Assembly (NCBI RefSeq): GCF_029167365.1
Contig: NZ_JARFNM010000001.1
Coordinates: forward strand, 674,001 to 738,000
Source: Amygdalobacter nucleatus
GTDB lineage: Bacteria; Bacillota; Clostridia; Saccharofermentanales; Fastidiosipilaceae
Direction of reading: 5' to 3'
Length of the DNA: 64,000 bases
Part shown: positions 1 through 64,000 of the stretch, piece after piece
Layout: every line of letters begins with the position of its first letter
Numbering within the stretch: the stretch's first letter is position 1
Notes under the pieces: generated by a model
Database searches by the model: none
Seen by the model: the letters and a program-made list of their open reading frames with translations, nothing else
Told to the model about the DNA's origin: nothing
Program-made: the position numbers and the translations under genes

Positions 1-1306
1 AGCTAATGCTTACAATGAAACGGATGATCCAGCTATTTTGGATATTCGTGAACGCTTCAAAAATTTATATGACGATTTCAAGAAGATCACAAGTAATGAA
101 CATGATCAAGTAGTCAAAGTTGGCGGCTTATATATCATTGGTACAGAACGCCATGAATCACGCCGAATTGATAATCAGTTAAGAGGTCGAGCTGGACGTC
201 AAGGCGATCCTGGTAAGAGCAAATTCTATTTGTCTTTGGAAGATGACCTTTTGCGTTTGTTTGGTGGCGCTTGGATTAAGAACTTATTCGATAAGTTGAA
301 TGTTGATGAAAATATGGAAATTCAGGCTAAGTACTTGAATCGAAATATTGCTAATGCTCAAAAAGCAGTTGAAGGCCAAAACTATGCTATTCGCCGCCGT
401 GTCTTTGAGTATGATAACGTCATGAACAAGCAACGTGAAATTATTTACGATTTGCGTCGTAAAGTCTTAGATGGCGAAGATTTGAAGCCAATATTTACTA
501 AGCTGATTTCTAATACAGCTAAAGATATTGTTGCGACATATGCTAACGGTATCGAAGATTTCAGCAATTTAGATTATCTATCCTTAGCTAATAAAATAAG
601 TTATGTATTTGGTGGCTTGGATTGTGTTAATCGTTTGTTGGAGATTGCTAGCTTATTGCGTAATAGAGAAGCAAGCGATGATGAGATATGCTTAACCTTA
701 GCTAACGGCGAGAAATTCTATCCTGCACGTTTATCCGAGGAACAGTTAGTTGATGAAATTGTAACTGAAGCAATGCAACGTTATGCTGACCGTGAGGCGG
801 CGTTACCTGCACCTGAATTGATGCGTGAAGCTGAACGAGTTATTCTCTTACGCGTTATTGACGATCACTGGATGGAACATATCGATGCTATGGATGATAT
901 GCGTAATTCGATTGGTATGCGTGGCTATGGTCAACATGACCCTGTAGTTGAATATACTAAAGAGGGTTATGCGATGTTCGAGGCTATGAACGATTTGATT
1001 CGTGAAAATGCCGTACGTTTGTTGATGTTAGCTCAAATTACAGCTGAGAAGCCAATGGAGCGCCGCGAAAATAAGCAGGAATTAAGTGAGGCCAAAGAAG
1101 AAGGAAATACAGCTTACCAAGCAGCTGAGAGCGAACAAAATTCAGCTGGCGAAGTTGGTGAACGTGAGTCAAAGGCAGAAGACAATGAAACAAGAATGCC
1201 TGTAAAACGTGACAAACGTAAAATTGGCCGTAACGAGAATTGCTGGTGCGGTAGTAACAAGAAGTACAAGGATTGTCATTTGATGGAAGACAGAAAGAAT
1301 GACTAA
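1..1306 (+). CDS. secA: SecA preprotein translocase ATPase, C-terminal part (5' truncated by the window)
   Basis: This is the motor of the Sec secretion pathway, which pushes unfolded preproteins through SecYEG using ATP. The reading frame is open from base 2 onward, so the gene begins outside the window; the TTG at 38 is internal. The visible part starts in the second helicase domain, with GTERHESRRIDNQLRGRAGR followed by QGDPG and FYLSLEDDLLRLFG, all typical of SecA. The helical wing and scaffold follow, including VILLRVIDDHWMEHIDAMD. A charged linker (about residues 345-395 of the visible part) leads to a zinc-binding SEC-C tail, CWCGSNKKYKDCH, which in this family binds SecB or the ribosome. 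A strong terminator follows 54 bases after the stop. Identification is certain; only the N-terminal part is missing. Confidence 0.98.
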   Translation, partial: ANAYNETDDPAILDIRERFKNLYDDFKKITSNEHDQVVKVGGLYIIGTERHESRRIDNQLRGRAGRQGDPGKSKFYLSLEDDLLRLFGGAWIKNLFDKLNVDENMEIQAKYLNRNIANAQKAVEGQNYAIRRRVFEYDNVMNKQREIIYDLRRKVLDGEDLKPIFTKLISNTAKDIVATYANGIEDFSNLDYLSLANKISYVFGGLDCVNRLLEIASLLRNREASDDEICLTLANGEKFYPARLSEEQLVDEIVTEAMQRYADREAALPAPELMREAERVILLRVIDDHWMEHIDAMDDMRNSIGMRGYGQHDPVVEYTKEGYAMFEAMNDLIRENAVRLLMLAQITAEKPMERRENKQELSEAKEEGNTAYQAAESEQNSAGEVGERESKAEDNETRMPVKRDKRKIGRNENCWCGSNKKYKDCHLMEDRKND

Positions 1307-1358
1307 TTCCTTAGCATAAGCAAGTTTAAGCTTGAGATAGTTTAGGATGACTTGTTAA

Positions 1359-1390
1359 GCAGGCAGTGACATTGGTCGCTGCCTGTTTTG
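1359..1390 (+). terminator. Rho-independent terminator of secA
   Basis: An 11-bp stem (CAGGCAGTGAC pairing with GTCGCTGCCTG, one G-U pair) has a 4-base loop and is followed by TTTTG. Confidence 0.85.
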
Positions 1391-1436
1391 CTATTATTAG
1401 TTTATGAACTAAAAGAAAAATTGGAAACGAGCTAGT

Positions 1437-3167
1437 ATGTTTAAGAAAGAATTATTGGTTTTGGTGCCACAAGCTAAAAAATACGTATTTTTCGTCGCCA
1501 TATGTCGATGGATCAGTTTGTTATCGCATATAGTCTTTGTTTTTGTGTTTGCCAAATTTTTAGAACAATTATTATTTAAACAGAATTTAGCTTGGCTTAA
1601 TTTATGTTTAGTTGCCTTTTTACAAGCAATAGTTATCCGTGGTATTTGTGAAATTTTACAGAGTCGTTTTGCGTTCCAAGCTAGTGCTGATGTCAAACAG
1701 GTTTTGCGGGCTAAATTATTTGCCAAATTATTACAGATTGGGCCCAATTATGCTGATTATGTTTCCACAGCGACAGTTATGCAATTAGCCACAGAAGGAG
1801 TTGAACAATTAGAAAGCTATTTCAGCGGTTACCTACCACAGTTCTTTTATGCCATGCTTGCTCCTTGCACCTTATTTATCTGCTTGGCTCCGATTTACTT
1901 TACAGGTAGTTTAGTTCTGTTTATCGGTGTACCTTTAATACCAGTTTCGATAGTCATTGTGCAGAAAATAGCAAAACGGATAATTGCTAAATATTGGAAT
2001 TCCTACACTGGCATGAGCGACCATTTCTTGGAAAATATCGAGGGATTAACTACCTTAAAAGTTTATCAAGCAGATGAAATTAAAGCGAAAGAAATGGAAA
2101 AAGAGGCTGAAAGCTTTCGGATAGCTACTATGCGTGTGCTGTTGATGCAATTAAATTCAATCAGTGTCATGGATCTATTTACATACGGAGGAGCAGCTGT
2201 TGGCATTTATCTAGCTTGTCGAGCTTTTTATTTAGCAAATATTTCTTTTTCTACAGCTTGTATATTTATCTTGCTGGCTAGTCAGTTTTTCTTGCCTCTA
2301 CGTAGCTTAGGTGCTTATTTCCATATCGCAATGAATGGAATGACTTCGACAGATAAGATAATGGCAATTTTACAGACTAAAGAAATGAAAGATGGTAATA
2401 CAGTTTGCTCAACTGAGTTTAAGCAAATTACACTTTGCAACTTGTCATTTACCTATGCAAATAAAAAAGAAAATGTGCTGGCTAATTTGAATTTGGATTT
2501 GCAAGATAAGGGTTTATATGCGCTTGTGGGAGAATCTGGTTGTGGTAAATCAACCCTTGCCAATATTTTAGCAGCTAAATTGCGTAATTATAGTGGTCAA
2601 TATCTCATTAATGGCATAGATAGCAAAAGCATGACGAGGCAGAGCTTGTATCAGAATATAACTTGTGTAGGCTTGGATAGTTATGTATTTAAGGGAACTG
2701 TGCGTTCCAATTTAAAGTTAGCTGATGCAGATGCTAGTGCTGAACAAATGCAAGAGGTTTTGCAGGAAGTTAATTTGATAGATGATTTCTTGCCAACTGG
2801 CGGCCTAGACAGTGTGATAAGTGAGGGAGGTGCTAATTTGTCAGGTGGACAAAGACAGCGCTTAGTATTGGCGCGTGCTTTGTTAAAACCAACAGCATTT
2901 TATGTCTTTGATGAGGTAACAAGTAATATTGATATTGAGAGCGAAGCTATAATCATGGCGAAAATTTATGCGCTAGCTCAGAAAAAAACAGTTTGCTTAA
3001 TTTCACATCGTCTTGCTAATGTTGTACCTGCCAAACAAATTTATTTTTTGGATAAGGGTAAAATTGTTGAAAGTGGGACGCATGCAGAATTAATTACGAA
3101 AAATGGTCCTTATGCTCAACTATTTAATAAACAGGCAGAGCTTGAACATTATGGTTGGGGGAATTAA
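1437..3167 (+). CDS. ABC exporter subunit, fused membrane and ATPase domains, CydD-like
   Basis: This 576-residue half-transporter has about six membrane segments in residues 1-310 and an ATPase domain in about 325-570. The Walker A motif is GESGCGKST, the signature is LSGGQRQR, the Walker B region is FYVFDEVTSNID and the switch histidine lies in ISHRL. The first membrane segments and overall length resemble CydD, half of the CydDC exporter of cysteine/glutathione that supports cytochrome bd assembly. No bd oxidase genes are visible here, so the cargo may differ. The Walker B motif ends in D-E, so this site should hydrolyse ATP. The next gene encodes the partner and starts 2 bases after this stop. 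A generic heterodimeric peptide or drug exporter is an alternative. Confidence 0.8.
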   Translation: MFKKELLVLVPQAKKYVFFVAICRWISLLSHIVFVFVFAKFLEQLLFKQNLAWLNLCLVAFLQAIVIRGICEILQSRFAFQASADVKQVLRAKLFAKLLQIGPNYADYVSTATVMQLATEGVEQLESYFSGYLPQFFYAMLAPCTLFICLAPIYFTGSLVLFIGVPLIPVSIVIVQKIAKRIIAKYWNSYTGMSDHFLENIEGLTTLKVYQADEIKAKEMEKEAESFRIATMRVLLMQLNSISVMDLFTYGGAAVGIYLACRAFYLANISFSTACIFILLASQFFLPLRSLGAYFHIAMNGMTSTDKIMAILQTKEMKDGNTVCSTEFKQITLCNLSFTYANKKENVLANLNLDLQDKGLYALVGESGCGKSTLANILAAKLRNYSGQYLINGIDSKSMTRQSLYQNITCVGLDSYVFKGTVRSNLKLADADASAEQMQEVLQEVNLIDDFLPTGGLDSVISEGGANLSGGQRQRLVLARALLKPTAFYVFDEVTSNIDIESEAIIMAKIYALAQKKTVCLISHRLANVVPAKQIYFLDKGKIVESGTHAELITKNGPYAQLFNKQAELEHYGWGN

Positions 3168-3169
3168 GT

Positions 3170-4879
3170 ATGCGCAATAATGTGAGAGATAAAAAGTTTA
3201 ATAGACGAAGTGGCTTAGTGATTATGGGCAGGCTACTTAAATTGATTCGCAACTTATTACCAGTAATAGCTTTAGCTGTGTTGTTTGGCGTTTTAGGCTA
3301 TTTGTCTATGACAGCCATTCCAACGTTAGCTATGCAAGCTTTGCTAAAATTTTTGCAGGAACAAGGCAAATTATCCAATGCGAACTTTTGCTTCAAATTT
3401 GCCAATGTTAATAGCATATTAGGATTGATGGTGATAGTAGCTGTTTTGAGAGGCTTTCTTCATTATGCGGAACAATATTGTAATCACTATATCGCCTTTA
3501 AGATTCTAGCTTTAATCAGGCATAGGGTGTTTATAGCTTTGCGCAGATTGTGTCCTGCTAAGTTGGAAGTAAAAGAAAGAGGCAACTTAATTTCAGTTCT
3601 GACGAGTGATATTGAGTTATTAGAAGTGTTTTATGCACATACAATTTCGCCAATTGCTATTTGCATTATTGTATGCACTGCTTTAATTGTCTTTTTCGCC
3701 TATTATCACTGGAGTATTGCTTTATTAGCCTTGCTAGCTTATTTATTTGTTGGAGTGGTCGTACCTTTGGTGAATAGTAAATTGGGTAATAAAGTTGGTG
3801 TTGCTTTTCGTGAACAAATGTCTGACATGGACAGCTTCGTGCTTGAATCATTGCGTGGCATAGAAGATATTATGATGTTAGGTTATGGCGAAAAACAGGC
3901 TGCTAAATTGAGTGAAGAATCAAATTCGCTTAAAGGTCAGGCAAGTAAATTGACGAAATATAGCGCTTGGCAAAAAACGTTAACTTTAATTTCTATCTTT
4001 TTAGCTAGTTGTGGCAATCTACTTTTAACAATTAACTTATATCAACGAGGTAGCTTAGGCGTTGATGGCATAGCGATTACTTCAATTACACTTATGTCCT
4101 CTTTTGCGCCGACAATTGCCTTAGCTAATTTGTCTAATAGCTTGAATTTGACTTTTGCAAGTGGGGAAAGAGTGCTATCTCTATTAGATGAACAAGCCGT
4201 AGTTGATGAGGTAGAGGGTGAAATAGAGACTGAAACGTTTGAAAATATGTTAGTAGACGCTGTTTCATTTTCTTATGGCCCTAAAGCTGTTTTGACTAAT
4301 TACACGTTAAATATTTTGCCGAAGCAAATTATCGGCATTTATGGCCCAAGTGGTTGTGGAAAATCAACGTTTCTGAAATTATTAATGCGCTTTTGGGATG
4401 TTAAAACAGGTGCAATTTATTTAAATAAGCGAGATTTAAGAGAGTATCCGACCAGTAATTTGCGTAAAACAGAGAGCTATATCAGTCAAGACACTCAGCT
4501 TTTTAAGGGGACAATTCGAGAAAATATTGCCATTGCCAAAATGGATGCTAGCTTAGATGAAATTGAAAGCGCTGCAAAAAAAGCCGCTATTCATGATTTT
4601 ATTATGTCTTTATCTAAAGGTTATGACACGGAATTAGAAGAACTTGGTGCTGGTCTTTCAGGTGGACAAAGGCAGCGAATAGGACTTGCGAGAGCCTTTT
4701 TGCATGACTCAGAGCTTATCTTATTAGATGAACCAACATCTAATTTGGATGCCCTCAATGAAGGCTTGATTTTGAAAAAGCTTAAGGAAGAAGCTAAGAC
4801 TAAAACTATAGTTTTAGTTTCACACCGTGAATCTACTTTGAGAATAGCTGATAAGGTTGTTAATTGCGGGAAAGCATAA
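3170..4879 (+). CDS. ABC exporter subunit, fused membrane and ATPase domains, CydC-like partner
   Basis: This is the second half of the heterodimeric exporter. I chose the ATG at 3170 because a GGGGGA ribosome site lies 7 bases upstream; a TTG at 3155 is possible but overlaps the previous gene. About six membrane segments (roughly residues 20-320) precede an ATPase domain with GPSGCGKST, SYISQDTQLF (Q-loop), LSGGQRQRIGLARAFL, LILLDEPTSNLD and VSHRES. Both ATP sites of the pair have full consensus motifs. The two genes are translationally linked. There is no clear hairpin terminator before the tmRNA gene that follows. The substrate is unknown; thiol export as in CydDC is an inference from the domain pattern. 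Confidence 0.8.
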   Translation: MRNNVRDKKFNRRSGLVIMGRLLKLIRNLLPVIALAVLFGVLGYLSMTAIPTLAMQALLKFLQEQGKLSNANFCFKFANVNSILGLMVIVAVLRGFLHYAEQYCNHYIAFKILALIRHRVFIALRRLCPAKLEVKERGNLISVLTSDIELLEVFYAHTISPIAICIIVCTALIVFFAYYHWSIALLALLAYLFVGVVVPLVNSKLGNKVGVAFREQMSDMDSFVLESLRGIEDIMMLGYGEKQAAKLSEESNSLKGQASKLTKYSAWQKTLTLISIFLASCGNLLLTINLYQRGSLGVDGIAITSITLMSSFAPTIALANLSNSLNLTFASGERVLSLLDEQAVVDEVEGEIETETFENMLVDAVSFSYGPKAVLTNYTLNILPKQIIGIYGPSGCGKSTFLKLLMRFWDVKTGAIYLNKRDLREYPTSNLRKTESYISQDTQLFKGTIRENIAIAKMDASLDEIESAAKKAAIHDFIMSLSKGYDTELEELGAGLSGGQRQRIGLARAFLHDSELILLDEPTSNLDALNEGLILKKLKEEAKTKTIVLVSHRESTLRIADKVVNCGKA

Positions 4880-5003
4880 GCAACTTGCAATGCAAAAACA
4901 TAATATACAAAGAACATATGCAACAGCAATTTTTGTTTACAACAAACTAAATATATTTTGTTATACTTAGAAGAGTACTTTGACAAGTCAACTTGATAAC
5001 TTT

Positions 5004-5376
5004 GGGGATGTAAAGGCTTCGACAGGGTTGTTGAGATTGGAATAGCGGGTAGAGGATGCGCGTTGGCCTCTTTAAAAAACGGGCAAAAAATTTAGTTGCA
5101 AAAACTAATAGATTCGCTGTAGCTGCGTAAGCTTGGCGCACAAACTTGATGAATCTGCTAATTGAGTGATTGTGTTAGACTAGCAGACCTTGATCGTTAG
5201 AGGTCAAACTTTCAAATTTCAAGTTAAGCTTTGCCCTTGGAATTATCTATGAAGCTACTTTCATAAGCGATTGTTCAAAGTCTACCTTATGAGGGGAATT
5301 TAGAAAATTTGAACTGCACCCGGAGAAGTTCTGATTAAGGCGATTTTGGACACGAGTTCGATTCTCGTCATCTCCA
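5004..5376 (+). ncRNA. ssrA: tmRNA (transfer-messenger RNA), tag AKNLVAKTNRFAVAA
   Basis: This RNA rescues stalled ribosomes together with SmpB. The 5' end GGGGATGTAAAGGCTTCGAC and the 3' end with TTCGATTCTCGTCATCTCCA form the tRNA-like domain (GGGGATG pairing with CATCTCC, one G-U pair). CCA is not encoded. The resume codon is GCA at 5083, and the tag reading frame ends at TAA 5128-5130. It gives AKNLVAKTNRFAVAA, whose hydrophobic AVAA end is the usual protease (ClpXP-type) degron. The frame lies after a G-rich stretch, followed by the pseudoknot region. It is the normal one-piece form, 373 bases. A TATACT box at 4962 could be the -10 element, but no good -35 is seen. Confidence 0.97.
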
Positions 5377-5386
5377 TTCTATTATG

Positions 5387-5436
5387 CAAATCCGAACACT
5401 TGCTTTTTTGTTAAGCATTGCTTCGGATTTGTTTTC
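5387..5436 (+). terminator. Terminator after tmRNA
   Basis: CAAATCCGAA (5387-5396) pairs with TTCGGATTTG (5422-5431), followed by TTTTCC. A smaller hairpin lies in the loop. Confidence 0.65.
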
Positions 5437-5492
5437 CTAATTGGAATGTAGGCTAATTTTTCTTATTTTGATTAAGTTGAGGAGTGTTTACT

Positions 5493-5747
5493 ATGGAAAT
5501 TAAGCAGGGGAAAAATCGTTTTTATATCGGCAGTTCAGAGACTGATTTTGTCGCTGAAATTACGTTTGAACTTGTAGATGCCAATACATGGAGCATCAAT
5601 CATACATTTGTTGATCCTAGCTTGGAAGGTCAGGGAATTGGGCGCAAATTGGTTAAAGCTGTTAAGGATTATGCAGAAGCTCAGGGCAAGGAATTGACAG
5701 CTACCTGTTCATATGCAGCCCATGTCTTAGCAAAATCTGCTAAATAA
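5493..5747 (+). CDS. Small GNAT-family N-acetyltransferase-like protein (YjdJ type)
   Basis: An 84-residue protein. The start is ATG 5493, with GAGGAG 8 bases upstream; the GTG at 5484 lies inside that ribosome site. It has the fold pattern of the short GNAT proteins of the YjdJ/GTL3B class: a beta-sheet stretch, then HTFVDPSLEGQGIGRKLV, the acetyl-CoA pyrophosphate loop (Q/RxxGxG/A form QGIGRK), and then TATCSYAAHVL. Such proteins are about 90 residues long and have no settled substrate. It stands alone between tmRNA and the primosome genes. The family assignment is firm and the role unknown. Confidence 0.8.
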   Translation: MEIKQGKNRFYIGSSETDFVAEITFELVDANTWSINHTFVDPSLEGQGIGRKLVKAVKDYAEAQGKELTATCSYAAHVLAKSAK

Positions 5748-5814
5748 TCTAGAATTAATCAGGCAGATAAGCCTATGTTAAAATAAGGTAAATCAGTTGA
5801 ACGAGGTGAAAGTG

Positions 5815-6999
5815 TTGGCTCTTCAGTTTTCAGAACAGTTTATGCAACATTATCTAGGGACATTGAGCCCCTTGGCGTGGAAACTGTATTTGCATTTGTC
5901 ATTTATCTGTTCACAACGAAAGAATTGGCAATTACAGGCCAATGAGATTGAATTAGAACCGGTGAATCAGTTCGTTAATAACAAACAATATAAAGCAGAA
6001 CTGAAAGCAGCTACGGCTGAATTACAACAGCAGAGCTTATTAAAAGCTGATTACACTCGCCAATGCCTATGGTTAGTTAGCCCAGATATTCAGCAGAAAT
6101 TGTGGGATTTAGCTGATATGTGGCAACAAGAATTACAAACTATGAGTGAGGAACAGAAGCAAAATCTGACAAGAAGTAACTTTGTTTTAGCTCAAGTAGA
6201 TGCTTGTACAGCCAATAACCAGAAATTGCTTGATTATTTGCTTGCAACTAAGAAGCAGCAGCTTAATGCCAATTTGCTCGGCCAAACTGAGCAAACAACA
6301 GCTGAGCTTAGTTCAACACAGGCTAGTTCAGACAGTGATGAGACTGAATATAATGAATTGGTGCAAGCTATTAACCAGCGCTTCTTAGTTGGCTTTAGTT
6401 CTTATAGCTGGATCAATTTGATTGACAAATTACATCATGAGTATCATTTTGAAAACACACTTATCTATGCCATTTTTGCAACTTTACAGAGCGAAGGCCA
6501 TCTTTACAAAGATCAGATTCAACGCTTAGCCGATAATTTACATAAAGAAAATATTACCAGCGCCGAAGCTTTTGATAAGTGGTTGAGCGAACAGGAATTG
6601 ATTGCAAAGCGGCGACCGTTTGTGCAGGCTAATTTGCAACGCCATAATTTGACAACTGCTGATATGCAGATAGTGAATAAGTGGTTCGATGAATATGCTT
6701 ATGATGAAGAAATAATAAAGTATCTTTTCAGTAAAAGCGTTGAGAGTACCAATCCAACTTTGACGTGGTTCGATGCGATTATCACACGTTGGCATAATTC
6801 TGGTTATAAGACATTAGAAGAGATTCAGCAAGCTGAAAAAGAGTTCAAAGCAAAGCCAAAGCGGCAGGCTTATGTGCGCTCAGGTTTAGCTAGTTATCAG
6901 CCACGTAGTCAGAAAGAAAATTATACAGAACGGCATTATGATGCTGATTTTTATAAAAAATTGATGCAAGGTTCGAAGCATACGCTGAAATACGATTAA
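5815..6999 (+). CDS. DnaD-domain replication initiation protein
   Basis: This is a primosome protein expected to help load the replicative helicase at the origin and at restart sites. The N-terminal 120 residues look like a winged-helix domain. They are followed by a Q/S-rich linker and two helical DnaB_2/DnaD modules, about residues 190-260 and 270-340. The second contains LTWFDAIITRWHNSGYKT, matching the YxxxIxxxW pattern of the DnaD C-terminal domain. TTG 5815 is the preferred start because GAGGTGA (5803-5809) sits at normal distance; TTG 5797 would put that site inside the gene. The next gene encodes the DnaI/DnaC-like loader, the classic partner. Confidence 0.85.
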   Translation: MALQFSEQFMQHYLGTLSPLAWKLYLHLSFICSQRKNWQLQANEIELEPVNQFVNNKQYKAELKAATAELQQQSLLKADYTRQCLWLVSPDIQQKLWDLADMWQQELQTMSEEQKQNLTRSNFVLAQVDACTANNQKLLDYLLATKKQQLNANLLGQTEQTTAELSSTQASSDSDETEYNELVQAINQRFLVGFSSYSWINLIDKLHHEYHFENTLIYAIFATLQSEGHLYKDQIQRLADNLHKENITSAEAFDKWLSEQELIAKRRPFVQANLQRHNLTTADMQIVNKWFDEYAYDEEIIKYLFSKSVESTNPTLTWFDAIITRWHNSGYKTLEEIQQAEKEFKAKPKRQAYVRSGLASYQPRSQKENYTERHYDADFYKKLMQGSKHTLKYD

Positions 7000-7013
7000 T
7001 TGGAATAAATGCT

Positions 7014-8099
7014 ATGAGTTTAGATTATTTGGATAATATTTATAAGGCCCGCAAAAATAAGGCGGCCACCAAGTTGTCAGGCTTAAAAACTTGGCTTTTA
7101 GCGCATGATGCTAATTTGAAAGCTAAACGCCTTAAGTTGACGGACTTACATGCTAAGTTGATTGATTTGACGAGACAGGCTGTAAGCCAAGCAGACTGTC
7201 ATGATTTGAAGACATATGCACCATATACGGCATTATTGGCTGAGACTAAATTAGCTGAGCAGGATTTTAATACAGCCGTTAAGCAAGCTTGTGCTGAATA
7301 TTGCCAAAGACAGAACTATGCTTTGTATGAATGTTCACTTTGCTTAGATAGAGGTTATATTGAATTACAGTCTAACACAGAGATAGAAACTACGCCTAAA
7401 CAGATAGCTTGCCCAAACTGTTTCCCTAAACTTTGTCGTCAGTATTTGCAAAGTTTGAATTTGTGGCAAATAAATCATAGCAATCAGGATGATAACAGAT
7501 TAGAAGAGCCAGTTTTGGATATTTATCGGCTCAAAAATTCAGCTGAAGTTTTTACTGAGCAAAAAGACAATTATGAGATGAATTACAAGTATGCTTTGCG
7601 CTTCTCAGAAAATATTATCCAAGCTGAGCTAGCTAGTAGTAATACATTAGCTGATTGCAAAGACAATTTGTTTATTTCCGGCGCTGCTGGCTCTGGAAAA
7701 AGTTATTTAGCGGCTAAAATTGCTGAATATGTGCTTAGACATGGCGTTTTAGCCATATATATCACAGCTGATAGCTTAGCTGATTTGTTCAAGCAACAAG
7801 AATTTTTGAAAACGTCATATGCGCCTGATTTAAGACAATTAGATTATGTCAAAACCTGTTTCAGCTTAATTTACCAAGCTCCGCTTTTGGTGATTGATGA
7901 TTTGGCTGTTAGCAATTTGCAAGTTCCGCATTTATTGAAGTTATTTAATCAGCTTGGCGCCAAGCAACATTTGGTTTTGACTACCAATTTGAGTGCCGAT
8001 GATATAGTTCAAACTTATGGTGAACGAATTTTATCCAGATTGTTATATCGAGCTGAACCGATTGATTTTTTGACAGCTGATTTACGTTTGGGGATTTAA
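7014..8099 (+). CDS. Helicase loader, DnaI/DnaC-like AAA+ ATPase
   Basis: This ATPase is expected to load the replicative helicase onto DNA. It has an N-terminal helical region and a zinc site built from CSLCLDRGY and CPNCF (about residues 107-141). The AAA+ core has Walker A GAAGSGKS near residue 222, Walker B LLVIDDLAV, sensor 1 VLTTNLS and an arginine-finger region GERILSRLL. The 361-residue length is somewhat longer than Bacillus DnaI. It begins 14 bases after the DnaD-like gene and ends one base before acpS, so the three genes are probably co-transcribed. Confidence 0.87.
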   Translation: MSLDYLDNIYKARKNKAATKLSGLKTWLLAHDANLKAKRLKLTDLHAKLIDLTRQAVSQADCHDLKTYAPYTALLAETKLAEQDFNTAVKQACAEYCQRQNYALYECSLCLDRGYIELQSNTEIETTPKQIACPNCFPKLCRQYLQSLNLWQINHSNQDDNRLEEPVLDIYRLKNSAEVFTEQKDNYEMNYKYALRFSENIIQAELASSNTLADCKDNLFISGAAGSGKSYLAAKIAEYVLRHGVLAIYITADSLADLFKQQEFLKTSYAPDLRQLDYVKTCFSLIYQAPLLVIDDLAVSNLQVPHLLKLFNQLGAKQHLVLTTNLSADDIVQTYGERILSRLLYRAEPIDFLTADLRLGI

Positions 8100-8100
8100 T

Positions 8101-8511
8101 ATGATCAGTTGTGGCGTTGATATTGTTGAAATGGATACCATGCGTGTAACTTACATGCGGCAAGGTGAAAGACTTTTAGAACGTTTATTAACCAAGCATG
8201 AACAAGCTGAGTGGAGTAGACTACGTCAGCCAGAAAGGCAAGTGGCATATTTAGCTAAGCGTTTTGCTGCTAAGGAAGCTTTGCTTAAGGCCATTAAAAC
8301 AGGCTTAAGTCAAGGCTTTAGTTGGCAGCAGATTGAGGTAGTCAAAGCTGAAAGTGGGGCTGTCAGCTTCAAGTTGAGTCCAGATTTTTATGCTAATTTA
8401 GTTAAGGTGGCGAGCTTATCAGATTACAGTTCAGACAAGAACTTGGAAATAGCTTTAAGTTTAAGTGACAGCTTGCATTATGCTATAGCCCAAGTTTTCA
8501 TCATGTGGTAA
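8101..8511 (+). CDS. acpS: Holo-[acyl-carrier-protein] synthase
   Basis: AcpS transfers the 4'-phosphopantetheine arm from CoA to a serine of acyl carrier protein, activating fatty-acid synthesis. It acts in the cytoplasm as a trimer. The family motifs are clear: GVDIVEMDTM near the N-terminus (the Asp binds Mg2+) and KRFAAKEALLKAI in the middle (the Glu binds Mg2+). Its 136 residues are slightly over the usual 120. It is read directly after the helicase-loader gene (1-base gap), which indicates coupled translation. Confidence 0.95.
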   Translation: MISCGVDIVEMDTMRVTYMRQGERLLERLLTKHEQAEWSRLRQPERQVAYLAKRFAAKEALLKAIKTGLSQGFSWQQIEVVKAESGAVSFKLSPDFYANLVKVASLSDYSSDKNLEIALSLSDSLHYAIAQVFIMW

Positions 8512-8572
8512 ATAAAAATTCACAGATAGTTTAGTAGTTGAAATTATAATTGTCTGAAAGGAGAGAGGTTTT

Positions 8573-9136
8573 ATGAAAAAGAAAAGTGCTCTTGGTGTAG
8601 CCATTATAGTTGTTTTAATCTTAGTTTTGACAGGTACTTCATATAATTCTTTGTTGTCGAAACAGATCAATGTGGAAGAAAAAGTAGCAAACATAGACAG
8701 TCAGTTACAGAGAAGAGCCGATCTGATACCTAATTTAGTTGGAACGGTCAAAGGTTATGTTAAACATGAAGATGATGTATTCAAAGCCGTTAATGAAGCT
8801 AGAACAAAGCTTTTAGCTGCTAAGACGATGCCAGAGAAGGCAGAAGCAAGCCAGACAACTCAAGCTGCTTTGGGTCGTTTGTTAGCTGTAGCTGAAAATT
8901 ATCCAGAATTAAAGAGTGATAAGCTATATACCAATTTGATGGATGAGTTAGCCGGCACAGAGAATCGTTTAGCTTATGCAAGAGATGAATATAACCAAGC
9001 TGCTAAAGCAAATAATCAGGCTGTTTCTCGTTTCCCGAGTGTTATTTTTGCCCGTTTGTTCTCGTTTAATAAGGTAGATTATTTCCAAGCAACAAAGGCT
9101 GCTCAAACTGCTCCGACGGTAGATTTTAGCAAGTAG
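8573..9136 (+). CDS. LemA family membrane protein
   Basis: A 187-residue protein with one N-terminal membrane segment (about residues 7-24) and a helical body of unknown biochemical function. LemA hallmarks are present: RADLIPNLVGTVKGYVKHE and later NLMDELAGTENRLAYARDEYN. The ribosome site AAGGAGAGAGG precedes ATG 8573. The following TPM-domain gene is a very common partner in Bacillota. The two are thought to act together at the cell envelope, but no reaction is established. Confidence 0.93.
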   Translation: MKKKSALGVAIIVVLILVLTGTSYNSLLSKQINVEEKVANIDSQLQRRADLIPNLVGTVKGYVKHEDDVFKAVNEARTKLLAAKTMPEKAEASQTTQAALGRLLAVAENYPELKSDKLYTNLMDELAGTENRLAYARDEYNQAAKANNQAVSRFPSVIFARLFSFNKVDYFQATKAAQTAPTVDFSK

Positions 9137-9178
9137 AGATGAGCGAAGTTTATCTTTCAAATTAGAAAGCAGGTTGAG

Positions 9179-10123
9179 ATGCATTTAACAAGTAAACAAA
9201 AATTGGGTGTATTTGCAATTTTTTGTAGTTCGGTGCTGGTCCTAACTTGCTTTATTTTTGCAATATTTCATCAAACAAGTGAAACTGTTTACCCAGAAGC
9301 AACCTATGATTTTTATGTCGCTGATTACAGTTCAGTTTTGGATGATGCGACGATTGAATATATCGTGAGAGAAGCAAATAATTTAGCTTCAAAGACGAAA
9401 GCGCAGGTCGTGGTTGCAACGGTGCCCGACACGCATGAAGATAGCTTAGAGAAATATAGCATTAATTTGGCAAATAAGTGGAAAATAGGCGATGAAAAAT
9501 TAGACAATGGCATTTTGCTTTTATTCACGACTGAAGATGCGCATGTTCGCTTAGAAGTTGGCCGTGGCCTAGAAGGTATCATTAATGACGGCAAAGCTGG
9601 GCGAATTTTGGATCGTTATGCAGTTGAAGCTAAGAATGCAGGTGAGTGGAATCAGGCTGCTTACGATACTTTCAACGCCATTTGTCGACAAATTTACAAG
9701 GCATACAACCTTGAATGGCCAGCTTATATGAATGAGATGTATGTGCGTAAGAATGTTACATTTGACCAGAGTAAGAAGACTTTGCAGACAGATCTGGTTT
9801 TCCCAAGCAAAAAAGTTATTTTGAATGAGCGGCCAATTGGTCAACAAATTTTATTCGCGTTCCTTGCTGCTTTGTTCATTTCATCTGTACTAGCAATTAT
9901 TTTGGCTAGTTTCGTGATGTCATTGATTAGACAAGCTAAGGCAAGTCCTTATTATCGGGATAGGCTCAATAATGACATGCTATTTTGGACTTTGCTGAAT
10001 GTGTGGTCTAATTCTAATCGTGCAAGGCGTCATTCTTATTGGTCGAATCATGGCGGAGGCTGGTCGTCAGGCGGCTCATTTGGCGGAGGCGGCTCTTTTG
10101 GTGGTGGCGGTGCTAGTCGCTGA
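9179..10123 (+). CDS. TPM-domain (YgcG-like) membrane protein with glycine-rich tail
   Basis: This 314-residue protein has an N-terminal membrane segment (about 9-30), an exported TPM_phosphatase domain (about 42-165, with VVATVPDTHEDSLEKY and LEVGRGLEGIINDGKAGRIL), a second membrane segment (about 221-247), and a C-terminal tail ending in repeated GGGGSFGGGGASR. The domain order and tail are those of YgcG-type proteins. It sits 42 bases after lemA, the usual pairing. The TPM domain has been linked to acid phosphatase activity in plants, but in bacteria the role is unclear. Confidence 0.9.
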   Translation: MHLTSKQKLGVFAIFCSSVLVLTCFIFAIFHQTSETVYPEATYDFYVADYSSVLDDATIEYIVREANNLASKTKAQVVVATVPDTHEDSLEKYSINLANKWKIGDEKLDNGILLLFTTEDAHVRLEVGRGLEGIINDGKAGRILDRYAVEAKNAGEWNQAAYDTFNAICRQIYKAYNLEWPAYMNEMYVRKNVTFDQSKKTLQTDLVFPSKKVILNERPIGQQILFAFLAALFISSVLAIILASFVMSLIRQAKASPYYRDRLNNDMLFWTLLNVWSNSNRARRHSYWSNHGGGWSSGGSFGGGGSFGGGGASR

Positions 10124-10269
10124 TTGTCTTTTGTTCGCTCATATAATGCCTATCTGTTTTAGTACAGATAGGGAATAGATAGCCAGAAGCGATAATTCAA
10201 GACGAAGGATTAGATGCCATCTAATGCTAAAGGCGCAAAAACATTTAAATTACTAAAATTAGGCAATAG

Positions 10270-10298
10270 AAAAGGCTCTGTTTTGAACAGAGCCTTTT
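10270..10298. terminator. Bidirectional terminator between the TPM gene and the ABC importer operon
   Basis: A 13-bp perfect stem, AAAAGGCTCTGTT / AACAGAGCCTTTT, with a 3-base loop. It has A and T runs on the two sides, so it can stop transcription from both convergent genes. A second hairpin (10149-10172) lies upstream without a T run. Confidence 0.9.
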
Positions 10299-10325
10299 GC
10301 GTAATCTAAGTTCTTCTTAGCTGAC

Positions 10326-11465
10326 TTAAATTATTTGTCGCTTGTTTCGAAGCGCTTCTGCCTCTGTATCTTCTTCATAGAAGACAGCATGTGGTAAGAT
10401 TAGGGTGCATTCATCGCCAACTTTGAATTCAATGCGGTGTGGAGTTTGCACTTTAACAGTTTCCGTGCCGATATTCACAATATATTCAGTGAAGTTCGTT
10501 AAGAAAATGCGTTTGATAATTCTGCCATGTAATGTAGCTTGTTGATCAGTTGAGCTGTTAGCAGGCAAAATTTCAACTGTATTTGGGCGAGTAGCTAAAA
10601 GTAACGAACCCTTTGTTTGCCCTTTCTTTAACATCTCTTCTGAAATAGGGATATTTAATACTTGTGTATCACCAGCAATACGAAGTTGTTCGCCTTCAAC
10701 AGAAACACGCATGAAACTTGATTCACCCAAGAATGAGTGAACGAAGCGATTCAATGGCTTGTTGTATAATTCCTCAGGTGTGCCAATTTGGACAATCTTA
10801 CCCATATCCATAACCAACATACGGTCTGACAGAGCCATTGCTTCGGATTGGTCGTGTGTGACGAAGATGATGGTGAAATTAAACTTTTTCTGTAAAGCCT
10901 TAATTTCAAAACGCATACTCTCACGTAACTTAGGGTCAAGGTTGGAGAGTGGTTCATCCAACAACATGATACGTGGGTTAGTTACAATCGCACGTGCTAA
11001 GGCAATACGCTGCTGTTGACCACCAGATAGGTTAGCTGGATATTCATTACCCAAGCCATCTAGGCCAGTGTGCTTGAGGGCCGTTTGAACACGCTCATTA
11101 ATTTCAGCTTGTGGACGCTTTTGCACACGTAGCGGAAAAGCAACGTTTTCAAACACATTCATATGTGGCCAGACAGCAAAGGCTTGGAAAACCATGCCAA
11201 GTTGGCGATCTTCTGGTGGAATGTACAATTTTTTGGCGCGGCTAGAAACAAGCTTGCCTGACAGATAAATTTCACCGTCTGACAAATCCTCAAAGCCAGC
11301 AATCATGCGCAAAGTCGTTGTTTTACCACAACCAGAAGGACCTAGGAAAGCGAAGCATTCGCCCTCTTTCACTTCTAAATTAAAGTTTTCAACTGCTGTT
11401 ACAGTTCCTAAACTTTTAGTCGTAAATTGCTTAGTAACATTACGTAAAATAATTTCGCTTGACAT
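10326..11465 (-). CDS. ABC importer ATPase (FbpC/PotA type), second ATPase of the operon
   Basis: A 379-residue ATPase of the class driving ferric-ion, spermidine or sugar-phosphate import. Motifs: GPSGCGKTT (Walker A), LSGGQQQRIALARAI (signature), IMLLDEPLSNLDP (Walker B), FVTHDQSEAM (switch), and a C-terminal TOBE-like regulatory domain from about residue 240. Its ATG overlaps the stop of the permease gene by one base (TAATG), so translation is coupled. It is 50 residues longer than a bare ATPase because of the TOBE part. The operon holds another ATPase of the same class upstream of the permease, so the transporter may use a mixed ATPase pair. Confidence 0.9.
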   Translation of the reverse strand: MSSEIILRNVTKQFTTKSLGTVTAVENFNLEVKEGECFAFLGPSGCGKTTTLRMIAGFEDLSDGEIYLSGKLVSSRAKKLYIPPEDRQLGMVFQAFAVWPHMNVFENVAFPLRVQKRPQAEINERVQTALKHTGLDGLGNEYPANLSGGQQQRIALARAIVTNPRIMLLDEPLSNLDPKLRESMRFEIKALQKKFNFTIIFVTHDQSEAMALSDRMLVMDMGKIVQIGTPEELYNKPLNRFVHSFLGESSFMRVSVEGEQLRIAGDTQVLNIPISEEMLKKGQTKGSLLLATRPNTVEILPANSSTDQQATLHGRIIKRIFLTNFTEYIVNIGTETVKVQTPHRIEFKVGDECTLILPHAVFYEEDTEAEALRNKRQII

Positions 11466-13204
11466 TAGTTGCTTCTCCTATCTTTAGTAATAAAGCGCAC
11501 AATAGCATTGCAGATAAATATGATGATAATAGCGACGGAAGCCAGAGCTGAAGCTTGAACTATATAGCCATCACTTTTTAGTGAGTAGATAGCTACGCCC
11601 AAAGTTCTGGTAAATGGACCATAGAGTAGGACAGAAGTTGTCAACTCACGCATAGCAGGTAAGAAGATTAAGAAGAAACCAGAAACCATGGCTGGACGAA
11701 TTAGAGGTAAGGTAACGTCTAACAAAGATTCAAAGTGGCTAGCACCACAGTTACGGGCTGCATCTTCCAATGAATGGTGTACTTGTTGCAAGGAGGCAGA
11801 AGCACTCTTCATGGAAAAAGCGAGGTAACGGGCTAGATAAGCTACCAAGATGATCCATAACGTGTTATAGAGGTTGAAATAAAGTTTACCAGACCAAGTT
11901 AAAATAACACCAATTGCTAAGACTATACCTGGAATGGAGTAGGGTAAAACTGAAATAATTTCGAGGACTGTTTTGCCACGAGGCTGGATTTTGGTGATGA
12001 CGTAAGCAATGATAACGCCTAAAATCATACAGATAATACCAGCTGAAATTGACAGTAACAGAGAGTTAGAAATAGAATCTGTAACCATCTTATTTGAAGT
12101 TAGAATTTCCTTGAAATTGTCTAATGTGAAATTGTTAAGTGTTAATGGTAGGCCGTAAGCTTTTAACATACCAACTAAGAAGATCATGGCAAGCGGAATT
12201 ACGACCACAACTACTAAGAAACTTAAAGCAACGAATAAGAGAGGCCATTTGCTACCACGTAACTTAATTAGCATTGGGCGCATTGATTTCCCTTTGATAA
12301 TATCGTAGCTTCCAGCTTTTAATACATGTTTCTGTAAAACGAGGGCGAGCATGACGACTGCAACCAATAACAAGGAGAGAGCAGCACCTTCTCTGATACC
12401 TTGGAAATCACCAGATGAGCGATTGATCAAGTCATAAATACGAGTTGGCAATGTGTAGATTTTTTGGGAAAAACCTAAGATAGATGGTACGCCAAAGTGG
12501 GAGAGGGATGAGGTTAAAATTAGAAGCGCACCAGAAGCGATAGCTGGCTTTACGAGCGGTAAAGTAATTTTGGCAATAACGTAACCTTGCTTAGCGCCAG
12601 CAATACGAGCTGATTCTTCCAAAGTTGGATCCATACGTTCAAGTGCACTAACAACTTGCATGAACACGAATGGGAAGTAGTATGACATTTCAACGAAAAT
12701 AATACCGCCCAAAGAGTTGATGTTGAACAGTGCATTTTTAGCGCCAGTTACAGACATATACCAATTGTTGAAATAGCCACCGCGTGGCGAGAGCAACAAG
12801 TCCCAAGCCATAGCACCAAAGAATGGTGGAAACATATAAGGAATGGTAAAGAGTGAACGCATTAGGCCTTTTAGTGGAATATCACTGCGACCTAAAAGCC
12901 AAGCAAAGAACAGACCAACAACAGTACCCAAAACAGTGACAGATAGGGCAATGATGAGTGTGTTAAACATGGCTTTGATGTTTTCTTTATCTAAAAGTAC
13001 TCGCTTGAACATTGATAGATCAAAGCTGCCTTCATTGAAGAAAACGTTGATAATGATCATGGCAATTGGCAGAACAACGATAACTAATAGGAGGATAAAG
13101 CTTAACCAAGTCAAAACTAAATCGAGGCTAAAGTGACGACCTTCCATTTTATCGAGATCTGAACGTTTAAGGGATTGTTTGAAAGATTGAATTAAGCTTC
13201 GCAT
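11465..13204 (-). CDS. ABC importer permease, two fused halves (FbpB type)
   Basis: This 579-residue membrane protein has about twelve predicted segments arranged as two homologous six-segment halves, roughly residues 1-290 and 310-579. Each half carries the cytoplasmic EAA loop that docks an ATPase: EESARIAGAKQGYVIAKITL and LEDAARNCGASHFESLLDVTL. This fused layout is typical of FbpB/AfuB-type iron or sugar-phosphate importers. Because the two EAA loops differ, each could contact a different ATPase, which fits the two ATPase genes on either side. It overlaps the upstream ATPase gene by 13 bases. Confidence 0.9.
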   Translation of the reverse strand: MRSLIQSFKQSLKRSDLDKMEGRHFSLDLVLTWLSFILLLVIVVLPIAMIIINVFFNEGSFDLSMFKRVLLDKENIKAMFNTLIIALSVTVLGTVVGLFFAWLLGRSDIPLKGLMRSLFTIPYMFPPFFGAMAWDLLLSPRGGYFNNWYMSVTGAKNALFNINSLGGIIFVEMSYYFPFVFMQVVSALERMDPTLEESARIAGAKQGYVIAKITLPLVKPAIASGALLILTSSLSHFGVPSILGFSQKIYTLPTRIYDLINRSSGDFQGIREGAALSLLLVAVVMLALVLQKHVLKAGSYDIIKGKSMRPMLIKLRGSKWPLLFVALSFLVVVVVIPLAMIFLVGMLKAYGLPLTLNNFTLDNFKEILTSNKMVTDSISNSLLLSISAGIICMILGVIIAYVITKIQPRGKTVLEIISVLPYSIPGIVLAIGVILTWSGKLYFNLYNTLWIILVAYLARYLAFSMKSASASLQQVHHSLEDAARNCGASHFESLLDVTLPLIRPAMVSGFFLIFLPAMRELTTSVLLYGPFTRTLGVAIYSLKSDGYIVQASALASVAIIIIFICNAIVRFITKDRRSN

Positions 13205-14313
13205 GTTGCATTCTCCTTATCTAATAGAACAGAGTTAGAAGGATAATAGACAGCCTTTGCAAATTTGATACCAACTTCTTGTCCCTCGCTAAATATACCC
13301 TGCTTAAGTGCATCTAAAGTACTAACTTGGACACGTAGTTCAAGATCACCTAATCTGACAAAATAGTTGTATTGGTTGCCTAAGAAAACAACGCTTTTTA
13401 CAGTTGCCTTAAGGGGTGAATTATCGGAAAAGACAATATCTAACGGACGAATACCCATATCTAAACTGTTAGCTTTAGTCAATTGGAGAATTTCATCAAT
13501 TGGCGCATCAGGCCATAAGATATTTTGCTTAGGCTGCTTGATGTAGACTTTTTCAGCATTAACAATCAAAGGAATAAAGTTTGATACACCGATAAACTCA
13601 AAGACAAAGCGGTTAGCTGGCTGCTTGATGATTGTTTCATCATTAGCAACTTGGACAATTTTACCATCTTGTTGCATGATAGCTATGCGATCACAAAGCT
13701 TTAGTGCAGCTTCCTGGTCGTGGGTGATATAGATGATAGTTGTACCTAAATCGTGCTGAATTTGGCGAATTTCTTCGATCATTTCTTCACGCAATTTAGC
13801 ATCGAGATTGGTAATAGGTTCATCCATGACGATCAATTTCTTGGAAGATACGAGCGCACGTGCAATTGCAACACGTTGCTGCTGACCACCTGATAATTGA
13901 GCAGGCATATAGTTAGCATAAGAGGACATACGAACTTGCTTTAGAGCATGTGCTATGATCTTTTCACGTTCGGATTTAGCAATTTTATGCTTAGCCAAAG
14001 GATACTCAATATTTTTACTGACTGATTTATGCGGCCAGACGGCATAATCTTGGAAGACCATGCCAATTTTCCGTTTCTCAGGCTTAATACTTATATGCTT
14101 ATCGTGACTGAATACAATTTGATCGTCGATGAGAATTTCACCAGAACTTGGATTCAAAAGACCAGCTAAGCAACGAATAAGCGTTGTTTTACCACAGCTT
14201 CCAGGTCCGACAATACCAAGAATTTCGCCATCCTTCACTTCAAGTGATAGATTGCTAAATACTTTTTTATTGCCAAAATTGAAGCTGACATTATTAAAAG
14301 TTACAGATGCCAT
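13192..14313 (-). CDS. ABC importer ATPase (FbpC type), first ATPase of the operon
   Basis: A 373-residue ATPase with GPGSCGKTT (Walker A; the third residue is Gly and the fifth Cys), LSGGQQQRVAIARALV, LIVMDEPITNLDAKL and YITHDQEAAL, followed by a TOBE-like domain. It lies between the binding-protein gene and the permease gene in an operon read on the minus strand. A hairpin with a T run separates it from the binding-protein gene, so it is likely expressed at a lower level. It shares only family-level similarity with the second ATPase, so the pair is not a recent duplication. Confidence 0.9.
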   Translation of the reverse strand: MASVTFNNVSFNFGNKKVFSNLSLEVKDGEILGIVGPGSCGKTTLIRCLAGLLNPSSGEILIDDQIVFSHDKHISIKPEKRKIGMVFQDYAVWPHKSVSKNIEYPLAKHKIAKSEREKIIAHALKQVRMSSYANYMPAQLSGGQQQRVAIARALVSSKKLIVMDEPITNLDAKLREEMIEEIRQIQHDLGTTIIYITHDQEAALKLCDRIAIMQQDGKIVQVANDETIIKQPANRFVFEFIGVSNFIPLIVNAEKVYIKQPKQNILWPDAPIDEILQLTKANSLDMGIRPLDIVFSDNSPLKATVKSVVFLGNQYNYFVRLGDLELRVQVSTLDALKQGIFSEGQEVGIKFAKAVYYPSNSVLLDKENATCEA

Positions 14314-14343
14314 CAGTAGACCTTTCTATTATTAAATTGCATA

Positions 14344-14382
14344 AAAATGCCCGAAAGCGGCTGTATTCACAGACTTTCGGGC
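14344..14382 (-). terminator. Attenuator-like terminator between binding-protein and ATPase genes
   Basis: GCCCGAAAG / CTTTCGGGC stem with an inner CTGT/ACAG stem. On the minus strand it is followed by ATTTTTATG. Placed inside the operon, it would let the binding protein be made in excess over the membrane parts. Confidence 0.8.
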
Positions 14383-14398
14383 TGTAAACTCAGCTTAA

Positions 14399-15436
14399 TT
14401 ATTTGAAGAGTTTATCGAACTTATCGAGGATTTCTTGTTTTTGCTTAGCAACTTCTTTATCGTCTGTTTCTAGCATACGTTTCGCAATTTCTGCTGCATC
14501 GAGTGCAGCTTCGCCAACTTTAACGCCGTTTCTAACAGGTGTTGCTTGCGTCTTAGCCAAAATTGTTTGGCCTTCTTCGGACAAGATGAAATCATAAAGC
14601 AACTTAGCTTCTTCCATATGTGGAGCGCCCTTCATGATAGCGATAGGGGAAGAAACAACGATCAAATCTTTTTCAGGATAGCTGAATTTAATCGGAGAAC
14701 CTTGTTTCTCAAGTGTTCTTGTTACATAGTCAACACCGATACAGGACATGTAAGCGCCTGAACCAACTTTGTTGATAGTAGAAGTTGTACCTGATTCAAG
14801 TTCCATCTTATTGGCTTTCAATTTTTCAAAATAAGACCAGCCATAATCTGGATGATTGACCAAGGCAGATACAGCATACATTGTAGTACCAGCTTCTGCT
14901 GGATCGGACATAACTAATTGGCCCTTAAATTCAGGCTTTGTTAAATCGGACCAATTTTTTGGAATTAAATCAGCTTTAACGTTAGTTGAGTTATAGGAGA
15001 AGCCCATAACGACCAGACGTGCGCCAACGAAAGTGTTGTCCTTGTCTTTGAATTTATCAGCTATCTGTTCAGCTTCCTTGGACTGATATGCTTCCAACAT
15101 TCCTTTTTCTTTGAAAGTCAGGTAATTAGATGGATCACCGACCCAAATCAAGTCACTAGCAATTTGGCCAGATTGTTGCTCAGTTGCAATTTTAGTCAAA
15201 ACCTTACCTGTACCAGCAGCGTAATAGTCCATAGCAATATCAGGATACTTTTTCATAAAAGCTTCCTTGATAGCAGACAATTGCTTCTCTTTCAGAGATG
15301 AATAGAGCATGACCTTTTTCTGCTTGTCTGGTTCTGCTTTAGTCTTAGCTTGTTCGTTTTTTTGACCACAAGCACTTAGTGTTGTTAGACATAAGCTAGC
15401 TGTTAGTGCAAAAGCAAGTAACGATTTACGTTTCAT
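14399..15436 (-). CDS. ABC importer solute-binding lipoprotein (FbpA/AfuA-like)
   Basis: A 345-residue lipoprotein starting at MKRKSLL (complement of 15436), with an AGGAGGAA ribosome site; the longer frame is not needed. The signal peptide ends in a lipobox, TLSAC, so the Cys is lipidated and the protein is anchored outside the membrane. The body follows the periplasmic-binding fold of the ferric/2-aminoethylphosphonate/sugar-phosphate group, with VMLYSSLKEKQLSAI, WSDLTKPEFKGQLVMSDP and PVRNGVKVG. The paired tyrosines that hold iron in FbpA are not evident, so an organic phosphate ligand (AfuA-like) is at least as likely. The adjacent divergent AraC gene is a candidate regulator. Confidence 0.85.
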   Translation of the reverse strand: MKRKSLLAFALTASLCLTTLSACGQKNEQAKTKAEPDKQKKVMLYSSLKEKQLSAIKEAFMKKYPDIAMDYYAAGTGKVLTKIATEQQSGQIASDLIWVGDPSNYLTFKEKGMLEAYQSKEAEQIADKFKDKDNTFVGARLVVMGFSYNSTNVKADLIPKNWSDLTKPEFKGQLVMSDPAEAGTTMYAVSALVNHPDYGWSYFEKLKANKMELESGTTSTINKVGSGAYMSCIGVDYVTRTLEKQGSPIKFSYPEKDLIVVSSPIAIMKGAPHMEEAKLLYDFILSEEGQTILAKTQATPVRNGVKVGEAALDAAEIAKRMLETDDKEVAKQKQEILDKFDKLFK

Positions 15437-15726
15437 AAGTTCCTCCTGCTCTAAATGAGCATAATTTAATCTAATTACATAGCGAAACATTAATTGTGCT
15501 TCAATTGTGCTTCATAACACTATGTAACTTTAAGATGGCAACAGTATAGACAAGGTGCTACAAAAGGGCGAGTGCAAAATCACGATAAATTGGCTTATTC
15601 AACAAAACTGTACACGGTTTGAGCTCGCTTAAGTGCAATTTTATGTCCAAAAATTAAAATTATATTGCATAATGTAAATGTCAGATTTGGCGTCAATTGA
15701 TAACTTAGCAGGCAACAGGAGCTTAA
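15437..15726. promoter_or_regulatory. Divergent control region between the ABC importer operon and the AraC regulator
   Basis: This is a 290-base AT-rich region. Two AGTGCAA sites are visible: GAGTGCAAAATCACG near 15572 and AAGTGCAATTTTATG near 15630. A TATATTGCATAATG stretch near 15662 could hold the -10 box of the regulator. Similar AGTGC / TATATT elements occur upstream of the glycan operons at 56.4 and 63.5 kb. No riboswitch is recognised. Confidence 0.45.
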
Positions 15727-17973
15727 ATGAATAACGTAAATTCGTCTGTTAATATGGATAAAGTGTATAAAACAAAGGCTACAATCATAAGAGCCTTTGC
15801 TGCTTTCATATTGCTAAATTATCTTGCGATCTTTTCAATTGCTTACTTTAACCTTAATCAATTTCGTTACATTCGTGAAACGCGTGCAAAACAATTGTTT
15901 AATGAGACTATCGAGCAGCAGGGCAGACTAATTGCTACATATAATCGGCAGATCATCGATTCGATTCTGCAATTGTATAATTCACCTTTAAATAAGAAAT
16001 TACGTCAACAAAATAAGTTATCTCAGACAGACAAATTACAAGCTATGCGCGAACTTAATGCCTTTGTCACAAGCTCTGAATATTTATTATCAGCCTATGT
16101 TTATAACCCAGTTTACGGTATGCTATCTAGTGATGATAATTTTGAATCAACAGATGAGCTGGTTAATTTTAAGGATACGGCTGCTTTAGATTTGCTGAAT
16201 ATGGCAAGTAAGCAGCCAAAAAGTTTGCAACTGTTGCCAACTTTGCGAACTTATCCGACCAAACAAATTGCAATTTCCAAAAATCCTAAATTTGAATCAG
16301 ATCTTTTTGTATTGGCGCCTGAACAGAAATATTTGTTCACTTATGTATTACATGAAGGCAACACAGCTTTAATTGTGAATGTCGATGCGGCCTATCTAAT
16401 TAAAATTATGCAGACTAATCGTGAGCAGACTGTGCTGCTACAGATGCAGGATGGCGAAAAATTGCTAATTGGTGGTAATGCTGAATTTGCTAAAGATTTG
16501 GATAGTAATTTACCTGATTTAGTAGATGATAAGCAATTAGTTTCTAGTAATTTCACGCTACTCAATATAAGTGGGCGAAACTACCTTAGCGCACAAACTT
16601 ATAGTAAGACACTTGCGGCTAATATGGCGTATTTTTTGCCTGAGAAGCAAATCCTTGCTGATGTTTACACTTTGAAGAAACAGACATACCTGTTGCTATT
16701 TTTCGTTTTGTTGCTATTTATGGCCTTGCACATTTGGCTTTGGAAGCAGGTGGTTAATCCCTTTGCCGAGGCAGTCAGTGAGGTTGGTAAATTACATAAA
16801 TTTTCATTTAATCCAGCCAAAGTCCTTAAAACATTGCGTCAGCAACAATTTTGGCGTGCTTTGTTGAGTGGCGTTTACAAAAATGAGCCTGATTTTGAGT
16901 TCGTGACAGCTTGTAAGCAGTTGGATTTGGATTTTACAGATGAGCATGTTTATCTGATTTTGCCAGATACAGTTCTGAGCAGCCAAGAAATCGAGCGAAT
17001 TTTGAGTGAGTTTAATTGCCAGCAGGCTAAAATTGACTATTCGGAAAAAACATTTTACTTGTTAGCAGCTGAACAAGTATTGACTGAGCATTCTAGTCTA
17101 TATGTCATACCTAAACAGATTGAAAATTATGTTAGTCATAATGCTTGTTTCTATAGTGGAATTTACCAGGCTAAAGATTTGGCAAAAGCAACGCTTCATC
17201 TCTTGGAGTTACAGAAATTAGCGCATCTTAATTTGATGCAACTAAAAGCTGAGGATGAACTATATACATTAAGCAAAGCTAACGGTGAACAAACTATAAT
17301 TTCGAATTTGTTCAGCAATTTGTTGAATTATACGAAAGCAAGCGATGAGTGCTTGGATGAGTTTTGGCAAAGCTTAAGAACATATAGATTGGCTAGTGTA
17401 ATTTATAGTTTACGTAATTTGGCGGTACAATTAGATAAAAGGACAGACGAAATAAGAGAATCTGCTGAGCAGCCAATAACTGTGCCACAGCTAAGTGCAA
17501 GTTATTTAGCACAAGACCAATTGAATGAGTTGCTCACAAAAGATTTTACGTTCAAAGATCTTTCAGACATCTTGTTACCTAAAATAGAATACTATCGTCA
17601 GATCAAATTAGCACAGCATCAGGAGCAGGTGAGCAGTCTAGCTGAACAAGTATCAGAGTTTGTGCAGATGAATTTAGCTGATTTTAATTTATCTTTGAAA
17701 TTGGTAGCAGCCGAATTTAGACTGAATCCAACTTATCTGAGCAAACTGTTTAAGGAAGCGAAAGACATCACTCTAAGTGCTTATATTACGCAAAAACGAA
17801 TGGAAGCAGCGGTTGACTTACTCATGACAAGTGACATGAGTAACAAGCAAATTTGTGCGCAAATTGGTCTTGAAAATAGTTCTTATTTTTACGCTTTATT
17901 CAAGAAAACCTATGGCGTAACTCCAAGTGAATACAAACAATCTAATGAACAACAAAAAGGGGATACAGACTAA
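15727..17973 (+). CDS. Membrane-bound AraC-family transcription regulator
   Basis: A 748-residue one-component sensor-regulator. The first membrane segment is at about residues 22-43. An extracellular sensing region of about 265 residues follows, and a second segment at about 316-338 (LLLFFVLLLFMALHIWLW) precedes the cytoplasmic part. The C-terminal 100 residues form a double helix-turn-helix of AraC type: LSLKLVAAEFRLNPTYLSKL, then ICAQIGLENSSYFYALFKK and the closing YGVTPSEYK. The layout matches YesN-like and other large AraC regulators that control neighbouring ABC importers in Bacillota. The gene is divergent from the binding-protein gene 290 bases away, which suggests it controls that operon; this is inference. 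Confidence 0.9.
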   Translation: MNNVNSSVNMDKVYKTKATIIRAFAAFILLNYLAIFSIAYFNLNQFRYIRETRAKQLFNETIEQQGRLIATYNRQIIDSILQLYNSPLNKKLRQQNKLSQTDKLQAMRELNAFVTSSEYLLSAYVYNPVYGMLSSDDNFESTDELVNFKDTAALDLLNMASKQPKSLQLLPTLRTYPTKQIAISKNPKFESDLFVLAPEQKYLFTYVLHEGNTALIVNVDAAYLIKIMQTNREQTVLLQMQDGEKLLIGGNAEFAKDLDSNLPDLVDDKQLVSSNFTLLNISGRNYLSAQTYSKTLAANMAYFLPEKQILADVYTLKKQTYLLLFFVLLLFMALHIWLWKQVVNPFAEAVSEVGKLHKFSFNPAKVLKTLRQQQFWRALLSGVYKNEPDFEFVTACKQLDLDFTDEHVYLILPDTVLSSQEIERILSEFNCQQAKIDYSEKTFYLLAAEQVLTEHSSLYVIPKQIENYVSHNACFYSGIYQAKDLAKATLHLLELQKLAHLNLMQLKAEDELYTLSKANGEQTIISNLFSNLLNYTKASDECLDEFWQSLRTYRLASVIYSLRNLAVQLDKRTDEIRESAEQPITVPQLSASYLAQDQLNELLTKDFTFKDLSDILLPKIEYYRQIKLAQHQEQVSSLAEQVSEFVQMNLADFNLSLKLVAAEFRLNPTYLSKLFKEAKDITLSAYITQKRMEAAVDLLMTSDMSNKQICAQIGLENSSYFYALFKKTYGVTPSEYKQSNEQQKGDTD

Positions 17974-17990
17974 ATTCTGTATCCCTTAAT
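17960..17990 (+). terminator. Terminator overlapping the end of the AraC gene
   Basis: GGGATACAGA / TCTGTATCCC, a perfect 10-bp stem with a 6-base loop that contains the stop codon region, followed by TTAATT. Confidence 0.7.
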
Positions 17991-17994
17991 TAAA

Positions 17995-18067
17995 TCGGAG
18001 TGAGAGGATTCGAACCTCCGGCCTCATAGTCCCGAACCATGCGCGCTACCACCTGCGCTACACCCCG
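17995..18067 (-). tRNA. tRNA-Pro, anticodon CGG
   Basis: On the minus strand the sequence begins CGGGGTG and ends CACTCCG plus discriminator A (one G-U pair in the acceptor stem). The D stem is GCGC/GCGC. The anticodon stem CATGG/CTATG encloses the loop TTCGGGA, so the anticodon is CGG, reading CCG proline codons. The T arm is GGAGG TTCGAAT CCTCT, with an internal G-U-type mismatch. CCA is not encoded. Length is 73 bases. Confidence 0.95.
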
Positions 18068-18187
18068 AAGAACTCGTTAATTATAACATAGTTAGAATTT
18101 GAATAATAGATTTCGATGTACATCACGCAAAATGTCCATGCAATTTCTTAAGCAGCGAGGGAAGAACGTGTTTTATTTTAATTATGA

Positions 18188-18220
18188 CAAAAAGAAAAGC
18201 CCCTCTAGGCGAGGGGACTT
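18188..18220 (-). terminator. Terminator of rpmB
   Basis: On the minus strand, CCCCTC-GCCTA-GAGGGG is followed by CTTTTCTTTTT. Confidence 0.85.
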
Positions 18221-18249
18221 TACCAACTGTAATTCACTATAAGCTTAGA

Positions 18250-18447
18250 CTATGCACGAACTACAGCACCGTTGCGTAAGCAAGATGTGCAAACATATTC
18301 TGTCTTAGGAGTATTGCCTTCGATAACACGTACCTTGCGAACATTTGGCTTTTGTTGGGCCAAGGCGCGACGAGAAACCTGAGAACGTGTGATGGAAATC
18401 TTACGTCCAAAGTTCATACCCTTTTCACAAATACTACATTTTGCCAT
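18250..18447 (-). CDS. rpmB: 50S ribosomal protein L28
   Basis: A 65-residue ribosomal protein of the large subunit. The start is ATG at the complement of 18447, preceded by the strong ribosome site GGAGGTGA; the longer open frame is an artefact. The sequence begins MAKCSICEKG and ends TEYVCTSCLRNG, so both CxxC pairs of the zinc-binding form are present. SQVSRRALAQQKPNVRKVRV matches the L28 core. It is monocistronic, with its own terminator. Confidence 0.96.
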   Translation of the reverse strand: MAKCSICEKGMNFGRKISITRSQVSRRALAQQKPNVRKVRVIEGNTPKTEYVCTSCLRNGAVVRA

Positions 18448-18678
18448 GGATTTCACCTCCCAAATTGAGCTATCCACAAGGAATGCTTAATTCTAACTAG
18501 CTCGTACCTCTTGAAAGATACCTGTCAATTCTACTGAATTTAGCTTGTCTTGTCAATAGCAAAAAATTGACAGGTTAATATGTGTTCTGGAGCAAATTTC
18601 CCCACTTTTAGGGCCTGAAATTTGATTAGTATCATATTTAATCGCACAAATATTCTCAATCTCATATAAGATCATTTA

Positions 18679-18701
18679 TGAACTTAGATGATATAAGTTC
18701 A
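18679..18701. promoter_or_regulatory. Inverted repeat upstream of the pyruvate oxidase gene
   Basis: TGAACTTA (18679-18686) and TAAGTTCA (18694-18701) form a perfect 8-7-8 inverted repeat about 35 bases before the start codon. It could be a repressor operator or an mRNA hairpin. The regulator is unknown. Confidence 0.5.
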
Positions 18702-18735
18702 AAAAATAATTATCTAAATTCAAAGGAGAACTAGC

Positions 18736-20520
18736 ATGGCTAAGGGAAAAATTAAAGTTGCAGTCGCCGCTCTTAAAGTTTTAGAGGGTTGGGGTGTAGA
18801 TACTGTGTATGGCATTCCATCCGGTACATTGAGCTCTTTTATGGATGCACTTGCTGTTGAGCAGGATAAAATCAAATTTATTCAAGTTAAGCATGAAGAA
18901 GTAGGCGCTATGGCCGCAGTCATGCAAAAGAAATGGGGCGGCAAATTAGCTGTTTGCGTCGGCTCAGGCGGCCCAGGTGCAACTCACTTAATTAACGGCT
19001 TATATGATGCTGCAATGGATGCAACACCAGTTGTAGCTATTTTGGGATCACGTCCGCAAGCTGAATTAAATATGGATGCATTCCAAGAATTAAATCAAAA
19101 CCCAATGTATGATCATATTGCTGTTTTCAATCGCCGTGTCGCTTATGCAGAACAATTCCCTAAGTTGATGGATGAAGCTTGCCGTGTCGCTTTAGCTAAA
19201 CATGGCGTAGCTGTTTTGGAAGTACCAACTAACTTTGGTTTCCAAGAGATGGACGCAGATGCATTCTATTCATCAGGTTCAAGTTACAGACCTTTCAAAG
19301 CATCCGCTTTGGATATGAACGATATTGATGCTGCTTGTGAATTAATCAAGAAATCCAAACGCCCACTTATTTATGCTGGTTTTGGTACAGTTGGTCATGG
19401 CGAATTAGTTGAAGCTTTGTCCAGAAAAATCAAAGCACCAGTTCTCACAACTGGTAAGAGCTATGAGGCTATGCATTGGAACTATGAAGCACTTTTAGGT
19501 TCAGCTTATCGTGTTGGTTGGAAGCCAGCTAATGAGGCAATTTTAGAGGCTGATACAGTTCTATTCGTTGGCTGTAATTTCCCATTTGCAGAAATAGATC
19601 ATACTTTCCGTAATATTGAACATTTCATTCAGATTGACATTAATTCAGCTATGCTCGGTAAACGTCATGCCGCTGATGTTGCTATTCTGGGTGATGCAGG
19701 TGAGGCTTTGCAGACCTTGTTAGACAAGTTGCCAGAAATCAAAGATACAGCTTGGTGGAAGGCTAACTTGAAGAACGAGCAAAATTGGCGCGATTATTTG
19801 AACAAGATCGAAGGCAAGCAAAGTGGCGATTTGCAATTGTATCAAGTTTATAATGCCATCAATAAACATGCAGATGCTGATGCCATTTACTCAATTGATG
19901 TTGGTAACTCAACTCAGACATCAGTTCGTCATTTGCATATGACACCAAAGAACATGTGGCGTACTTCACCACTCTTTGCCACAATGGGTATTGCTTTGCC
20001 AGGTGGTATTGCAGCCAAACACACATTCCCAAATCGTCAAGTTTGGAACTTAATGGGTGATGGCGCATTTTCAATGACATATCCAGATGTTGTAACTAAC
20101 GTTCGTTACAATTTGCCAGTTATCAATGTTGTCTTTACTAACAACGAATACGGCTTCATTAAGAATAAGTACGAAGATACGAACGAAACAACTTTCGGTA
20201 CAGAATTTACGGATGTAGATTATGCAATGGTCGGTGTTGCACAAGGCGCAATTGGCTTTACAGTTCGTCGAATTGAAGACATTGACGCAGTTATGGCACA
20301 AGCAGTCAAAGCTAACAAGGAAGGCAAGACAGTGGTAATTGATTGCAAGATCACAAACGATCGTCCAATCCCGGTTGAAACAGGTTGCTTGAAGCTTGAT
20401 TCGAAGTTATGGTCAGATGCTGAAATTAAGGCTTACAAAGCTAAATATGAAGCTGAAAATCTCGTACCATTCCGCACATACTTGGAAGAAGAGGGTTTGA
20501 GTTCTAAATACATTAAGTAA
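18736..20520 (+). CDS. Pyruvate oxidase (thiamine-diphosphate and FAD dependent)
   Basis: A 594-residue enzyme. In this family it converts pyruvate, phosphate and O2 to acetyl phosphate, CO2 and H2O2, giving ATP through acetate kinase. The start ATG follows AAAGGAGAAC. The N-terminal domain has the thiamine-activating Glu in [11 protein letters not shown] and [18 protein letters not shown]. The middle domain (about 190-340) is FAD-binding ([12 protein letters not shown]). The C-terminal domain has the thiamine-diphosphate motif [19 protein letters not shown] with NNEYGFI. Overall it resembles SpxB/Lactobacillus pyruvate oxidase more than acetolactate synthase. A quinone-linked PoxB-like use is less likely because the lipid-binding C-terminal tail is not evident. 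Finding an oxygen-using enzyme here is notable if the host is an anaerobe. Confidence 0.88.
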
Positions 20521-20557
20521 TTAGCTGAAAATTAACACTTAAAAAGTGTTGCAAATA

Positions 20558-20588
20558 GCCTGTCACATATCAATGTGGCAGGCATTTT
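20558..20588. terminator. Terminator between the convergent pyruvate oxidase and uppP genes
   Basis: GCCTGTCACAT / ATGTGGCAGGC, an 11-bp stem with one G-U pair and loop ATCA, then ATTTTAA. A smaller AACACTT/AAGTGTT hairpin (20534-20550) precedes it. Confidence 0.8.
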
Positions 20589-20593
20589 AAGTA

Positions 20594-21511
20594 TTAGCGT
20601 AAGTTAGCTAACCAGAGTAAGCAGAGAACAAGCCCAACAACAATACGGTAAATAGCCATCTCTTTCAGACTGTGTTTGCTTAGATAGCGCATGAAGGCTT
20701 TCACGACTAAGAGAGCAACTAAGAACGAAACTAGGCAGGCGATAGCGAGGTAAACATATTGCATATATTCGCTATTACCAGCTAGGAAATGTTGCTTTTC
20801 AGCTTGCAAGAAAGGCAGATTAACAGCTTGCTCGGCTAACATTGTGTCACCCAAACTGGCAAAAGAGTTTTTAACTTTGAAAAATTTATAGAAGCTAAAA
20901 ATACTTGCGCCAAACATTAGGGGGATTGCTAAGAAAAAGGAAAATTCAGCCGCTAGTTTGGTTCTTAAGCCAGCTAACCAACCACCGATGATGGTTGAAG
21001 CTGAACGTGAAAAGCCAGGTAACAAGGCTAAACATTGCCAAGCGCCTATCAAAAAAGCTTGTTTGTATGTCAAGTCATCTAATTTTTGCGCACGCGGATT
21101 TTCCACCTGATAGCCTTCGCCAAAATAAAGAAGTATACCGCCAATAATCAGGGCGATTGCAACCGTTAAATTGTTGAACAGATAACGTTCTATGTATTTG
21201 TGCAATGGTACAGCCAGAATCACAAATGGCAATGAGGCTAAAATCCATTTGGCCCAGAAATGTAAAGCTGGCTTTTTCAGTTTTAGTAAATCGATGAATA
21301 ATTGCCATAGCTTACTAAAGTAAAGCACGACAACAGCTAAAATAGCTGCTAATTGAATTACGATCATCAGCAATTTCATGAAATTATTTTGCGGTAATTC
21401 AAAAAGACTACTTGTGATGATTAAGTGGCCGGTTGATGAAACTGGCAAAAATTCAGTTAGGCCTTCAACAATAGAAAGAATGATAATTTTTATTAAATAA
21501 ATGAAATCCAT
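20594..21511 (-). CDS. uppP: Undecaprenyl-diphosphate phosphatase
   Basis: This integral membrane enzyme removes a phosphate from undecaprenyl diphosphate so the lipid carrier can be reused for peptidoglycan synthesis. It also confers bacitracin tolerance. Family motifs: SIVEGLTEFLPVSSTGHLII near the N-terminus and LLPGFSRSASTIIGG in the middle, which together build the active site. At 305 residues with about eight hydrophobic segments, it is slightly longer than the usual 265-280; the extra residues lie in a loop around 215-245. The ribosome site GAAGGA precedes the ATG. It is divergent from guaA. Confidence 0.95.
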   Translation of the reverse strand: MDFIYLIKIIILSIVEGLTEFLPVSSTGHLIITSSLFELPQNNFMKLLMIVIQLAAILAVVVLYFSKLWQLFIDLLKLKKPALHFWAKWILASLPFVILAVPLHKYIERYLFNNLTVAIALIIGGILLYFGEGYQVENPRAQKLDDLTYKQAFLIGAWQCLALLPGFSRSASTIIGGWLAGLRTKLAAEFSFFLAIPLMFGASIFSFYKFFKVKNSFASLGDTMLAEQAVNLPFLQAEKQHFLAGNSEYMQYVYLAIACLVSFLVALLVVKAFMRYLSKHSLKEMAIYRIVVGLVLCLLWLANLR

Positions 21512-21604
21512 ATTTTTTCCTTCGTCAATCGATATGCACTTTTGATATAATAGCAGATAACGGGGTAAGAATTTGCCTCAGCAATGTAAAGAAAAGGATA
21601 TGTC

Positions 21605-23188
21605 ATGAGCAAACAAATTTTGAACTTAGACTTAAGCGATGGCCTTTTGCTAAAAGAGAAAATTTTGATTCTCGATTGTGGTGGCCAGTATAAGCAATTG
21701 ATTGCTAGACGCGTACGAGAAGAAGGCGTTTATGGTGTGATTTTGCCAGCTGATACTAGCGTGGATGAAATCAAACAAGCGAATTACACTGGTATTATCC
21801 TGAGTGGTGGCCCTAATTCTGTATACGAGCACAATCGCTTTGAAGCAGATCCTGCCATCTTAGATCTAGGCATCCCAGTTTTGGGTATCTGCTATGGTGC
21901 GCAATGGATTTGCCACGTTAAAGGCGGTCAGGTTTTATCAGCAGACAAAGGCGAATATGGTAAGCGCTTTATAAATGTGGCTGAGTCAACTAAAGACCCA
22001 ATTTTCCATAACCTAAAGGCAAATAGCCAAGTTTGGATGAGTCACCGTGACCAAATTTCTAAATTACCAGCTGGATTTACAGTATCTGCAAGTTCTGATT
22101 CTTGCCCAATCGCTGCTTTTTCTAATAATTCACTTAATTTGTATGGGGTGCAGTTCCATCCGGAAGTTGAACATAGCTTGCAAGGCCGTGACATGATTCA
22201 TAATTTTCTCTATGAAGTTTGTCATGTCCAAGGCAACTGGCAGATGAAAGATTTTGCTGAAAGCATGATTGCTAAGCTAAAAGAGAAGCTAGCAGGTGCT
22301 AAAGTCTTGTGTGCTTTCAGTGGTGGCGTTGATTCATCAGTTGCCGCTTTACTCGTTCACAAGGCAATTGGCCGTAATTTGACTTGTATTTTTGTTGACC
22401 ATGGTCTTTTACGTAAAAATGAGGCTGATGAAGTTGAGAAAGTCTTCAAAGATACTTACGATATGGACATTCGTCGCATTGATGCAAGTGAGCGCTTCTT
22501 AGGCCGTTTGCAAGGTGTAACTGATCCAGAAACTAAGCGTAAGATCATTGGTGAAGAATTTATTCGGGTGTTCGAAGAAGTGGCTAAGGATTACAAGGAT
22601 GTTGATTACTTAGTACAGGGCACAATTTATCCAGATGTGATCGAAAGTGGTACAGATAAGGCAGCTGTGATTAAGAGTCACCATAATGTTGGCGGTTTGC
22701 CTGATAACATCAAATTCAAAGCCATTGTAGAGCCTCTACGTAATTTGTTCAAAGATGAAGTGCGTAAAGTCGGTTTGGAGCTTGGTATGCCAGAGAATTT
22801 GGTTTGGCGTCAACCTTTCCCAGGACCAGGTTTGGCCGTGCGCTGCTTAGGTGAAATTACTAAGCAAAAGTTGCAGATTTTACGTGATGCAGATGCTATT
22901 TTCCGTGAAGAAGTGGCTAATTCCAATTTGCATAAGACAATTTCCCAGTATTTTGCTGTGCTGACACCGATAAAGTCAGTTGGTGTTATGGGTGATAGTC
23001 GTACATATGATTACACTGTGGCTCTACGTGCTATTATCACGAATGATTTCATGACAGGTGAGTGGGCTCGTTTGCCATGGGAGCTTTTAGAGAAAGTAAG
23101 TTATCGTATCGTGAATGAGGTTAAGGGCGTTAACCGTATAGTTTACGATGTGACGGCAAAACCACCAGCTACGATTGAGTGGGAATAA
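21605..23188 (+). CDS. guaA: GMP synthase, glutamine-hydrolysing
   Basis: This enzyme converts XMP to GMP using ATP and glutamine. The class-I glutaminase domain (about residues 18-205) has GICYGAQW with the nucleophile Cys and the His/Glu pair in [10 protein letters not shown]. The ATP-pyrophosphatase domain has the P-loop [14 protein letters not shown]. The C-terminal dimerisation domain ends in [14 protein letters not shown]. The final 15 bases are duplicated 12 kb downstream at the far end of an integrated element. Integration therefore leaves the coding sequence intact and uses the gene only as its landing site. A TATAAT box at 21546-21551 probably belongs to its promoter. Confidence 0.97.
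23174..23188 (+). repeat. attL core, last 15 bases of guaA
   Basis: ATTGAGTGGGAATAA encodes the end of GuaA plus its stop codon. It is identical to 35330-35344. Confidence 0.9.
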
Positions 23189-23191
23189 CAG

Positions 23192-23289
23192 AAGCAAATA
23201 TGTTACTGATATAAAACGCTTGAAAATACAGTATTTTAGCGGTTTTGGTGTAGAAAAATTCTCTAAATGATACTGTTTTGATACTAAAA
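23192..23289 (+). repeat. Left integrase arm region
   Basis: Three short segments are repeated in direct orientation at the right end: GAAGCAAATATGTTA (23191-23205, right copy near 35307-35321), ATAAAACGCT (23211-23220, right copy 35257-35266) and GATACT-N5-GATACTAAAA (23269-23289, right copy 35211-35231, 20 of 21 identical). Such direct repeats at both ends fit arm-type binding sites of the tyrosine integrase. Confidence 0.7.
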
Positions 23290-23342
23290 GTAAGAAAAAG
23301 CAGGTCTGAAAGGGAGTTGTTGAATTTAGGTAAAAATTTTAG

Positions 23343-23376
23343 AAAGCCTTCCATCATTTTGGTGGGAGGCTTTTGT
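23343..23376 (+). terminator. Terminator downstream of guaA, inside the element
   Basis: AAAGCCTTCC / GGGAGGCTTT stem extended by CCA/TGG-type pairs, followed by TTTTG. The element thus supplies a terminator for guaA. Confidence 0.75.
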
Positions 23377-23388
23377 AGAAAATAGATA

Positions 23389-23652
23389 ATGGTATATTTG
23401 AAGTTGTGGAGAAGATGTAAAATATGGGATTTTGCACAAAAATATTGTGCAAGAATGTCGCTTTATATGTTTTTTCCTTCGTTGATATTGACAATTGCAA
23501 TTATGCCTACAGTGATTAATAAGTCAATTGATAGGATAGGGTGGATAGGATTTGGTATTACAATAATTCAAATGATATGTTTTGTTGTGATTATGATATC
23601 TACTGAAAAAGCTTTAAAGAATACCTTTGATGAAAGTGGAAACAGAGTGTAA
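23389..23652 (+). pseudogene. C-terminal fragment of an SdpI-family membrane protein
   Basis: The 87 codons encode KIWDFAQKYCARMSLYMFF, then two membrane segments, and end in ISTEKALKNTFDESGNRV. This matches the last third of SdpI-type immunity proteins, where a WDFAxKY motif precedes the final two membrane segments. The N-terminal part is absent and no ribosome site is visible before the ATG, so I read it as a relic. It lies between attL and the repressor, outside the main gene module. The same element carries an intact SdpI-like gene at 31.3 kb, so the relic may come from an older cargo. Confidence 0.6.
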
Positions 23653-23720
23653 AACAACTTCCTATTTATAGGGACAGATAAATCCCAGTTTCGTTTAAAT
23701 CTTCGAACAATATAAAAGAC

Positions 23721-23768
23721 AAAGCACATGACTTTAAGATTGTAAAATCTTTCAGCTATGTGCTTTTT
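23721..23768. terminator. Terminator between the SdpI relic and the repressor gene
   Basis: AAAGCACAT / ATGTGCTTT outer stem with an inner AAGATT/AATCTT stem, T run on the plus side and a weaker one on the minus side. Confidence 0.6.
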
Positions 23769-23774
23769 CTGTGC

Positions 23775-24311
23775 CTATTTTATATCCGGAGGAATCTTAG
23801 CAGATATACCTTTTCTATAAAACTTTACATTGCTTTCTTCAAAAGGAACATAATCTTTTTTCAAGCTGTCAGGATAGTTAGCTTTCCAATCCTGCAAGGC
23901 TTCTTTAGTAATTTCGTTATTTTCATATTTCTCTTTCATTTCCTGCCACTGTTCAAGCATATTACGAATTCTTAATATAGCTTCACTGCCGAAATATATA
24001 CCTGTGGTAGTGTATCCGGGATCTTCGTCATTCATAATAACCTGTCTTATATTAACTTCAATACTGTCATCAAGTTTAAATAAGAATCGCATAAGGTCAT
24101 GTTCCGTGTATGGATATGCAGGTTCTTTCAGATAATCTTTATTTACATGGAGTGCAGCGGAAATATTTTCTAAGACATCATCTTTAGGAGTACGAATATC
24201 AAGCTCATATTGTCTGATTCTGACATCATCTAAATGTGTTCTGTCTCCTAATGCCTTTTGAGTAATTCTCCGTAATTCACGGAACTTCTTAATTATTTTA
24301 CCCAAACTCAA
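23775..24311 (-). CDS. XRE-family repressor of the mobile element
   Basis: This is a DNA-binding protein with an N-terminal helix-turn-helix (about residues 5-60, ITQKALGDRTHLDDVRIRQYE). A C-terminal region of about 115 residues contains WQEMKEKYENNEITKEALQDW. The likely start is TTG at the complement of 24311: AAGGAGGTG lies 6-7 bases before it, and the GTG at 24320 is inside that ribosome site. It is divergent from the excisionase/integrase operon and flanked by AGAAACAAA repeats, so it probably represses excision and its own gene. The W-E-M / NDEITDEE-like tail motif recurs in a broken gene at 36.5 kb outside attR, indicating related elements. Confidence 0.85.
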   Translation of the reverse strand: MSLGKIIKKFRELRRITQKALGDRTHLDDVRIRQYELDIRTPKDDVLENISAALHVNKDYLKEPAYPYTEHDLMRFLFKLDDSIEVNIRQVIMNDEDPGYTTTGIYFGSEAILRIRNMLEQWQEMKEKYENNEITKEALQDWKANYPDSLKKDYVPFEESNVKFYRKGISAKIPPDIK

Positions 24312-24408
24312 TTTTAACACCTCCTTAGGAGCAAATTTGTTTCTCTTTTAATAATATAATCGAAAATAAGAAAAAATACAATAGAAAAATAAAATTTAGA
24401 AAAAAGTA

Positions 24409-24469
24409 TTGACAGAAACAAAAAAGCTACTTATAATCTAAAATAGAAACAGAAACAAATAAGTTTCTG
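24409..24469 (+). promoter_or_regulatory. Consensus promoter and operator for the excision-integration operon
   Basis: TTGACA (24409-24414), a 17-base spacer and TATAAT (24432-24437) form a perfect sigma-70-type promoter. CAGAAAC-AAATAA-GTTTCTG (24450-24469) is a perfect 7-6-7 inverted repeat just downstream. Another CAGAAAC half-site overlaps the -35 region (24413), and an inverted copy (GTTTCT) lies near 24339 in front of the repressor. These fit repressor binding sites. Confidence 0.8.
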
Positions 24470-24490
24470 AAAAGAAAGGAGGAAAGTACG

Positions 24491-24676
24491 ATGGAGAAAT
24501 TATTTCTTACTTCAAATGAAGTTGCCGATTTACTAAATATATCGCAGCAGCAGGCTTATAAAATCATTCGTGATATGAATAAGCAGCTGGCTGAACACGG
24601 CTTTCTTATCCTAAGGGGAAGAATCAATAAGAAATATTTTATGGAACAAATATACAAATCAAAGGAGGGAGAATAA
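24491..24676 (+). CDS. Excisionase (small helix-turn-helix DNA-binding protein)
   Basis: A 61-residue protein with a MerR/excisionase-like winged helix, LTSNEVADLLNISQQQAYKI. It starts 10 bases after AAAGGAGGAAAG. Its stop overlaps the integrase ATG by one base (TAATG), the usual Xis-Int coupling. In this family Xis bends the att DNA and directs integrase toward excision. Small size, HTH and position make the assignment safe at family level. Confidence 0.87.
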   Translation: MEKLFLTSNEVADLLNISQQQAYKIIRDMNKQLAEHGFLILRGRINKKYFMEQIYKSKEGE

Positions 24677-25779
24677 TGCCTGCATATAAGGACGAAAAAA
24701 ATGGAAAATGGTTCGTTTCGTTCTATTACAAGGATTGGGATGGACAAAGCAGGAAGAAGCTGAAAAGAGGCTTTGAAACAAAGAAAGAGGCAATTACTTA
24801 CGAGAGAAATTTCACGGTAAAGATGTCCGGTTCACTCAATATGCTTTTTGAGGATTACTTTGAACTCTATAAAGCCGATGTTATAGGAACTATTCGTCTT
24901 AATACATGGATGACAAAAGAACACATGATTAGGACAAAAATACTGCCGTTTTTTACAGGAATGAAAGTAAGCGAAATAAAACCTGTGGTAGTTAAGAAAT
25001 GGCACAATGTGCTTCTAAATATTGAAAATGCGGAAGGGGAAGCCTATAAGCCAACTTATCTTAAGTCAATTCACGCACAGCTAAGCTGTATGTTCAACCA
25101 TGCCGTTAAGTATTACGGACTAAGACAAAATCCTTGTAAGGTTACAGGCAGAATCGGAAAGCAAAAGAGTGATGAGGAAGTGGAATTCTGGACTAAAGAT
25201 GAATATCTGCAATTTATTGAAGCTGTTAAAGATAAGGATATTTCATTTTATGCTTTTGAAATTCTTTATTGGACAGGGATTCGTTTAGGAGAACTCAGAG
25301 CATTGACAAAAGGGGATTTTGACTTTGATAAAAAGACAATGCGAATCAGTAAATCAGCTCAGAGAATTAACGGAGAAGAAGTTATAACAGACCCGAAAAC
25401 ACCTAAAAGTAAGAGAACAATAATGCTTCCTGATTTCCTAATCAGAGAGCTACAGGATTACTTCCTTAAAATCGGGTACTTTTCAGAGGATGAGCAGATT
25501 TTCCCTAAATGCAAAACATATTTCAATAAGGAAATGGAAAGAGGAATAAAAAAGTCGGGCGTAAAGAAAATAAAACTTCATGCACTAAGACACAGTCATA
25601 TATCGCTGCTTATAGAAATGGGCTTTACACCGGTAGATATTGCAGCGAGAACAGGGCATGAAAGCATAAAGGTGTTAATGGATTATAGTCATATGTTCCC
25701 CAATAAACAGGTGGATATGGCTGATAAATTGGACAAGGAGGGCGAATACAGTGAAAGCACCGAAATTTCCAAGCTATGA
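24676..25779 (+). CDS. int: Tyrosine recombinase / integrase
   Basis: A 367-residue site-specific recombinase of the Tn916 Int type. The N-terminal about 50 residues form the arm-binding AP2-like domain (WFVSFYYKDWDGQSRKKLKRG), followed by a SAM-like core-binding domain. The catalytic domain has the first Arg in YWTGIRLGELRAL (near residue 200), the HxxR box in LHALRHSHISLL (near 301), the following His in TGHESI, and the nucleophilic Tyr in MDYSHM (near 336). All key residues are present, so it should be active. Given the flanking repeats, it inserts into the guaA 3' end. Confidence 0.95.
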   Translation: MPAYKDEKNGKWFVSFYYKDWDGQSRKKLKRGFETKKEAITYERNFTVKMSGSLNMLFEDYFELYKADVIGTIRLNTWMTKEHMIRTKILPFFTGMKVSEIKPVVVKKWHNVLLNIENAEGEAYKPTYLKSIHAQLSCMFNHAVKYYGLRQNPCKVTGRIGKQKSDEEVEFWTKDEYLQFIEAVKDKDISFYAFEILYWTGIRLGELRALTKGDFDFDKKTMRISKSAQRINGEEVITDPKTPKSKRTIMLPDFLIRELQDYFLKIGYFSEDEQIFPKCKTYFNKEMERGIKKSGVKKIKLHALRHSHISLLIEMGFTPVDIAARTGHESIKVLMDYSHMFPNKQVDMADKLDKEGEYSESTEISKL

Positions 25780-26200
25780 TGAGGCGGTTAATCGTAAAAA
25801 GAAAAAGTGCCAAAATTTGATGAGTAAAGAAGAATGGCAAACGTTGGAAGAGGAAAGAAAACAAAAGGAACGAGATAAAGGCAAGCGATTTGCTAATCAC
25901 AGGAAAAAGGATGTAACCATAGCATTCAGAACAAATCGAAAAGACAGAGAGCTTATTTTCAATAAAATTGCGATGTCCGGGCTGAGTAGACAGGATTATA
26001 TGACTAATGCAATTCTTAATGCTCCTATAAAGGTGTTTGCTACAAGAAATGTCATAGACAGTTGTAAAAGTGAGTTACAGGAAATTTTATCGGAACTGAA
26101 ACGAGTGAAAGAATATGGAGAAGTGGATGATAATTATAGGCATGAACTTAGGATGATTGTTGAAATAATAGAAGCGGCAATGCAAGAAAAAAGCCTTTAG
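25751..26200 (+). CDS. Probable mobilization accessory protein (ribbon-helix-helix-like)
   Basis: A 149-residue, very basic protein starting at GTG 25751 (AAGGAGGG upstream, overlapping the integrase end by 29 bases). A charged N-terminal stretch is followed by VTIAFRTNRKDRELIFNKIAMSGLSRQDYM, which looks like a ribbon-helix-helix strand and helix, and then a helical tail. This resembles relaxosome-type accessory proteins commonly found next to integrases in mobilizable elements. It is co-transcribed with xis and int. A role in DNA binding at the origin or oriT is inferred; no specific homologue is recognised. Confidence 0.55.
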   Translation: MKAPKFPSYDEAVNRKKKKCQNLMSKEEWQTLEEERKQKERDKGKRFANHRKKDVTIAFRTNRKDRELIFNKIAMSGLSRQDYMTNAILNAPIKVFATRNVIDSCKSELQEILSELKRVKEYGEVDDNYRHELRMIVEIIEAAMQEKSL

Positions 26201-26276
26201 CCATACGACTAAAGGCAAGATGAAAGTACAACTTGGTATTTCATCCCTGACAAGATTATTTTATCAGGTTGTACTT
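26193..26276. other. Structured region between the accessory gene and the primase gene
   Basis: Two hairpins. GCCTTTAG/CTAAAGGC (26193-26216) overlaps the stop codon and is followed by a T run only on the minus strand. AAGTACAAC (26224-26232) pairs with GTTGTACTT (26268-26276), enclosing CCTGA/TCAGG. They could form an attenuator, an antisense terminator or part of a replication signal. Confidence 0.5.
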
Positions 26277-26306
26277 CTATCAGCAATAAAAAGATAGGAG
26301 GTTACG

Positions 26307-27239
26307 ATGATAAACAGAGAGAAATATATTGAAAATATTCCGCAAGACTTAAAAGACCGTAGTCAATGGTTATGGTTTAAAAGGGTAGTAAATGTTGATA
26401 GGCACGGAATGAAAAAAGTTATAAAGATACCTGTAAGCCCGATAACATTGAAATCGAATTTTTGGAATCAAAAAGAAAATTGGGCAGATTTTGAAACGGC
26501 GGTTAATAATTTGAAAAGTAGTGGCTGTGACGGATTGTCTTTTGTGTTGAGTAAAGACGATCCGTTTGTGTGTATCGACTTGGACGATGTGGACAATAAA
26601 AAACTTGAGATGTTTATAAATGACTTTAATGATACTTATATCGAAGTATCACAATCCGGAAGAGGGTTACACATTTTTGCAAAGGGGAAAATGGAAAAGA
26701 ACTTTAATAACCAGCTTGAGAAAGTGGAGATGTATCAAGAAAATAGATGTATTGCTATGACAGGTAATATCTACAAATTTAATGATTTTGTTGCGAACAA
26801 AGTTCTCTTGAAACAAAAGGAGTTGGACAAATATTACAAGTTATTTTTCCCAAAAAGAAGTGTCAGAGAAGTTATTAGAAAATATCAGGAAGCTGCTGAA
26901 TGTGTTCCTGACAGTGATACAGTTATAGAAACCATGTGCAGGTATAACGCAAAGGCAAAAGCGTTATTTGAAGGCTCATATACAAGCGGAGACGCCAGTA
27001 AAGATGACTTTTCATTGCTTCTTTTTCTAAACAGTTTTACTCACGGAAATGCAGAAATGATGAAAGAAATATTTTTGAAATCTGCACTTAATCGAATGGG
27101 AGATAGAAGTAAAAGAAGTACGGAAAAAGGATACTTGAAATATTTAGAGGACAGCATTTCAAAAGCGATACAGGGAGGAAATAAGAGATATTGGGATTAT
27201 AACTATCACAGAAGTAAAGGAGGATACTCGCTTGAATAA
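26307..27239 (+). CDS. Primase-polymerase-like replication protein
   Basis: This 310-residue protein has the archaeo-eukaryotic-type primase pattern found in phages and satellite elements: the metal-binding D-x-D in VCIDLDDVD (near residue 92), SQSGRGLHIFAKG (near 117), and CIAMTGNIYKF. N-terminal features (DRSQWLWFKRV, PISP-like segment) match the NrS-1/bifunctional primase family. The C-terminal 100 residues are a helical extension. The next gene, a VapE-type helicase, overlaps by 8 bases. Such primase-helicase pairs let an excised element replicate by itself, as in SaPI-type satellites. Confidence 0.85.
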   Translation: MINREKYIENIPQDLKDRSQWLWFKRVVNVDRHGMKKVIKIPVSPITLKSNFWNQKENWADFETAVNNLKSSGCDGLSFVLSKDDPFVCIDLDDVDNKKLEMFINDFNDTYIEVSQSGRGLHIFAKGKMEKNFNNQLEKVEMYQENRCIAMTGNIYKFNDFVANKVLLKQKELDKYYKLFFPKRSVREVIRKYQEAAECVPDSDTVIETMCRYNAKAKALFEGSYTSGDASKDDFSLLLFLNSFTHGNAEMMKEIFLKSALNRMGDRSKRSTEKGYLKYLEDSISKAIQGGNKRYWDYNYHRSKGGYSLE

Positions 27240-28623
27240 TTGGCTTAAATTTGATGATTTGGAGCTAAGCGATTATTTAGATCGTGAACTTGAAATCACA
27301 GATAAGGGACAAGTCAAAAGTACAACAACCAATCTCATAACTGTGTTAGTGAATCCCCGTTTTTGTAAAGAACAAGATATTTTATCAGGATATATTTTCT
27401 TTGACACTTGCAGCAGAACAATTCGTTTTTATGGAAAGTTAAAAGGAGAAAGATGTACTGATTTAGAAATACGAAAATGGAATGACCATATGACAAATAT
27501 CCTCGGAGTTGAAATCGAAAGAGAATTTGGAATTAAATATTCGAAAAATCGTATGGAAGATGCCGTTCTTTTTGTTGCTCATAAGAGGTCAATCAATTTA
27601 CCGGCAATGTATATGGAATCGCTACCCTATGACGGGCAAGAATATATTTCAAAATTACTACCCAAATATCTTGGAGCAGAGGATACAAAATTAAATTCTT
27701 GGATTATGAAACATATCTTGGTCGGTATGGTAAAAAGAGCATTTAATCCCGGATGTAAGTTTGATGAATTGATGGTTCTTACAGGGGTGCAGGGCGTTGG
27801 GAAAACTTCATTTATTGAAAAACTGGCACTATTTCCTGAATGGTATTGCTCATTAAACAATATAAAAGGGAAAGATGCCGTCAGTAATTTGGTAGGTAAG
27901 ATTGTTGTTGAGCTTGAAGAATTTGTTGCTCTTAGAAATGCGAAAAGTGCTGATGAAGCAAAACTTTTTATTTCGGCAAGAACAAGCACGGTAAGACTTC
28001 CATATGAACGCTTTTCAACAGATGTTAAACGAAGCTGTGTTTTGATTGCGACAACAAACGACGCTACATTCTTGGGAGACTTCTCAGGAGAAAGAAGATA
28101 CTTGCCTGTAAAAGTGAACAGTGAAAAGATACAAATTCCGTTGATGTATGATCCGGAAAAATTTCCTGTATTGGAAACTATCACAAGAAAAAAACATGAA
28201 AAAATGCTGAAAAATGATTTTGAAGGAGCTATTGCAGAAGCGGTACATCTTTACAAAAACAAGCTGCATGATTTCTATTTGCCGAAGGAACTAAGAAGTG
28301 ATTTGGATTATGTCATTCAAACACATAAGAGCGAAAACAGACATGTGCAAAACTTCTTGGACTTCATGGAATGGAAGGTAACGAAGTCTGATACTCCTAA
28401 TATATTATGTTCCGCAGAATTTACAAGCAAGTATCCTGAAACAAATGAAAAGGTGTTTTCGGAACTGATGGAAAATGAGATGGCTGACGAATGGATTTTA
28501 GAGCCTAATGTAAAAAGCAAGAAAGTAAGGATTGACGGAATCGTTAGAGTAAGCAAGAAGTTCTATAAGAGAAATGTAACCGCAGACTTTATGGAAGTAA
28601 AAGATATGGAAATACCATTTTAA
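27232..28623 (+). CDS. VapE/D5-type superfamily 3 helicase
   Basis: A 463-residue ATPase with Walker A GVQGVGKTSF (near residue 187), Walker B KIVVELEEF, sensor region CVLIATTNDATFLGD and the following FSGERRYLPV, the standard VapE/virulence-associated E order. It starts at TTG 27232, with AGGAGG upstream, overlapping the primase. The C-terminal 100 residues look like a small DNA-binding module (FTSKYPETNEKVFSELMENE). It is expected to unwind the element origin and work with the primase. The strong 20-bp hairpin just after the gene is a candidate target. Confidence 0.88.
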   Translation: MNNWLKFDDLELSDYLDRELEITDKGQVKSTTTNLITVLVNPRFCKEQDILSGYIFFDTCSRTIRFYGKLKGERCTDLEIRKWNDHMTNILGVEIEREFGIKYSKNRMEDAVLFVAHKRSINLPAMYMESLPYDGQEYISKLLPKYLGAEDTKLNSWIMKHILVGMVKRAFNPGCKFDELMVLTGVQGVGKTSFIEKLALFPEWYCSLNNIKGKDAVSNLVGKIVVELEEFVALRNAKSADEAKLFISARTSTVRLPYERFSTDVKRSCVLIATTNDATFLGDFSGERRYLPVKVNSEKIQIPLMYDPEKFPVLETITRKKHEKMLKNDFEGAIAEAVHLYKNKLHDFYLPKELRSDLDYVIQTHKSENRHVQNFLDFMEWKVTKSDTPNILCSAEFTSKYPETNEKVFSELMENEMADEWILEPNVKSKKVRIDGIVRVSKKFYKRNVTADFMEVKDMEIPF

Positions 28624-28640
28624 GAGTTTTGAAAAAGTCT

Positions 28641-28690
28641 GCTACCGCTACTTTGCTACCTGGCTTAAAAGGTAGCGAGGTAGTGGTAGC
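28641..28690. repeat. 20-bp hairpin made of GCTACC repeats, candidate replication origin
   Basis: The left arm (28641-28660) contains GCTACC, GCTACT and GCTACC. The right arm (28671-28690) contains GGTAGC, GGTAGT and GGTAGC. The two arms pair along 20 positions (two G-U pairs) around a 10-base loop. Repeated hexamers in opposite orientation next to a helicase gene resemble iteron origins. No T run follows at once, so it is not a standard terminator. Confidence 0.6.
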
Positions 28691-28792
28691 GACAACTTTT
28701 AAACTTTTGTAGAAAAGAAAAAAACATGATTTTTTAGATAAATTGATTATAGCGGTTCATATGTCTTTTCTGTGATAGTCATAAGAGCTTAT

Positions 28793-28844
28793 TAGTAAAA
28801 GCACTATTTTCAGTGAGATAGTAAAAGCACTATTTTCAGTGAGA
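28793..28844 (+). repeat. Perfect tandem repeat, 26 bp x 2
   Basis: Each unit runs from TAGTAAAAGC to TTTTCAGTGAGA and contains a small CACT-N5-AGTG inverted repeat. The first unit spans 28793-28818 and the second 28819-28844, with no mismatches. Candidate relaxosome or replication-protein binding sites. Confidence 0.85.
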
Positions 28845-28856
28845 TAGCAAGCATAT

Positions 28857-28931
28857 ACTTTTTGACCACAGTCCAAAAAGTAGGCTTGTAAGCTGCTAAT
28901 TCACCTTAATCAATTTTAGGGAGTACCCTAA
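28857..28931. repeat. Two inverted repeats upstream of mobC
   Basis: ACTTTTTG (28857-28864) and CAAAAAGT (28874-28881) form an 8-9-8 inverted repeat. TTAGGG-AGTA-CCCTAA (28916-28931) is a 6-4-6 one. A nick site is probably near one of them, but I cannot point to it. Confidence 0.65.
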
Positions 28932-28959
28932 GACCCCAATGAGAAAGGAGAGATGAAAA

Positions 28960-29340
28960 ATGCCAAAGATAGTTAATCGTAAAAACAACTGTACCGTTCA
29001 CTTTATGGTGAACGAAGAAGATATGAAAGAATTAAATAGAAGATTTGCATTGACCAATTTTAAGAGCAAGAGAGAATTTTACAGAGATACTATTTTCAAG
29101 AACAAAATTATCAGCATTGATATTTTTGGAGACTTCAGAAAAGAACTGAGGGAATTATCTTCTCTTATAAGTCGTAACTCAGTGAACCTGAATCAGATTG
29201 CAAAGGCGGTAAACAGTACAGGAGTTATTTACAAAGATGATATTGAAAGTATCAAGGAAGCTTTGCAGGGGGAACTTCTTTTTCTATCAGAGTTTAGAGA
29301 AAAGGTTTCCGACTATATTATCAATGAGGTTGTAGGATAA
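28960..29340 (+). CDS. MobC-type relaxosome protein
   Basis: A 126-residue DNA-binding accessory of the relaxase. The N-terminus is a basic ribbon-helix-helix region (NNCTVHFMVNEEDMKELNRR). The middle carries the MobC hallmark SRNSVNLNQIAKAVNSTG (about residues 72-89), and a helical tail follows. The ribosome site GAAAGGAGAG precedes ATG 28960. The stop overlaps the relaxase start by one base (TAATG), so both are made in step. In this family MobC melts DNA at oriT to help the relaxase nick it. Confidence 0.9.
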   Translation: MPKIVNRKNNCTVHFMVNEEDMKELNRRFALTNFKSKREFYRDTIFKNKIISIDIFGDFRKELRELSSLISRNSVNLNQIAKAVNSTGVIYKDDIESIKEALQGELLFLSEFREKVSDYIINEVVG

Positions 29341-30800
29341 TGGCTGTTACAAAGATACATCCGATTAAAACAACTCTTAAAAAGGCAATAGACTATATCT
29401 GTAACGGAGATAAGACAGACGATGAAATCTATGTTACAACACACCTTTGCAGCAGAGAAAATGCTCATAAAGAGTTCGAACTTACCAAGAAACAATTTAG
29501 CTCAAGAACCAAGACCTTAGCACATCATTTGATTCAATCTTTTGTTCCGGAAGAAGTGAGTTTTGAAGAAGCACATCAAGTTGGAATTGAACTCTGTGAA
29601 AAGATTTTAGGCGGGAAATATGAGTATGTATTGGCTACTCATATTGACAAAGACCATATTCATAATCACATCATTTTTAATTCCATAGATGTTGATGAAG
29701 GTAAAGTTTATCATTCCTACTATGGTTCCTATATGAACATCAGAAATCAAAGCGATAGACTGTGCAAGGAACATAATTTATCGGTAATAGATGTTGAAAC
29801 GCAAAAAGAAATCAATGAAATTAAGCGAAGAAAATTTGTGAATTGGTACGACTGGAATGAAGATAAAAAGGGCAGTAGCTATAAATCAAGACTTCAATTT
29901 GATATTGATAGAATCATAAAGCAGTCAATCAACTGGCAGGACTTTTTATCTAAAATGGAAAGCTATGGTTATGAAATCAAGTTTGGGAAGCACATAGCTT
30001 TTAGAAGTAAAAATCAGCAAAGATTTACCAGAGCAAAGATCATTGGAAATAACTACACTGAAGAACAGATTAAGGACAGAATCCTAAATAAAGAGAAAGA
30101 AATTGGCAATATCATTGATATTAAGAACAACGAAAAAGCAAAGTTGAACAAAGGGTATGAACACTGGGCAACGAAACATAATCTTAAAACTGCTGCTTCC
30201 ACACTTGTTGAAATTAGGAATAAAGGTTTTAACTCAATGGAAGAATTGGAGCGTGGCATCAGCCGAATCTCCATTGAAAAGAATGAGTTGAAACGAGAAT
30301 TTGATAAGCTGTCATTGGAACAAAAGAGGATAAAGGCAGTAGTAAAGCATATTCAAGTCTGTATTAACAAGCGAGAACATTATGAGGGTTATCGCAAAAA
30401 TCCGAATGACAAAATTTATTTGATGATGAATCGAAAAGATGTGGAAGCTTATCAGAAATCCTATGAGGAAATAGATATTTTCCTTAAACAATTTCCTCAT
30501 TTGAGACATATGGTGTTGGGAGAGTTAAAAGCAAAATCAGGTAAAATTCTTTTCAGAAAATTAAATGAGCGTTCCAAAGAATTACAGATTAAACAAGAGG
30601 ATATTGCCGAGAAACATAATGCGTTATCAGTAAAATATGAGGAGTTGGAACATCTGAAAAATAACATGAATGATTATCTTGGCAGAGATAAAACTGAGAA
30701 GAAAAAGGAATCAGTTATCGACGTCATAAAGAAGCATAAGGCTAAGGAAAAAGAAAAGCCAAAAGAAAAGAAAGAAGCAAACAAAGAAGCTGATAGGTAA
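29340..30800 (+). CDS. Relaxase, MOBP/VirD2-like
   Basis: This 486-residue nicking enzyme cuts one strand at oriT, stays attached through a tyrosine and leads the strand into a recipient. The metal-binding triad is in THIDKDHIHNHIIFN (about residues 100-114). The likely catalytic tyrosine lies in AIDYICNGDK (near residue 18). The N-terminal about 240 residues are the relaxase domain; the rest is a long charged helical/coiled-coil tail ending in a Lys/Glu-rich run. No coupling protein or secretion genes are present, so it depends on a helper conjugative element. Confidence 0.93.
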   Translation: MAVTKIHPIKTTLKKAIDYICNGDKTDDEIYVTTHLCSRENAHKEFELTKKQFSSRTKTLAHHLIQSFVPEEVSFEEAHQVGIELCEKILGGKYEYVLATHIDKDHIHNHIIFNSIDVDEGKVYHSYYGSYMNIRNQSDRLCKEHNLSVIDVETQKEINEIKRRKFVNWYDWNEDKKGSSYKSRLQFDIDRIIKQSINWQDFLSKMESYGYEIKFGKHIAFRSKNQQRFTRAKIIGNNYTEEQIKDRILNKEKEIGNIIDIKNNEKAKLNKGYEHWATKHNLKTAASTLVEIRNKGFNSMEELERGISRISIEKNELKREFDKLSLEQKRIKAVVKHIQVCINKREHYEGYRKNPNDKIYLMMNRKDVEAYQKSYEEIDIFLKQFPHLRHMVLGELKAKSGKILFRKLNERSKELQIKQEDIAEKHNALSVKYEELEHLKNNMNDYLGRDKTEKKKESVIDVIKKHKAKEKEKPKEKKEANKEADR

Positions 30801-30807
30801 ATTTATG

Positions 30808-30840
30808 GTCGGTGTGGTCTTAGGGCTGCACCGGCTTTTT
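30808..30840 (+). terminator. Terminator of the mobilization operon
   Basis: GTCGGTGTGGTC pairs with GGCTGCACCGGC along 12 positions (several G-U pairs), loop TTAG, followed by TTTTT. Confidence 0.85.
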
Positions 30841-30870
30841 ACTATTTATAGTGGTAAAATCTAAATAGAA

Positions 30871-30946
30871 ATTCGAATATTTTCGAAATAGAGTTGACAT
30901 ACATTCTGTAAAAAAGTATAATCTATTTAGAAATATATCGAAATAG
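30871..30946 (+). promoter_or_regulatory. Consensus promoter and repeated operator of the sdpR-like operon
   Basis: TTGACA (30894-30899), a 17-base spacer and TATAAT (30917-30922). A TCGAAATAGA element occurs before the -35 box (about 30882-30892) and again after the -10 box, where CTATTT (30923-30928) and AAATAG (30941-30946) form an inverted repeat. The placement suits autorepression by the ArsR-type protein encoded next. Confidence 0.8.
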
Positions 30947-30985
30947 AATTTTGAAGTTTAAAATAGATTAGACGAGGTAATTTGA

Positions 30986-31261
30986 GTGGGATTCCCGAAT
31001 ACATTTAAAGCATTAGCAGATCCTGTAAGGCGTGATATTTTACTTTCCTTGAAGCAAAAATCACTTACAGCAGGAGAAATTGCTGAAAAATATGATTTAT
31101 CTAATTCAACCATTTCTTATCATTTATCCTTGCTAAAAAAAGCAGAATTAGTAACGGAGAGGAAGTATAAGAATTTTATATACTATGACATAAATATATC
31201 CGTATTTGAGGAATTGATAATTTGGTTATCACAGTTTCAAGGAGTGGAAAATGAAGAATAA
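30986..31261 (+). CDS. ArsR/SdpR-type autorepressor
   Basis: A 91-residue winged-helix protein starting at GTG 30986. NTFKALADPVRRDILLSLKQ and LSNSTISYHLSLLKKAELV are the recognition features of the ArsR/SdpR class. It lacks the usual metal-binding cysteines, as in SdpR, which is controlled by being held at the membrane by SdpI. It overlaps the following SdpI-like gene by 11 bases. It is expected to repress its own operon until a toxic peptide engages the SdpI partner, by analogy with the Bacillus SdpRI system. Confidence 0.88.
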   Translation: MGFPNTFKALADPVRRDILLSLKQKSLTAGEIAEKYDLSNSTISYHLSLLKKAELVTERKYKNFIYYDINISVFEELIIWLSQFQGVENEE

Positions 31262-31850
31262 AAAATGGTATGTGGTAATAATACTACTTAGTTTTTCAGC
31301 AAGTATATACCTATTAACTAACGGAAATGGAGAAATTAGTTTCTATAAGCTGTATATACTACCAATGATAATTTCGGTATTTAGCATAGGCTTAGATATA
31401 ATTGGTGGGATGCTGGCGAAAAGAGATAGATTGCCACATAAATTAGTATTGCCTATTGCAATGAGTGTTCCTGTGTTATTTTCTATATCACAATATGGAA
31501 AGTATGTTTTTAATCAAGCGAATGAAAACTATACTCAGAAAATAATACATGTTTTAGTAGCTTTAATCATTATTGCAGTTGGGAATTATTTGCCAAAAAC
31601 AAAACCAAGTAGATTTGTAGGACTGAAATTTTTCTGGTTATTAGATAGACCGGTACTATGGTTTAAAGTGCATAGGTTGGCGGGATATTTATGGATTATA
31701 TCTGGCATTTTGATACTATCCGTTGGTCTTTCAAATAAATGGTTTTGGATGATTAGTTATGCAATGCTGCTATATGTCATTCCATTGATATATTCCATTG
31801 TGTTATTAAAAAAAGAAAAGGAGGAGAAAAATGAAATCATCAAAGATTAA
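31251..31850 (+). CDS. SdpI-family immunity/signalling membrane protein
   Basis: A 199-residue protein with about six membrane segments. The second half holds the SdpI signature, IIAVGNYLPKTKPSRFVGLK, followed by HRLAGYLWIISGILI. Full-length SdpI proteins carry an N-terminal DUF1648 domain; here that domain is encoded as a separate downstream gene. The gene overlaps sdpR by 11 bases and the DUF1648 gene by 20 bases, so the three are translated together. By analogy, it protects against an SDP-like peptide toxin and binds the repressor. The toxin it answers to is unknown. Confidence 0.83.
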   Translation: MKNKKWYVVIILLSFSASIYLLTNGNGEISFYKLYILPMIISVFSIGLDIIGGMLAKRDRLPHKLVLPIAMSVPVLFSISQYGKYVFNQANENYTQKIIHVLVALIIIAVGNYLPKTKPSRFVGLKFFWLLDRPVLWFKVHRLAGYLWIISGILILSVGLSNKWFWMISYAMLLYVIPLIYSIVLLKKEKEEKNEIIKD

Positions 31851-32139
31851 GCACCTAATTATTAGTAGTATTTTATGCTTAGCTACAGTTGGCATTTTCT
31901 TGGTATTTGGTAAGAATTTACCAGATATAGTACCAGTACATTGGGATTCATCTGGAAATGTTAATGGTACTATCGCCAAAACCTACTTAACTTACGGAGC
32001 GCCATTTGCATATCTGCTTATTAACTTTATTGCATTTGCAAAGTTTCAAGGAAGTGAAAAAGCAACATGGAAATACTATCTTGTACCATTAAGTGTAATA
32101 GCAATTAGTTTCTTGGTAATATTTTTAGCTTTGAGATAA
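31831..32139 (+). CDS. DUF1648-domain membrane protein
   Basis: A 102-residue protein with three membrane segments. The hallmark of DUF1648, LPDIVPVHWDSSGNVNG, lies just after the first segment. In SdpI proteins this domain is fused to the SdpI domain; a free-standing copy directly after sdpI looks like a split version of the same protein. It overlaps the sdpI gene by 20 bases. No clear start-site conflict: GGAGGAGAAA lies upstream of the ATG. Confidence 0.83.
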   Translation: MKSSKIKHLIISSILCLATVGIFLVFGKNLPDIVPVHWDSSGNVNGTIAKTYLTYGAPFAYLLINFIAFAKFQGSEKATWKYYLVPLSVIAISFLVIFLALR

Positions 32140-32159
32140 GAACATAGTGCAGAGTAAAA

Positions 32160-32195
32160 TAGCTCCAGACAGATTATTCTGCTGGGGCTATTTTT
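32160..32195 (+). terminator. Terminator after the sdpRI operon
   Basis: TAGCTCCAG (32160-32168) pairs with CTGGGGCTA (32182-32190), then TTTTT. The ABC genes start 10 bases later, so some read-through may occur. Confidence 0.8.
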
Positions 32196-32205
32196 AGGAG
32201 GAATT

Positions 32206-32916
32206 ATGCTGAAAATAAATAATTTTTCGAAAACCTATAGTAATGGTCATGTTGCAATTGCTAACTTAAATTTAACGGTAGAAGCAGGTGATATATATGC
32301 GTTTATTGGTTCTAATGGTTCAGGTAAGACATCAACTATAAAGGCTATCGTGGGAATACATGATTTTGATGGCGAAATCATTGTTAATGGTAAAAAAGTA
32401 AGCAGAAAAAATGAAACTTATAAAAAAGATATTGCTTATATACCGGATAATCCTGATGTATATGAAAATTTGACAGGCTTTCAATATGTCAATTTTGTAT
32501 CTGATTTATACGAAGTCGCAAAAAATGTAAGAGAGGAAAAGTTAGATTATTTCTCAAACTTGTTTGAAATGAAATCCTTTCTAAACAATACAATTTCATC
32601 CTATTCACATGGTATGAAACAAAAAATTGTGATTATCTCAGCATTGATTCATTCCCCTAAGTTATTAGTAATGGATGAGCCTTTCGTGGGATTAGATCCC
32701 AAATCATCATATTTGCTAAAAGAAGAAATGAGAAAGTTAGCGAGAAATGGTGGAGCAATTTTCTTTTCAACACATGTTTTAGAAGTTGCAGAAAAGCTTT
32801 GTAATAAAATTGCCATGATAGATAATGGACATTTGATTTTTGAGGGTAAAACAACAGAAATATTAAAAAACTCTGATGGATTAGAGCAATATTTTATGGA
32901 GATGATTAAAAAATGA
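32206..32916 (+). CDS. ABC transporter ATPase (bacteriocin/lantibiotic immunity type)
   Basis: A 236-residue ATPase with GSNGSGKTST (Walker A), YSHGMKQKIVIISAL (signature) and LLVMDEPFVGLDP (Walker B), then STHVLEVAEKLC. Its size and sequence resemble ATPases of ABC-2 exporters used for peptide immunity or lipid-active drug export. The following permease overlaps by 4 bases. Located after the SdpR/SdpI genes, it is plausibly part of the same defence against peptide toxins, but the substrate is not known. Confidence 0.88.
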   Translation: MLKINNFSKTYSNGHVAIANLNLTVEAGDIYAFIGSNGSGKTSTIKAIVGIHDFDGEIIVNGKKVSRKNETYKKDIAYIPDNPDVYENLTGFQYVNFVSDLYEVAKNVREEKLDYFSNLFEMKSFLNNTISSYSHGMKQKIVIISALIHSPKLLVMDEPFVGLDPKSSYLLKEEMRKLARNGGAIFFSTHVLEVAEKLCNKIAMIDNGHLIFEGKTTEILKNSDGLEQYFMEMIKK

Positions 32917-34460
32917 AAAATACTGTCATACTTGTAAAAAATCAAGTGATCAATCTCCTTAATATCGGTAATGGAGAGAAAAACAAAAAAGAAACATTGA
33001 TATATACTTCATTGAGTCTATTTTCTGTATTTATGTTGGTTTGCTTGTACAATTTCTTTTCAATAAAATCAATTATAGAAATTGGGTTATATAAGTATGC
33101 TGTATCGTATGGAGTTTCCATATCGTTTTTCTTTGTGGTTTTAGCAACGATTTTTAGAAGTAATTCTATTTTCTTTTATAACAAAGATTTTGAAATGCTT
33201 AGTTCTTTTCCGGTAAAAAAATCTGAAATCATTGCAAGTAAGTTTTTTCTATTATATTTAATAGACTTAATTATATGTGAAAGCGTATTGCTGCCAGATG
33301 TAATTTTATTATTATTAAAACAATACATTTCAATTGAACTATTTTTGATTTTTTTAGTAGCAAGCATAATTATCCCTATTATTCCTATGTGTGTGGCTTC
33401 TGGCTTGGCGATTTTAATTGAGATGTTAGGTAGTTTATGTAAAAGAAAAAATATTGTGAACATCACATTATCATTTTTGCTTTTCATGGGATATTTTATA
33501 GTTATATCAATAAATCGTGGGGCGAAATATTTAGCGTTAGAAAAAATTATTGAGAATAAACTTATAAAAATATTTCCTTTTGCAAAGCTATTTTATATCG
33601 GAGAAAGTTTACAAATTAGACTTGTTATTTTCTTGTTGATTTCAGTTGCGATATTTAGCTTGTATTTCACTTTCTCAATGAAAAATTACGATAAAATACA
33701 TCTATTTCTAAATAGATGTATTCAAGGGAAAAGAGAGAGTAACTTAATCATTAAGACAAAAACACCATTTAGAGCGTTGTTTGAAAAAGAATTGAGGAGG
33801 TATTTAGGCTCAAGTAGTTATGTGATAAATACTTCTTTGGGCATTATGATTTTGTGTTTTGTATCATGTGGATGTATTATATTTGGAATTTCTAATATAG
33901 AAAATCTGTTAGGAATAAGCTCATTGGAATCAATACTTACTCAATATGGTTCATTGTTTATTGCTTCATTTTTAATAATGTCTTGCACTACATCATCGTC
34001 CATATCATTGGAAGGCAATAACCTATGGATATTACAATCATCACCAGTGTCTACAAGGAAAATCATAAATAGTAAAATAGCGGTTAATGTTTTAATACAC
34101 TTTGTTGGATATGTACTTGCAGTAATGATGATTCTTTTGAAAACTAAATTGAATGTGCTTCAAATGAGTTTTGTATTGATTGTTCCGATATGTTATTCAT
34201 TATTTATTTCTGTTGTAGGTCTTTATCTAAACATGCGATACATGAAACTTAAATGGAATGATGAGATAAGTGTAGTTAAGCATAGTACAGCAGCCATACT
34301 AACCAATCTTATTGCAATAATTATGATTGCAGTTCCTGTTATAATGATGATTTTCTTGCATTTGTCATATCAAGTAACAATGCTTATAATATGCACCTTA
34401 ATGCTTATTGTTCGTCAAAAATTATATAGAGTTAGTCTATCTATAAATTTTTGCAAGTAA
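32913..34460 (+). CDS. ABC-2-type permease
   Basis: A 515-residue, very hydrophobic protein with roughly twelve membrane segments in two groups (about 30-260 and 310-510), joined by a cytoplasmic loop (RCIQGKRESNLIIKTKTPF). This large form is like permeases annotated as putative ABC-2 exporters of the YhaP or SaeG kind; I do not recognise a specific family member. It pairs with the ATPase before it (overlap ATGA). It is AT-rich like the rest of the element. A terminator follows. Confidence 0.8.
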   Translation: MKNTVILVKNQVINLLNIGNGEKNKKETLIYTSLSLFSVFMLVCLYNFFSIKSIIEIGLYKYAVSYGVSISFFFVVLATIFRSNSIFFYNKDFEMLSSFPVKKSEIIASKFFLLYLIDLIICESVLLPDVILLLLKQYISIELFLIFLVASIIIPIIPMCVASGLAILIEMLGSLCKRKNIVNITLSFLLFMGYFIVISINRGAKYLALEKIIENKLIKIFPFAKLFYIGESLQIRLVIFLLISVAIFSLYFTFSMKNYDKIHLFLNRCIQGKRESNLIIKTKTPFRALFEKELRRYLGSSSYVINTSLGIMILCFVSCGCIIFGISNIENLLGISSLESILTQYGSLFIASFLIMSCTTSSSISLEGNNLWILQSSPVSTRKIINSKIAVNVLIHFVGYVLAVMMILLKTKLNVLQMSFVLIVPICYSLFISVVGLYLNMRYMKLKWNDEISVVKHSTAAILTNLIAIIMIAVPVIMMIFLHLSYQVTMLIICTLMLIVRQKLYRVSLSINFCK

Positions 34461-34515
34461 TGTGAAGAAAATACCTATGAACTAAAAATAAAATTAAATA
34501 TAGAGATATTTTCAA

Positions 34516-34556
34516 GAGGACATTTTACGCCAAAGTGTAGAAGTCCTCCTTTTTTA
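34516..34556 (+). terminator. Terminator of the ABC pair
   Basis: GAGGAC (34516-34521) pairs with GTCCTC (34543-34548), with an inner TACGC/GTGTA stem, then CTTTTTT. Confidence 0.75.
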
Positions 34557-34601
34557 TTCTCATAAAGCAAAAACAGAGAACTTAAAAAGGAGGATAACTA
34601 A

Positions 34602-35015
34602 GTGGCAAAAGAATATTACATTTATGTAAAAGGCAAAGCCGTACCTGTAAGTGAAGAAGTTTATAAAGCCTACTGGAAGATAACAGAGCATGAAAAGTAT
34701 CTCCAAAGAAAAGATTGGAAGCACAATGTTATATCATTTTCGGCACTGGATTATGACGGACACTTTATAGATAACATCATAGATGAAAGAATAGACTTAG
34801 AAAAAATTGTAGAAGTAAAAATGCAAATTGAAGAATTAAACAAGGCACTAGCCACACTAACAAAAGAAGAACAAGAGTTAATGGAAGCCATCTTCTACAG
34901 AGAAGAAAGTCTAAGGTCAATCGGCAGAAAAGAAAAAGTAAGCTATCAAGCAATCGGAAAAAGGAGGGATAAGATTTTAGAAAAACTAAGAAAGATATTA
35001 AAAGATAAAATCTAA
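34602..35015 (+). CDS. Sigma-70 region-4-like regulator typical of mobile elements
   Basis: A 137-residue protein starting at GTG 34602 with AAAGGAGGAT upstream. The N-terminus (YYIYVKGKAVPVSEEVYKAY) is the conserved head of a family found in Firmicute conjugative and mobilizable elements. The C-terminal 60 residues hold an HTH like sigma region 4, LTKEEQELMEAIFYREESLR then SIGRKEKVSYQAIGKRRDKI. These are thought to regulate element genes, but the target is not known. It is the last gene before attR. Confidence 0.8.
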   Translation: MAKEYYIYVKGKAVPVSEEVYKAYWKITEHEKYLQRKDWKHNVISFSALDYDGHFIDNIIDERIDLEKIVEVKMQIEELNKALATLTKEEQELMEAIFYREESLRSIGRKEKVSYQAIGKRRDKILEKLRKILKDKI

Positions 35016-35023
35016 AAACATGG

Positions 35024-35057
35024 AAAGGTTAAGTGTCAAAAGATGCTTAACCTTTTT
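35024..35057 (+). terminator. Terminator of the sigma-like gene
   Basis: AAAGGTTAAG (35024-35033) pairs with CTTAACCTTT (35046-35055), loop of 12, followed by TTG. Confidence 0.8.
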
Positions 35058-35329
35058 GACTATATATAGAGGTTTGAGAATCTGGGCTATTATTTGAATA
35101 AAGAAATTTTATGGTACAATCACTGTAGTTTAGTTGAAAATAACGCAGTAATGTTTATTAGATTTGTAAGCTTAAAATTTTAGAAAATTTTATATTTTAG
35201 TATCACTTATGATACTGTCTTGATACTAAAAAACTCAAAAACTATAAAAAATAGGTATAAAACGCTCAAAAATAGAAACAAAATAGATACTGCTTTATAA
35301 AAACAAGAAACAAATATGCTATGGTAATT
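35058..35329 (+). other. Right end of the element, arm-site region
   Basis: No gene. It contains the right copies of the three arm repeats (35211-35231, 35257-35266, 35307-35321) and an inverted TTTTAGTATC (35196-35205) facing GATACT, all expected targets of the integrase or Xis. Confidence 0.7.
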
Positions 35330-35344
35330 ATTGAGTGGGAATAA
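35330..35344 (+). repeat. attR core
   Basis: ATTGAGTGGGAATAA, identical to the guaA end. It marks the right boundary of the element. Confidence 0.9.
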
Positions 35345-35512
35345 TCGCAAAATTGTCTAAAATGGCTTGATTACAAGCTATATAGAGAATGAAAAATGGC
35401 TACTGGTACTCAAATGGTACTGGAAGTAAAAAAGAATAAATTGAATAATAGTTCCAAGTGGTTTACATTTGGACAAAAAATTGAGACTTTTAATTAGTTT
35501 GTGTATATAAAC
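35345..35512 (+). other. Possible left end of a second, older guaA element
   Basis: GGTACT-CAAAT-GGTACT (35405-35421) followed by GGAAGTAAA has the same 6-5-6 layout and orientation, and a similar downstream sequence, as the left arm site GATACT-N5-GATACTAAAAGTAA. It lies 61 bases after the core repeat (81 in the intact element). No gene is seen here. Confidence 0.5.
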
Positions 35513-35550
35513 TCCTCCTGATTAGATAATCATAATCAGGAGGAATTTTT
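35513..35550 (+). promoter_or_regulatory. Hairpin that covers a ribosome site
   Basis: TCCTCCTGATTA (35513-35524) pairs perfectly with TAATCAGGAGGA (35533-35544), loop of 8, then ATTTTT. The right arm contains AGGAGGA, the ribosome site of the small frame at 35551. It can act as terminator or as translation block. Confidence 0.7.
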
Positions 35551-35619
35551 ATGGCAAGAAAAAGACCAGAAATAAGACTAAACAAAATATCAAAAATTTA
35601 TATTAAACCAACACCATAA
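35551..35619 (+). pseudogene. 22-codon remnant, probably the start of a lost gene
   Basis: ATG 35551 sits 6 bases after AGGAGGA and encodes MARKRPEIRLNKISKIYIKP, ending TP then TAA. The basic opening resembles starts of mobilization proteins, but this is too short to assign. It may be the truncated head of a mobC-like gene of the second element, or a short leader peptide linked to the hairpin. Confidence 0.4.
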
Positions 35620-35645
35620 ATAAAATTTATCATCACAAAAAATGG

Positions 35646-35709
35646 AAAGTTTACTTGACATTTACTCTAAAAAGAATTATAGTATATGTAAAGTTAACTT
35701 GTCATTTGA
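35646..35709 (+). promoter_or_regulatory. Promoter with flanking direct repeats, upstream of the XRE gene
   Basis: TTGACA (35655-35660), a 17-base spacer and TATAGT (35678-35683). Two similar 20-base segments, 35646-35665 and 35690-35709 (16 of 20 the same; core ACTTGNCATTT), flank it. Likely operators for the regulator encoded next. Confidence 0.65.
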
Positions 35710-35725
35710 TGGGAGGTAATTAAAT

Positions 35726-35932
35726 GTGAAAAATAGACTTGAAGAAATTAGAAAAAGTCGAGGAATTACTCAAGAAGAACTGGCAAATATCCTTGAAGTG
35801 TCAAGGCAGACCATCGGTTCTCTAGAGAATGGAAGGTATAATCCTTCAATTATTTTAGCTTTTAAAATTGCTAAATTTTTTAAATTGACAATTGAAGATA
35901 TTTTTATTTATGAGGAGGAAGAAAATGAATAG
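35726..35932 (+). CDS. Small XRE-family regulator
   Basis: A 68-residue Cro/CI-type DNA-binding protein starting at GTG 35726 with GGGAGG upstream. The HTH is GITQEELANILEVSRQTIGS. Such short regulators are usually paired with a membrane protein and regulate both genes. It overlaps the next gene by 8 bases (ATGAATAG). AGA codons and AT-rich bases point to foreign origin, though it lies outside attR. Confidence 0.88.
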   Translation: MKNRLEEIRKSRGITQEELANILEVSRQTIGSLENGRYNPSIILAFKIAKFFKLTIEDIFIYEEEENE

Positions 35933-36365
35933 AAACAAAAGCATCTTAAAAGATTGGATTTTAGTATTTTTTGGAGTAGCACTGGTTTTAACGGGATTCT
36001 ATCTTCACAAAAGCATCAATAGTGTAAATAAGACAGTCCTCGCTATTCCGTATTTATTTATCGGTATTGGATGTGGAGTTTTCGGACATTTCATGGGAAA
36101 TATAATTAAATATTTCTCTACAAAAAATAACAAAGAGTTAATAAGACAGCTTGAAATTGATAAGACGGACGAAAGAAACGTATTGATTGCAGAAAAATCA
36201 AAGGCAAAGGCCTACGACTTAATGACCTATCTCTTTGCAGCCATGCTTATTATGTTTTCATTGATGGGTGTTGATGAGTTACAAATAATAATACTAGTTG
36301 CAATCTATCTTTCTATACAAATATATGCAGTATTTTGGCATTCTAAATTTGAAAAAGAAATGTAA
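35925..36365 (+). CDS. Four-segment membrane protein, DUF2178-like
   Basis: A 146-residue protein. ATG 35925 is chosen because GAGGAGGAAG precedes it; an earlier frame opening at 35892 lies within the regulator gene. Four hydrophobic segments (about residues 10-28, 38-58, 95-112, 118-137) flank a cytoplasmic part with KTDERNVLIAEKSKAKAYDL, a motif seen in small membrane proteins paired with XRE regulators. The function is not known. A terminator follows. Confidence 0.75.
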   Translation: MNRNKSILKDWILVFFGVALVLTGFYLHKSINSVNKTVLAIPYLFIGIGCGVFGHFMGNIIKYFSTKNNKELIRQLEIDKTDERNVLIAEKSKAKAYDLMTYLFAAMLIMFSLMGVDELQIIILVAIYLSIQIYAVFWHSKFEKEM

Positions 36366-36373
36366 AAAAATTA

Positions 36374-36401
36374 GACCGTAGCTTCAAGCTGCGGTCTTTT
36401 T
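36374..36401 (+). terminator. Terminator of the XRE/membrane-protein pair
   Basis: GACCGTAGCT / AGCTGCGGTC, 10-bp stem with one G-U pair and a TCA loop, then TTTTT. Confidence 0.85.
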
Positions 36402-36413
36402 GCGTACATATTT

Positions 36414-36666
36414 TTATTTTAAAAATCTTGATTTTTTTGGATATGATAATTTCCATTCTTCAAACTCTTCATCTGTTATTTCATCATTATAATGTTTTTT
36501 TTCTCATTTCATCCCATTCTATTAGGAAATTATTATAGGTGTACGTTTCGACTTCATCACCAACGTTAGGGAAAAAATTCAAGTCAGATCGGTTAACGGT
36601 CTTACAAGAACCATCAGGAAATCCAATAATTATACAATCATCTTTTATACTTATAATCTTTGCCAT
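36414..36666 (-). pseudogene. Frameshifted small gene related to the repressor C-terminal region
   Basis: On the minus strand from ATG (complement of 36666) the frame encodes MAKIISIKDDCIIIGFPDGS and continues to FLIEWDEM. It is then broken in a run of eight A (36495-36502 on the plus strand). Removing one base gives KHYNDEITDEEFEEWKLSYP and a stop at 36414-36416, 83 residues in all. That last part resembles KEKYENNEITKEALQDWKANYP of the element repressor. An AGAGG-type site precedes the ATG. A run of eight identical bases is prone to slippage, so this could be decay, an on/off switch or a sequencing error. Confidence 0.6.
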
Positions 36667-36722
36667 AAAAACCTCTCGGCAATAAAAAAATTACTAATTT
36701 CGCAACAAACGAGCAATCTGAT

Positions 36723-36739
36723 TATATATATATATATAT
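36723..36739. repeat. TA dinucleotide run
   Basis: Seventeen bases of alternating T and A between the element relics and the response-regulator gene. It may vary in length between strains. Confidence 0.8.
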
Positions 36740-36796
36740 GCAAGTTCCGAACGGTTTTTTAAGCTATATTCACCAAGAAGCTTGTAAATCTAATCT

Positions 36797-37465
36797 TCAC
36801 GCCCCATCCTTCAACACCTTGTAATAAAAAATAGCCAGCTGCGTGCGATCCCTAAGCTCCAATTTTTCTAGAATTTGCGAGAGATAATTGCGGATTGTCC
36901 CTTCGCTGAAATGTAACTCAGCTGCAATTTCTTTATTGCTTAGGCCGTTAGCGACACAATAGATAATCTGCCGTTCAGAATTTGTTAAACGTAGACTTGC
37001 AAGCTCCACCGACTTTGCCTCGACTTTAGAATTAGCCGTAGATTGTAATAAGTTCGGCAATTTCTCACTGATGGCGTTCCCATAGACAGATTGGCCCTGC
37101 TTTACAGCTAAGATAGCTGGTAGGAGCGAATCAAAATCAGTTTTTAGAAGATAACCTTTAGCGCCCATTTTGAGCGCCTCGATAATATAATCATCTTCCA
37201 AGAAAGTCGTAAGATACAACAATCTAGCACTAGGATCAGATTCTAATATTTTTCTACCGGCTTCTATACCATCCATTGCCGGCATCCTAATATCCATTAA
37301 GGCTAAATCAGGCTTGTGCTTCAGATAAAGTTCGACTGCCATCAGACCATCATAAGCCAGAGCGATGACTTTAATTGGATCATCTAGTTTTTGGCTAGTT
37401 GCCTCGATGATTGTCTTGATGCCTTGGGTAACTAATTTATCGTCATCAGCGATGAGAATTCTCAT
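36797..37465 (-). CDS. NarL/LuxR-type response regulator
   Basis: A 222-residue regulator starting at MRILIADDDK (complement of 37465), with AAGGAGG nine bases upstream; the longer frame lies inside the kinase gene. The receiver domain (1-120) has acidic DDD, the phosphoryl-accepting Asp in LALMDIRMPAMDG, and the Lys in KGYLLKTD. The LuxR HTH is in the last 65 residues: LTNSERQIIYCVANGLSNKEI. It overlaps the kinase by 20 bases. It most likely controls the divergent ABC transporter genes at 38.7 kb. Confidence 0.93.
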   Translation of the reverse strand: MRILIADDDKLVTQGIKTIIEATSQKLDDPIKVIALAYDGLMAVELYLKHKPDLALMDIRMPAMDGIEAGRKILESDPSARLLYLTTFLEDDYIIEALKMGAKGYLLKTDFDSLLPAILAVKQGQSVYGNAISEKLPNLLQSTANSKVEAKSVELASLRLTNSERQIIYCVANGLSNKEIAAELHFSEGTIRNYLSQILEKLELRDRTQLAIFYYKVLKDGA

Positions 37466-38552
37466 TAGCGTTGACCTCCTTGGGGATTTGGATGAAGTAG
37501 CGGTAGCCATTTACACAACATAGATTGAGTTTGCCTTGCATTTCTTGCACCCGTCGATTGATACCAGACAGGCCAATGCCGTCTGAATGGGTTGGATTAT
37601 TGTTAGTTTGCCCATTATCGGCGACAAACAAACTGAACGAATCATTATTTTCTTGGAAATAAATTTTGCAATTTTTAGCTTGGCTATGCTTAGTGGTGTT
37701 GGTCAGACATTCGCGAACTATACTGAGAATTGAGTAAATAGAAGCAGCCTTTAGTGGGCAATTAGCGCTGTATCTAAAATCAATTTCCAAATTTGGGAAG
37801 CTTGCACAGATGCTTTTAAGCTCAGTTTCCAAATTTAGAGCCTTGCTGTGTTCACTATGAATGACTTTTCTCACATTTTGCATCGCATTTTGTAATTGCG
37901 CACTGACTAAGTGCAGATTTTGCGCAAAATCATAGCTTGGTGAAGTTAATTCCAAAGCTTTCAGTTGCACGATACAGCTCGTTAATTGGTGACCCAAAAT
38001 ATCGTGAATTTCGCTTGTTAAACGCAGGCGCTCTTTTTGAAAAGATTGCTCAATCAGCTTGTCCTGTTGCGCTATTAATTGAGCTTGGAGCTTGTTCAAC
38101 TTTTGATTTGCACCTTGTAAGACGTCAATTGTTTGGAGGTATGCCGATTGCTCGCTCGTGCCACTTTCATTGTTTTTTTCAGATAAGTAAGCCCATAGAC
38201 TGAAACAGCTAAGGAGAATTAATAAAGCGAGGTTATGTAATTGGCTGTAAGCAAAAAGCAGACTCACAATTAAACAGATACTTAGTGTGAAGAGGTTTGG
38301 GATATTCAGTATCAGGCAGGGAAGAAAGAACAACAGATTAGGCAATTTGTAGCTTATCAAAAGACAGATAGCTATACATAATAGCGGTATTATTTTGGCC
38401 GTAAATGTCCTAATTTGGCTAATTTCTGCAAGTGAAAAGAGAATTAGGCTTATGCATGCTTCGACAACTATGAACTCATTGGCTTGATAAGAGGCTAAAG
38501 CCCATAAACTACTTATGAGAAGTAAACGCAGGCTTATTGCAAATTTGTTCAT
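37446..38552 (-). CDS. Sensor histidine kinase, HisKA_3 (LiaS/DesK/LnrJ-like)
   Basis: A 368-residue kinase. The second ATG (complement of 38552) is preferred because AAGGA lies nine bases upstream; the first touches that site. The N-terminal about 135 residues hold five or six closely packed membrane segments with no large outside domain, so it probably senses within the membrane. A coiled-coil follows, then the phospho-acceptor box LTSEIHDILGHQLTS with its His, and the ATPase domain with DNGQTNN and GIGLSGINRRV. The order kinase-regulator and the divergent drug-type ABC genes resemble the Bacillus lnrJK-lnrLMN system for linearmycin resistance. Confidence 0.9.
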   Translation of the reverse strand: MNKFAISLRLLLISSLWALASYQANEFIVVEACISLILFSLAEISQIRTFTAKIIPLLCIAICLLISYKLPNLLFFLPCLILNIPNLFTLSICLIVSLLFAYSQLHNLALLILLSCFSLWAYLSEKNNESGTSEQSAYLQTIDVLQGANQKLNKLQAQLIAQQDKLIEQSFQKERLRLTSEIHDILGHQLTSCIVQLKALELTSPSYDFAQNLHLVSAQLQNAMQNVRKVIHSEHSKALNLETELKSICASFPNLEIDFRYSANCPLKAASIYSILSIVRECLTNTTKHSQAKNCKIYFQENNDSFSLFVADNGQTNNNPTHSDGIGLSGINRRVQEMQGKLNLCCVNGYRYFIQIPKEVNANENSHR

Positions 38553-38742
38553 GCTAGTCATTCCTTGTTCTAAAATCAGTATCTCTAAATCGAATCAACT
38601 CAGTTCATTATAGCAAGGAGAACATGTTTAATTATATGCAAATCAATGAACTACTGACATTTGTCATGCGCATATGTGGCAAATTACCCTTTTAGCAGCT
38701 GCCCTTAGCATCTATGATAAGAGCTGAAAGGAATTAAGAGGT

Positions 38743-39681
38743 ATGGTTATCGAAGTTAAAGATTTGGTTAAACGTTATGGAAAATTGCTGGCGCTGGATC
38801 ATTTCAGTCTGACAGTTAAAAAAGGTGAAATTTACGGTCTTTTAGGTCCAAATGGTTCAGGTAAAAGTACATTTATCAACTGCATGTTAGCTTTGCTTGC
38901 AAAAGAGCAGGGCGAGATCAAGCTGTTTGGCGAAGAAATTACACCTGAAGCTTACAAAATTAAAGCTAGAATTGGCCTAGTCCCGCAAGCAATCTCTGTC
39001 TATGAAGAATTGACTGTTTTAGAAAATATTGATTACTTTTGTAGTCTTTATATCCGCGATAAAAGGCAGCGCAAGCAATATGTCGAAGATGCAATTAAAT
39101 TTGTCGGTCTGGAAGACTTTCATAAATTTCATCCCAAGCAGTTATCAGGTGGCCTGTTAAGACGGCTGAATTTGGCTTGTGGTATAGCTCATAAGCCAGA
39201 ATTGTTGATCTTAGACGAGCCAACTGTGGCTGTTGATCCGCAATCTCGACAATATATTTTGGATGGCTTGAAAGCTCTCAGCCAACAAGGCACAACTATT
39301 CTTTATACAACGCATTACATGGAAGAAGTTGAGCAAATTTGCGATAGAGTGACCATCATGGATAAAGGTCATGAAATCGTGCAAGGTACAGTAGATGAAA
39401 TTTGTAACATGTCGAAACATGGTGAAATTTATCAGGTAGAATTATTAGATTTGCCAGAACTTGTTCGGACAGAGCTTAATAATTGGTCAGATATTGAACA
39501 TTGGTCATATGATCAAAATGTGCTGATAGTTGAGTTAAAAGCTGAAAAATCATCTTTGCTCAATTTAGTGGAGCTGTTAGAAAGTCATCAGTGCAAGTTG
39601 GTTAATCTCAGTGTTAAGAAAATTCGCCTAAATGATGTGTTCTTGGAATTGACGGGAAAGGAGTTAAGAGATCATGCTTAA
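38743..39681 (+). CDS. ABC transporter ATPase (LnrL/NatA/drug-export type)
   Basis: A 312-residue ATPase with GPNGSGKSTF (Walker A), LSGGLLRRLNLACGI (signature, with Leu-Leu instead of Gln-Lys) and LLILDEPTVAVDP (Walker B), then TTHYMEEVEQIC. A C-terminal region of about 90 residues is typical of the drug-exporting DrrA/LnrL class. The two permease genes overlap it in turn, so an ATPase dimer likely works with two different permeases. It probably removes membrane-active compounds, under control of the divergent two-component system. Confidence 0.9.
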   Translation: MVIEVKDLVKRYGKLLALDHFSLTVKKGEIYGLLGPNGSGKSTFINCMLALLAKEQGEIKLFGEEITPEAYKIKARIGLVPQAISVYEELTVLENIDYFCSLYIRDKRQRKQYVEDAIKFVGLEDFHKFHPKQLSGGLLRRLNLACGIAHKPELLILDEPTVAVDPQSRQYILDGLKALSQQGTTILYTTHYMEEVEQICDRVTIMDKGHEIVQGTVDEICNMSKHGEIYQVELLDLPELVRTELNNWSDIEHWSYDQNVLIVELKAEKSSLLNLVELLESHQCKLVNLSVKKIRLNDVFLELTGKELRDHA

Positions 39682-40918
39682 AAAGCATTTACTTTTAATT
39701 TTGCGTAATAAGGATGCTCTCATATATGGTCTAGCTTTTCCACTTTGCTACGTTTTAATTTATTCATTTGCTTTGAGTAAGTTATTCCTTGGCTCAGCTG
39801 AGTTTAGTCCAGCCAAAGTGATCTTACATGTACAAGCTGAGCCAGATGTGCAAGCTTCGGTGATTAACATGTTTAGCAAAGTAGCTGAGATTAAATCTGA
39901 TCTTGCTAGCTTAGATAAGACTATTACGCAAGCTGAAACAGATAACATAAATGATGCAAGTGATAGTCACAAAATCATGCAAATTGTAGTGGCTAAATCA
40001 GAGACGGAAAAAATTGCTCTTAGTAAAGAGGGCAAGACAGTTGGAAATATTGTCGTAAAAGCATCAGCTAATGCAGCACCCAAGTTTAATTTTGAGGTAG
40101 ATCCAAGCAAGTCTGAAAGTTTTCATGCCAGTTTAGTCTATGAAGTTTTGAATCGTTTAGCACAAGTAAATAAAGCTATTTATTTTAGTTCCGCTAAACT
40201 TGAACAAAATTATGCTGACAGTAAGATGTGGGCAGATTATGGTAAAAATCTAAAACAAGCTTTTTCGAGCAAGTTGACACAAGAATTTAAGCCTGGTTCA
40301 GCTGTTTCAAGTCAAATGGCATGTTTGTACAGCCTTTTAGCTTATCTTTGCATGTATTTTATGTCTTTTGGTTCTAATTTACATGCAAGCACTGATGCAG
40401 CTGTTAATCCAGTAGCACAGAGAACATTGGCAAGTCCGTATCCAAAACATAAGATCATTTTCTATTATTCTTTAGTCACATATATGCTCAGCTTGTTGGC
40501 TGTCTATGCTTCCGCAGCGTTTTTGGTGTTGCGTTTTAATAGCTTGCAGAAAAATATTTCACTTATGTTTATTATCCTAACTTTAGGAACATTGCTAGCT
40601 AACAACTTAGGGCTTTTTATAAGCAGAATTTTAATGCTTAATAAGGATGTTTTAATGGCAATTAATGTTGCTTTACCCTTATTTATGGCAGCTTGTGCAG
40701 GAATGATGAGTGAAAACTTGCGTACGCTTATTATTGAAAAATTACCTTGGTTAAATACTTGTAACCCATTAGCTGTTATTAGTGATGCAATCTATGCCCT
40801 TCAAGTTAGCGATATTGCCTTATTTAAGCATAAGTTATTAGTTATTTGCTTGGAGATAGTTATCTTTATGAGTTTGAATTATTGCTTAGGACGGAGGAAA
40901 CTATATGCAAAGCTTTAA
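39674..40918 (+). CDS. ABC-2 permease, first of pair (LnrM-like)
   Basis: A 414-residue membrane protein. One membrane segment lies near the N-terminus (about 14-35). A large outside loop of about 180 residues and five or six C-terminal segments (about 215-405) follow, the standard ABC-2 layout with an extended first loop. It overlaps the ATPase gene by 8 bases with GGAAAGGAG upstream, and the second permease by 14 bases. Named LnrM-like by gene order and topology only. Confidence 0.85.
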   Translation: MLKKHLLLILRNKDALIYGLAFPLCYVLIYSFALSKLFLGSAEFSPAKVILHVQAEPDVQASVINMFSKVAEIKSDLASLDKTITQAETDNINDASDSHKIMQIVVAKSETEKIALSKEGKTVGNIVVKASANAAPKFNFEVDPSKSESFHASLVYEVLNRLAQVNKAIYFSSAKLEQNYADSKMWADYGKNLKQAFSSKLTQEFKPGSAVSSQMACLYSLLAYLCMYFMSFGSNLHASTDAAVNPVAQRTLASPYPKHKIIFYYSLVTYMLSLLAVYASAAFLVLRFNSLQKNISLMFIILTLGTLLANNLGLFISRILMLNKDVLMAINVALPLFMAACAGMMSENLRTLIIEKLPWLNTCNPLAVISDAIYALQVSDIALFKHKLLVICLEIVIFMSLNYCLGRRKLYAKL

Positions 40919-42137
40919 GCTGTTTTGGCGGCTCATCAATGCTCGCAAGCGTGCGAGTATAATTGCATTGGCCATTTATTTTCTTATCAGTATATGTTTT
41001 TTCTATGCTAATCGCCACCATACTAAATCTTTTAAGGCTCAGAGTATTAAAATAGGCTTAGTTCAGACAACTGATAGCAATATAGAACAAGGTGGAGAAC
41101 TAGTACAGGCTGAGCAAGCTTTTTTGAAGTCTTTTCTTGCACATGTTGGAGAGGGTAATGAGCTGATTTATCTTTCAGATGATGAAAATGTGCTCAAGCA
41201 ATCTTTATATGATAGGAAGTCTGATGTTTTATTGCGTTTGCCAAATGGATTTTTGACAAGTTGGCTTGATACTAATGGGAAAAAGTTAAAAGTTGAATTA
41301 AAGACTAAAGATAATCAGTTGGCTTATCACATTATCGAGGCGAGAGTTTCAGCCTTTTTGCGTAATTGGCAAATATTGCAAAGTGCTGAAACTGTTTTAG
41401 ATACTAAACATAAAACAGATATATATACGTTAATTAATAATGTCCAGAAATCTTTAGACACGCAAATTACAGTAAGAAATGCTAGAGCAAAGGAATACAA
41501 ATTGTTAAATATTATAGCGTACAACGGACTGCCGATTTTGTCGTATGCTTTTATCGTCGCATTTATTTCTATTATGGCGGGCAATTTTTACATCATGAAT
41601 CAAAAAAATTTGAAACAACGTGATGAAATTGGCAATGTTAGAGCGAGCAATAAATTGCTTTCTACATATCTAGCAGCTTTGCTGTTTGGCGTTGCCTATT
41701 GGTTGGTGTTTATACTCTTCATTCATCTATTGTATGGACATTTTGTGTTTAGCCTTATTTTAATGCTTTTATATGCGGCAAGTTTGCTTAATATGTTTTG
41801 CTTAATAGCTTTTGCGATATTCATTGCAGAGATTAATTCAAAGCCAGGTGTCACGCAATTTTTGAGTACAATTTTAAGCTTACTTATCTCATTTGGTAGT
41901 GGCATTTTTGTACCGTTAGAGTTAGTTTCTAAACCTTTAAGAACAGTTTCTATGTTATTCAGTCCGATTTGGAATGTTAAGTTGAATTACTTACTTTTAA
42001 GTTATGCTACTTGGAGCAAAACACAAAAAACTACCGCTCTTAAATACATCGCTATTCAACTTCTTTTGCTTGTGACTTATTTAATGCTAAGTTTGCTTTT
42101 ACGGTATTATCGCAGCCATAAAAAGGCTCGTTCTTAA
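40905..42137 (+). CDS. ABC-2 permease, second of pair (LnrN-like)
   Basis: A 410-residue protein with the same layout as the preceding permease: an N-terminal membrane segment (about 15-35), an outside loop, and six segments from about 205 to 402. FGSGIFVPLELVSKPLRTVS near the C-terminus is a typical ABC-2 stretch. GAGGAAA precedes ATG 40905. It is the last gene of the operon; a strong terminator follows 20 bases after the stop. Confidence 0.85.
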   Translation: MQSFKLFWRLINARKRASIIALAIYFLISICFFYANRHHTKSFKAQSIKIGLVQTTDSNIEQGGELVQAEQAFLKSFLAHVGEGNELIYLSDDENVLKQSLYDRKSDVLLRLPNGFLTSWLDTNGKKLKVELKTKDNQLAYHIIEARVSAFLRNWQILQSAETVLDTKHKTDIYTLINNVQKSLDTQITVRNARAKEYKLLNIIAYNGLPILSYAFIVAFISIMAGNFYIMNQKNLKQRDEIGNVRASNKLLSTYLAALLFGVAYWLVFILFIHLLYGHFVFSLILMLLYAASLLNMFCLIAFAIFIAEINSKPGVTQFLSTILSLLISFGSGIFVPLELVSKPLRTVSMLFSPIWNVKLNYLLLSYATWSKTQKTTALKYIAIQLLLLVTYLMLSLLLRYYRSHKKARS

Positions 42138-42156
42138 GCTCAACTTAGTTTACTTG

Positions 42157-42192
42157 AACCGAGTTATTTACTTTGAATAACTCGGTTTTTTT
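42157..42192 (+). terminator. Terminator of the ABC-2 operon
   Basis: AACCGAGTTATT (42157-42168) pairs perfectly with AATAACTCGGTT (42176-42187), loop TACTTTG, then TTTTTG. Confidence 0.92.
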
Positions 42193-42999
42193 GCGTTACG
42201 CCTAATAATATCGAAATTCTTCTGTTCAACATGAGAATTATCGATCATTTCACGGTTAATAAATTCGCTGTCGCCATCATAATTAATGCCTTTAATGTTA
42301 AAGGGAAAGCGAGGTAAAAGTTCCTCATGTCCAGCTTTAACATTACTAGAGAACGGCTTTTTAATTGAGAGAGCTTCAGTCCAACCAGTAACCGTGTCAG
42401 TACAGTTCAAAGACCAAATATGGTCACCTTTAGTGAGCAACAGTGTCAGTAGAAAGCCAGCCAGGAGAGCTATCATGCTTGCTGTAAGATTTACCGAAAG
42501 GAATTTCGTTTCTGAGAGTATAAGAAGCTGGTTTAGTAGTAGACTTACTTTTAGGCTTAAAAAGCTTGCGAGCATTAGCTAAATAGCGGTCAATAGTGGC
42601 AGAGGACATAAGCTTAATTTCAGAAATTACAGGGTCATGCAAGGAAACTATAGTACCTTTATTTTTACGACCATAGTGTAATTCATTAAAAGAAATAAGG
42701 CGTTCAAGAAGTCCATTTTGAATTTGTAAGACAAGATATTGACCGCAAGCTTGACCAGAAATGGCCCAAGCATTGACTAAAACATCCCGAGCTTGAGATG
42801 AGTATTTCTTAGGCTTAATTTTTCTTACAGATTTATAGGGGGAAATATAACGGTCGTAGGCAAGATGTAATTGCCTTCTAGTGTTATCTCTGCTCCAATT
42901 GCAGGTGACAGTAATAATGTCCAAGATTTTGGATTTGCGTTTTTTGGAAGCAAAATAATATTCATTAGCAAATCTAAGGGCTATCTCTTTTTTAGCCAT
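42168..42999 (-). pseudogene. Degraded DDE-type transposase (integrase-catalytic, ISNCY/IS481-like)
   Basis: The N-terminal part, from MAKKEIALRFANEYYFASKK, runs in one frame to LSTDTVAH, then stops. The sequence resumes in another frame as KGDHIWSLNCTDTVTGWTE, after a loss of several bases between the two. Later, DGDSEFINREM jumps to SHVEQKNFDIIRR, so about 20 residues normally present between them are missing. The end is also truncated. With two deletions and a frameshift it cannot be active. I see no clear terminal inverted repeats. The two DDE acidic positions (DTVAH, GDSEF) are recognisable. Confidence 0.8.
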
Positions 43000-43242
43000 C
43001 TGTGATATCCTTTCCATATAGAGTATTCTTTCTTTTGTTATTTGGAAATTAAAAAGATAACAAACTCTCTTGGCCCGCTTAAGAAATTTGGCGGGCAAAT
43101 TTTGTGATTTTTGCGTTTCATTTCGCAGGCATTTTACGTGATGTACGTCGTTTGCTTGCCTGCATGTGCTATACTTTTCATCGGCTTTGCAGTTTGTTTA
43201 TAGCTATATATGATGTAAAAAAGAGGTTGAAGTCTACTATTT

Positions 43243-43905
43243 ATGAAGCGGCAGCATACAACTGAATCGTTGACAATCGCAGCGTTACTATCTTTATCTG
43301 GTGGCTTACAGGATATTTATACTTACTTATATCGTGGCAATGTCTTTGCTAATGCCCAGACAGGTAATATTGTTCTTATGAGTTACCATCTAAGTTCAGG
43401 CCAATGGCAGCACAGCTTGCGTTACCTTATGCCAGTTTGCTTTTTTGCTATGGGTATAGCCGCTACAGATTTGCTTGCACATTTTTATTTATCACAACAA
43501 AAACTTAAGTGGGAAATTAGAGTACTTTATCTGGAAATAATTCTTTTGGCCTTAGTTGGCTTTATGCCCGTGCAGCTTAATTTTCTAGCTAATGCTTTAG
43601 TTTCATTTTCTTGCGCCATGCAGGTGCAGACTTTCAGAAAAGTTAGGGGAAATTCCTACGCCAGCACGATGTGTATTGGCGATTTAAGGGCGGCCATGTC
43701 GTTTTTATGTAGTTATGGTTTACATAAGGAGAAAGAGGATTTACACCGAGCCTTTATCTATTTTTCAGTTATCGCTTGCTTTGCAGTTGGCGCTAGCTTA
43801 GGCGCAATAGCTTTGCCATATTTAGCTGGCAAAACGATTTGGTTGTCGAGTTTTCTTTTGGCTTTAGCAGTTTGTTTATTAACTTCGGAAGTTGAAAAAA
43901 ACTAG
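43243..43905 (+). CDS. YoaK/DUF1275 family membrane protein
   Basis: A 220-residue protein with six membrane segments. SLSGGLQDIYTYLYRGNVFANAQTGN at the start and the later VQTFRKVRGNSYASTMCIGD are hallmarks of DUF1275, whose members are widespread but poorly understood. It stands alone with its own AGAGG ribosome site. No partner genes suggest a function. Confidence 0.9.
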   Translation: MKRQHTTESLTIAALLSLSGGLQDIYTYLYRGNVFANAQTGNIVLMSYHLSSGQWQHSLRYLMPVCFFAMGIAATDLLAHFYLSQQKLKWEIRVLYLEIILLALVGFMPVQLNFLANALVSFSCAMQVQTFRKVRGNSYASTMCIGDLRAAMSFLCSYGLHKEKEDLHRAFIYFSVIACFAVGASLGAIALPYLAGKTIWLSSFLLALAVCLLTSEVEKN

Positions 43906-43990
43906 ATTTTTCAGATAAGTTATCTTAGAATATCGATAGTATTATGTGATTTTCGGAAAGACATTTTGGTCTTTATGAGAGGAGATATGT

Positions 43991-44362
43991 ATGCAAATTA
44001 TTAATACTGAAAAAGCACCAGCTGCTATTGGTCCATACAGTCAAGCCTATATGACGGGTAATTTGGTAATTTGTTCTGGTCAATTACCAGTTTGTCCACA
44101 AACTGGAGAGATGCCAGCTGATATCAAGGCGCAAGCAGAACAAAGTTGCTTAAATGTTAAAGCTATTTTAGAGGCTGCCGGTAGTGATTTGGAACATGTA
44201 GTTAAAACAACTTGTTTTTTGGCTGATATGGCGGATTTTGCCGCTTTTAATGAGGTATATGCTCGTTATTTTACATCAAAACCAGTTCGCTCATGTATTG
44301 CTGTTAAAGCAATTCCTAAAGCTGCTTTATGTGAAATTGAAGCAATTGCTGAAGTTAAGTAA
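43991..44362 (+). CDS. RidA family enamine/imine deaminase
   Basis: A 123-residue protein that in this family hydrolyses reactive 2-aminoacrylate and related imines, mostly formed by PLP enzymes. The motifs APAAIGPYSQAYMTGNLV and the active-site Arg and Glu region PVRSCIAVKAIPKAALCEIE are complete. GAGGAGATAT precedes the ATG. Length is standard. A terminator and a small open frame follow. Confidence 0.95.
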   Translation: MQIINTEKAPAAIGPYSQAYMTGNLVICSGQLPVCPQTGEMPADIKAQAEQSCLNVKAILEAAGSDLEHVVKTTCFLADMADFAAFNEVYARYFTSKPVRSCIAVKAIPKAALCEIEAIAEVK

Positions 44363-44367
44363 CTCTA

Positions 44368-44395
44368 ATGCCACTTTTCAGAGTGGCATTTATAT
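44368..44395 (+). terminator. Terminator of the RidA gene
   Basis: ATGCCACT (44368-44375) pairs with AGTGGCAT (44382-44389), then TTATATTT. Confidence 0.75.
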
Positions 44396-44408
44396 TTAGA
44401 GGGGCTTT

Positions 44409-44585
44409 ATGTTGTCCTTACTAGTTAAGTTGTTATTTTTGCCGTTTTTACCTATCGTATGGATATTTAATTTAATGCGATATAAACATCAATTTCAGTC
44501 TAAATCGTCCAAACCGTCAGATAATGAATTGAAATGGGTAGATGACTTAGAAATGTTTTCTATCATTTTTGAAGATAAAGATTAA
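44409..44585 (+). CDS. Small membrane protein of unknown function (58 residues)
   Basis: ATG 44409 follows GAGGGG with normal spacing. The product starts with MLSLLVKLLFLPFLPIVWIF, one membrane segment, followed by a charged tail with many Lys and Ser, WVDDLEMFSIIFEDKD. I recognise no family. It has chromosome-like codons and a proper ribosome site, so I think it is real, but there is no independent support. Confidence 0.5.
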   Translation: MLSLLVKLLFLPFLPIVWIFNLMRYKHQFQSKSSKPSDNELKWVDDLEMFSIIFEDKD

Positions 44586-44895
44586 TTACGAAATTAGATT
44601 GTATTTAATTTTCAACTGCAACAAAATGATTTTTTACGCAGTGCTATATTTGATAAATAAGAATAAATTGTAACAAAATTTCAAATTTAAGACAATATAA
44701 AAATGAATTTCTAATTCAAAATTGCATAAATCCCTAAATTACGGGAAAATATACACATATATAAATTAAGTAGAGAAGAGAAATTTTGTAAGCACTAGCC
44801 TTGAATCGTTAAATATGTAACAATACTGAAGCAACTATTAGTACAGTATGCTTAACTTATGGCTAAGCGTATATAAAAATTAGGGGGATTTATTC
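44586..44895 (+). other. 310-base AT-rich region before the alcohol dehydrogenase gene
   Basis: No gene. It holds several loosely similar WTTGTAA/TGTAAC stretches (near 44668, 44784 and 44816) and a TGTAAGCACTAG near 44787 that weakly recalls a catabolite-control site. No clear promoter pair or riboswitch. AGGGGG at 44882 is the ribosome site of the next gene. Confidence 0.4.
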
Positions 44896-45906
44896 ATGAA
44901 AGCTATTGTTGCTACTAAAGATCGTAAAGCTGCAGTTGTAGAGAAAGAGTTTCGTCCATTAAGAGCTGGTGAAGCTTTGCTAGATATGCTTTGTTGTGGT
45001 GTTTGCCATACAGACTTACATGTGAAGAATGCTGATTTTGGTGATAAGTCTGGTGTTGTGCTCGGACATGAAGGCATTGGTGTAGTAAAAGAGGTTACTC
45101 CTGGCGTAACTTCTCTCAAAGTTGGTGATCGTGCAAGTGTAGCATGGTTCTTTGAAGGATGTGATTATTGTGAATATTGCACATCTGGTCGCGAAACACT
45201 TTGCCGTTCAGTTCTGAATGCTGGCTATACAGCTGATGGTGGTATGGCTCAAGAGTGTATCGTAACAGCTGATTATGCTGTCAAAGTACCTGAAGGATTA
45301 GATTCAGCAGCTGCTTCTTCAATTACATGTGCTGGCGTTACAACATACAAGTCTTTGAAAGAATCAGGTGTTCGTCCAGGTGAGTGGATGCTCTTAGCTG
45401 GCTTAGGCGGATTAGGCAACTTGGCTTTATAATATGCTAATAATGTCTTTGGCATGAAAGTTATTGCAATGGATATTAATGATGGTCAGTTGGAGTTTGC
45501 TCGCGAGTGCGGTGCTGATATTTGTGTCAACCCAAATAAGGAAGATGTTGCCAAGTTAGCTATGGATAAAGTCGGTGTTTGCCATGGTGCAGTTGTTACA
45601 GCTGTTAATAAGGCAGCTTTCAACACAGCAGTTAATGCTGTACGGGCTGGTGGTTGCGTAGTTGCTGTTGGCTTGCCAGTTGAAACAATGTATCTCTCTA
45701 TCCCACGTTTGGTTTTGGATGGTATCCGTGTCGTTGGTTCCTTAGTTGGTACACGTCAAGACTTGGCTGAAGCTTTCCAATTTGGTGCTGAATGTAAGGT
45801 TGTTCCTAAGTGCCAGATGCGTCAAATGAAAGACATTAATGATATCTTTTATGAGGTGGCAGCTGGTAAGATTCGTGGCCGTATGGTTATCGATTTGAAG
45901 CACTAA
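44896..45906 (+). pseudogene. Zinc alcohol dehydrogenase (AdhP type), interrupted by an in-frame TAA
   Basis: If the stop at codon 179 (45430-45432) is read through, the product has 336 residues with full AdhP features. These are the catalytic zinc site Cys37 (CCGVCHTD), His58-Glu59 (GHEG) and a later Cys; the structural zinc Cys at 89, 92, 95 and 103; and the NAD-binding [10 protein letters not shown] before the stop and VIAMDIND after it. The frame continues without any base lost. The stop sits where relatives have Gln (LGNLALQYA), so one base change, CAA to TAA, explains it. As written, only half of the enzyme would be made. The second half could restart at ATG 45454 but lacks a ribosome site. 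Confidence 0.85.
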
Positions 45907-45930
45907 GTTATTTAGAATTTAACTTGTTCT

Positions 45931-45956
45931 GGGCGCTCCATCTGGGGCGCTCTTTA
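45931..45956 (+). terminator. Terminator of the alcohol dehydrogenase gene
   Basis: GGGCGCTCC / GGGGCGCTC pair along nine positions with two G-U pairs, loop ATCT, followed by TTTACAT. Confidence 0.65.
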
Positions 45957-46140
45957 CATAGGCAAGGAAGTTACTTAAGCTTGGCTTGATTTAGATAAAA
46001 TGGCCTAGCTATTTACAATTGGCGTAATTTTAGCGGGTGCTTAAAATTCCTAATTACTTATCAGTTGACCGCTTAAAATCACAGACTTAACTTCTGAACT
46101 GTACTATATTAAATCTAGAGACATTGTAGGTAGGTAAAAA

Positions 46141-47811
46141 ATGAATTTCGAGAAACTATATACTTTATTAGACAAAAAGTCTGACGAAATGATTAAAAAC
46201 CGTCGCTATTTGCATGAGCATCCAGAAGTATCTTTTCAGGAAGAAAAGACGAGCGAATTTATTCTCAAACATTATGCCGATAAAGATGTAAAAGTTGAAT
46301 ATCCTTTAGGCACACATGGTATAAAAGTTACAATCGATTCAGGTAAACCTGGCAAAACAGTGGCGCTTAGAGCTGACTTTGACGCTTTGCCAATTCAAGA
46401 AGAAACAGATTTACCTTTTGCATCTAAAAATGGTGCGATGCATGCTTGCGGCCATGATGGTCATACAGCCTATTTGTTAGCTTTAGCTGATTGTTTAATT
46501 GAATTAAAATCTGAATTCACAGGTAAGGTAGTTATCTTGCACCAACATGCTGAGGAGGCTCCTCCAGGAGGTGCGAAAGAGATGATTGAAGCTGGTGCTT
46601 TAGAGGGCGTAGATGCTGTATTTGGTTGCCATTTCATGAATATGATGCAACCAGGCAAAGCCTATTACCACGCTGGCCCAACCCAACACGCTCGGTCCAA
46701 ATTTATCATCAAAGTTCAAGGCCAAGGCGGCCATGCATCCATGCCACAAGATGCTAACGATGCAATTTTGATTGCTAGCCAAGTTGTTATAAATTTACAA
46801 TCGATTGTATCAAGGCGCATCAGTTCTATGGAGTCAGCAGTATTAACAATCGGCTCATTTGATGGTAAGGGTCAAGCTAATATTATAAAAGATTGTGTCA
46901 CATTAGAGGGTGATGTGCGTTGCCTAACTGATGAAACAAATCATTTCATTGAGAGGGAAATAAGACGTATTTGTGTTGGAATAGCACAGGCTTATGCTTG
47001 TGAGATAAAAGTCGATTACACAATTGATTATCCTGTGTTGTATAATGATACAAAATTGACTGAATTTGTGTACAAAACTCTGCAAAAAGCTAAGATTCCT
47101 GAGCTGAAAGGTGTAGAGGATAGTGGTATTCAAAATCCGTCAGAGGATTTTGCTTATTATGCACAAGTTAAACCGGCATGCTTCTTTTATATAGGAGCTA
47201 AACCTGATGCAGAAGCGGTTTATCCGCATCATCATCCAAAATTTGAGATTAATGAGGAGGCTTTAATGTTAGCTGCTAAATCTGTTGGAACTATTGCTTT
47301 GCAATATTTGAATGATCCTTGTATTTGCGATGAAAAGTGTCAATGTGAACCTGCTTGTGATTGCGGTGAAAGCTGTGATTGCAGAGAGAACTGTGATTGT
47401 GGCGAAAACTGTGATTGCGGTGAAAGCTGTGATTGCAGAGAGAACTGTGATTGTGGCGAAAACTGTGATTGCGGTGAAAGCTGTGATTGCAGAGAGAACT
47501 GTGATTGTGGCGAAAACTGTGATTGCCGAGAGAGCTGTGATTGTGGCGAAAATTGTGATTGCGGTGAAAGCTGTGATTGCAGAGAGAACTGTGATTGTGG
47601 CGAAAACTGTGATTGCGGCGAAAACTGTGATTGCGGTGAAAGCTGTGATTGCAGAGAGAACTGTGATTGTGGCGAAAACTGTGATTGCAGAGAGAACTGT
47701 GATTGTGGCGAAAACTGTGATTGCAGAGAGAACTGTGATTGTGGCGAGAATTGTGATAGTGAAGCAGAAAGTAACTGTGAAAAAGACTGTAATTGCACAA
47801 AAGATTGTTAG
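46141..47811 (+). CDS. M20-family amidohydrolase with a long Cys-rich repeat tail
   Basis: Residues 1-392 form a complete M20 peptidase/aminoacylase of the HipO/YkuR class. The metal site is Cys103, His105 (HACGHDGH), Glu138-Glu139 (HAEEAPPGG), His164 (GCHF) and a His in HHHPKF near 364. The family normally ends near residue 390-395. Here 163 further residues (394-556) follow, made of about 24 hexapeptides, mostly CDC(G/R)E(N/S), and a final Cys-rich end (SNCEKDCNCTKDC). I count 53 Cys in this tail, spaced as CxC pairs every six residues. Asp and Glu are also frequent, so the tail is very acidic. It has no signal peptide, so it should be in the cytoplasm. Metal binding is inferred. No such fusion is known to me. 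Confidence 0.9.
   Translation: MNFEKLYTLLDKKSDEMIKNRRYLHEHPEVSFQEEKTSEFILKHYADKDVKVEYPLGTHGIKVTIDSGKPGKTVALRADFDALPIQEETDLPFASKNGAMHACGHDGHTAYLLALADCLIELKSEFTGKVVILHQHAEEAPPGGAKEMIEAGALEGVDAVFGCHFMNMMQPGKAYYHAGPTQHARSKFIIKVQGQGGHASMPQDANDAILIASQVVINLQSIVSRRISSMESAVLTIGSFDGKGQANIIKDCVTLEGDVRCLTDETNHFIEREIRRICVGIAQAYACEIKVDYTIDYPVLYNDTKLTEFVYKTLQKAKIPELKGVEDSGIQNPSEDFAYYAQVKPACFFYIGAKPDAEAVYPHHHPKFEINEEALMLAAKSVGTIALQYLNDPCICDEKCQCEPACDCGESCDCRENCDCGENCDCGESCDCRENCDCGENCDCGESCDCRENCDCGENCDCRESCDCGENCDCGESCDCRENCDCGENCDCGENCDCGESCDCRENCDCGENCDCRENCDCGENCDCRENCDCGENCDSEAESNCEKDCNCTKDC
47356..47751 (+). repeat. 18-bp tandem repeat, 22 near-perfect units, coding
   Basis: Each unit is TGTGATTGC/T-(GGT/GGC/AGA/CGA)-GAA/GAG-AAC/AGC. 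Units are grouped in a higher order of three (GES, REN, GEN; 54 bp), seen three times in a row at 47356-47517 and then again in altered form. High identity at silent positions suggests recent expansion by slippage or recombination. The other frames and the opposite strand also stay open here only because the unit length is a multiple of three. Confidence 0.95.
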
Positions 47812-47838
47812 TCTCGCTTGATGCGACTACTAATGTTG

Positions 47839-47876
47839 AAGCACTCAACAAATTAAGCTTGGGTGCTTGCTTTTTA
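47839..47876 (+). terminator. Terminator of the amidohydrolase gene
   Basis: AAGCACTC (47839-47846) pairs with GGGTGCTT (47861-47868, one G-U pair), then GCTTTTT. Confidence 0.75.
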
Positions 47877-47899
47877 ATAGCTAGAAAGTGAGGACTTTT

Positions 47900-48742
47900 A
47901 TGCGCATAATGAAGAAAATTCCTGGTGGAACGTTACTTATATCTATGTTGATAGCAGCTATAATCCATACATTTTGCCCTGATCTATTCAAAATTGGTGG
48001 TATGACAGAGGCGTTGTTTAGTGGTAGTTCCATGAATTTTATCCTAGGTGCAGCTGTCTTTGTTTCTGGTTGTAGCCTGAATTCATCCAGCTTACCTAAA
48101 GTAATTAAACGTTACGGAACACTCTTAGTTTTTAGAACCATTTTAATTATTTTAGTTTGCTTAGCTTTCTATTATGCTTTTGGCGTTCCAGGTATAGCAG
48201 GTATCAGCACTTTAGCCTTTGTTTGCGCTATAACTTCCGTCAATCCAACGCTATTTTTGGCTTTAGTTTCAGATTGCGGTGATGAAATTGACCAGTGAGC
48301 TTTTAGCTTTATTTCGCTATTCTCAACCCAAGTTATTCCAATGTTTATCTATGGCTTAATGTCACCAACAGAAATAGACTTCATGCCAATTATCTCAACT
48401 TTGATACCACTTATTAGTGGTATTGTGATTGGCAACTTAGATAAAGAACTTGGCAAATTTTTGGCCACATGTATGCCTTTCTTAATTGTTGTTTTAGGTT
48501 GGGCAGTTGGCCTAGGCATTAATTTGTTGGAGACCGTGCGAGCTGGCTTAGATGGTATTTTAATGACAGCTATTTACTATGTCTTTACGTTTGTACCGAT
48601 GCTGTTTGTCGACAAATTAGTTGTTAAACATGGCGGTCTATCAGCTTCAGCTATCGTTACTTTAGGTGTTGTTTTGACAGCTGTACTTACGCCAAACTTA
48701 GTGAAACATTTTTCGACAAATACTAAAAATGGAGGCCAATGA
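47900..48742 (+). pseudogene. KdgT-like 2-keto-3-deoxygluconate permease, interrupted by an in-frame TGA
   Basis: Starting at ATG 47900 (GAGG upstream), the frame runs to DCGDEIDQ, stops at TGA 48296-48298, and goes on in the same frame as AFSFISLFSTQVIPMF to 48742, 280 residues with the stop read through. KdgT features are clear: KKIPGGTLLISMLIAAIIHTF at the start, ITSVNPTLFLAL, and GIVIGNLDKELGKFLA. Relatives have a Gly at the stop position (GAF or GAY), so one base, GGA to TGA, would explain it. About ten membrane segments if intact. Its last bases overlap the antiporter gene (ATGA). Confidence 0.8.
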
Positions 48743-50328
48743 ACAACTTTATTTTAATTGCAGCTAGCTTGATTATTCTCTGCGTATTTATTAACAAGCT
48801 CTTTCTGAAAATGGGTGTGCCTGTTTTGCTTGGCTTTATCTTTTTGGGCATTTTAGTCGGGCAAGACGGTATATTTGGTATTGAATTTACTAATTACAAC
48901 TTAGTCGGCAATATTTGCACAGTCGCCTTGATTTTTATCATGTTCTACGGTGGCTTCAGTACCAATATTAAGCAGGCTAAACCAGTTCTCAAGCAAGCTG
49001 CGCTGTTAGCTGGTCCAGGTGTAGCCTTGACAGCCTTGTTTACAGGCTTATTTGCTTATCTATGTTTGGGCATGCCATGGTTACATGCTTTATTGTTAGG
49101 CTCAGTTATTGCTTCAACCGATGCCGCTTCAGTTTTCTCAGTCTTAAGATCTTACAACCTGAACTTGCGTTATAACAGCGCATCTTTGTTGGAAGTTGAG
49201 AGTGGTAGTAACGACCCGGCGGCATACATGTTGACGATCATTGTTCTGCAATTAATTCAAGGAAAGGGCGATTTGCAATTTATTATTAAGACAGTTGTTG
49301 CGCAAATAGTGTTAGCAATTGTGGCAGCTTGGCTCATAAGTAAATTGGCAGCTTATCTTTTGAACAAAATGCAATTTGCCACTGAGGGTTTTGAACTTGT
49401 TTTCATTATGGGCATAGCTTTGGTCAGTTATGCTTTGCCTTCAGCTTTTAATGGCAATGGTTACCTAAGTGCCTATATTTGTGGCTTGTTGTTAGGTAAT
49501 AAACAAATAAAAGCCAAGCGTGAATTAGTTAGCTTTTGGTCAGGGATAACAGGCCTGATGCAGATTGTGATCTTTTTCTTGTTAGGCTTATTATCAACGC
49601 CATCGCTTTTGCCAGCAGTCTTTAATAAAGCAATTTTAGTGATGTTAGCTTTGACATTTTTGGTGCGCCCACTTGTCGTTTATCTATTACTTTTACCGTT
49701 CAAAGTTAATTGGCGTCAACTCGTGCTTTTGTCATTTGCAGGGTTAAGAGGTGCAGCTTCGATCGTATTTGCTATTATGGTAATTATGCAAGGCGAAATA
49801 GGTAGCGAGATTTTCCATATCACGTTCCTAATCGTTCTGTTGTCTTTAGGCTTGCAGGGCGTACTTTTACCTAAGGTAGCAAAATTGACAGATATGATTG
49901 AACCTGGTGGCAATGTCATGAAGACTTTTACGGACTATGCTGAAGATTTGCCAGTTCAATTTATGAAATTTCGCCTACAAGCTAATCACCTTTGGGTTGG
50001 CAAAAAGATTATGGATTTAGTCTTGCCACCACAGACGTTGTTAGTATATTTAGAAAATGAAAAAGGCGTAACTGTGCCTAACGGTGAAACTTTGTTACAG
50101 GCGAATGATAAGCTAATTTTGGCAGCCATTGAACCACACAAAATGCCAGGCGTAAGCTTGAGTGAACTTGAAATTAGCGAGAAGCATGAATATGTCGGGC
50201 AGGCTTTGAGTGAGCTTAATTTAGAGGATAGTTTGGTTGTTCTAATTAAGCGGGGCGATAAAGTCGTAATTCCAGATGGCAGGACTGTGATTAACGCTGG
50301 CGATGTCTTAATCTGTAACCGTGGCTAA
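48739..50328 (+). CDS. NhaP/CvrA-type potassium or sodium/proton antiporter
   Basis: A 529-residue antiporter of the CPA1 class with twelve or so membrane segments (about 1-385). The ion-binding stretch is ASTDAASVFSVLR and later LLEVESGSNDPAAYML, with paired Asp. A cytoplasmic TrkA-C-like domain (about 400-529) resembles that of CvrA/NhaP2, which often responds to nucleotides. It exchanges K+ or Na+ for H+. It overlaps the KdgT-like gene by four bases, so its translation may depend on upstream reading, which the TGA there would reduce; AATGGAGGCC supplies a ribosome site. Confidence 0.92.
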   Translation: MNNFILIAASLIILCVFINKLFLKMGVPVLLGFIFLGILVGQDGIFGIEFTNYNLVGNICTVALIFIMFYGGFSTNIKQAKPVLKQAALLAGPGVALTALFTGLFAYLCLGMPWLHALLLGSVIASTDAASVFSVLRSYNLNLRYNSASLLEVESGSNDPAAYMLTIIVLQLIQGKGDLQFIIKTVVAQIVLAIVAAWLISKLAAYLLNKMQFATEGFELVFIMGIALVSYALPSAFNGNGYLSAYICGLLLGNKQIKAKRELVSFWSGITGLMQIVIFFLLGLLSTPSLLPAVFNKAILVMLALTFLVRPLVVYLLLLPFKVNWRQLVLLSFAGLRGAASIVFAIMVIMQGEIGSEIFHITFLIVLLSLGLQGVLLPKVAKLTDMIEPGGNVMKTFTDYAEDLPVQFMKFRLQANHLWVGKKIMDLVLPPQTLLVYLENEKGVTVPNGETLLQANDKLILAAIEPHKMPGVSLSELEISEKHEYVGQALSELNLEDSLVVLIKRGDKVVIPDGRTVINAGDVLICNRG

Positions 50329-50390
50329 TTTGTATAGGTAGCTAAAAATCGTAATAAGTTAAAAAGGGGCTTTGAAAAGCTTCAAAAGGA

Positions 50391-50423
50391 AAAGACGAGC
50401 AAATAAGCAACCTCGTCTTTTTT
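50391..50423. terminator. Bidirectional terminator between the antiporter and fructokinase genes
   Basis: AAAGACGAG (50391-50399) pairs with CTCGTCTTT (50412-50420), with T runs on both strands. Confidence 0.88.
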
Positions 50424-50448
50424 GCTTAAACGCATTTATGAACCTATC

Positions 50449-51309
50449 TTACTCTAAGTTTTGGAGAGCTTTTAAGCACCCATACAAAGCAGAACGGCCG
50501 TTTAATTTTGGTAATTGAATGTATTCAGTTAAATTTGGCGTTTTAAGATAGTTATTAAGGCGCTTTGCGAAGTTAGCACGAACTAAGTCGATGAAATTAG
50601 CTTTTTGCATCACGCCGCCACCTAATTTAATTGCTTCTGGTCTCAGAATCACTGTATAAGCTAGAAGTGCTTGCGCTAAGTAATTGGCTAAGATTGCAAA
50701 GATAGGCTGATTTATATCCAAGTCTTGGCCGTTAATTCCCAAACGAGCTTTGATACTAGGGCCAGCTGCCATACCTTCGAGGCAATATTTGTGGAAAGGA
50801 CAAGTGCCTGTGAATTTGTCGTTAGGATTAGGTGTAACTAAAATATGTCCCATTTCAGGATGACCATATGCATTTAGAATTTTACCAGAATGCACATATC
50901 CACCGCCTATGCCAGTGCCGACAGTGAGATAAAGGACAGAGCCTAATTTAGCTTCAGCTGCATAATATTCACCTAAGGCAGCTAGATTTACATCTGTATC
51001 GAAAACAATCGGGATATTTGGGAAAACAGACTTAAAAGCACCGACAAAGTTATAATTTTGCCAAGCCAATTTAGGGGTGCTTGTGATATAGCCATACTTT
51101 TTGTTCAAAGGATTTATTTCAAGCGGACCAAAGCTAGCAATTGCTAAGCCGGTTAGTTTTTCTGGCAGATTTTGGAAATAAGCGATAACCTCAGGAATTG
51201 TCTTATCTGGTGTTAGGGTAGGGAGGCTGACTGACTCGCTTAATTCGCCTTTAGCATTCGCGTGGGCTAAAACAAATTTTGTACCACCAGCTTCGATTAA
51301 ACCGTACAT
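50449..51309 (-). CDS. ROK-family fructokinase
   Basis: A 286-residue sugar kinase. The N-terminal phosphate loop is IEAGGTKFVLA. VGTGIGGGYV follows, and the zinc site with its sugar-binding part is GHPEMGHILV...CPFHKYCLEGMAAGPSI, diagnostic of the ScrK/GmuE fructokinase group. LGGGVMQK is in the C-terminal half. It phosphorylates fructose (or mannose) with ATP. GAGGTCAATT precedes the start. It is read together with the ClC gene 59 bases upstream of it. Confidence 0.88.
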   Translation of the reverse strand: MYGLIEAGGTKFVLAHANAKGELSESVSLPTLTPDKTIPEVIAYFQNLPEKLTGLAIASFGPLEINPLNKKYGYITSTPKLAWQNYNFVGAFKSVFPNIPIVFDTDVNLAALGEYYAAEAKLGSVLYLTVGTGIGGGYVHSGKILNAYGHPEMGHILVTPNPNDKFTGTCPFHKYCLEGMAAGPSIKARLGINGQDLDINQPIFAILANYLAQALLAYTVILRPEAIKLGGGVMQKANFIDLVRANFAKRLNNYLKTPNLTEYIQLPKLNGRSALYGCLKALQNLE

Positions 51310-51368
51310 AATTGACCTCTTTCAAATATAATATTTTTCTAATTCGTACTTTTACTTGCGAGACTAAT

Positions 51369-52691
51369 TTACTTGCAAGCTGAACTATTTGCTTGCTTAG
51401 CTAACATTTTCTTATAAAGATCCTCATAGAAAGCTGGAACTTTACAATATTCAGCAATAGCGTAAGCGGTGAAACTGACTAATAGCAAACTGAATAGGTA
51501 GGAAAAAGCACCGCCACTCATCTCAAACACAAGTAATGCTGATGTGATAGGTGTTCTTACAATGGCACTAAAATGGGCGCAGAGAGCGAGCAAGACGAAG
51601 AAATACAAATCTTTTGGTTGGAGTAAGCCTAGATATATCAAGGTGCTAGCGTATAAATTACCAATTACAGCCCCGATGACTAAGAGCGGAACTAAATTGC
51701 CACCTGGCACGCTGATACCGAATGCCAAAAACAGTAAGAGCAATTTGGCAATGTAGAAGTAACATAACAAGCGTAAATTGCCAGATACGGCCCAATTTGG
51801 TTCCATCATTTCTTCGCCAACGCCAAATAAGTGTGGATCGAAATAAATCCAAATGGCAGCAATGATAAATGGCAGGTAAAACTTGTAGCGATCTTTAACT
51901 TTGCTTAGAGCGTAAAATTTATTACTGTTTAGAATTAGATAGCTAAAAAGAATTCCCGATGCTGCCGTGACGATAGCTAAACCAATCACGAAAAGGTAAT
52001 AATTAGCTGATAAAGCGGGGAAATGCGGAACATTCAACAATGTTGGCTGATTTGGCAAGATGAAATTACTGACTGTTACAGCAATTAGAACTGTCAAAGT
52101 AGAAGTGAGGAATACCTGCTTGTTGATCTTTTTGGCTAACTCTTCAATATAGAAAGCTACACCAGCTAAAGGTGTATTGAAGGCAACGGCCAAAGCTGAG
52201 GCAGAGCCAGCTGAAACATAGTCCTTGTAGGCAGATTCATCTTTGACTGACTGAATTTTTGAAACAGCTTCGCCAACTAAGCCGCCTAATTGGACGGAAG
52301 GACCTTCACGGCCGAGAGTCAAACCAGAGCCAACTGTTAAGCTGCTTGTGATGAATCTAATTGGTAAAGCTGTTTGCCATTTAACAGTCCATTTGTTGTT
52401 GAGTAGACCGTAAATTACAGGAATACCAGAGCCCATGGTGCTGAATTTGTCCAAATTGGTTAAAAGTTGGACCACTAAGGCTAGGAGCAAAAAGCTAGCT
52501 AGGAAGTAAATGAAGCCGCCTGCTTGGCTCTTACAGAATGTAAGTAAAAGTCGCATGTTTTTGCTCACAAAGCTGATTGCTAATTTGTAGCCTGAGATTA
52601 TTAATCCGGTAAAAATAGCGACAATGATCAAATTGATGTAATACTGTTTGCTACTTAGTTTGGAATTATTATCCATCTGTATTAAAGGCAT
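51369..52691 (-). CDS. ClC-type chloride channel or H+/Cl- exchanger
   Basis: A 440-residue membrane protein with the three ClC signature regions: GSGIPVIYG, GREGPSVQLGG (with the gating Glu), and GISVPGGNLVPLLVIGAVIG. Near VFEMSGG the helix pattern also fits. It has about ten hydrophobic helices and no CBS domain at the C-terminus. It moves chloride, usually exchanged for protons, for acid resistance or volume control. The gating Glu is present, but I cannot firmly place the second (proton) Glu. It starts in a region without an obvious ribosome site; ATG at 52691 or the internal Met six codons later are both possible. Confidence 0.92.
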   Translation of the reverse strand: MPLIQMDNNSKLSSKQYYINLIIVAIFTGLIISGYKLAISFVSKNMRLLLTFCKSQAGGFIYFLASFLLLALVVQLLTNLDKFSTMGSGIPVIYGLLNNKWTVKWQTALPIRFITSSLTVGSGLTLGREGPSVQLGGLVGEAVSKIQSVKDESAYKDYVSAGSASALAVAFNTPLAGVAFYIEELAKKINKQVFLTSTLTVLIAVTVSNFILPNQPTLLNVPHFPALSANYYLFVIGLAIVTAASGILFSYLILNSNKFYALSKVKDRYKFYLPFIIAAIWIYFDPHLFGVGEEMMEPNWAVSGNLRLLCYFYIAKLLLLFLAFGISVPGGNLVPLLVIGAVIGNLYASTLIYLGLLQPKDLYFFVLLALCAHFSAIVRTPITSALLVFEMSGGAFSYLFSLLLVSFTAYAIAEYCKVPAFYEDLYKKMLAKQANSSACK

Positions 52692-52758
52692 GTTTAACCC
52701 ATACTTTCTTTGCTTTTTCTAAATCATTATAGTCCCTAAAAACAGGGGAAATAAAGTA

Positions 52759-54051
52759 CTAATTTAGCTGTTTGTTGAGTGTTTCATGCGCTATTAACAT
52801 GATGACTAGAAAAATAGCAAGAAAATAAGGATAGAAGCCAATGGTCAAAGCTTTGGACAAGAAGCCGAAAACTTGCGGCATCAGACAGCTACCAATATAT
52901 GCACAGCCCATCTGCATGCCGATTAAAGCTTGTGAGCGCTCTTTGCCAAAATGACTTGGTGTTGCGTGAATGATGGCTGGATAAATTGGCGCACAACCTA
53001 AACCAACTATAGTTAGAGCAATCAAGGCTAAAATTGCGCTATTTGCAAACATCAACATTAATAAGCCGAGCGTAACTATGCTCTGACCTAAGCGAATGAG
53101 TTGCTTGTCGTCTAATTTGAAACTGATAAAACCACTTATAAAGCGCCCAATAGTTATACCTAGAAAAAAACGGCTGGCATAAGTAGCAGCCAAATTAGCT
53201 CCCAAACCTAGCTTAAGCACTAGATAGCTACTTGCCCATAAACCCGTACAATGTTCCATTGCTGAATAGCAGAAGAAGGTGAGCAAAGTAGCTTTAGCAC
53301 CCCTTAGTTGCCAAACATCGCGTAAACTAAGTAGCTTTGTATTTGCTTGCTGTTTCGGTGAGCTTTCAGCTTGCGTTGCATCTTTTGCTTGTACTGAGTT
53401 ATTAGCTTGGTTGGTATTTGTAGCTTGTTTATCAGTTTGCATGTCAGCTTGCTGACTTGTATTTGAGTTAGAGGCTGAGGCTAAATTGGCAGTAAGCTCA
53501 GCTTGCTTGTGCCAAAGCGGTGTGCTTATAGCGACAATTACAGCCAAGGCGATTTGAATGTAAGCAATTATGCGATAACCACTTTGCCACGATTGCTTAT
53601 TAGCTAGGGCCATACCTAATATACAAGGACCAATTGAGGCACCAACACCCCACATACAGTGTAACCAACTCATGTGCGCGCTTTTGTAGTGGAGAGCGAC
53701 ATAATTGTTGAGAGCAGCATCGATGCTACCTGCGCCAAGGCCGTAAGGAATTGTAGCAAGGATTAAATGATAAAAATTGCGACTAAAGGCAAATGCAAGC
53801 AAACCAAGCGCAGTTAAACCAATACTGATGGTTGTGATTTTGACCGTGCCTAAAATTCTTGTTAAACGCTCACTTTGAAAACTGGCAATAATTGTGCCCA
53901 AAGAAATAAGCATAGATAAGTGCCCAGCATAGGAAACAGGTACAGCGAAACTAGGGTAGATTAATGGCCAAGCTGCACCTAGAAGTGAATCGGGCAGGCC
54001 TAGACTGATAAAGGTTAAATAGATGACGAACAGTAAAAGACTGGTATACAA
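52759..54051 (-). CDS. MFS transporter (sugar-like), with a low-complexity central loop
   Basis: A twelve-segment carrier of 430 residues if it starts at TTG (complement of 54051), which has AAGGAG eight bases upstream. The ATG at 54069 is in frame but has no ribosome site. GLPDSLLGAAWP and GYGLGAG-like stretches (PYGLGAGSIDAALNNYVA) resemble the FucP/Fsr group of glucose/galactose-type MFS proteins. Between segments 6 and 7 lies a long loop rich in Gln, Asn, Thr and Ala (about residues 200-245, SNTSQQADMQTDKQATNTNQ and further). The substrate is not known. Confidence 0.85.
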   Translation of the reverse strand: MYTSLLLFVIYLTFISLGLPDSLLGAAWPLIYPSFAVPVSYAGHLSMLISLGTIIASFQSERLTRILGTVKITTISIGLTALGLLAFAFSRNFYHLILATIPYGLGAGSIDAALNNYVALHYKSAHMSWLHCMWGVGASIGPCILGMALANKQSWQSGYRIIAYIQIALAVIVAISTPLWHKQAELTANLASASNSNTSQQADMQTDKQATNTNQANNSVQAKDATQAESSPKQQANTKLLSLRDVWQLRGAKATLLTFFCYSAMEHCTGLWASSYLVLKLGLGANLAATYASRFFLGITIGRFISGFISFKLDDKQLIRLGQSIVTLGLLMLMFANSAILALIALTIVGLGCAPIYPAIIHATPSHFGKERSQALIGMQMGCAYIGSCLMPQVFGFLSKALTIGFYPYFLAIFLVIMLIAHETLNKQLN

Positions 54052-54196
54052 GTTGAAAGCTCCTTCCATTGGCCACTAATTTAACATAAGCAGTCTGTTG
54101 TAATTTGAGTATGCCTTGTTCACACATAAAAATATCGACTTTATAGCTTAACTGATAAGGGCGATACAGAGTTCACTTTATGCCAAATGACAATAC

Positions 54197-54552
54197 TTAA
54201 TCTCTAAAATATTTCCGCAATTTACGCCAAATAATAATGCCACCTACAATAAAAATGATTAAGAGAATGATAGGAAAAGCTAGGTTGCCGCCTTTTCAGG
54301 CAAATCAACTTTGAATTCATTGGAAGTTGTCTTGCTTGTTTCTTGCGTAGCTGTTTGTTTACTTGTTTGACTTTCAGAAACGATAGCAGTTACAGAAGTT
54401 TGGTTAGTTTCATGATCATTCATGCTGCTTGTAACTGTTGACTCAGTTGTGCTATTTGGCGTATTAGTAGCCAAGCTCGTTTGCCCTAAAATTATTGCAA
54501 AGAGCAAAAATGCACTGACTAGAAACGCACCAGCTTTTTGCTTTGTATACAT
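54197..54552 (-). pseudogene. Frameshifted secreted, cell-surface protein
   Basis: The current frame (complement 54552-54280) gives a signal peptide (GAFLVSAFLLFAIILGQTS) and a Ser/Thr-rich stretch, then stops 8 codons after FKVDLPEK. Adding one base near 54288-54292 restores KGGNLAFPIILLIIFIVGGI and IIIWRKLRKYFRD, that is, a membrane segment with a basic tail and a stop at 54197. So the original was about 118 residues, exported and anchored by its C-terminus. The LPEKGG-hydrophobic-basic order recalls a sortase signal, but Lys replaces the usual Thr, so a plain membrane anchor is also possible. Function not known. Confidence 0.65.
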
Positions 54553-54674
54553 ATCACAACCCCAGTTCTATCGATCTAAATCTGCACAAGCTGGCTGACT
54601 TTTGTAAATTATCACAAACAGAATTGTAAACGTTAAAATTTATGACTGTCAATATTTGTTATTGTCATATTTGG

Positions 54675-56228
54675 CTAAATTAATTTTGTGGTGTAATCTT
54701 CAATATTAAGCACGCGGTTCACAAACCCCGAATAGAAAGTTGGATCGTGTGAAACGAGAACAATCGTGCCTTTGTAAGCCTGCAAAGCCCGAGCTAATTC
54801 AGCTTTGGCCATAACATCTAAGTGATTAGTCGGCTCATCTAATAGCAAGAGATTACAAGGTTTGTTCATGATCTTAGCTAAACGCACTTTAGCTTTTTCA
54901 CCACCGCTCAAAGCAAACATCATAGTTTCAATATGCTGTTTAGTCAGGCCACATCTGGCTAACATGGCTCTAATTTCCTGATTCGTCGCATGGGGATAAA
55001 CGGCCCATAACTCATCAAGAGCGCTTATAGCTTCGCCTTCATCTTCCTGTTCAAAAAAGCCACTTTCAACAAACTGATCAAGCGTGACTGAACCGCTTAA
55101 AGGCTTTAATTCACCGAGCAATGTTCTTAGAAGTGTAGTTTTGCCAAGACCGTTAGTACCATTAATTGCAATTTTCTCATTTCGTTCAATTTGAAAATTA
55201 AGCGGCCTTGTTAAAGGTGAAGTATAACCGATGACTAGATCTTTGACGTCAATTACGATTTTACCCGGTGTACGCGCACTTTGAAAACTGAAACTTGGCT
55301 TAATTTGCTCTTTAGGTTTTTCAACCATTTCCATTTTGGCTAACTTTTTCTGTCTTGATTGCGCCATGTTTCTAGTTGCAATTCTAGCTTTGTTGCGGGC
55401 GATAAAATCTTCCAATTGCGCAATTTCCTTTTGCTGCTTGTTGTATGCTTGCAGTTGTTTTTGCTTGTTGATTTCAGCCATACGCAAGTAATTGTCATAA
55501 TCGCCTGTATAGCGTGTTAAACGGCCTTGTTCAACATGGTATATAACATTGACGACAGCATTCATAAAATCAGTATCGTGCGAGACTAAAATGAAGGCAT
55601 TTTCGTAGTTCTGCAAAAAGCCTTGTAACCAACTGATATGCTCAGCATCTAAGAAGTTAGTCGGCTCGTCCAAGATCAAAATTTTGGGATTTTGTAAAAG
55701 CAATTTGGCTAAGAGAACTTTTGTGCGTTGTCCGCCGCTAAGCTCGCCAATTTTGTGATCTAAACCTAAATCTAAAAGGCCAAGCCCGTTAGCAATTTCT
55801 TTGATTTTGGCATCGAGGCTATAAAAGCCACTATGCTCAAGCAAATCTTGAATTTCGCCAACATCTAAAAGCAACTTATTCATCTCAGCTTCACTACAAT
55901 TAGCCATTTTATCGTAGTCAGCGAGCATCTCTTTTTCCAATTTGTAATATTCACTAAAAGCTGATTGCAGCACAGCCATAATGCTTTGATTGGGATCGAG
56001 TAGGGCGTATTGGTCGAGATAGCCCCAGCTTATACGGTTACACCATTCGATTTTGCCTTGATCTGGCAAGCTTTGGCCCGTGACTAGTTTAAGAAATGTA
56101 CTTTTGCCTTCGCCGTTAGCACCAACCAAACCAACGTGTTCACCGCTTAATAGACGAAAAGACACGTTCTCTAAGATAGACCGGCCAGCGAAAGAGATAG
56201 AAAGATCCGATACGGTTAAAATGCTCAT
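54675..56228 (-). CDS. ABC-F family ATPase (ribosome-associated)
   Basis: A 517-residue soluble protein with two ATPase domains and no membrane part. Domain 1 has GANGEGKST, LSGGQRTKVLLAKLLL and ILILDEPTNFLD. Domain 2 has GTNGLGKTT, LSGGEKAKVRLAKIM and LLLLDEPTNHLD. The linker has the basic coiled coil expected to enter the ribosome. It is closest in layout to YbiT/YkpA-type factors. Members tune translation or protect ribosomes from antibiotics; which it does here cannot be told. GAGGAT precedes the start. Confidence 0.92.
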   Translation of the reverse strand: MSILTVSDLSISFAGRSILENVSFRLLSGEHVGLVGANGEGKSTFLKLVTGQSLPDQGKIEWCNRISWGYLDQYALLDPNQSIMAVLQSAFSEYYKLEKEMLADYDKMANCSEAEMNKLLLDVGEIQDLLEHSGFYSLDAKIKEIANGLGLLDLGLDHKIGELSGGQRTKVLLAKLLLQNPKILILDEPTNFLDAEHISWLQGFLQNYENAFILVSHDTDFMNAVVNVIYHVEQGRLTRYTGDYDNYLRMAEINKQKQLQAYNKQQKEIAQLEDFIARNKARIATRNMAQSRQKKLAKMEMVEKPKEQIKPSFSFQSARTPGKIVIDVKDLVIGYTSPLTRPLNFQIERNEKIAINGTNGLGKTTLLRTLLGELKPLSGSVTLDQFVESGFFEQEDEGEAISALDELWAVYPHATNQEIRAMLARCGLTKQHIETMMFALSGGEKAKVRLAKIMNKPCNLLLLDEPTNHLDVMAKAELARALQAYKGTIVLVSHDPTFYSGFVNRVLNIEDYTTKLI

Positions 56229-56561
56229 AATTTATCCTCGTTAAATTGGTCAGATAATCTTAGCACTCAATTTGCAAATTGCGAAATATGGCTTTACTTA
56301 CTTTTAGGATATGGCGTTGCTTGGTTTTGTTTGGGATATTGAAGAAATTTGAACAAAATTGGCTAAATGCATAGATTTTATCTTTCATAAAGCCTATTTG
56401 CACTCCAAAATGTATAAGCGCTAGTGCAAATATGCTATATTTTGCTTGTAAAAACCATAATTAAATGTGCAAAAGAGCAATGAAAAGATTTAGCTTTTTA
56501 AAGTTTTATTTGTTAAAGCCAAAATTGCACTTAGCACTAGAAAGGGTTAAGGGAAGTAACT
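56229..56561 (+). promoter_or_regulatory. Control region of the fucosidase operon (333 bases)
   Basis: TTTGCACT (56397-56404) and AGTGCAAA (56423-56430) form an 8-18-8 inverted repeat, just before ATATGCTATATTTTGC (56430-56445). A nearly identical TAGTGC and ATATGCTATATTGTGC block stands before the rhamnulokinase gene. AAGCGCTA in the repeat spacer recalls a catabolite-control (cre) core. The -10 box is likely TATATT (56436-56441); a -35 box is weak, which suggests an activator. GCACTTAGCACTAG occurs again at 56526. Confidence 0.6.
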
Positions 56562-58244
56562 ATGAAACAAATGGGGCGCAAGTTTTTAGCTATGCTCTTA
56601 GCAGGTAGTTTTACTTTGACGTTGGTTAGCTGTGGAGGGCAGAAGCAAAATGATAAAGTGGTTGATGCAAGTCAAGCTGCTAGCTCATTAAGCAAGGTTG
56701 GAACATACCCAATCAGTGACAAAGCAATTGAAATGTCGATGGTTCGCTTATCAATGCCGAATGTTACAGATTTCACGACAAATGATTTCTCCAAGTTTAT
56801 TGAAGACAAGACGAATATCAAATGGACTTATCAGACTGTCAATATGGATACAGCTGATGAACAGATCAACCTCATGATGTCCAAAAAGCCTTTACCAGAT
56901 GCCTTCTTATTTTCTACACCAAAAGTTGCTAAATATGGCGTTTCTGAGGGCTTGCTATTACCTTTAGAGAACTTAATTAAAGAGAATATGCCTAATTTCA
57001 TGGCTTATGTTAAGGAGAGACCTGAAATTTGGGGCCAGATTACACAATCTGATGGCCATATCTATGGTTTACCATCTATCAATGATTGCTATCATTGCAA
57101 GTTCCGTAACAAAATGTGGGTTAATACGAAGCACCTTGAGAAATTAGGCTTGAAAGTTCCTAAAACAACTGATGAATTAATGAAAGTCATGAAAGCTTAC
57201 AAGCAAGCTAATCCTAAAGGTATCCCAATGTCTGGTTCAATTGATGGTTGGGGTCATCAATTCTATGATTGGATTACCAATGCTTTCATTTTGGATCCAG
57301 GTACATACAATGGTAAGCTTGTTTTGAGCAAGGACAAAAAAGTTGAATCAATTGCGACAACAGCTGAATATCGTGAGGCTTTGAAGTATATGCATCAATT
57401 ATTTAAAGAGGGTTTAATTGATGATAGTGCATTTACACAGACAGCTGATAATTATCGTAAATTGATGAATAATGAGGGTGAGCCTGTTCTATTTGCTCCA
57501 TTCGGTACAATTTCAGATGCTTATGATGTTAATGCTAAGCCAGAAGCATATGCAGCATATCGTGTTATCGAACCTATTAAAGGACCTCAAGGCCAGCAAC
57601 ATGCAACATTCTTCCGCTATGACGGTATTGCTGAGAACAAATTTGTCTTAACTAAAGATTGTAAGAATCCTGTAGCAGCTTTACGTTGGTTAGACTACTT
57701 CTATACTCTGGAAGGCTATTTAAGCATGCAGTTTGGTTCTGAAAAGGACAAGGACTGGAAACTTAATCCAGAAGGTAAGCAAGGCTTAGATGGTAGCAAA
57801 GCTCTTTACGAGATTATTAACCAATATTCATCAGATCCACAAAATCATGACTGGCAAGATGTTGGTATCAACTTTGCTACAGAGAAGACACGTTTCGGCC
57901 AGGCTACTGATAATGATGTTGATATTAAGAGTGCTGCTGGTTTGGAAAAATTGTTGTTCATCGAATCAAAAGAAAAGTGTGAACCATTTGCGCAAGATCC
58001 AAGCAAGGACTATGATGTTTTGCCAACTTTGAAATTTACTTCAGAAGAAACTGATCAATTGAACCAAGTTACAGTTGACGTTAAGAAGTATCTTGAAGAA
58101 AATCGCGCAGCCTTTATTCGTGGTGTACAAGATCCTAATGATGATGCAGCTTGGGATACATATGTAAAAGGCTTTGAAAATGTTGGTTTACCAACTCTGA
58201 TCAAATTATCACAAACAGCTTATGATCGTGCTAATCAGAAATGA
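56562..58244 (+). CDS. ABC importer solute-binding lipoprotein (LplA-like, complex sugars)
   Basis: A 560-residue lipoprotein: signal peptide with lipobox TLVSC, then the long two-lobed binding fold seen in LplA/YtcQ-type proteins (e.g. SIDGWGHQFYDWITNAFILDPG and AALRWLDYFYTLEGYLSMQFG). Aromatic residues are abundant, as expected for an oligosaccharide-binding site. Together with the two following permeases it makes up a carbohydrate importer whose ATPase is elsewhere, typical of this CUT1-type group. The operon continues to a fucosidase, so the ligand is probably a fucosylated glycan. A hairpin after the gene should raise its level above the permeases. Confidence 0.9.
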   Translation: MKQMGRKFLAMLLAGSFTLTLVSCGGQKQNDKVVDASQAASSLSKVGTYPISDKAIEMSMVRLSMPNVTDFTTNDFSKFIEDKTNIKWTYQTVNMDTADEQINLMMSKKPLPDAFLFSTPKVAKYGVSEGLLLPLENLIKENMPNFMAYVKERPEIWGQITQSDGHIYGLPSINDCYHCKFRNKMWVNTKHLEKLGLKVPKTTDELMKVMKAYKQANPKGIPMSGSIDGWGHQFYDWITNAFILDPGTYNGKLVLSKDKKVESIATTAEYREALKYMHQLFKEGLIDDSAFTQTADNYRKLMNNEGEPVLFAPFGTISDAYDVNAKPEAYAAYRVIEPIKGPQGQQHATFFRYDGIAENKFVLTKDCKNPVAALRWLDYFYTLEGYLSMQFGSEKDKDWKLNPEGKQGLDGSKALYEIINQYSSDPQNHDWQDVGINFATEKTRFGQATDNDVDIKSAAGLEKLLFIESKEKCEPFAQDPSKDYDVLPTLKFTSEETDQLNQVTVDVKKYLEENRAAFIRGVQDPNDDAAWDTYVKGFENVGLPTLIKLSQTAYDRANQK

Positions 58245-58273
58245 TATAGCGCTTCATATTAATTAACTCCCCC

Positions 58274-58308
58274 GAGCGTCCGCCTAGTATCGGGCGGGCG
58301 CTCATTTT
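58274..58308 (+). terminator. Hairpin between binding-protein and permease genes
   Basis: GAGCGTCCGCC / GGCGGGCGCTC, 11 bp with one G-U pair and loop TAGTATCG, then ATTTTAG. It acts as a partial terminator or protects the upstream mRNA. Confidence 0.8.
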
Positions 58309-58343
58309 AGTAAAGGTGAAGCAATTTGCTGGAAAGGAAAAAT

Positions 58344-59297
58344 ATGGCGGCGATAGGAACTGACAACATGAAGACAGGCCGAACATTATTACTTAGTAAA
58401 CGACCACGTTACAAAAATTATAATTGGCAATTTTGGGCAATAATTGCTCTGCCACTTATTTGGCTGATCGTTTTTTGTTATATTCCTATGGCAGGTGTAT
58501 TTTTAGCTTTTAATAACTATTCGCCAGCCCAGGGTATCTTTGGTAGTCAATTTGTTGGCCTTAAATGGTTTAAGCAGTTTTTGTTCGGACCTTATGGTAT
58601 GCGTACAATTATTAATACCTTAAGACTAGGTGTATATTCGCTGATTGTAGGGTTCCCATTACCGATAATTTTGGCTTTGTTTATCAATGAGGTAGGTAAT
58701 AAACGTTTCAAAAAAGCTGTGCAAATGATCACATATGCGCCATACTTCATTTCACTTGTGGTTATGGTCGGTATGATGATGAGCTTGATGGATTTAAGAA
58801 GCGGTATTTTTAACCAGGTGATTCAAAGTTTAGGCGGCAAACCGATTAACTTTTTTGGCGATCCTAATGTATTCCCACATCTTTATGTTTGGTCTAGCGT
58901 TTGGCAGAATATGGGTTACTCATCAATTATTTACATTGCTGCTTTAGCTGGCGTGAGCAAAGAATTGCAGGAAGCTGCTTTAGTAGATGGCGCAAGTCGC
59001 TTCCAACGTATCATTCATGTCGATTTACCAAGTATTGCACCAACTATTGTTATGATGCTGATTTTCAATGTTGGCTCAATCATGAGTATTGGCTTTGAAA
59101 AAGCGTATTTGATGGGTAATAGTGTTAATGCTTCAACTTCAGAGATTATTTCAACCTATCTGTATAAAGTATCTGTGCAACAAGGTAATTACAGTTACGG
59201 TGTTGCAGTTGGTTTGTTTAACTCAATTGTTAGCTTGTTGCTATTTGTTGTAGTTAATTATTTGTCTAAGCGCTTGACAGACACGTCAATTTGGTAG
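58344..59297 (+). CDS. ABC importer permease, LplB-like
   Basis: A 317-residue membrane protein, starting at ATG 58344 with GAAAGGA upstream; the frame is open from 58326 but only through a TTG. Six membrane segments and the EAA loop VSKELQEAALVDGASRFQRI, which binds the ATPase. FAFNNYSPAQGIFGSQFVGLK-like text near the start (FLAFNNYSPAQGIFGS) is typical of LplB/YtcP partners. It forms the channel together with the next gene product. Confidence 0.93.
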   Translation: MAAIGTDNMKTGRTLLLSKRPRYKNYNWQFWAIIALPLIWLIVFCYIPMAGVFLAFNNYSPAQGIFGSQFVGLKWFKQFLFGPYGMRTIINTLRLGVYSLIVGFPLPIILALFINEVGNKRFKKAVQMITYAPYFISLVVMVGMMMSLMDLRSGIFNQVIQSLGGKPINFFGDPNVFPHLYVWSSVWQNMGYSSIIYIAALAGVSKELQEAALVDGASRFQRIIHVDLPSIAPTIVMMLIFNVGSIMSIGFEKAYLMGNSVNASTSEIISTYLYKVSVQQGNYSYGVAVGLFNSIVSLLLFVVVNYLSKRLTDTSIW

Positions 59298-59307
59298 GAG
59301 GGCTAAG

Positions 59308-60213
59308 ATGAATTTGTTTAAACGTAAAAATATTCATGATAGTTTCAGCGATCGCTTGCTTATGATCTTTATTTATACTGTATTGATCATATTTACAGCT
59401 ATTATTCTCTTACCACTGTTGCATGTTATAGCAGCTTCTTTTAGTGATCCGCAAGCTGTTATTGCAGGTAAAGTTTCCATTTTCCCTGTTAATCCTACAT
59501 TTAAAGGTTATGAAGCTGTTTTGAAGTATCAACCAATCATGCTGGGCTTTAGAAATTCGTTGATTTATCTTGTGTTAGGTACAACGATTAACATTTCTAT
59601 GACGATGTTGGCAGCCTATGCTTTGTCAAGACGTGAATTTAGAGCACGTAAGGCATTATCTATTTTGTTCATGGTTACAATGATCATAAGTGGTGGTATC
59701 GTACCGCTTTACTTGTTAGTTAATGCTTTGCATATGGATAATACAATTTGGGCTATGGTGATTCCAAATGCTATTTCAGTATGGAACTTGATGATTGCGC
59801 GCACATATATTCAAAATCAAATTCCAAATGATTTATACGAGGTTGCCTCGATTGATGGTTGCACACCATTTAGTTATTTCTGGCGGATAGTTTTACCTTT
59901 AAGTAAGCCAATTATTGCGGTGCTTTCCTTGTATTATGGTGTCAGTCAATGGAACTCGTATTTCAACGCCATGTTGTTTATCAATAATCCAAATCTTGAG
60001 CCATTACAGATCAAGTTGCGTCAATTATTAGTCTTGAACACAGTTGACCCGACGATGATTACGAATGTTGAGCAATTAATTGCCAAGCAAGGCATAACGG
60101 ATTTGTTGAAATATTCTACGATTGTGATTGCTTCATTACCTGTTCTCATAATTTATCCATTAGTGCAGAAGCATTTTGTTAAGGGCATGATGATTGGCTC
60201 TGTCAAAGGCTGA
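59308..60213 (+). CDS. ABC importer permease, LplC-like
   Basis: A 301-residue protein with six membrane segments and the EAA loop IPNDLYEVASIDGCTPFSYF. The C-terminus VQKHFVKGMMIGSVKG is the standard end of CUT1-type second permeases. It lies 10 bases after lplB, with GGAGGGC before the ATG. An ATPase (MsmK-like) encoded elsewhere must power the complex. Confidence 0.94.
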   Translation: MNLFKRKNIHDSFSDRLLMIFIYTVLIIFTAIILLPLLHVIAASFSDPQAVIAGKVSIFPVNPTFKGYEAVLKYQPIMLGFRNSLIYLVLGTTINISMTMLAAYALSRREFRARKALSILFMVTMIISGGIVPLYLLVNALHMDNTIWAMVIPNAISVWNLMIARTYIQNQIPNDLYEVASIDGCTPFSYFWRIVLPLSKPIIAVLSLYYGVSQWNSYFNAMLFINNPNLEPLQIKLRQLLVLNTVDPTMITNVEQLIAKQGITDLLKYSTIVIASLPVLIIYPLVQKHFVKGMMIGSVKG

Positions 60214-60231
60214 TAGAAAGTTGGTAGTGTG

Positions 60232-61500
60232 ATGAAAAATTACCCAGAAAATTGGTTTACACAGGCAAAATATGGTTTATTTATCCATTTCGGTTTGTAT
60301 TCGTTACTGGCAGGTGAATATAAAGGTGAGCGGACGCGTGGCTTAGCTGAATGGATACTCAATAATGCTGATATACCCTTAAGTGAATATCGTGCTTTAG
60401 CTTCAAAATTTAATCCAACTAATTTTAATGCCGATGAGATTTGTCAAAAGGCAAAAGAGTGGGGCATGCGTTATGTTTGTTTAACAAGCAAACATCATGA
60501 TGGTTTTGCGCTCTATGATTCAAAAGTGAGTGACTACAATTCTGTAAAGGCAAGTCCCTGTAAGCGTGACTTTGTGCGAGAATTATCGGAAGCTTGTCAC
60601 AAATATGATTTGATATTTTGCTTGTATTATTCTCAAGCGCAAGATTGGGATGATAAAGATGGATATCGCGCTTATCATGATAATAGTCAAAAGCAGTTTG
60701 AACGTTATTTCTACGGCAAATGCCTGCCACAGGTGAAAGAACTTTTGACTAATTATGGCCCACTTGGCATGTTGTGGTTTGACACGCCTATGGGTATGAC
60801 ATTAGAGCAAAGTAAAGAATTACGTGAAACTGTTAAAAAAATTCAACCTAATTGTTTGATTAGTGGCCGAATCGGGCATGGCCAAAGTGATTTCTTGAGT
60901 ACGCAAGACAATCGTATTCCTTCGCATCCAATTGAAAAATTATGGGAAGTAGCAGGCACTATGAATGATAGTTGGGGCTACAAATATTATGACCACAATT
61001 GGCAAAGTGCTGAAACTGTTGTGCATAAACTTTTAAGAGTTGTAGCACGTGGTGGTAATTATCTGTTGAATGTAGGGCCTGATGGAAGTGGTAAAATTCC
61101 AGCTGCTTGTGTGAAAGAGCTAGATAAAGCTGGTAAATGGCTTAAGCGAGCTGCTGATAGTATTTATGCTACAAAGACGTTGCCTTTGTATGTTTATGAA
61201 GTGCCTAATTATTGCTTCACAGCTCGCACACACAAGCTGTATATAACTTTCTTTGCACCGCAAAATTTAAAGGGCAGTAGCGTTGATATTCCTAATATCG
61301 CTAACAATCTTACAGATGCTAAATGGCTAAATTTATCAACTGAAATGTTAGGATCAGTTAAAGCACAAGTTAAACAGACCAAAACATTAGAGGGCGACCC
61401 TTGTTACATCGTAACATTCCCGACTGAATTTAGTCAGGAATTGGCCTTAACATTGGAATTATCGTTAGCTGAGGCTGACTATATGCAAGAGGAGCTTTAA
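60232..61500 (+). CDS. Alpha-L-fucosidase, GH29, cytoplasmic
   Basis: A 422-residue enzyme that removes terminal L-fucose from glycans. GH29 features: WFTQAKYGLFIHFGLYSL at the start, SKHHDGFALYDS, and the catalytic nucleophile region GMLWFDTPMG, with Asp184. A small beta domain (about 340-422) ends the protein. No signal peptide, so it must work inside on imported sugar; the upstream binding protein and permeases would bring that in. ATG 60232 (or GTG 60229, in the same frame) is the start. The acid/base residue cannot be placed with confidence, as it varies in this family. Confidence 0.93.
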   Translation: MKNYPENWFTQAKYGLFIHFGLYSLLAGEYKGERTRGLAEWILNNADIPLSEYRALASKFNPTNFNADEICQKAKEWGMRYVCLTSKHHDGFALYDSKVSDYNSVKASPCKRDFVRELSEACHKYDLIFCLYYSQAQDWDDKDGYRAYHDNSQKQFERYFYGKCLPQVKELLTNYGPLGMLWFDTPMGMTLEQSKELRETVKKIQPNCLISGRIGHGQSDFLSTQDNRIPSHPIEKLWEVAGTMNDSWGYKYYDHNWQSAETVVHKLLRVVARGGNYLLNVGPDGSGKIPAACVKELDKAGKWLKRAADSIYATKTLPLYVYEVPNYCFTARTHKLYITFFAPQNLKGSSVDIPNIANNLTDAKWLNLSTEMLGSVKAQVKQTKTLEGDPCYIVTFPTEFSQELALTLELSLAEADYMQEEL

Positions 61501-61503
61501 TTT

Positions 61504-62367
61504 ATGTTATTGACGATTGATATAGGTGGTACAAGCGTGAAAACAGCTTTATGGGATGCTGGCAATCTTAGCTTGAAAAAAAGCTTTGCTACACCAGATA
61601 GCTGGGAAGGCTTAAAGAAAGCAATTGTTGAAAGCGTAAATAATTACCGCCTTTATGCTGACATAACAGGAGTTGCTTTCAGTGTTCCAGGTATTCCTAA
61701 TCAGGTGAGTGGTAGAGTTGAGGGCGCAAGTTCACTTTATTATATTCATGAACCTAATTTTTTAGGTGAGATATCAGCCTTGGTCAAATTGCCATTAAGC
61801 TTTGAAAATGATGCTAATTGTGCTTGTTGGGCGGAAATGAACCAACCTGAATGTCGCTGCATTAAGAATTTGTTGATGTTAGTGATTGGCACAGGTATTG
61901 GTGGCAGCGTAGTTTATAACCGAGAGATTATTAGTGGTAGCCATAACTTTGCAGGTGAATTTGGTATGATGCTGGTTGATGGGCATAATGAGTTAGCTAA
62001 GTTGGGATCAGCTGTACATATGGCCCGTTACCTTTCTAAACAGAAGGGTAAAGAGCTTAGTGGTGAAGAAGCGTTTGATTTGGCTGAAAAAGGTGATAGA
62101 GAGGCCATATTAGCTGTTAATAAGTTGTATCATTATCTAGCTCTTGGTATCTATAATTTGCAATACATTTTGGATCCGGAATTAATTATTATTGGTGGCG
62201 GTATAGCAGCCAAACCTGATCTTGTACATAACATCAATGCCGCGATGGACGAGATTTTGCAATATGGACAGCGCAGCCCGTTAAAGCCGAAGATAGTAAC
62301 AGCTTACTATGGCAATGACGCTAATTTGCTTGGCGCTGGTTATTATTTTCAAAAATATAACGCTTGA
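61504..62367 (+). CDS. ROK-family sugar kinase
   Basis: A 287-residue kinase or sugar-binding protein of the ROK type: TIDIGGTSVKTALWD (phosphate 1), VIGTGIGGSVVYN, catalytic Asp in FENDANCACWAE, HNFAGEFGMMLVDG, and IIGGGIAAKPD. It lacks the CxCGxxGC zinc motif of typical glucokinases, as in the NanK/GlcNAc-type and YvyI-like relatives. It starts 3 bases after the fucosidase, so it is co-translated. It probably phosphorylates a sugar released from the imported glycan (e.g. GlcNAc or ManNAc); which one is unknown. Confidence 0.87.
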   Translation: MLLTIDIGGTSVKTALWDAGNLSLKKSFATPDSWEGLKKAIVESVNNYRLYADITGVAFSVPGIPNQVSGRVEGASSLYYIHEPNFLGEISALVKLPLSFENDANCACWAEMNQPECRCIKNLLMLVIGTGIGGSVVYNREIISGSHNFAGEFGMMLVDGHNELAKLGSAVHMARYLSKQKGKELSGEEAFDLAEKGDREAILAVNKLYHYLALGIYNLQYILDPELIIIGGGIAAKPDLVHNINAAMDEILQYGQRSPLKPKIVTAYYGNDANLLGAGYYFQKYNA

Positions 62368-62390
62368 TAAAGCATTACTAGACGATTAAT

Positions 62391-62444
62391 AAGGTTGTCA
62401 GTTATAGCACAATAATGCTTATGTTGTTATAATCTGACAGCCTT
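62391..62444. terminator. Terminator between the ROK and DeoR genes
   Basis: AAGGTTGTCAG (62391-62401) pairs with CTGACAGCCTT (62434-62444), one G-U pair. The inner part pairs as TTATA/TATAA. It overlaps the end of the DeoR gene on the opposite strand. Confidence 0.7.
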
Positions 62445-63177
62445 GTTCGTTAATTATTTTGCTCAATTCTGGTTCTAAAGGATAATTGGTGATCAAGGTA
62501 TCAATAGCTTTATAATCGTCGAGTTTGAAAAAACCGCTAGATTCTTGTTTGCTATCATCACAGAGCAAATATGTTTTGATTGCTTGGCTCATCATGGTGC
62601 GTTTGATTAAAGCCTGTGCATCGTCACCCTCAAAAATGCCGTTTTTGTTGATGGCTTTACTGGACATAAAAACAGCATCAGCAGTGAAATTTTTAATAAA
62701 GTCGATTGCATATTGGCCGACTATAGATAAGCTTTTGTGCTTAATGACACCAGGGCAAATATAGCAAATTATACTTTGATAAAAGTTTAGTTGCTCAGCA
62801 ATATTAATACCGTTAGTTACAATTGTTATATTTTTAAATTGGCGTATAATCGGGCACAGTTCGTTGACTGTTGAAGATGAATCTAGAAAAATGACCATAT
62901 TGTCATGTAGATAGCGACTGGCAACGTGGGCTATATAGGACTTTTTGGCTAGGTTTTGCATTCTGCGTTTGCTGATTGGTGATTCCATAGCGCCGCTTTC
63001 TATTAAGCCGACACCACCATGAAAACGTTGAACCATACTAGCTTTTTCTAAATTGATAAGATCACGTCGAAGCGTTGATTTAGAGATATATAGATGATTT
63101 AACATCTCGTCAATGCTAGCTGAACCGCTGTTATCTTCTAATAAGCGAATTATTTTTTTCTGTCTAATAGTCAGCAT
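62419..63177 (-). CDS. DeoR-family repressor
   Basis: A 252-residue transcription regulator. The N-terminal HTH has SIDEMLNHLYISKSTLRRDL followed by the short FHGGVGLIE of DeoR proteins. The C-terminal ligand-binding domain has VIFLDSSSTVNELCP, VTNGINIAEQL and CDDSKQES, expected to bind a phosphorylated sugar. AAGGAG precedes the start. It is divergent from the rhamnulokinase gene and convergent with the fucosidase operon; it may control one or both through the shared promoter block. Confidence 0.92.
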   Translation of the reverse strand: MLTIRQKKIIRLLEDNSGSASIDEMLNHLYISKSTLRRDLINLEKASMVQRFHGGVGLIESGAMESPISKRRMQNLAKKSYIAHVASRYLHDNMVIFLDSSSTVNELCPIIRQFKNITIVTNGINIAEQLNFYQSIICYICPGVIKHKSLSIVGQYAIDFIKNFTADAVFMSSKAINKNGIFEGDDAQALIKRTMMSQAIKTYLLCDDSKQESSGFFKLDDYKAIDTLITNYPLEPELSKIINEQGCQIITT

Positions 63178-63600
63178 TATGATATAACTCCTTCATTTAT
63201 CTGTATATTATACAATAAACATTTATTTTAGCACTTGTTTTCGTCTAATTTGTTAGCGGAAATAACAGTAAATCCAAAATTTAATTTGACACAACCAAAA
63301 TAAATCAAAATAACTATTTTTAGTTTATTTAATTCATACTTAAATAAGCAATCACTTGTTATATCTAAATTTCGGCAAATATTTTAGGTTCTAAAACTCC
63401 AAATTTACGGTGAAAATCATTAGATAAATGAACTTATTTGAACAAAAGTGATTTAATTTGATTCTGGATGTGAAATTGCATCAATATTTCCATCAAAGCC
63501 ACTCAAAATTAGTGCGATATGCTATATTGTGCACAGTTAAGTTAACAATTTATCACTTAGCCAACTGACTGTTCGGTAATCATTTAGGAGGAACTACACG
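63178..63600 (+). promoter_or_regulatory. Divergent control region, deoR and rhamnulokinase (423 bases)
   Basis: No gene. Near the right end, TTAGTGC (63509-63515) and ATATGCTATATTGTGC (63517-63532) repeat the block found at 56.4 kb before the fucosidase operon. CACT (63500-63503) and AGTG (63511-63514) face each other with a 7-base gap, against 18 in the other promoter. Ribosome site TAGGAGGAAC at 63584. The left half is AT-rich and shows no clear signal. Confidence 0.6.
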
Positions 63601-64000
63601 TGAAAAAGGTTTTAGCGATTGATATGGGTGCTACTTCGATTCGAGGTATATTAGCCTATGTTGTTGATGGCAAATTGGAAACACGTGAGGTTATGCGCCA
63701 AGCACACCATATGGTTTGTGAGAGCGGACGTTGGTATTGGCAATGGGATGTATTAATCAAGGCAATTTCTGAAACAATTATTAAATACGCTTCGGAGATT
63801 TCAGCCATCGGTATAGATACATGGGGTGTTGATTTTGGCTTGATCGGTGAGAATGGTCAATTGCTTGATACGCCAATTACTTATCGTGATGATAAGCACC
63901 AATTAGGCATTGATATTTGTAAAGAAAAGTTTACATTGTCTGAGCTGTTCAAATTGACAGGTAATCAGATTTCCAGTATTAACTCTTTATTCCAAATTTT
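63601..64000 (+). CDS. rhaB: Rhamnulokinase, N-terminal part (cut by the window end)
   Basis: The frame is open from GTG 63601 to the window end, 133 codons. It begins MKKVLAIDMGATSIRGILAY (FGGY kinase phosphate loop) and contains SAIGIDTWGVDFGLIG and ITYRDDKH, which match rhamnulokinase. Near the edge, GNQISSINSLFQI corresponds to the NTLFQL of RhaB. In the family it phosphorylates L-rhamnulose; L-fuculose kinases are relatives, but this motif set fits RhaB better. It is under the same kind of promoter as the fucosidase operon. Confidence 0.87.

Follow-up and report, generated by a model that had tools for sequence, protein, structure and literature searches.

Long metallothioneins built by tandem repetition have been described in eukaryotes. 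Specifically, TmMT from Tremella is a tandem-built protein whose repeat includes CxC-x3-C; it has about 57 Cys by its published make-up and, when made in E. coli, binds 17–21 Zn, 23–25 Cd or about 40 Cu (PMC4755600). Likewise, OdiMT2 from Oikopleura is 31% Cys and consists of tandem repeats whose number differs between populations (PMC8283569). Bacterial metallothioneins are regarded as rare, and one of them, SmtA, has a zinc-finger fold (PMC7558416). A different arrangement is a metal-binding extension at the C-terminus of a cytosolic protein, as found in SlyD and in the GroES protein HspA of H. pylori; the Cys/His tail of SlyD binds Ni, lowering the enzyme activity of SlyD (PMC10653786).

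Here we examine a gene of Amygdalobacter in which an M20D amidohydrolase/peptidase is fused in frame to a 165-amino-acid tail containing 53 Cys (32%), within a 64-kb stretch of DNA (the window). Comparing this tail with the systems above reveals both likenesses and differences. It shares tandem amplification with TmMT, with Cryptococcus CnMT1/2 and with OdiMT2, the CxC-x3-C motif with TmMT and a Cys content of about 31–32% with OdiMT2. However, those long tandem-repeat metallothioneins are free-standing eukaryotic proteins with proven metal binding, whereas this is a fused bacterial tail that, unlike them, keeps a strict 6-residue register and is rich in Asp and Glu. SmtA and MymT are likewise Cys-rich, with a presumed cytosolic metal-binding role, but they are small, free-standing proteins with no sequence match to the tail; indeed, characterised bacterial metallothioneins are small, in contrast to a 53-thiol chain on a metalloenzyme. 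The tails of SlyD and HspA parallel it as C-terminal extensions of cytosolic proteins, although theirs combine Cys with much His (no more than 50 residues in SlyD) and sit on an FKBP-fold PPIase or on GroES, while the present tail is joined to an M20 enzyme and is devoid of His.

The M20D enzyme and its cysteine-rich extension

The open reading frame (46141–47811, + strand) runs from ATG to TAG and encodes 556 amino acids; its features and surroundings are collected in Table 1. An earlier note, made from the sequence alone, had described a complete M20 amidohydrolase continuing into a 53-cysteine repeat tail, and both parts of that description are borne out. Pfam places Peptidase_M20 at residues 75–385 (E 1.5e-38) and M20_dimer at 188–278, and TIGR01891 (amidohydrolase, NCBIfam) is matched over the whole of its profile (1–366 of 366; E 2.4e-96), with 323 bits against a curated cut-off of 153.75, as is required of an M20D member (MEROPS M20D / TIGR01891). 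Among solved structures the nearest is 4ewt of Staphylococcus aureus (E 2.6e-142 in a sequence search); Foldseek aligns 390 columns of it with the AlphaFold model, in which pLDDT is mostly above 85 throughout this domain, at 1.5 A with an identity of 56%. In an alignment of 26 sequences C103, H105, E139 and H164 are invariant and H364 is nearly so; from knowledge of the family we take all five to be ligands of the dimetal site, and Cys103 had already been placed among the metal-site residues in the earlier note. The S. aureus protein (4ewt), B. subtilis YxeP (1ysj), the Corynebacterium acylglutamine aminoacylase (6slf) and a plant IAA-amino acid hydrolase (1xmb) have the catalytic domain, fold and presumed metal ligands in common with this protein, but all four lack the Cys-rich tail. 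A Cys ligand is in keeping with the family, as the dizinc site of CsAga is bridged by Cys (PMC11511702). Eight further Cys lie within the M20 domain, outside the tail. The protein is predicted to be an intact cytosolic M20D dimetal peptidase/amidohydrolase, the catalytic part of which is an ordinary member of its family.

Table 1. Features of the M20D gene, its tail and the flanking genes (positions in the window)
Feature	Position	Strand	Basis
Zinc-type alcohol dehydrogenase, one in-frame TAA at 45430-45432	44896-45906	+	Both halves match Pfam ADH domains
Possible ribosome-binding site TAGGTAGG, upstream of ATG	46127..46134	+	Read from sequence
M20D amidohydrolase/peptidase domain, residues 1-391	46141..47313	+	Pfam, NCBIfam, 26-sequence alignment, PDB 4ewt, AlphaFold model, Foldseek
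Cys-rich acidic tail, residues 392-556; 53 Cys, 27 Asp, 27 Glu	47314..47808	+	Translation, counts; absent from homologues
Diverged units 1-2, CICDEK CQCEPA, Cys register kept	47320..47355	+	Unit table, substitution analysis
Core tandem array, 22 units of 18 bp, CDC(G/R)E(N/S), 54-bp higher order	47356..47751	+	TRF, unit table
Degenerate end CDSEAE SNCEKD CNCTKD C, register kept, two Cys-to-Ser changes	47752..47808	+	Unit table, substitution analysis
Terminator-like hairpin AAGCACTC...GGGTGCTT then GCTTTTT, 3' of stop codon	47839..47875	+	Read from sequence
KdgT-like permease, one in-frame TGA at 48296-48298	47888-48742	+	

The composition of the tail sets it apart from the sampled open reading frames of the same genome, in which Cys averages 1.4% and reaches at most 5.0%. 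From Cys394 onward there are 27 consecutive, ungapped CxC-x3 hexapeptides and a final Cys, comprising two diverged, 22 near-identical and three degenerate units; the repeats of CDC(G/R)E(N/S) type with a Cys-rich end that had been reported earlier are therefore present, and the count of about 24 is refined to 27 units, 22 of them of the core type. The chain is acidic (calculated pI 4.05, charge about -44 at pH 7), and the earlier picture of a thiol-dense polymer with metallothionein-like density and a regular pattern of its own holds. At the DNA level, TRF reports an 18-bp unit repeated 22.3 times over 47356–47757, with higher orders of 54 and 72 bp, and such an array cannot have arisen by chance. 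Other reading frames of the array are open as well, so that openness by itself is no proof, and the tail as read contains no in-frame ATG.

The tail, which includes a single Ile among its 165 residues, lacks the hydrophobic residues from which a globular fold might be expected, and AlphaFold assigns it a pLDDT of about 27–52, mostly below 50. These features bear on one structural alternative, namely that the tail forms a left-handed beta-helix of hexapeptide repeats of the LpxD/GlmU type, in which 18 residues make up one coil, matching the 54-bp unit. Consistent with this, there is a weak NCBIfam similarity to LpxD hexapeptide repeats, and the AlphaFold model contains short strands about every 18 residues; however, the similarity lies far below the cut-off (31.7 bits versus 207) and fits a common periodicity, the model is of low confidence over the tail and aliphatic residues are missing from the positions that would fill the core. 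We consider such a helix very improbable.

Searches against known metallothionein families place the tail outside all of them. None of the metallothionein families of Pfam or NCBIfam is matched at cut-off, and the tail alone matches none even at E 10. The cadmium metallothionein 6qk5 is weakly similar in a phmmer search of the PDB (E 0.07), 9e5c is matched there by composition, and the matches to LED_rpt (Pfam), LpxD, Scl and MSCRAMM are periodic or compositional and below their cut-offs. The high Cys content and CxC motifs expected of a metallothionein are present (53/165, in a 27-unit CxC-x3 register), but since the tail matches no curated family model and is fused to a 391-residue domain instead of being a small free-standing protein, we call it metallothionein-like by anatomy and do not class it as a metallothionein.

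Amplification of the repeat and its cysteine register

The core array contains only seven distinct 18-mers, and a 54-bp triplet encoding GES-REN-GEN recurs within it, which points to recent amplification; with most of its units copied so recently, the core does not amount to 22 independent observations. The chief competing account of the tail starts from here: slippage or recombination would have lengthened an 18-bp in-frame tandem repeat at the gene's 3' end, where a free terminus tolerates such growth, and any metal binding would be incidental. Near-identical units with a 54-bp higher order are what such growth would leave behind. Likewise, no homologue carries the tail. The approximately 100 homologous M20 reading frames from named genomes and order-level relatives all end 0–20 residues past the aligned domain, the closest of them being 61% identical (genomes G021 and G055). 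In its own genome, the only one of the genus among those searched, there is a single copy of the tail, and it is absent from 57 of 57 relatives' genomes; an exact pattern of the CDC-x-E-(N/S/K)-CDC type was found in 0 of 397 other genomes of the phylum, and a tblastn search of plasmid and phage records with 55 tail residues, with the BLAST low-complexity filter on, gave no match.

The surroundings of the gene also bear on this account. On one side of the M20 gene lies the gene of a zinc-type alcohol dehydrogenase and on the other that of a KdgT-like permease; both are interrupted by one nonsense codon (the two stop codons differ), so genes do decay at this locus. With a terminator-like hairpin after its stop codon, the M20 gene seems to be a stand-alone unit; this hairpin is absent from the output of the hairpin scan, which had a loop limit of 8. 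The vicinity of the M20 gene showed no recognisable metal regulator, metal transporter or riboswitch and no RNA families. The genome spans 1,614,203 bp, with a sampled G+C of 38–39%. A second M20 gene about 29 kb downstream (G000:C1:749142-749782) appears broken, with split matches and a TAG inside, and in the window, at about 23775–31000, translations read by eye point to an integrated element with a repressor-like gene, an integrase and replication-type and relaxase-like reading frames.

Against neutral growth, the cysteine register appears to have been kept where the sequence has drifted. In the diverged end units Cys positions are retained in 8 of 10 cases, versus 2 of 20 for other positions (Fisher P=3e-4; P=3.6e-4 at the nucleotide level). 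Furthermore, a minimum spanning tree of the core units yields 6.5 synonymous to 3.5 nonsynonymous changes where a synonymous share of 16–29% is expected, an excess with P between 0.002 and 0.04 depending on transition bias. These statistics rest on few events and gene conversion may homogenise the copies; taken together, they constitute moderate evidence that the Cys register is maintained. It is also unlikely that a chain of 53 thiols would be chemically inert. Neutral expansion is, we think, an unlikely explanation.

Short modules on unrelated proteins

It is informative to examine whether the register occurs outside this protein. A generic scan for (CxCx3)n in 391 genomes of the class picked out one true analogue, a trigger factor (genome G584) ending CDCGDDCECGDDCDCGDDCNCNK; among the matches listed, nearly all others were low-complexity DNA such as TGTTGGTGT, and those of one family member (G006) look like another frame or strand. 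When 30 trigger factors of the G584 family were read to their ends, two more species proved to have such tails (G875, G850), a few had Lys/Thr-rich tails instead and most had none. A tighter scan for CxCG(D/E)xCxC was positive in 7 of the 391 class genomes, the genome of this gene included. Readable cases came from 4 of the 390 others: the same trigger factor, a GrpE whose long N-terminus is rich in CxC (G753), a DUF2703 protein with an acidic CxC-x3 segment (G643) and another protein, Cys-rich and of unknown kind (G486). The remaining two positives (G706, G586) look like out-of-frame matches. Applied to 398 genomes of the phylum, the tight scan gave no convincing further case, both of the other matches (G107, G159) being apparently out of frame. 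The generic scan of viral contigs was as noisy as that of the class genomes; these contigs also encode tiny phage proteins of about 27–28 amino acids, of the type MVKCEKCGRDCDCGDNCECTNCECKKEE, which are possibly phage-borne metal-binding peptides.

Acidic termini of the CxCGDDCxC type are thus seen on chaperones and other cytosolic proteins, in small-genome and other Clostridia. The trigger factor, GrpE and DUF2703 termini resemble the present tail in having an acidic CxC-x3 register at a flexible protein end, but they comprise few units compared with 27 here and belong to other partner proteins. Since trigger factor, GrpE and others carry a short form of the module, the tail is probably separable from the enzyme. 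The module is rare yet recurrent, at the flexible ends of unrelated proteins, and these short sequences fit homology or convergence alike. A literature search found no account of an M20 tail of this kind or of CxC tails on trigger factor or GrpE, and we know of no published description of short acidic CxCGDDCxC tails. The earlier remark that no M20 protein with such a tail had been described agrees with the roughly 100 homologues, although the acidic module itself is shared, in short form, with other proteins.

These occurrences cut both ways. The GrpE and trigger factor tails lie at freely varying sites, and related trigger factors carry Lys/Thr-rich tails instead, which fits neutral growth; on the other hand, the same unusual module on several unrelated proteins speaks against it. 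In our view, the Cys register kept in diverged units, combined with the recurrence of the module on other proteins, favours a metal-binding role over pure repeat noise.

A proposed tethered metal-thiolate chain

We propose, with a probability of roughly 60%, that the tail has grown by tandem amplification into a metallothionein-like metal-thiolate chain, tethered to the enzyme, whose role is to buffer or sequester soft metal. A short acidic CxC-x3 module, of the kind seen on trigger factor and GrpE in other anaerobic Clostridia, would have become the C-terminus of the M20D enzyme, and tandem duplication of 18- and 54-bp units would have expanded it until it held 53 thiols. The empty chain would be disordered in an anaerobe's reducing cytosol and would fold around clusters of soft metal ions, Zn(II) and perhaps Cu(I) or Cd(II), and the metal would then be buffered or sequestered by the chain, with the enzyme as carrier. 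By analogy with the similar Cys count of TmMT, the capacity of the tail may be about 15–20 divalent ions or 35–40 Cu(I). The niche of Amygdalobacter is the human vagina, where the host may restrict Zn and Mn. Weighed against this reading are the lack of a family match, the lack of metal genes nearby, the recent amplification of the core, the roughly 100 tailless M20 homologues and the rarity of the module; the metal binding, its capacity and the buffering role are what we infer.

Two other uses of the thiols are less likely than neutral expansion, as is the beta-helix discussed above. In the first, disulfides or metal bridges would serve to sense oxidation or would link the enzyme oligomers together in large assemblies. 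The thiol density of the tail would permit this, and several M20D enzymes are dimers or tetramers (PMC11511702), hence their tails would be multivalent. However, a charge of about -44 per tail opposes self-association, no signal peptide is apparent and the register is CxC-x3, with no CxxC pattern of the redox type. The family members compared are cytosolic, and in the cytosol of an anaerobe thiols stay reduced, which further makes such a role quite improbable.

In the second, the tail would be the Cys-rich substrate of a radical-SAM enzyme that forms thioethers, akin to a ranthipeptide repeat. The genome does encode a SCIFF maturase (TIGR03974, E 1.9e-158), and C-x3-E spacings occur in the tail; but the maturase adjoins its own six-Cys SCIFF peptide about 100 kb from the M20 gene, the CxxxCxxC motif is absent from all long open frames of the window, and the tail, which is fused to an enzyme, has no leader peptide and matches no precursor model. 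This leaves modification of the tail a remote prospect. The SCIFF pair itself (G000:C1, about 616,710–618,456) consists of a 48-amino-acid precursor (TIGR03973) beside a maturase with 25 Cys and a Cys-rich C-terminus.

Returning to the metal-thiolate chain, the destination of its metal invites more caution. It is speculative that the chain delivers metal to the site of the enzyme it is fused to, or gates that enzyme's activity, and because about 100 M20 homologues do without a tail, buffering or sequestration is the likelier role. A bolder proposal, which we hold to be doubtful, is that anaerobic Clostridia equip ordinary cytosolic proteins (trigger factor, GrpE, an M20 peptidase) with metallothionein modules at their flexible ends, an arrangement as yet undescribed, and that the one on this peptidase has become a large reservoir that loads or gates the enzyme's dimetal site. 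A 53-thiol chain on a metalloenzyme, and the short module that chaperones of related anaerobes bear, suggest that a terminal tag on housekeeping proteins may serve for metal buffering, and tags of this kind would be missed by family searches. With the protein described here one could ask directly whether an enzyme is able to carry a metal store of its own and draw on it.

Follow-up and report, generated by a model that had tools for sequence, protein, structure and literature searches.

A period-six coding repeat array encodes an acidic, cysteine-rich tail on an M20D amidohydrolase of Amygdalobacter nucleatus

The locus

The window, by which we mean the whole stretch of 64,000 nucleotides that was analysed (G+C 36.8%), contains on its forward strand an open reading frame of 556 codons (46141-47811). 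Its product consists of an M20D amidohydrolase core followed by an acidic tail rich in cysteine, and most of the tail is encoded by a tandem array of 18-bp units (Table 1). The stop codon of this gene is followed by a likely intrinsic terminator, recognised by eye as the inverted repeat AAGCAC...GTGCTT with a run of T; the candidate forms a hairpin in the RNA fold and is not listed by the terminator scan, which has a loop limit of 8.

Table 1. Coordinates of features in the window; numbering starts at the first letter of the 64,000-nucleotide stretch
Feature	Position	Strand	Basis or remark
M20D amidohydrolase core, residues 1-392	46141..47316	+	dinuclear-metal hydrolase, IAA-amino acid hydrolase / aminoacylase type
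Cys-rich acidic C-terminal tail, residues 393-556	47317..47808	+	composition, pLDDT, absence from relatives
Two degenerate upstream units, CICDEK and CQCEPA	47320..47355	+	in array register
Array of 22 x 18 bp	47356..47751	+	order ABCABCABCDEABCFABCBCBG; sequence, TRF, unit parsing
Degenerate downstream units CDSEAE, SNCEKD, CNCTKD, C	47752..47808	+	in array register
Likely intrinsic terminator	47842..47875	+	inverted repeat and T run, by eye
Zinc alcohol dehydrogenase frame	44896..45906	+	one TAA at 45430-45432
KdgT-type permease frame	47888..48742	+	one TGA at 48296-48298, otherwise open
Match to Rfam SpR18 sRNA (RF02446)	35370..35502	+	82.6 bits
Perfect 26-bp tandem duplication	28793..28847		2.1 copies, 100% match
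Short 18-bp tandem repeat	10069..10110		ends the ORF of a TPM-domain protein (9179-10123)

The core is that of a conventional member of its family. It scores 323 bits against TIGR01891 (cut-off 153.75) and matches the Pfam families Peptidase_M20 and M20_dimer; the CpsA carboxypeptidase equivalog NF040868 gives 318.2 bits where 500 are needed. The best solved relative is a putative aminohydrolase from Staphylococcus aureus (PDB 4ewt, 2.6e-142), and the AlphaFold model of the core, with a pLDDT of about 90 or above, superimposes on chain 4ewt_A with a Foldseek TMt of 0.98. C103, H105, E139 and H164 are invariant in an alignment of 30 sequences, and the core carries an HHH motif at 363-365 in which H364 is nearly invariant; together, this Cys-His-Glu-His-His set (the last His from 363-365) provides what we take to be the dinuclear metal ligands of the M20D family. 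Judged from these matches, the tail sits on an otherwise normal, intact M20D amidohydrolase core that carries the metal ligands of its family.

The frames that adjoin the array gene, a zinc alcohol dehydrogenase and a KdgT-type permease, are each interrupted by a single stop codon, and two further M20 copies in the genome (C1:1431077 and C1:749142) also contain stops. Since both neighbours carry single nonsense changes and stops recur in the two M20 copies, the interruptions are likely to reflect decay rather than recoding.

Architecture of the array and the tail

Tandem Repeats Finder (TRF) reports a period of 18 bp with 22.3 copies at 47356-47757 and also scores periods of 54 and 72 bp, and unit parsing resolves the array into 22 exact 18-bp units in a single reading frame. 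The original prediction, made from the letters of the DNA, was thus exact in the coordinates, unit length, number and frame of the array. By translation, the units are A (CDCGES), B (CDCREN), C (CDCGEN) and D (CDCRES), while E, F and G are silent variants that encode the same residues as C. Across the tail, the identity at a lag of 18 is 0.736, a measure that never exceeded 0.47 when the codons were shuffled 5000 times, and the 164 tail codons are free of stops and frameshifts. The open reading frames in other frames over the same DNA (47291-47851 and 47340-47798 on the minus strand, 47312-47821 on the plus strand) stay open merely because a stop-free 18-bp unit stays open, and they are not regarded as genes.

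The units are arranged in blocks. The 54-bp triplet ABC, encoding GES-REN-GEN, occurs five times with its silent sites included, a count that none of 50000 shuffles of the unit order reached (mean 0.45), and the BC pair occurs six times, which 5/50000 shuffles equalled. The higher order of 54 bp is therefore genuine, as had been proposed from the recurrence of the triplets, though it is confined to 15 of the 22 units; elsewhere it is interrupted by 36-bp and single-unit pieces. Unit identity at lag 3 is unexceptional when taken alone (equalled by 3039 of 20000 shuffles), because the 3′ end is made up of 36-bp BC pairs and two other blocks break in. By eye, unit F resembles a hybrid of A and C and unit D a hybrid of B and A, which looks like what slippage or unequal exchange would be expected to leave behind. 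The longest exact direct repeat in the array measures 117 bp at an offset of 54 bp. Recent stepwise expansion, a further element of the original prediction, finds good support in the block structure and in the homogenised silent sites; the steps of 18 and 54 bp that it named are both implied, with 54 bp as just one of at least three sizes (18, 36 and 54 bp).

The genome collections that were searched contain one genome per species, and no second genome of the genus was found in them; the length of the array is known from one genome. The source genome comprises 1,614,203 bases in three contigs, and its 16S rRNA agrees with the published BVAB2 primers (PMC2212641) at 22 of 22 bases for the forward primer and 16 of 24 for the reverse. 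For A. nucleatus KA00274T, a genome of 1.61 Mb with 39.3% G+C has been reported, obtained from CCS reads of a PacBio Sequel IIe, together with a 16S similarity of 96.5% to A. indicium (PMC11318147), which we take to be the BVAB2-like species. If this is the genome in question, the assembly was built from accurate long reads, and the array is likely to have the correct copy number.

The 164 residues of the tail include 53 Cys, 53 Asp/Glu, 11 Lys/Arg and no His, with 25 CxC motifs, a composition that makes metal or thiol sites plausible. The six-residue register extends beyond the array on both sides through degenerate units that had previously been overlooked. In these flanking units, Cys is found at 9/11 expected positions compared with 2/20 for the other consensus residues (Fisher p 1.3e-4), a test weakened by the fact that the flanks were delimited by eye, for their likeness to the array. 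This pattern makes Cys the preferred candidate for what was selected, or for the seed from which the array grew. Inside the array, variation affects four of six third codon positions compared with two of twelve first and second positions; this excess is not significant (p = 0.11), and selection within the array is thus unproven. The structural model has a pLDDT below 50 over nearly the whole tail, which is predicted to be disordered, and the tail modelled alone reaches a mean pLDDT of 46.4 and a pTM of 0.23.

Distribution among relatives

All long open reading frames were compared at 112 loci (L002-L113), comprising paralogues from the same genome, 80 genome_contigs loci and relatives from 58 genomes. 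Of the 125 open reading frames matched, 122 extend at least to where the core stops, and three partial matches were left uncounted; two loci yielded no open reading frame. The tail is absent from all 122 homologous frames that reach the core end: the longest leftover is 24 residues, and no leftover has more than two Cys. In the nearest sisters (genomes G021 and G055) the protein ends 2 and 7 residues past the core. In a quick tree, the array protein clusters with L086 and L087, both tail-less and both from the same order (99% SH-aLRT), within a clade that is otherwise rich in Bacilli.

Searches for the tail by pattern gave a similar picture. In its own genome the general Cys pattern has 25 matches, 23 of them in the tail and two scattered singles (C1:295796 and C1:741344). 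Over the order, a pattern of four CxC-x3 units matched 33/188 genomes, the source genome included; the order loci retrieved (L122-L151 minus L123, which belongs to the source genome; not every match had a locus) contain no acidic Cys tail, and their matches look like chance or like wrong-frame readings of other repeats. With the tail itself as a protein query, matches were obtained in 12/188 genomes of the order, 4/391 of the class and 5/398 of the phylum, counting the source genome each time. By inspection, and the source genome aside, only a GrpE in the class sample (L182) is truly Cys-rich in a plausible frame. The strict pattern CDCxExCDCxExC was found in the source genome only among the 398 genomes of the phylum sample, a pattern of three CDC motifs had no match in viral contigs, and phage DNA contained no match to the array. 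A tblastn search of plasmids returned 47 records, all below 60% identity and not checked singly.

Function and origin of the tail

We consider it probable that the product of the array is a thiolate tail of metallothionein-like character, disordered and specific to the lineage, which is attached to a metalloenzyme, grew by in-frame duplication and binds soft metal ions or buffers thiols. A short extension containing CxC would have arisen after the lineage of the gene parted from its nearest tail-less relatives and would then have lengthened by 18, 36 or 54 bp at a time, through slippage during replication or through unequal recombination; with steps of these sizes, growth of the repeat never shifts the frame. 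The C-acid-C-x-E-x blocks may be binding sites for metal ions of soft or borderline character, Zn(II) or Cu(I) being the likeliest, and might thereby hold bound cofactor metal near the enzyme or enlarge the thiol buffer of the cell, with a capacity that the repeat number would set. The in-frame array, the intact core, the absence of the tail from relatives, the Cys kept in the flanks and the block-wise homogenised units all speak for this reading, which has precedents in HspA of H. pylori and in EC20 (see below). The two adjoining genes, each carrying a stop and marking the surroundings as decaying, speak against it, as do the lack of a metallothionein profile match and the non-significant codon-position excess inside the array.

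The same observations bear on two other accounts of how the array came to be. According to one, slippage amplified a seed rich in Cys codons at a tolerant C-terminus, a neutral or selfish expansion that left the tail merely harmless. The restriction of the tail to a single genome among so many homologues, its predicted disorder, homogenised units suggestive of mutation-driven spread and stops in the neighbouring genes that hint at weak regional constraint are all compatible with such an origin. However, the old flanking units retain Cys selectively, 164 codons have stayed free of stops and frameshifts, and 53 free thiols on a cytosolic protein would be unlikely to be chemically neutral. Because selection within the array is unproven and both neighbouring genes are interrupted, neutral growth keeps a place as a possible, if rather doubtful, explanation. 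The other account, which is the full reading of the original prediction, is that of a contingency-type coding VNTR whose repeat number changes frequently from strain to strain and is selected for the tuning of metal or thiol capacity. Long, near-identical in-frame units and the 117-bp direct repeat would make a good substrate for slippage and recombination, and in-frame structural variation including VNTRs has been reported in coding ppe genes of M. tuberculosis (PMC12817950). The mixed units D, F and G and the degenerate flanks indicate, on the other hand, that old units persist among the others, and hence that turnover is not extremely rapid. We regard frequent, selected length change as unlikely, though not markedly so; it is compatible with the thiolate-tail explanation, and our confidences in the two overlap.

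Two structural alternatives fare considerably worse. A period-six solenoid resembling a left-handed beta-helix, in which 18 residues (one 54-bp unit) would form one coil with a Cys ladder, could draw on NCBIfam models of the LpxD hexapeptide type, which match the tail with E-values down to 1.1e-7 while remaining far under their cut-off, and on a few short period-six bridges in the full-length model. Hexapeptide repeats of the left-handed beta-helix require aliphatic residues, though, and the tail has Cys and Asp at the positions concerned; moreover, the 18-residue phase is disrupted by BC pairs and single units, and neither the full-length model nor that of the tail alone is confident over this stretch. 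We therefore set the solenoid aside as very improbable. Still less credence is given to selection of the array as an RNA or DNA element, be it an mRNA rod or hairpins, with the protein as an incidental product. It is important to point out that the mRNA fold is much stabler than that of dinucleotide shuffles (z = -7.67). Yet synonymous recodings fold at least as well as the native sequence in 39 of 100 random and 54 of 100 repeat-preserving cases, and in 6 of 100 under the strictest control, in which the tail's own codons are redealt. Measured against recodings, the native fold is ordinary and a role as RNA is therefore unsupported; the single-stranded DNA fold is weak (z = +1.58), Rfam has no match over the array, and nucleic-acid structure as the selected feature was rejected as close to refuted.

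If the thiolate tail does bind metal, it would be a chelator made of Cys repeats, natural in origin and genetically encoded, that is fused to a metalloenzyme; it would also illustrate in a simple way how part of a protein can grow by whole repeats without risk to the frame. In a probable bacterial-vaginosis-associated anaerobe, metal binding by the tail would also bear on how zinc or copper is coped with at a mucosal surface. Should the length of the array vary, strains could readily be typed by it.

Comparison with known systems

With roughly one-third Cys (53/164) and many CxC motifs, the tail has the composition of metallothioneins. In contrast to these small free-standing proteins, it belongs to an open reading frame of 556 residues, and it is acidic, whereas metallothioneins are Lys-rich. 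No metallothionein profile matches it: Pfam returns LED_rpt only, under its cut-off, NCBIfam gives low-complexity or period-six matches that lie far under theirs, and the lone metallothionein in the PDB search of the tail has E = 0.07. By any profile, then, the tail is no member of the metallothioneins. The LED_rpt, adhesin and LpxD profile matches were dismissed, together with the PDB matches of the tail, as effects of period or composition.

Closer in architecture is the GroES homologue HspA of H. pylori, whose Cys/His-rich C-terminal extension is reported to sequester nickel (PMC4671568). Both proteins join an ordinary enzyme or chaperone core to a private C-terminal extension rich in metal ligands that relatives lack; unlike the His- and Cys-containing extension of HspA, the array tail is 164 residues long, has no His, is built from 22 repeats at the DNA level, belongs to an M20D hydrolase and is a putative metal binder. 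The HspA tail is short. Genetically encoded tandem repeats of acidic residues and Cys also occur in EC20, a synthetic phytochelatin of Glu-Cys repeats that chelates metals in bacteria (PMC4611968). EC20 is engineered, whereas the array is natural, follows the consensus CDCxEx with a period of six and is attached to an enzyme. With coding VNTRs, such as those of the M. tuberculosis ppe genes, the array shares a unit length that is a multiple of three and lies in the coding frame; those VNTRs are polymorphic, whereas the array has been read from a single genome. In the literature as far as it was covered, we found no M20 enzyme described with a Cys-rich tail, nor, in titles and the beginnings of abstracts, a GrpE so described.

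The GrpE of genome G736, from the same class (Pfam 122.2 bits), starts with the acidic tail ECHCNEPCECEKECSCGEENKCNENCNC. Like the array protein, it is a housekeeping protein that bears an acidic tail (ECHCNEPCECEKECSC...) with CxC-x3-CxC spacing; the protein is a different one, however, and its tail is N-terminal, short and made of few, diverged units. Such a Cys tail on GrpE was seen in 1/391 genomes of the class and 1/297 of its own order. This one case is a hint that housekeeping proteins may have acquired tails of CxC-x3-CxC spacing convergently. A broader proposal, that disordered acidic thiolate tails of this spacing were repeatedly added to unrelated housekeeping proteins of host-associated Clostridia (the M20D hydrolase and GrpE) to act as private buffers for metals or thiols, here adjustable in length with a unit number tuned within the species, strikes us as improbable.

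Other features of the window

Upstream in the window, the match to the SpR18 sRNA, a Streptococcus family, exceeds the gathering score of 60. Its middle and 3′ half agree largely letter for letter, though the host is not a Streptococcus, and the stretch may possibly be a mobile or shared element. It lies downstream of a small open reading frame with a sub-threshold match to sigma-70 region 4. The window also contains two further, shorter tandem repeats (Table 1), one of them at the end of the frame of a TPM-domain protein.
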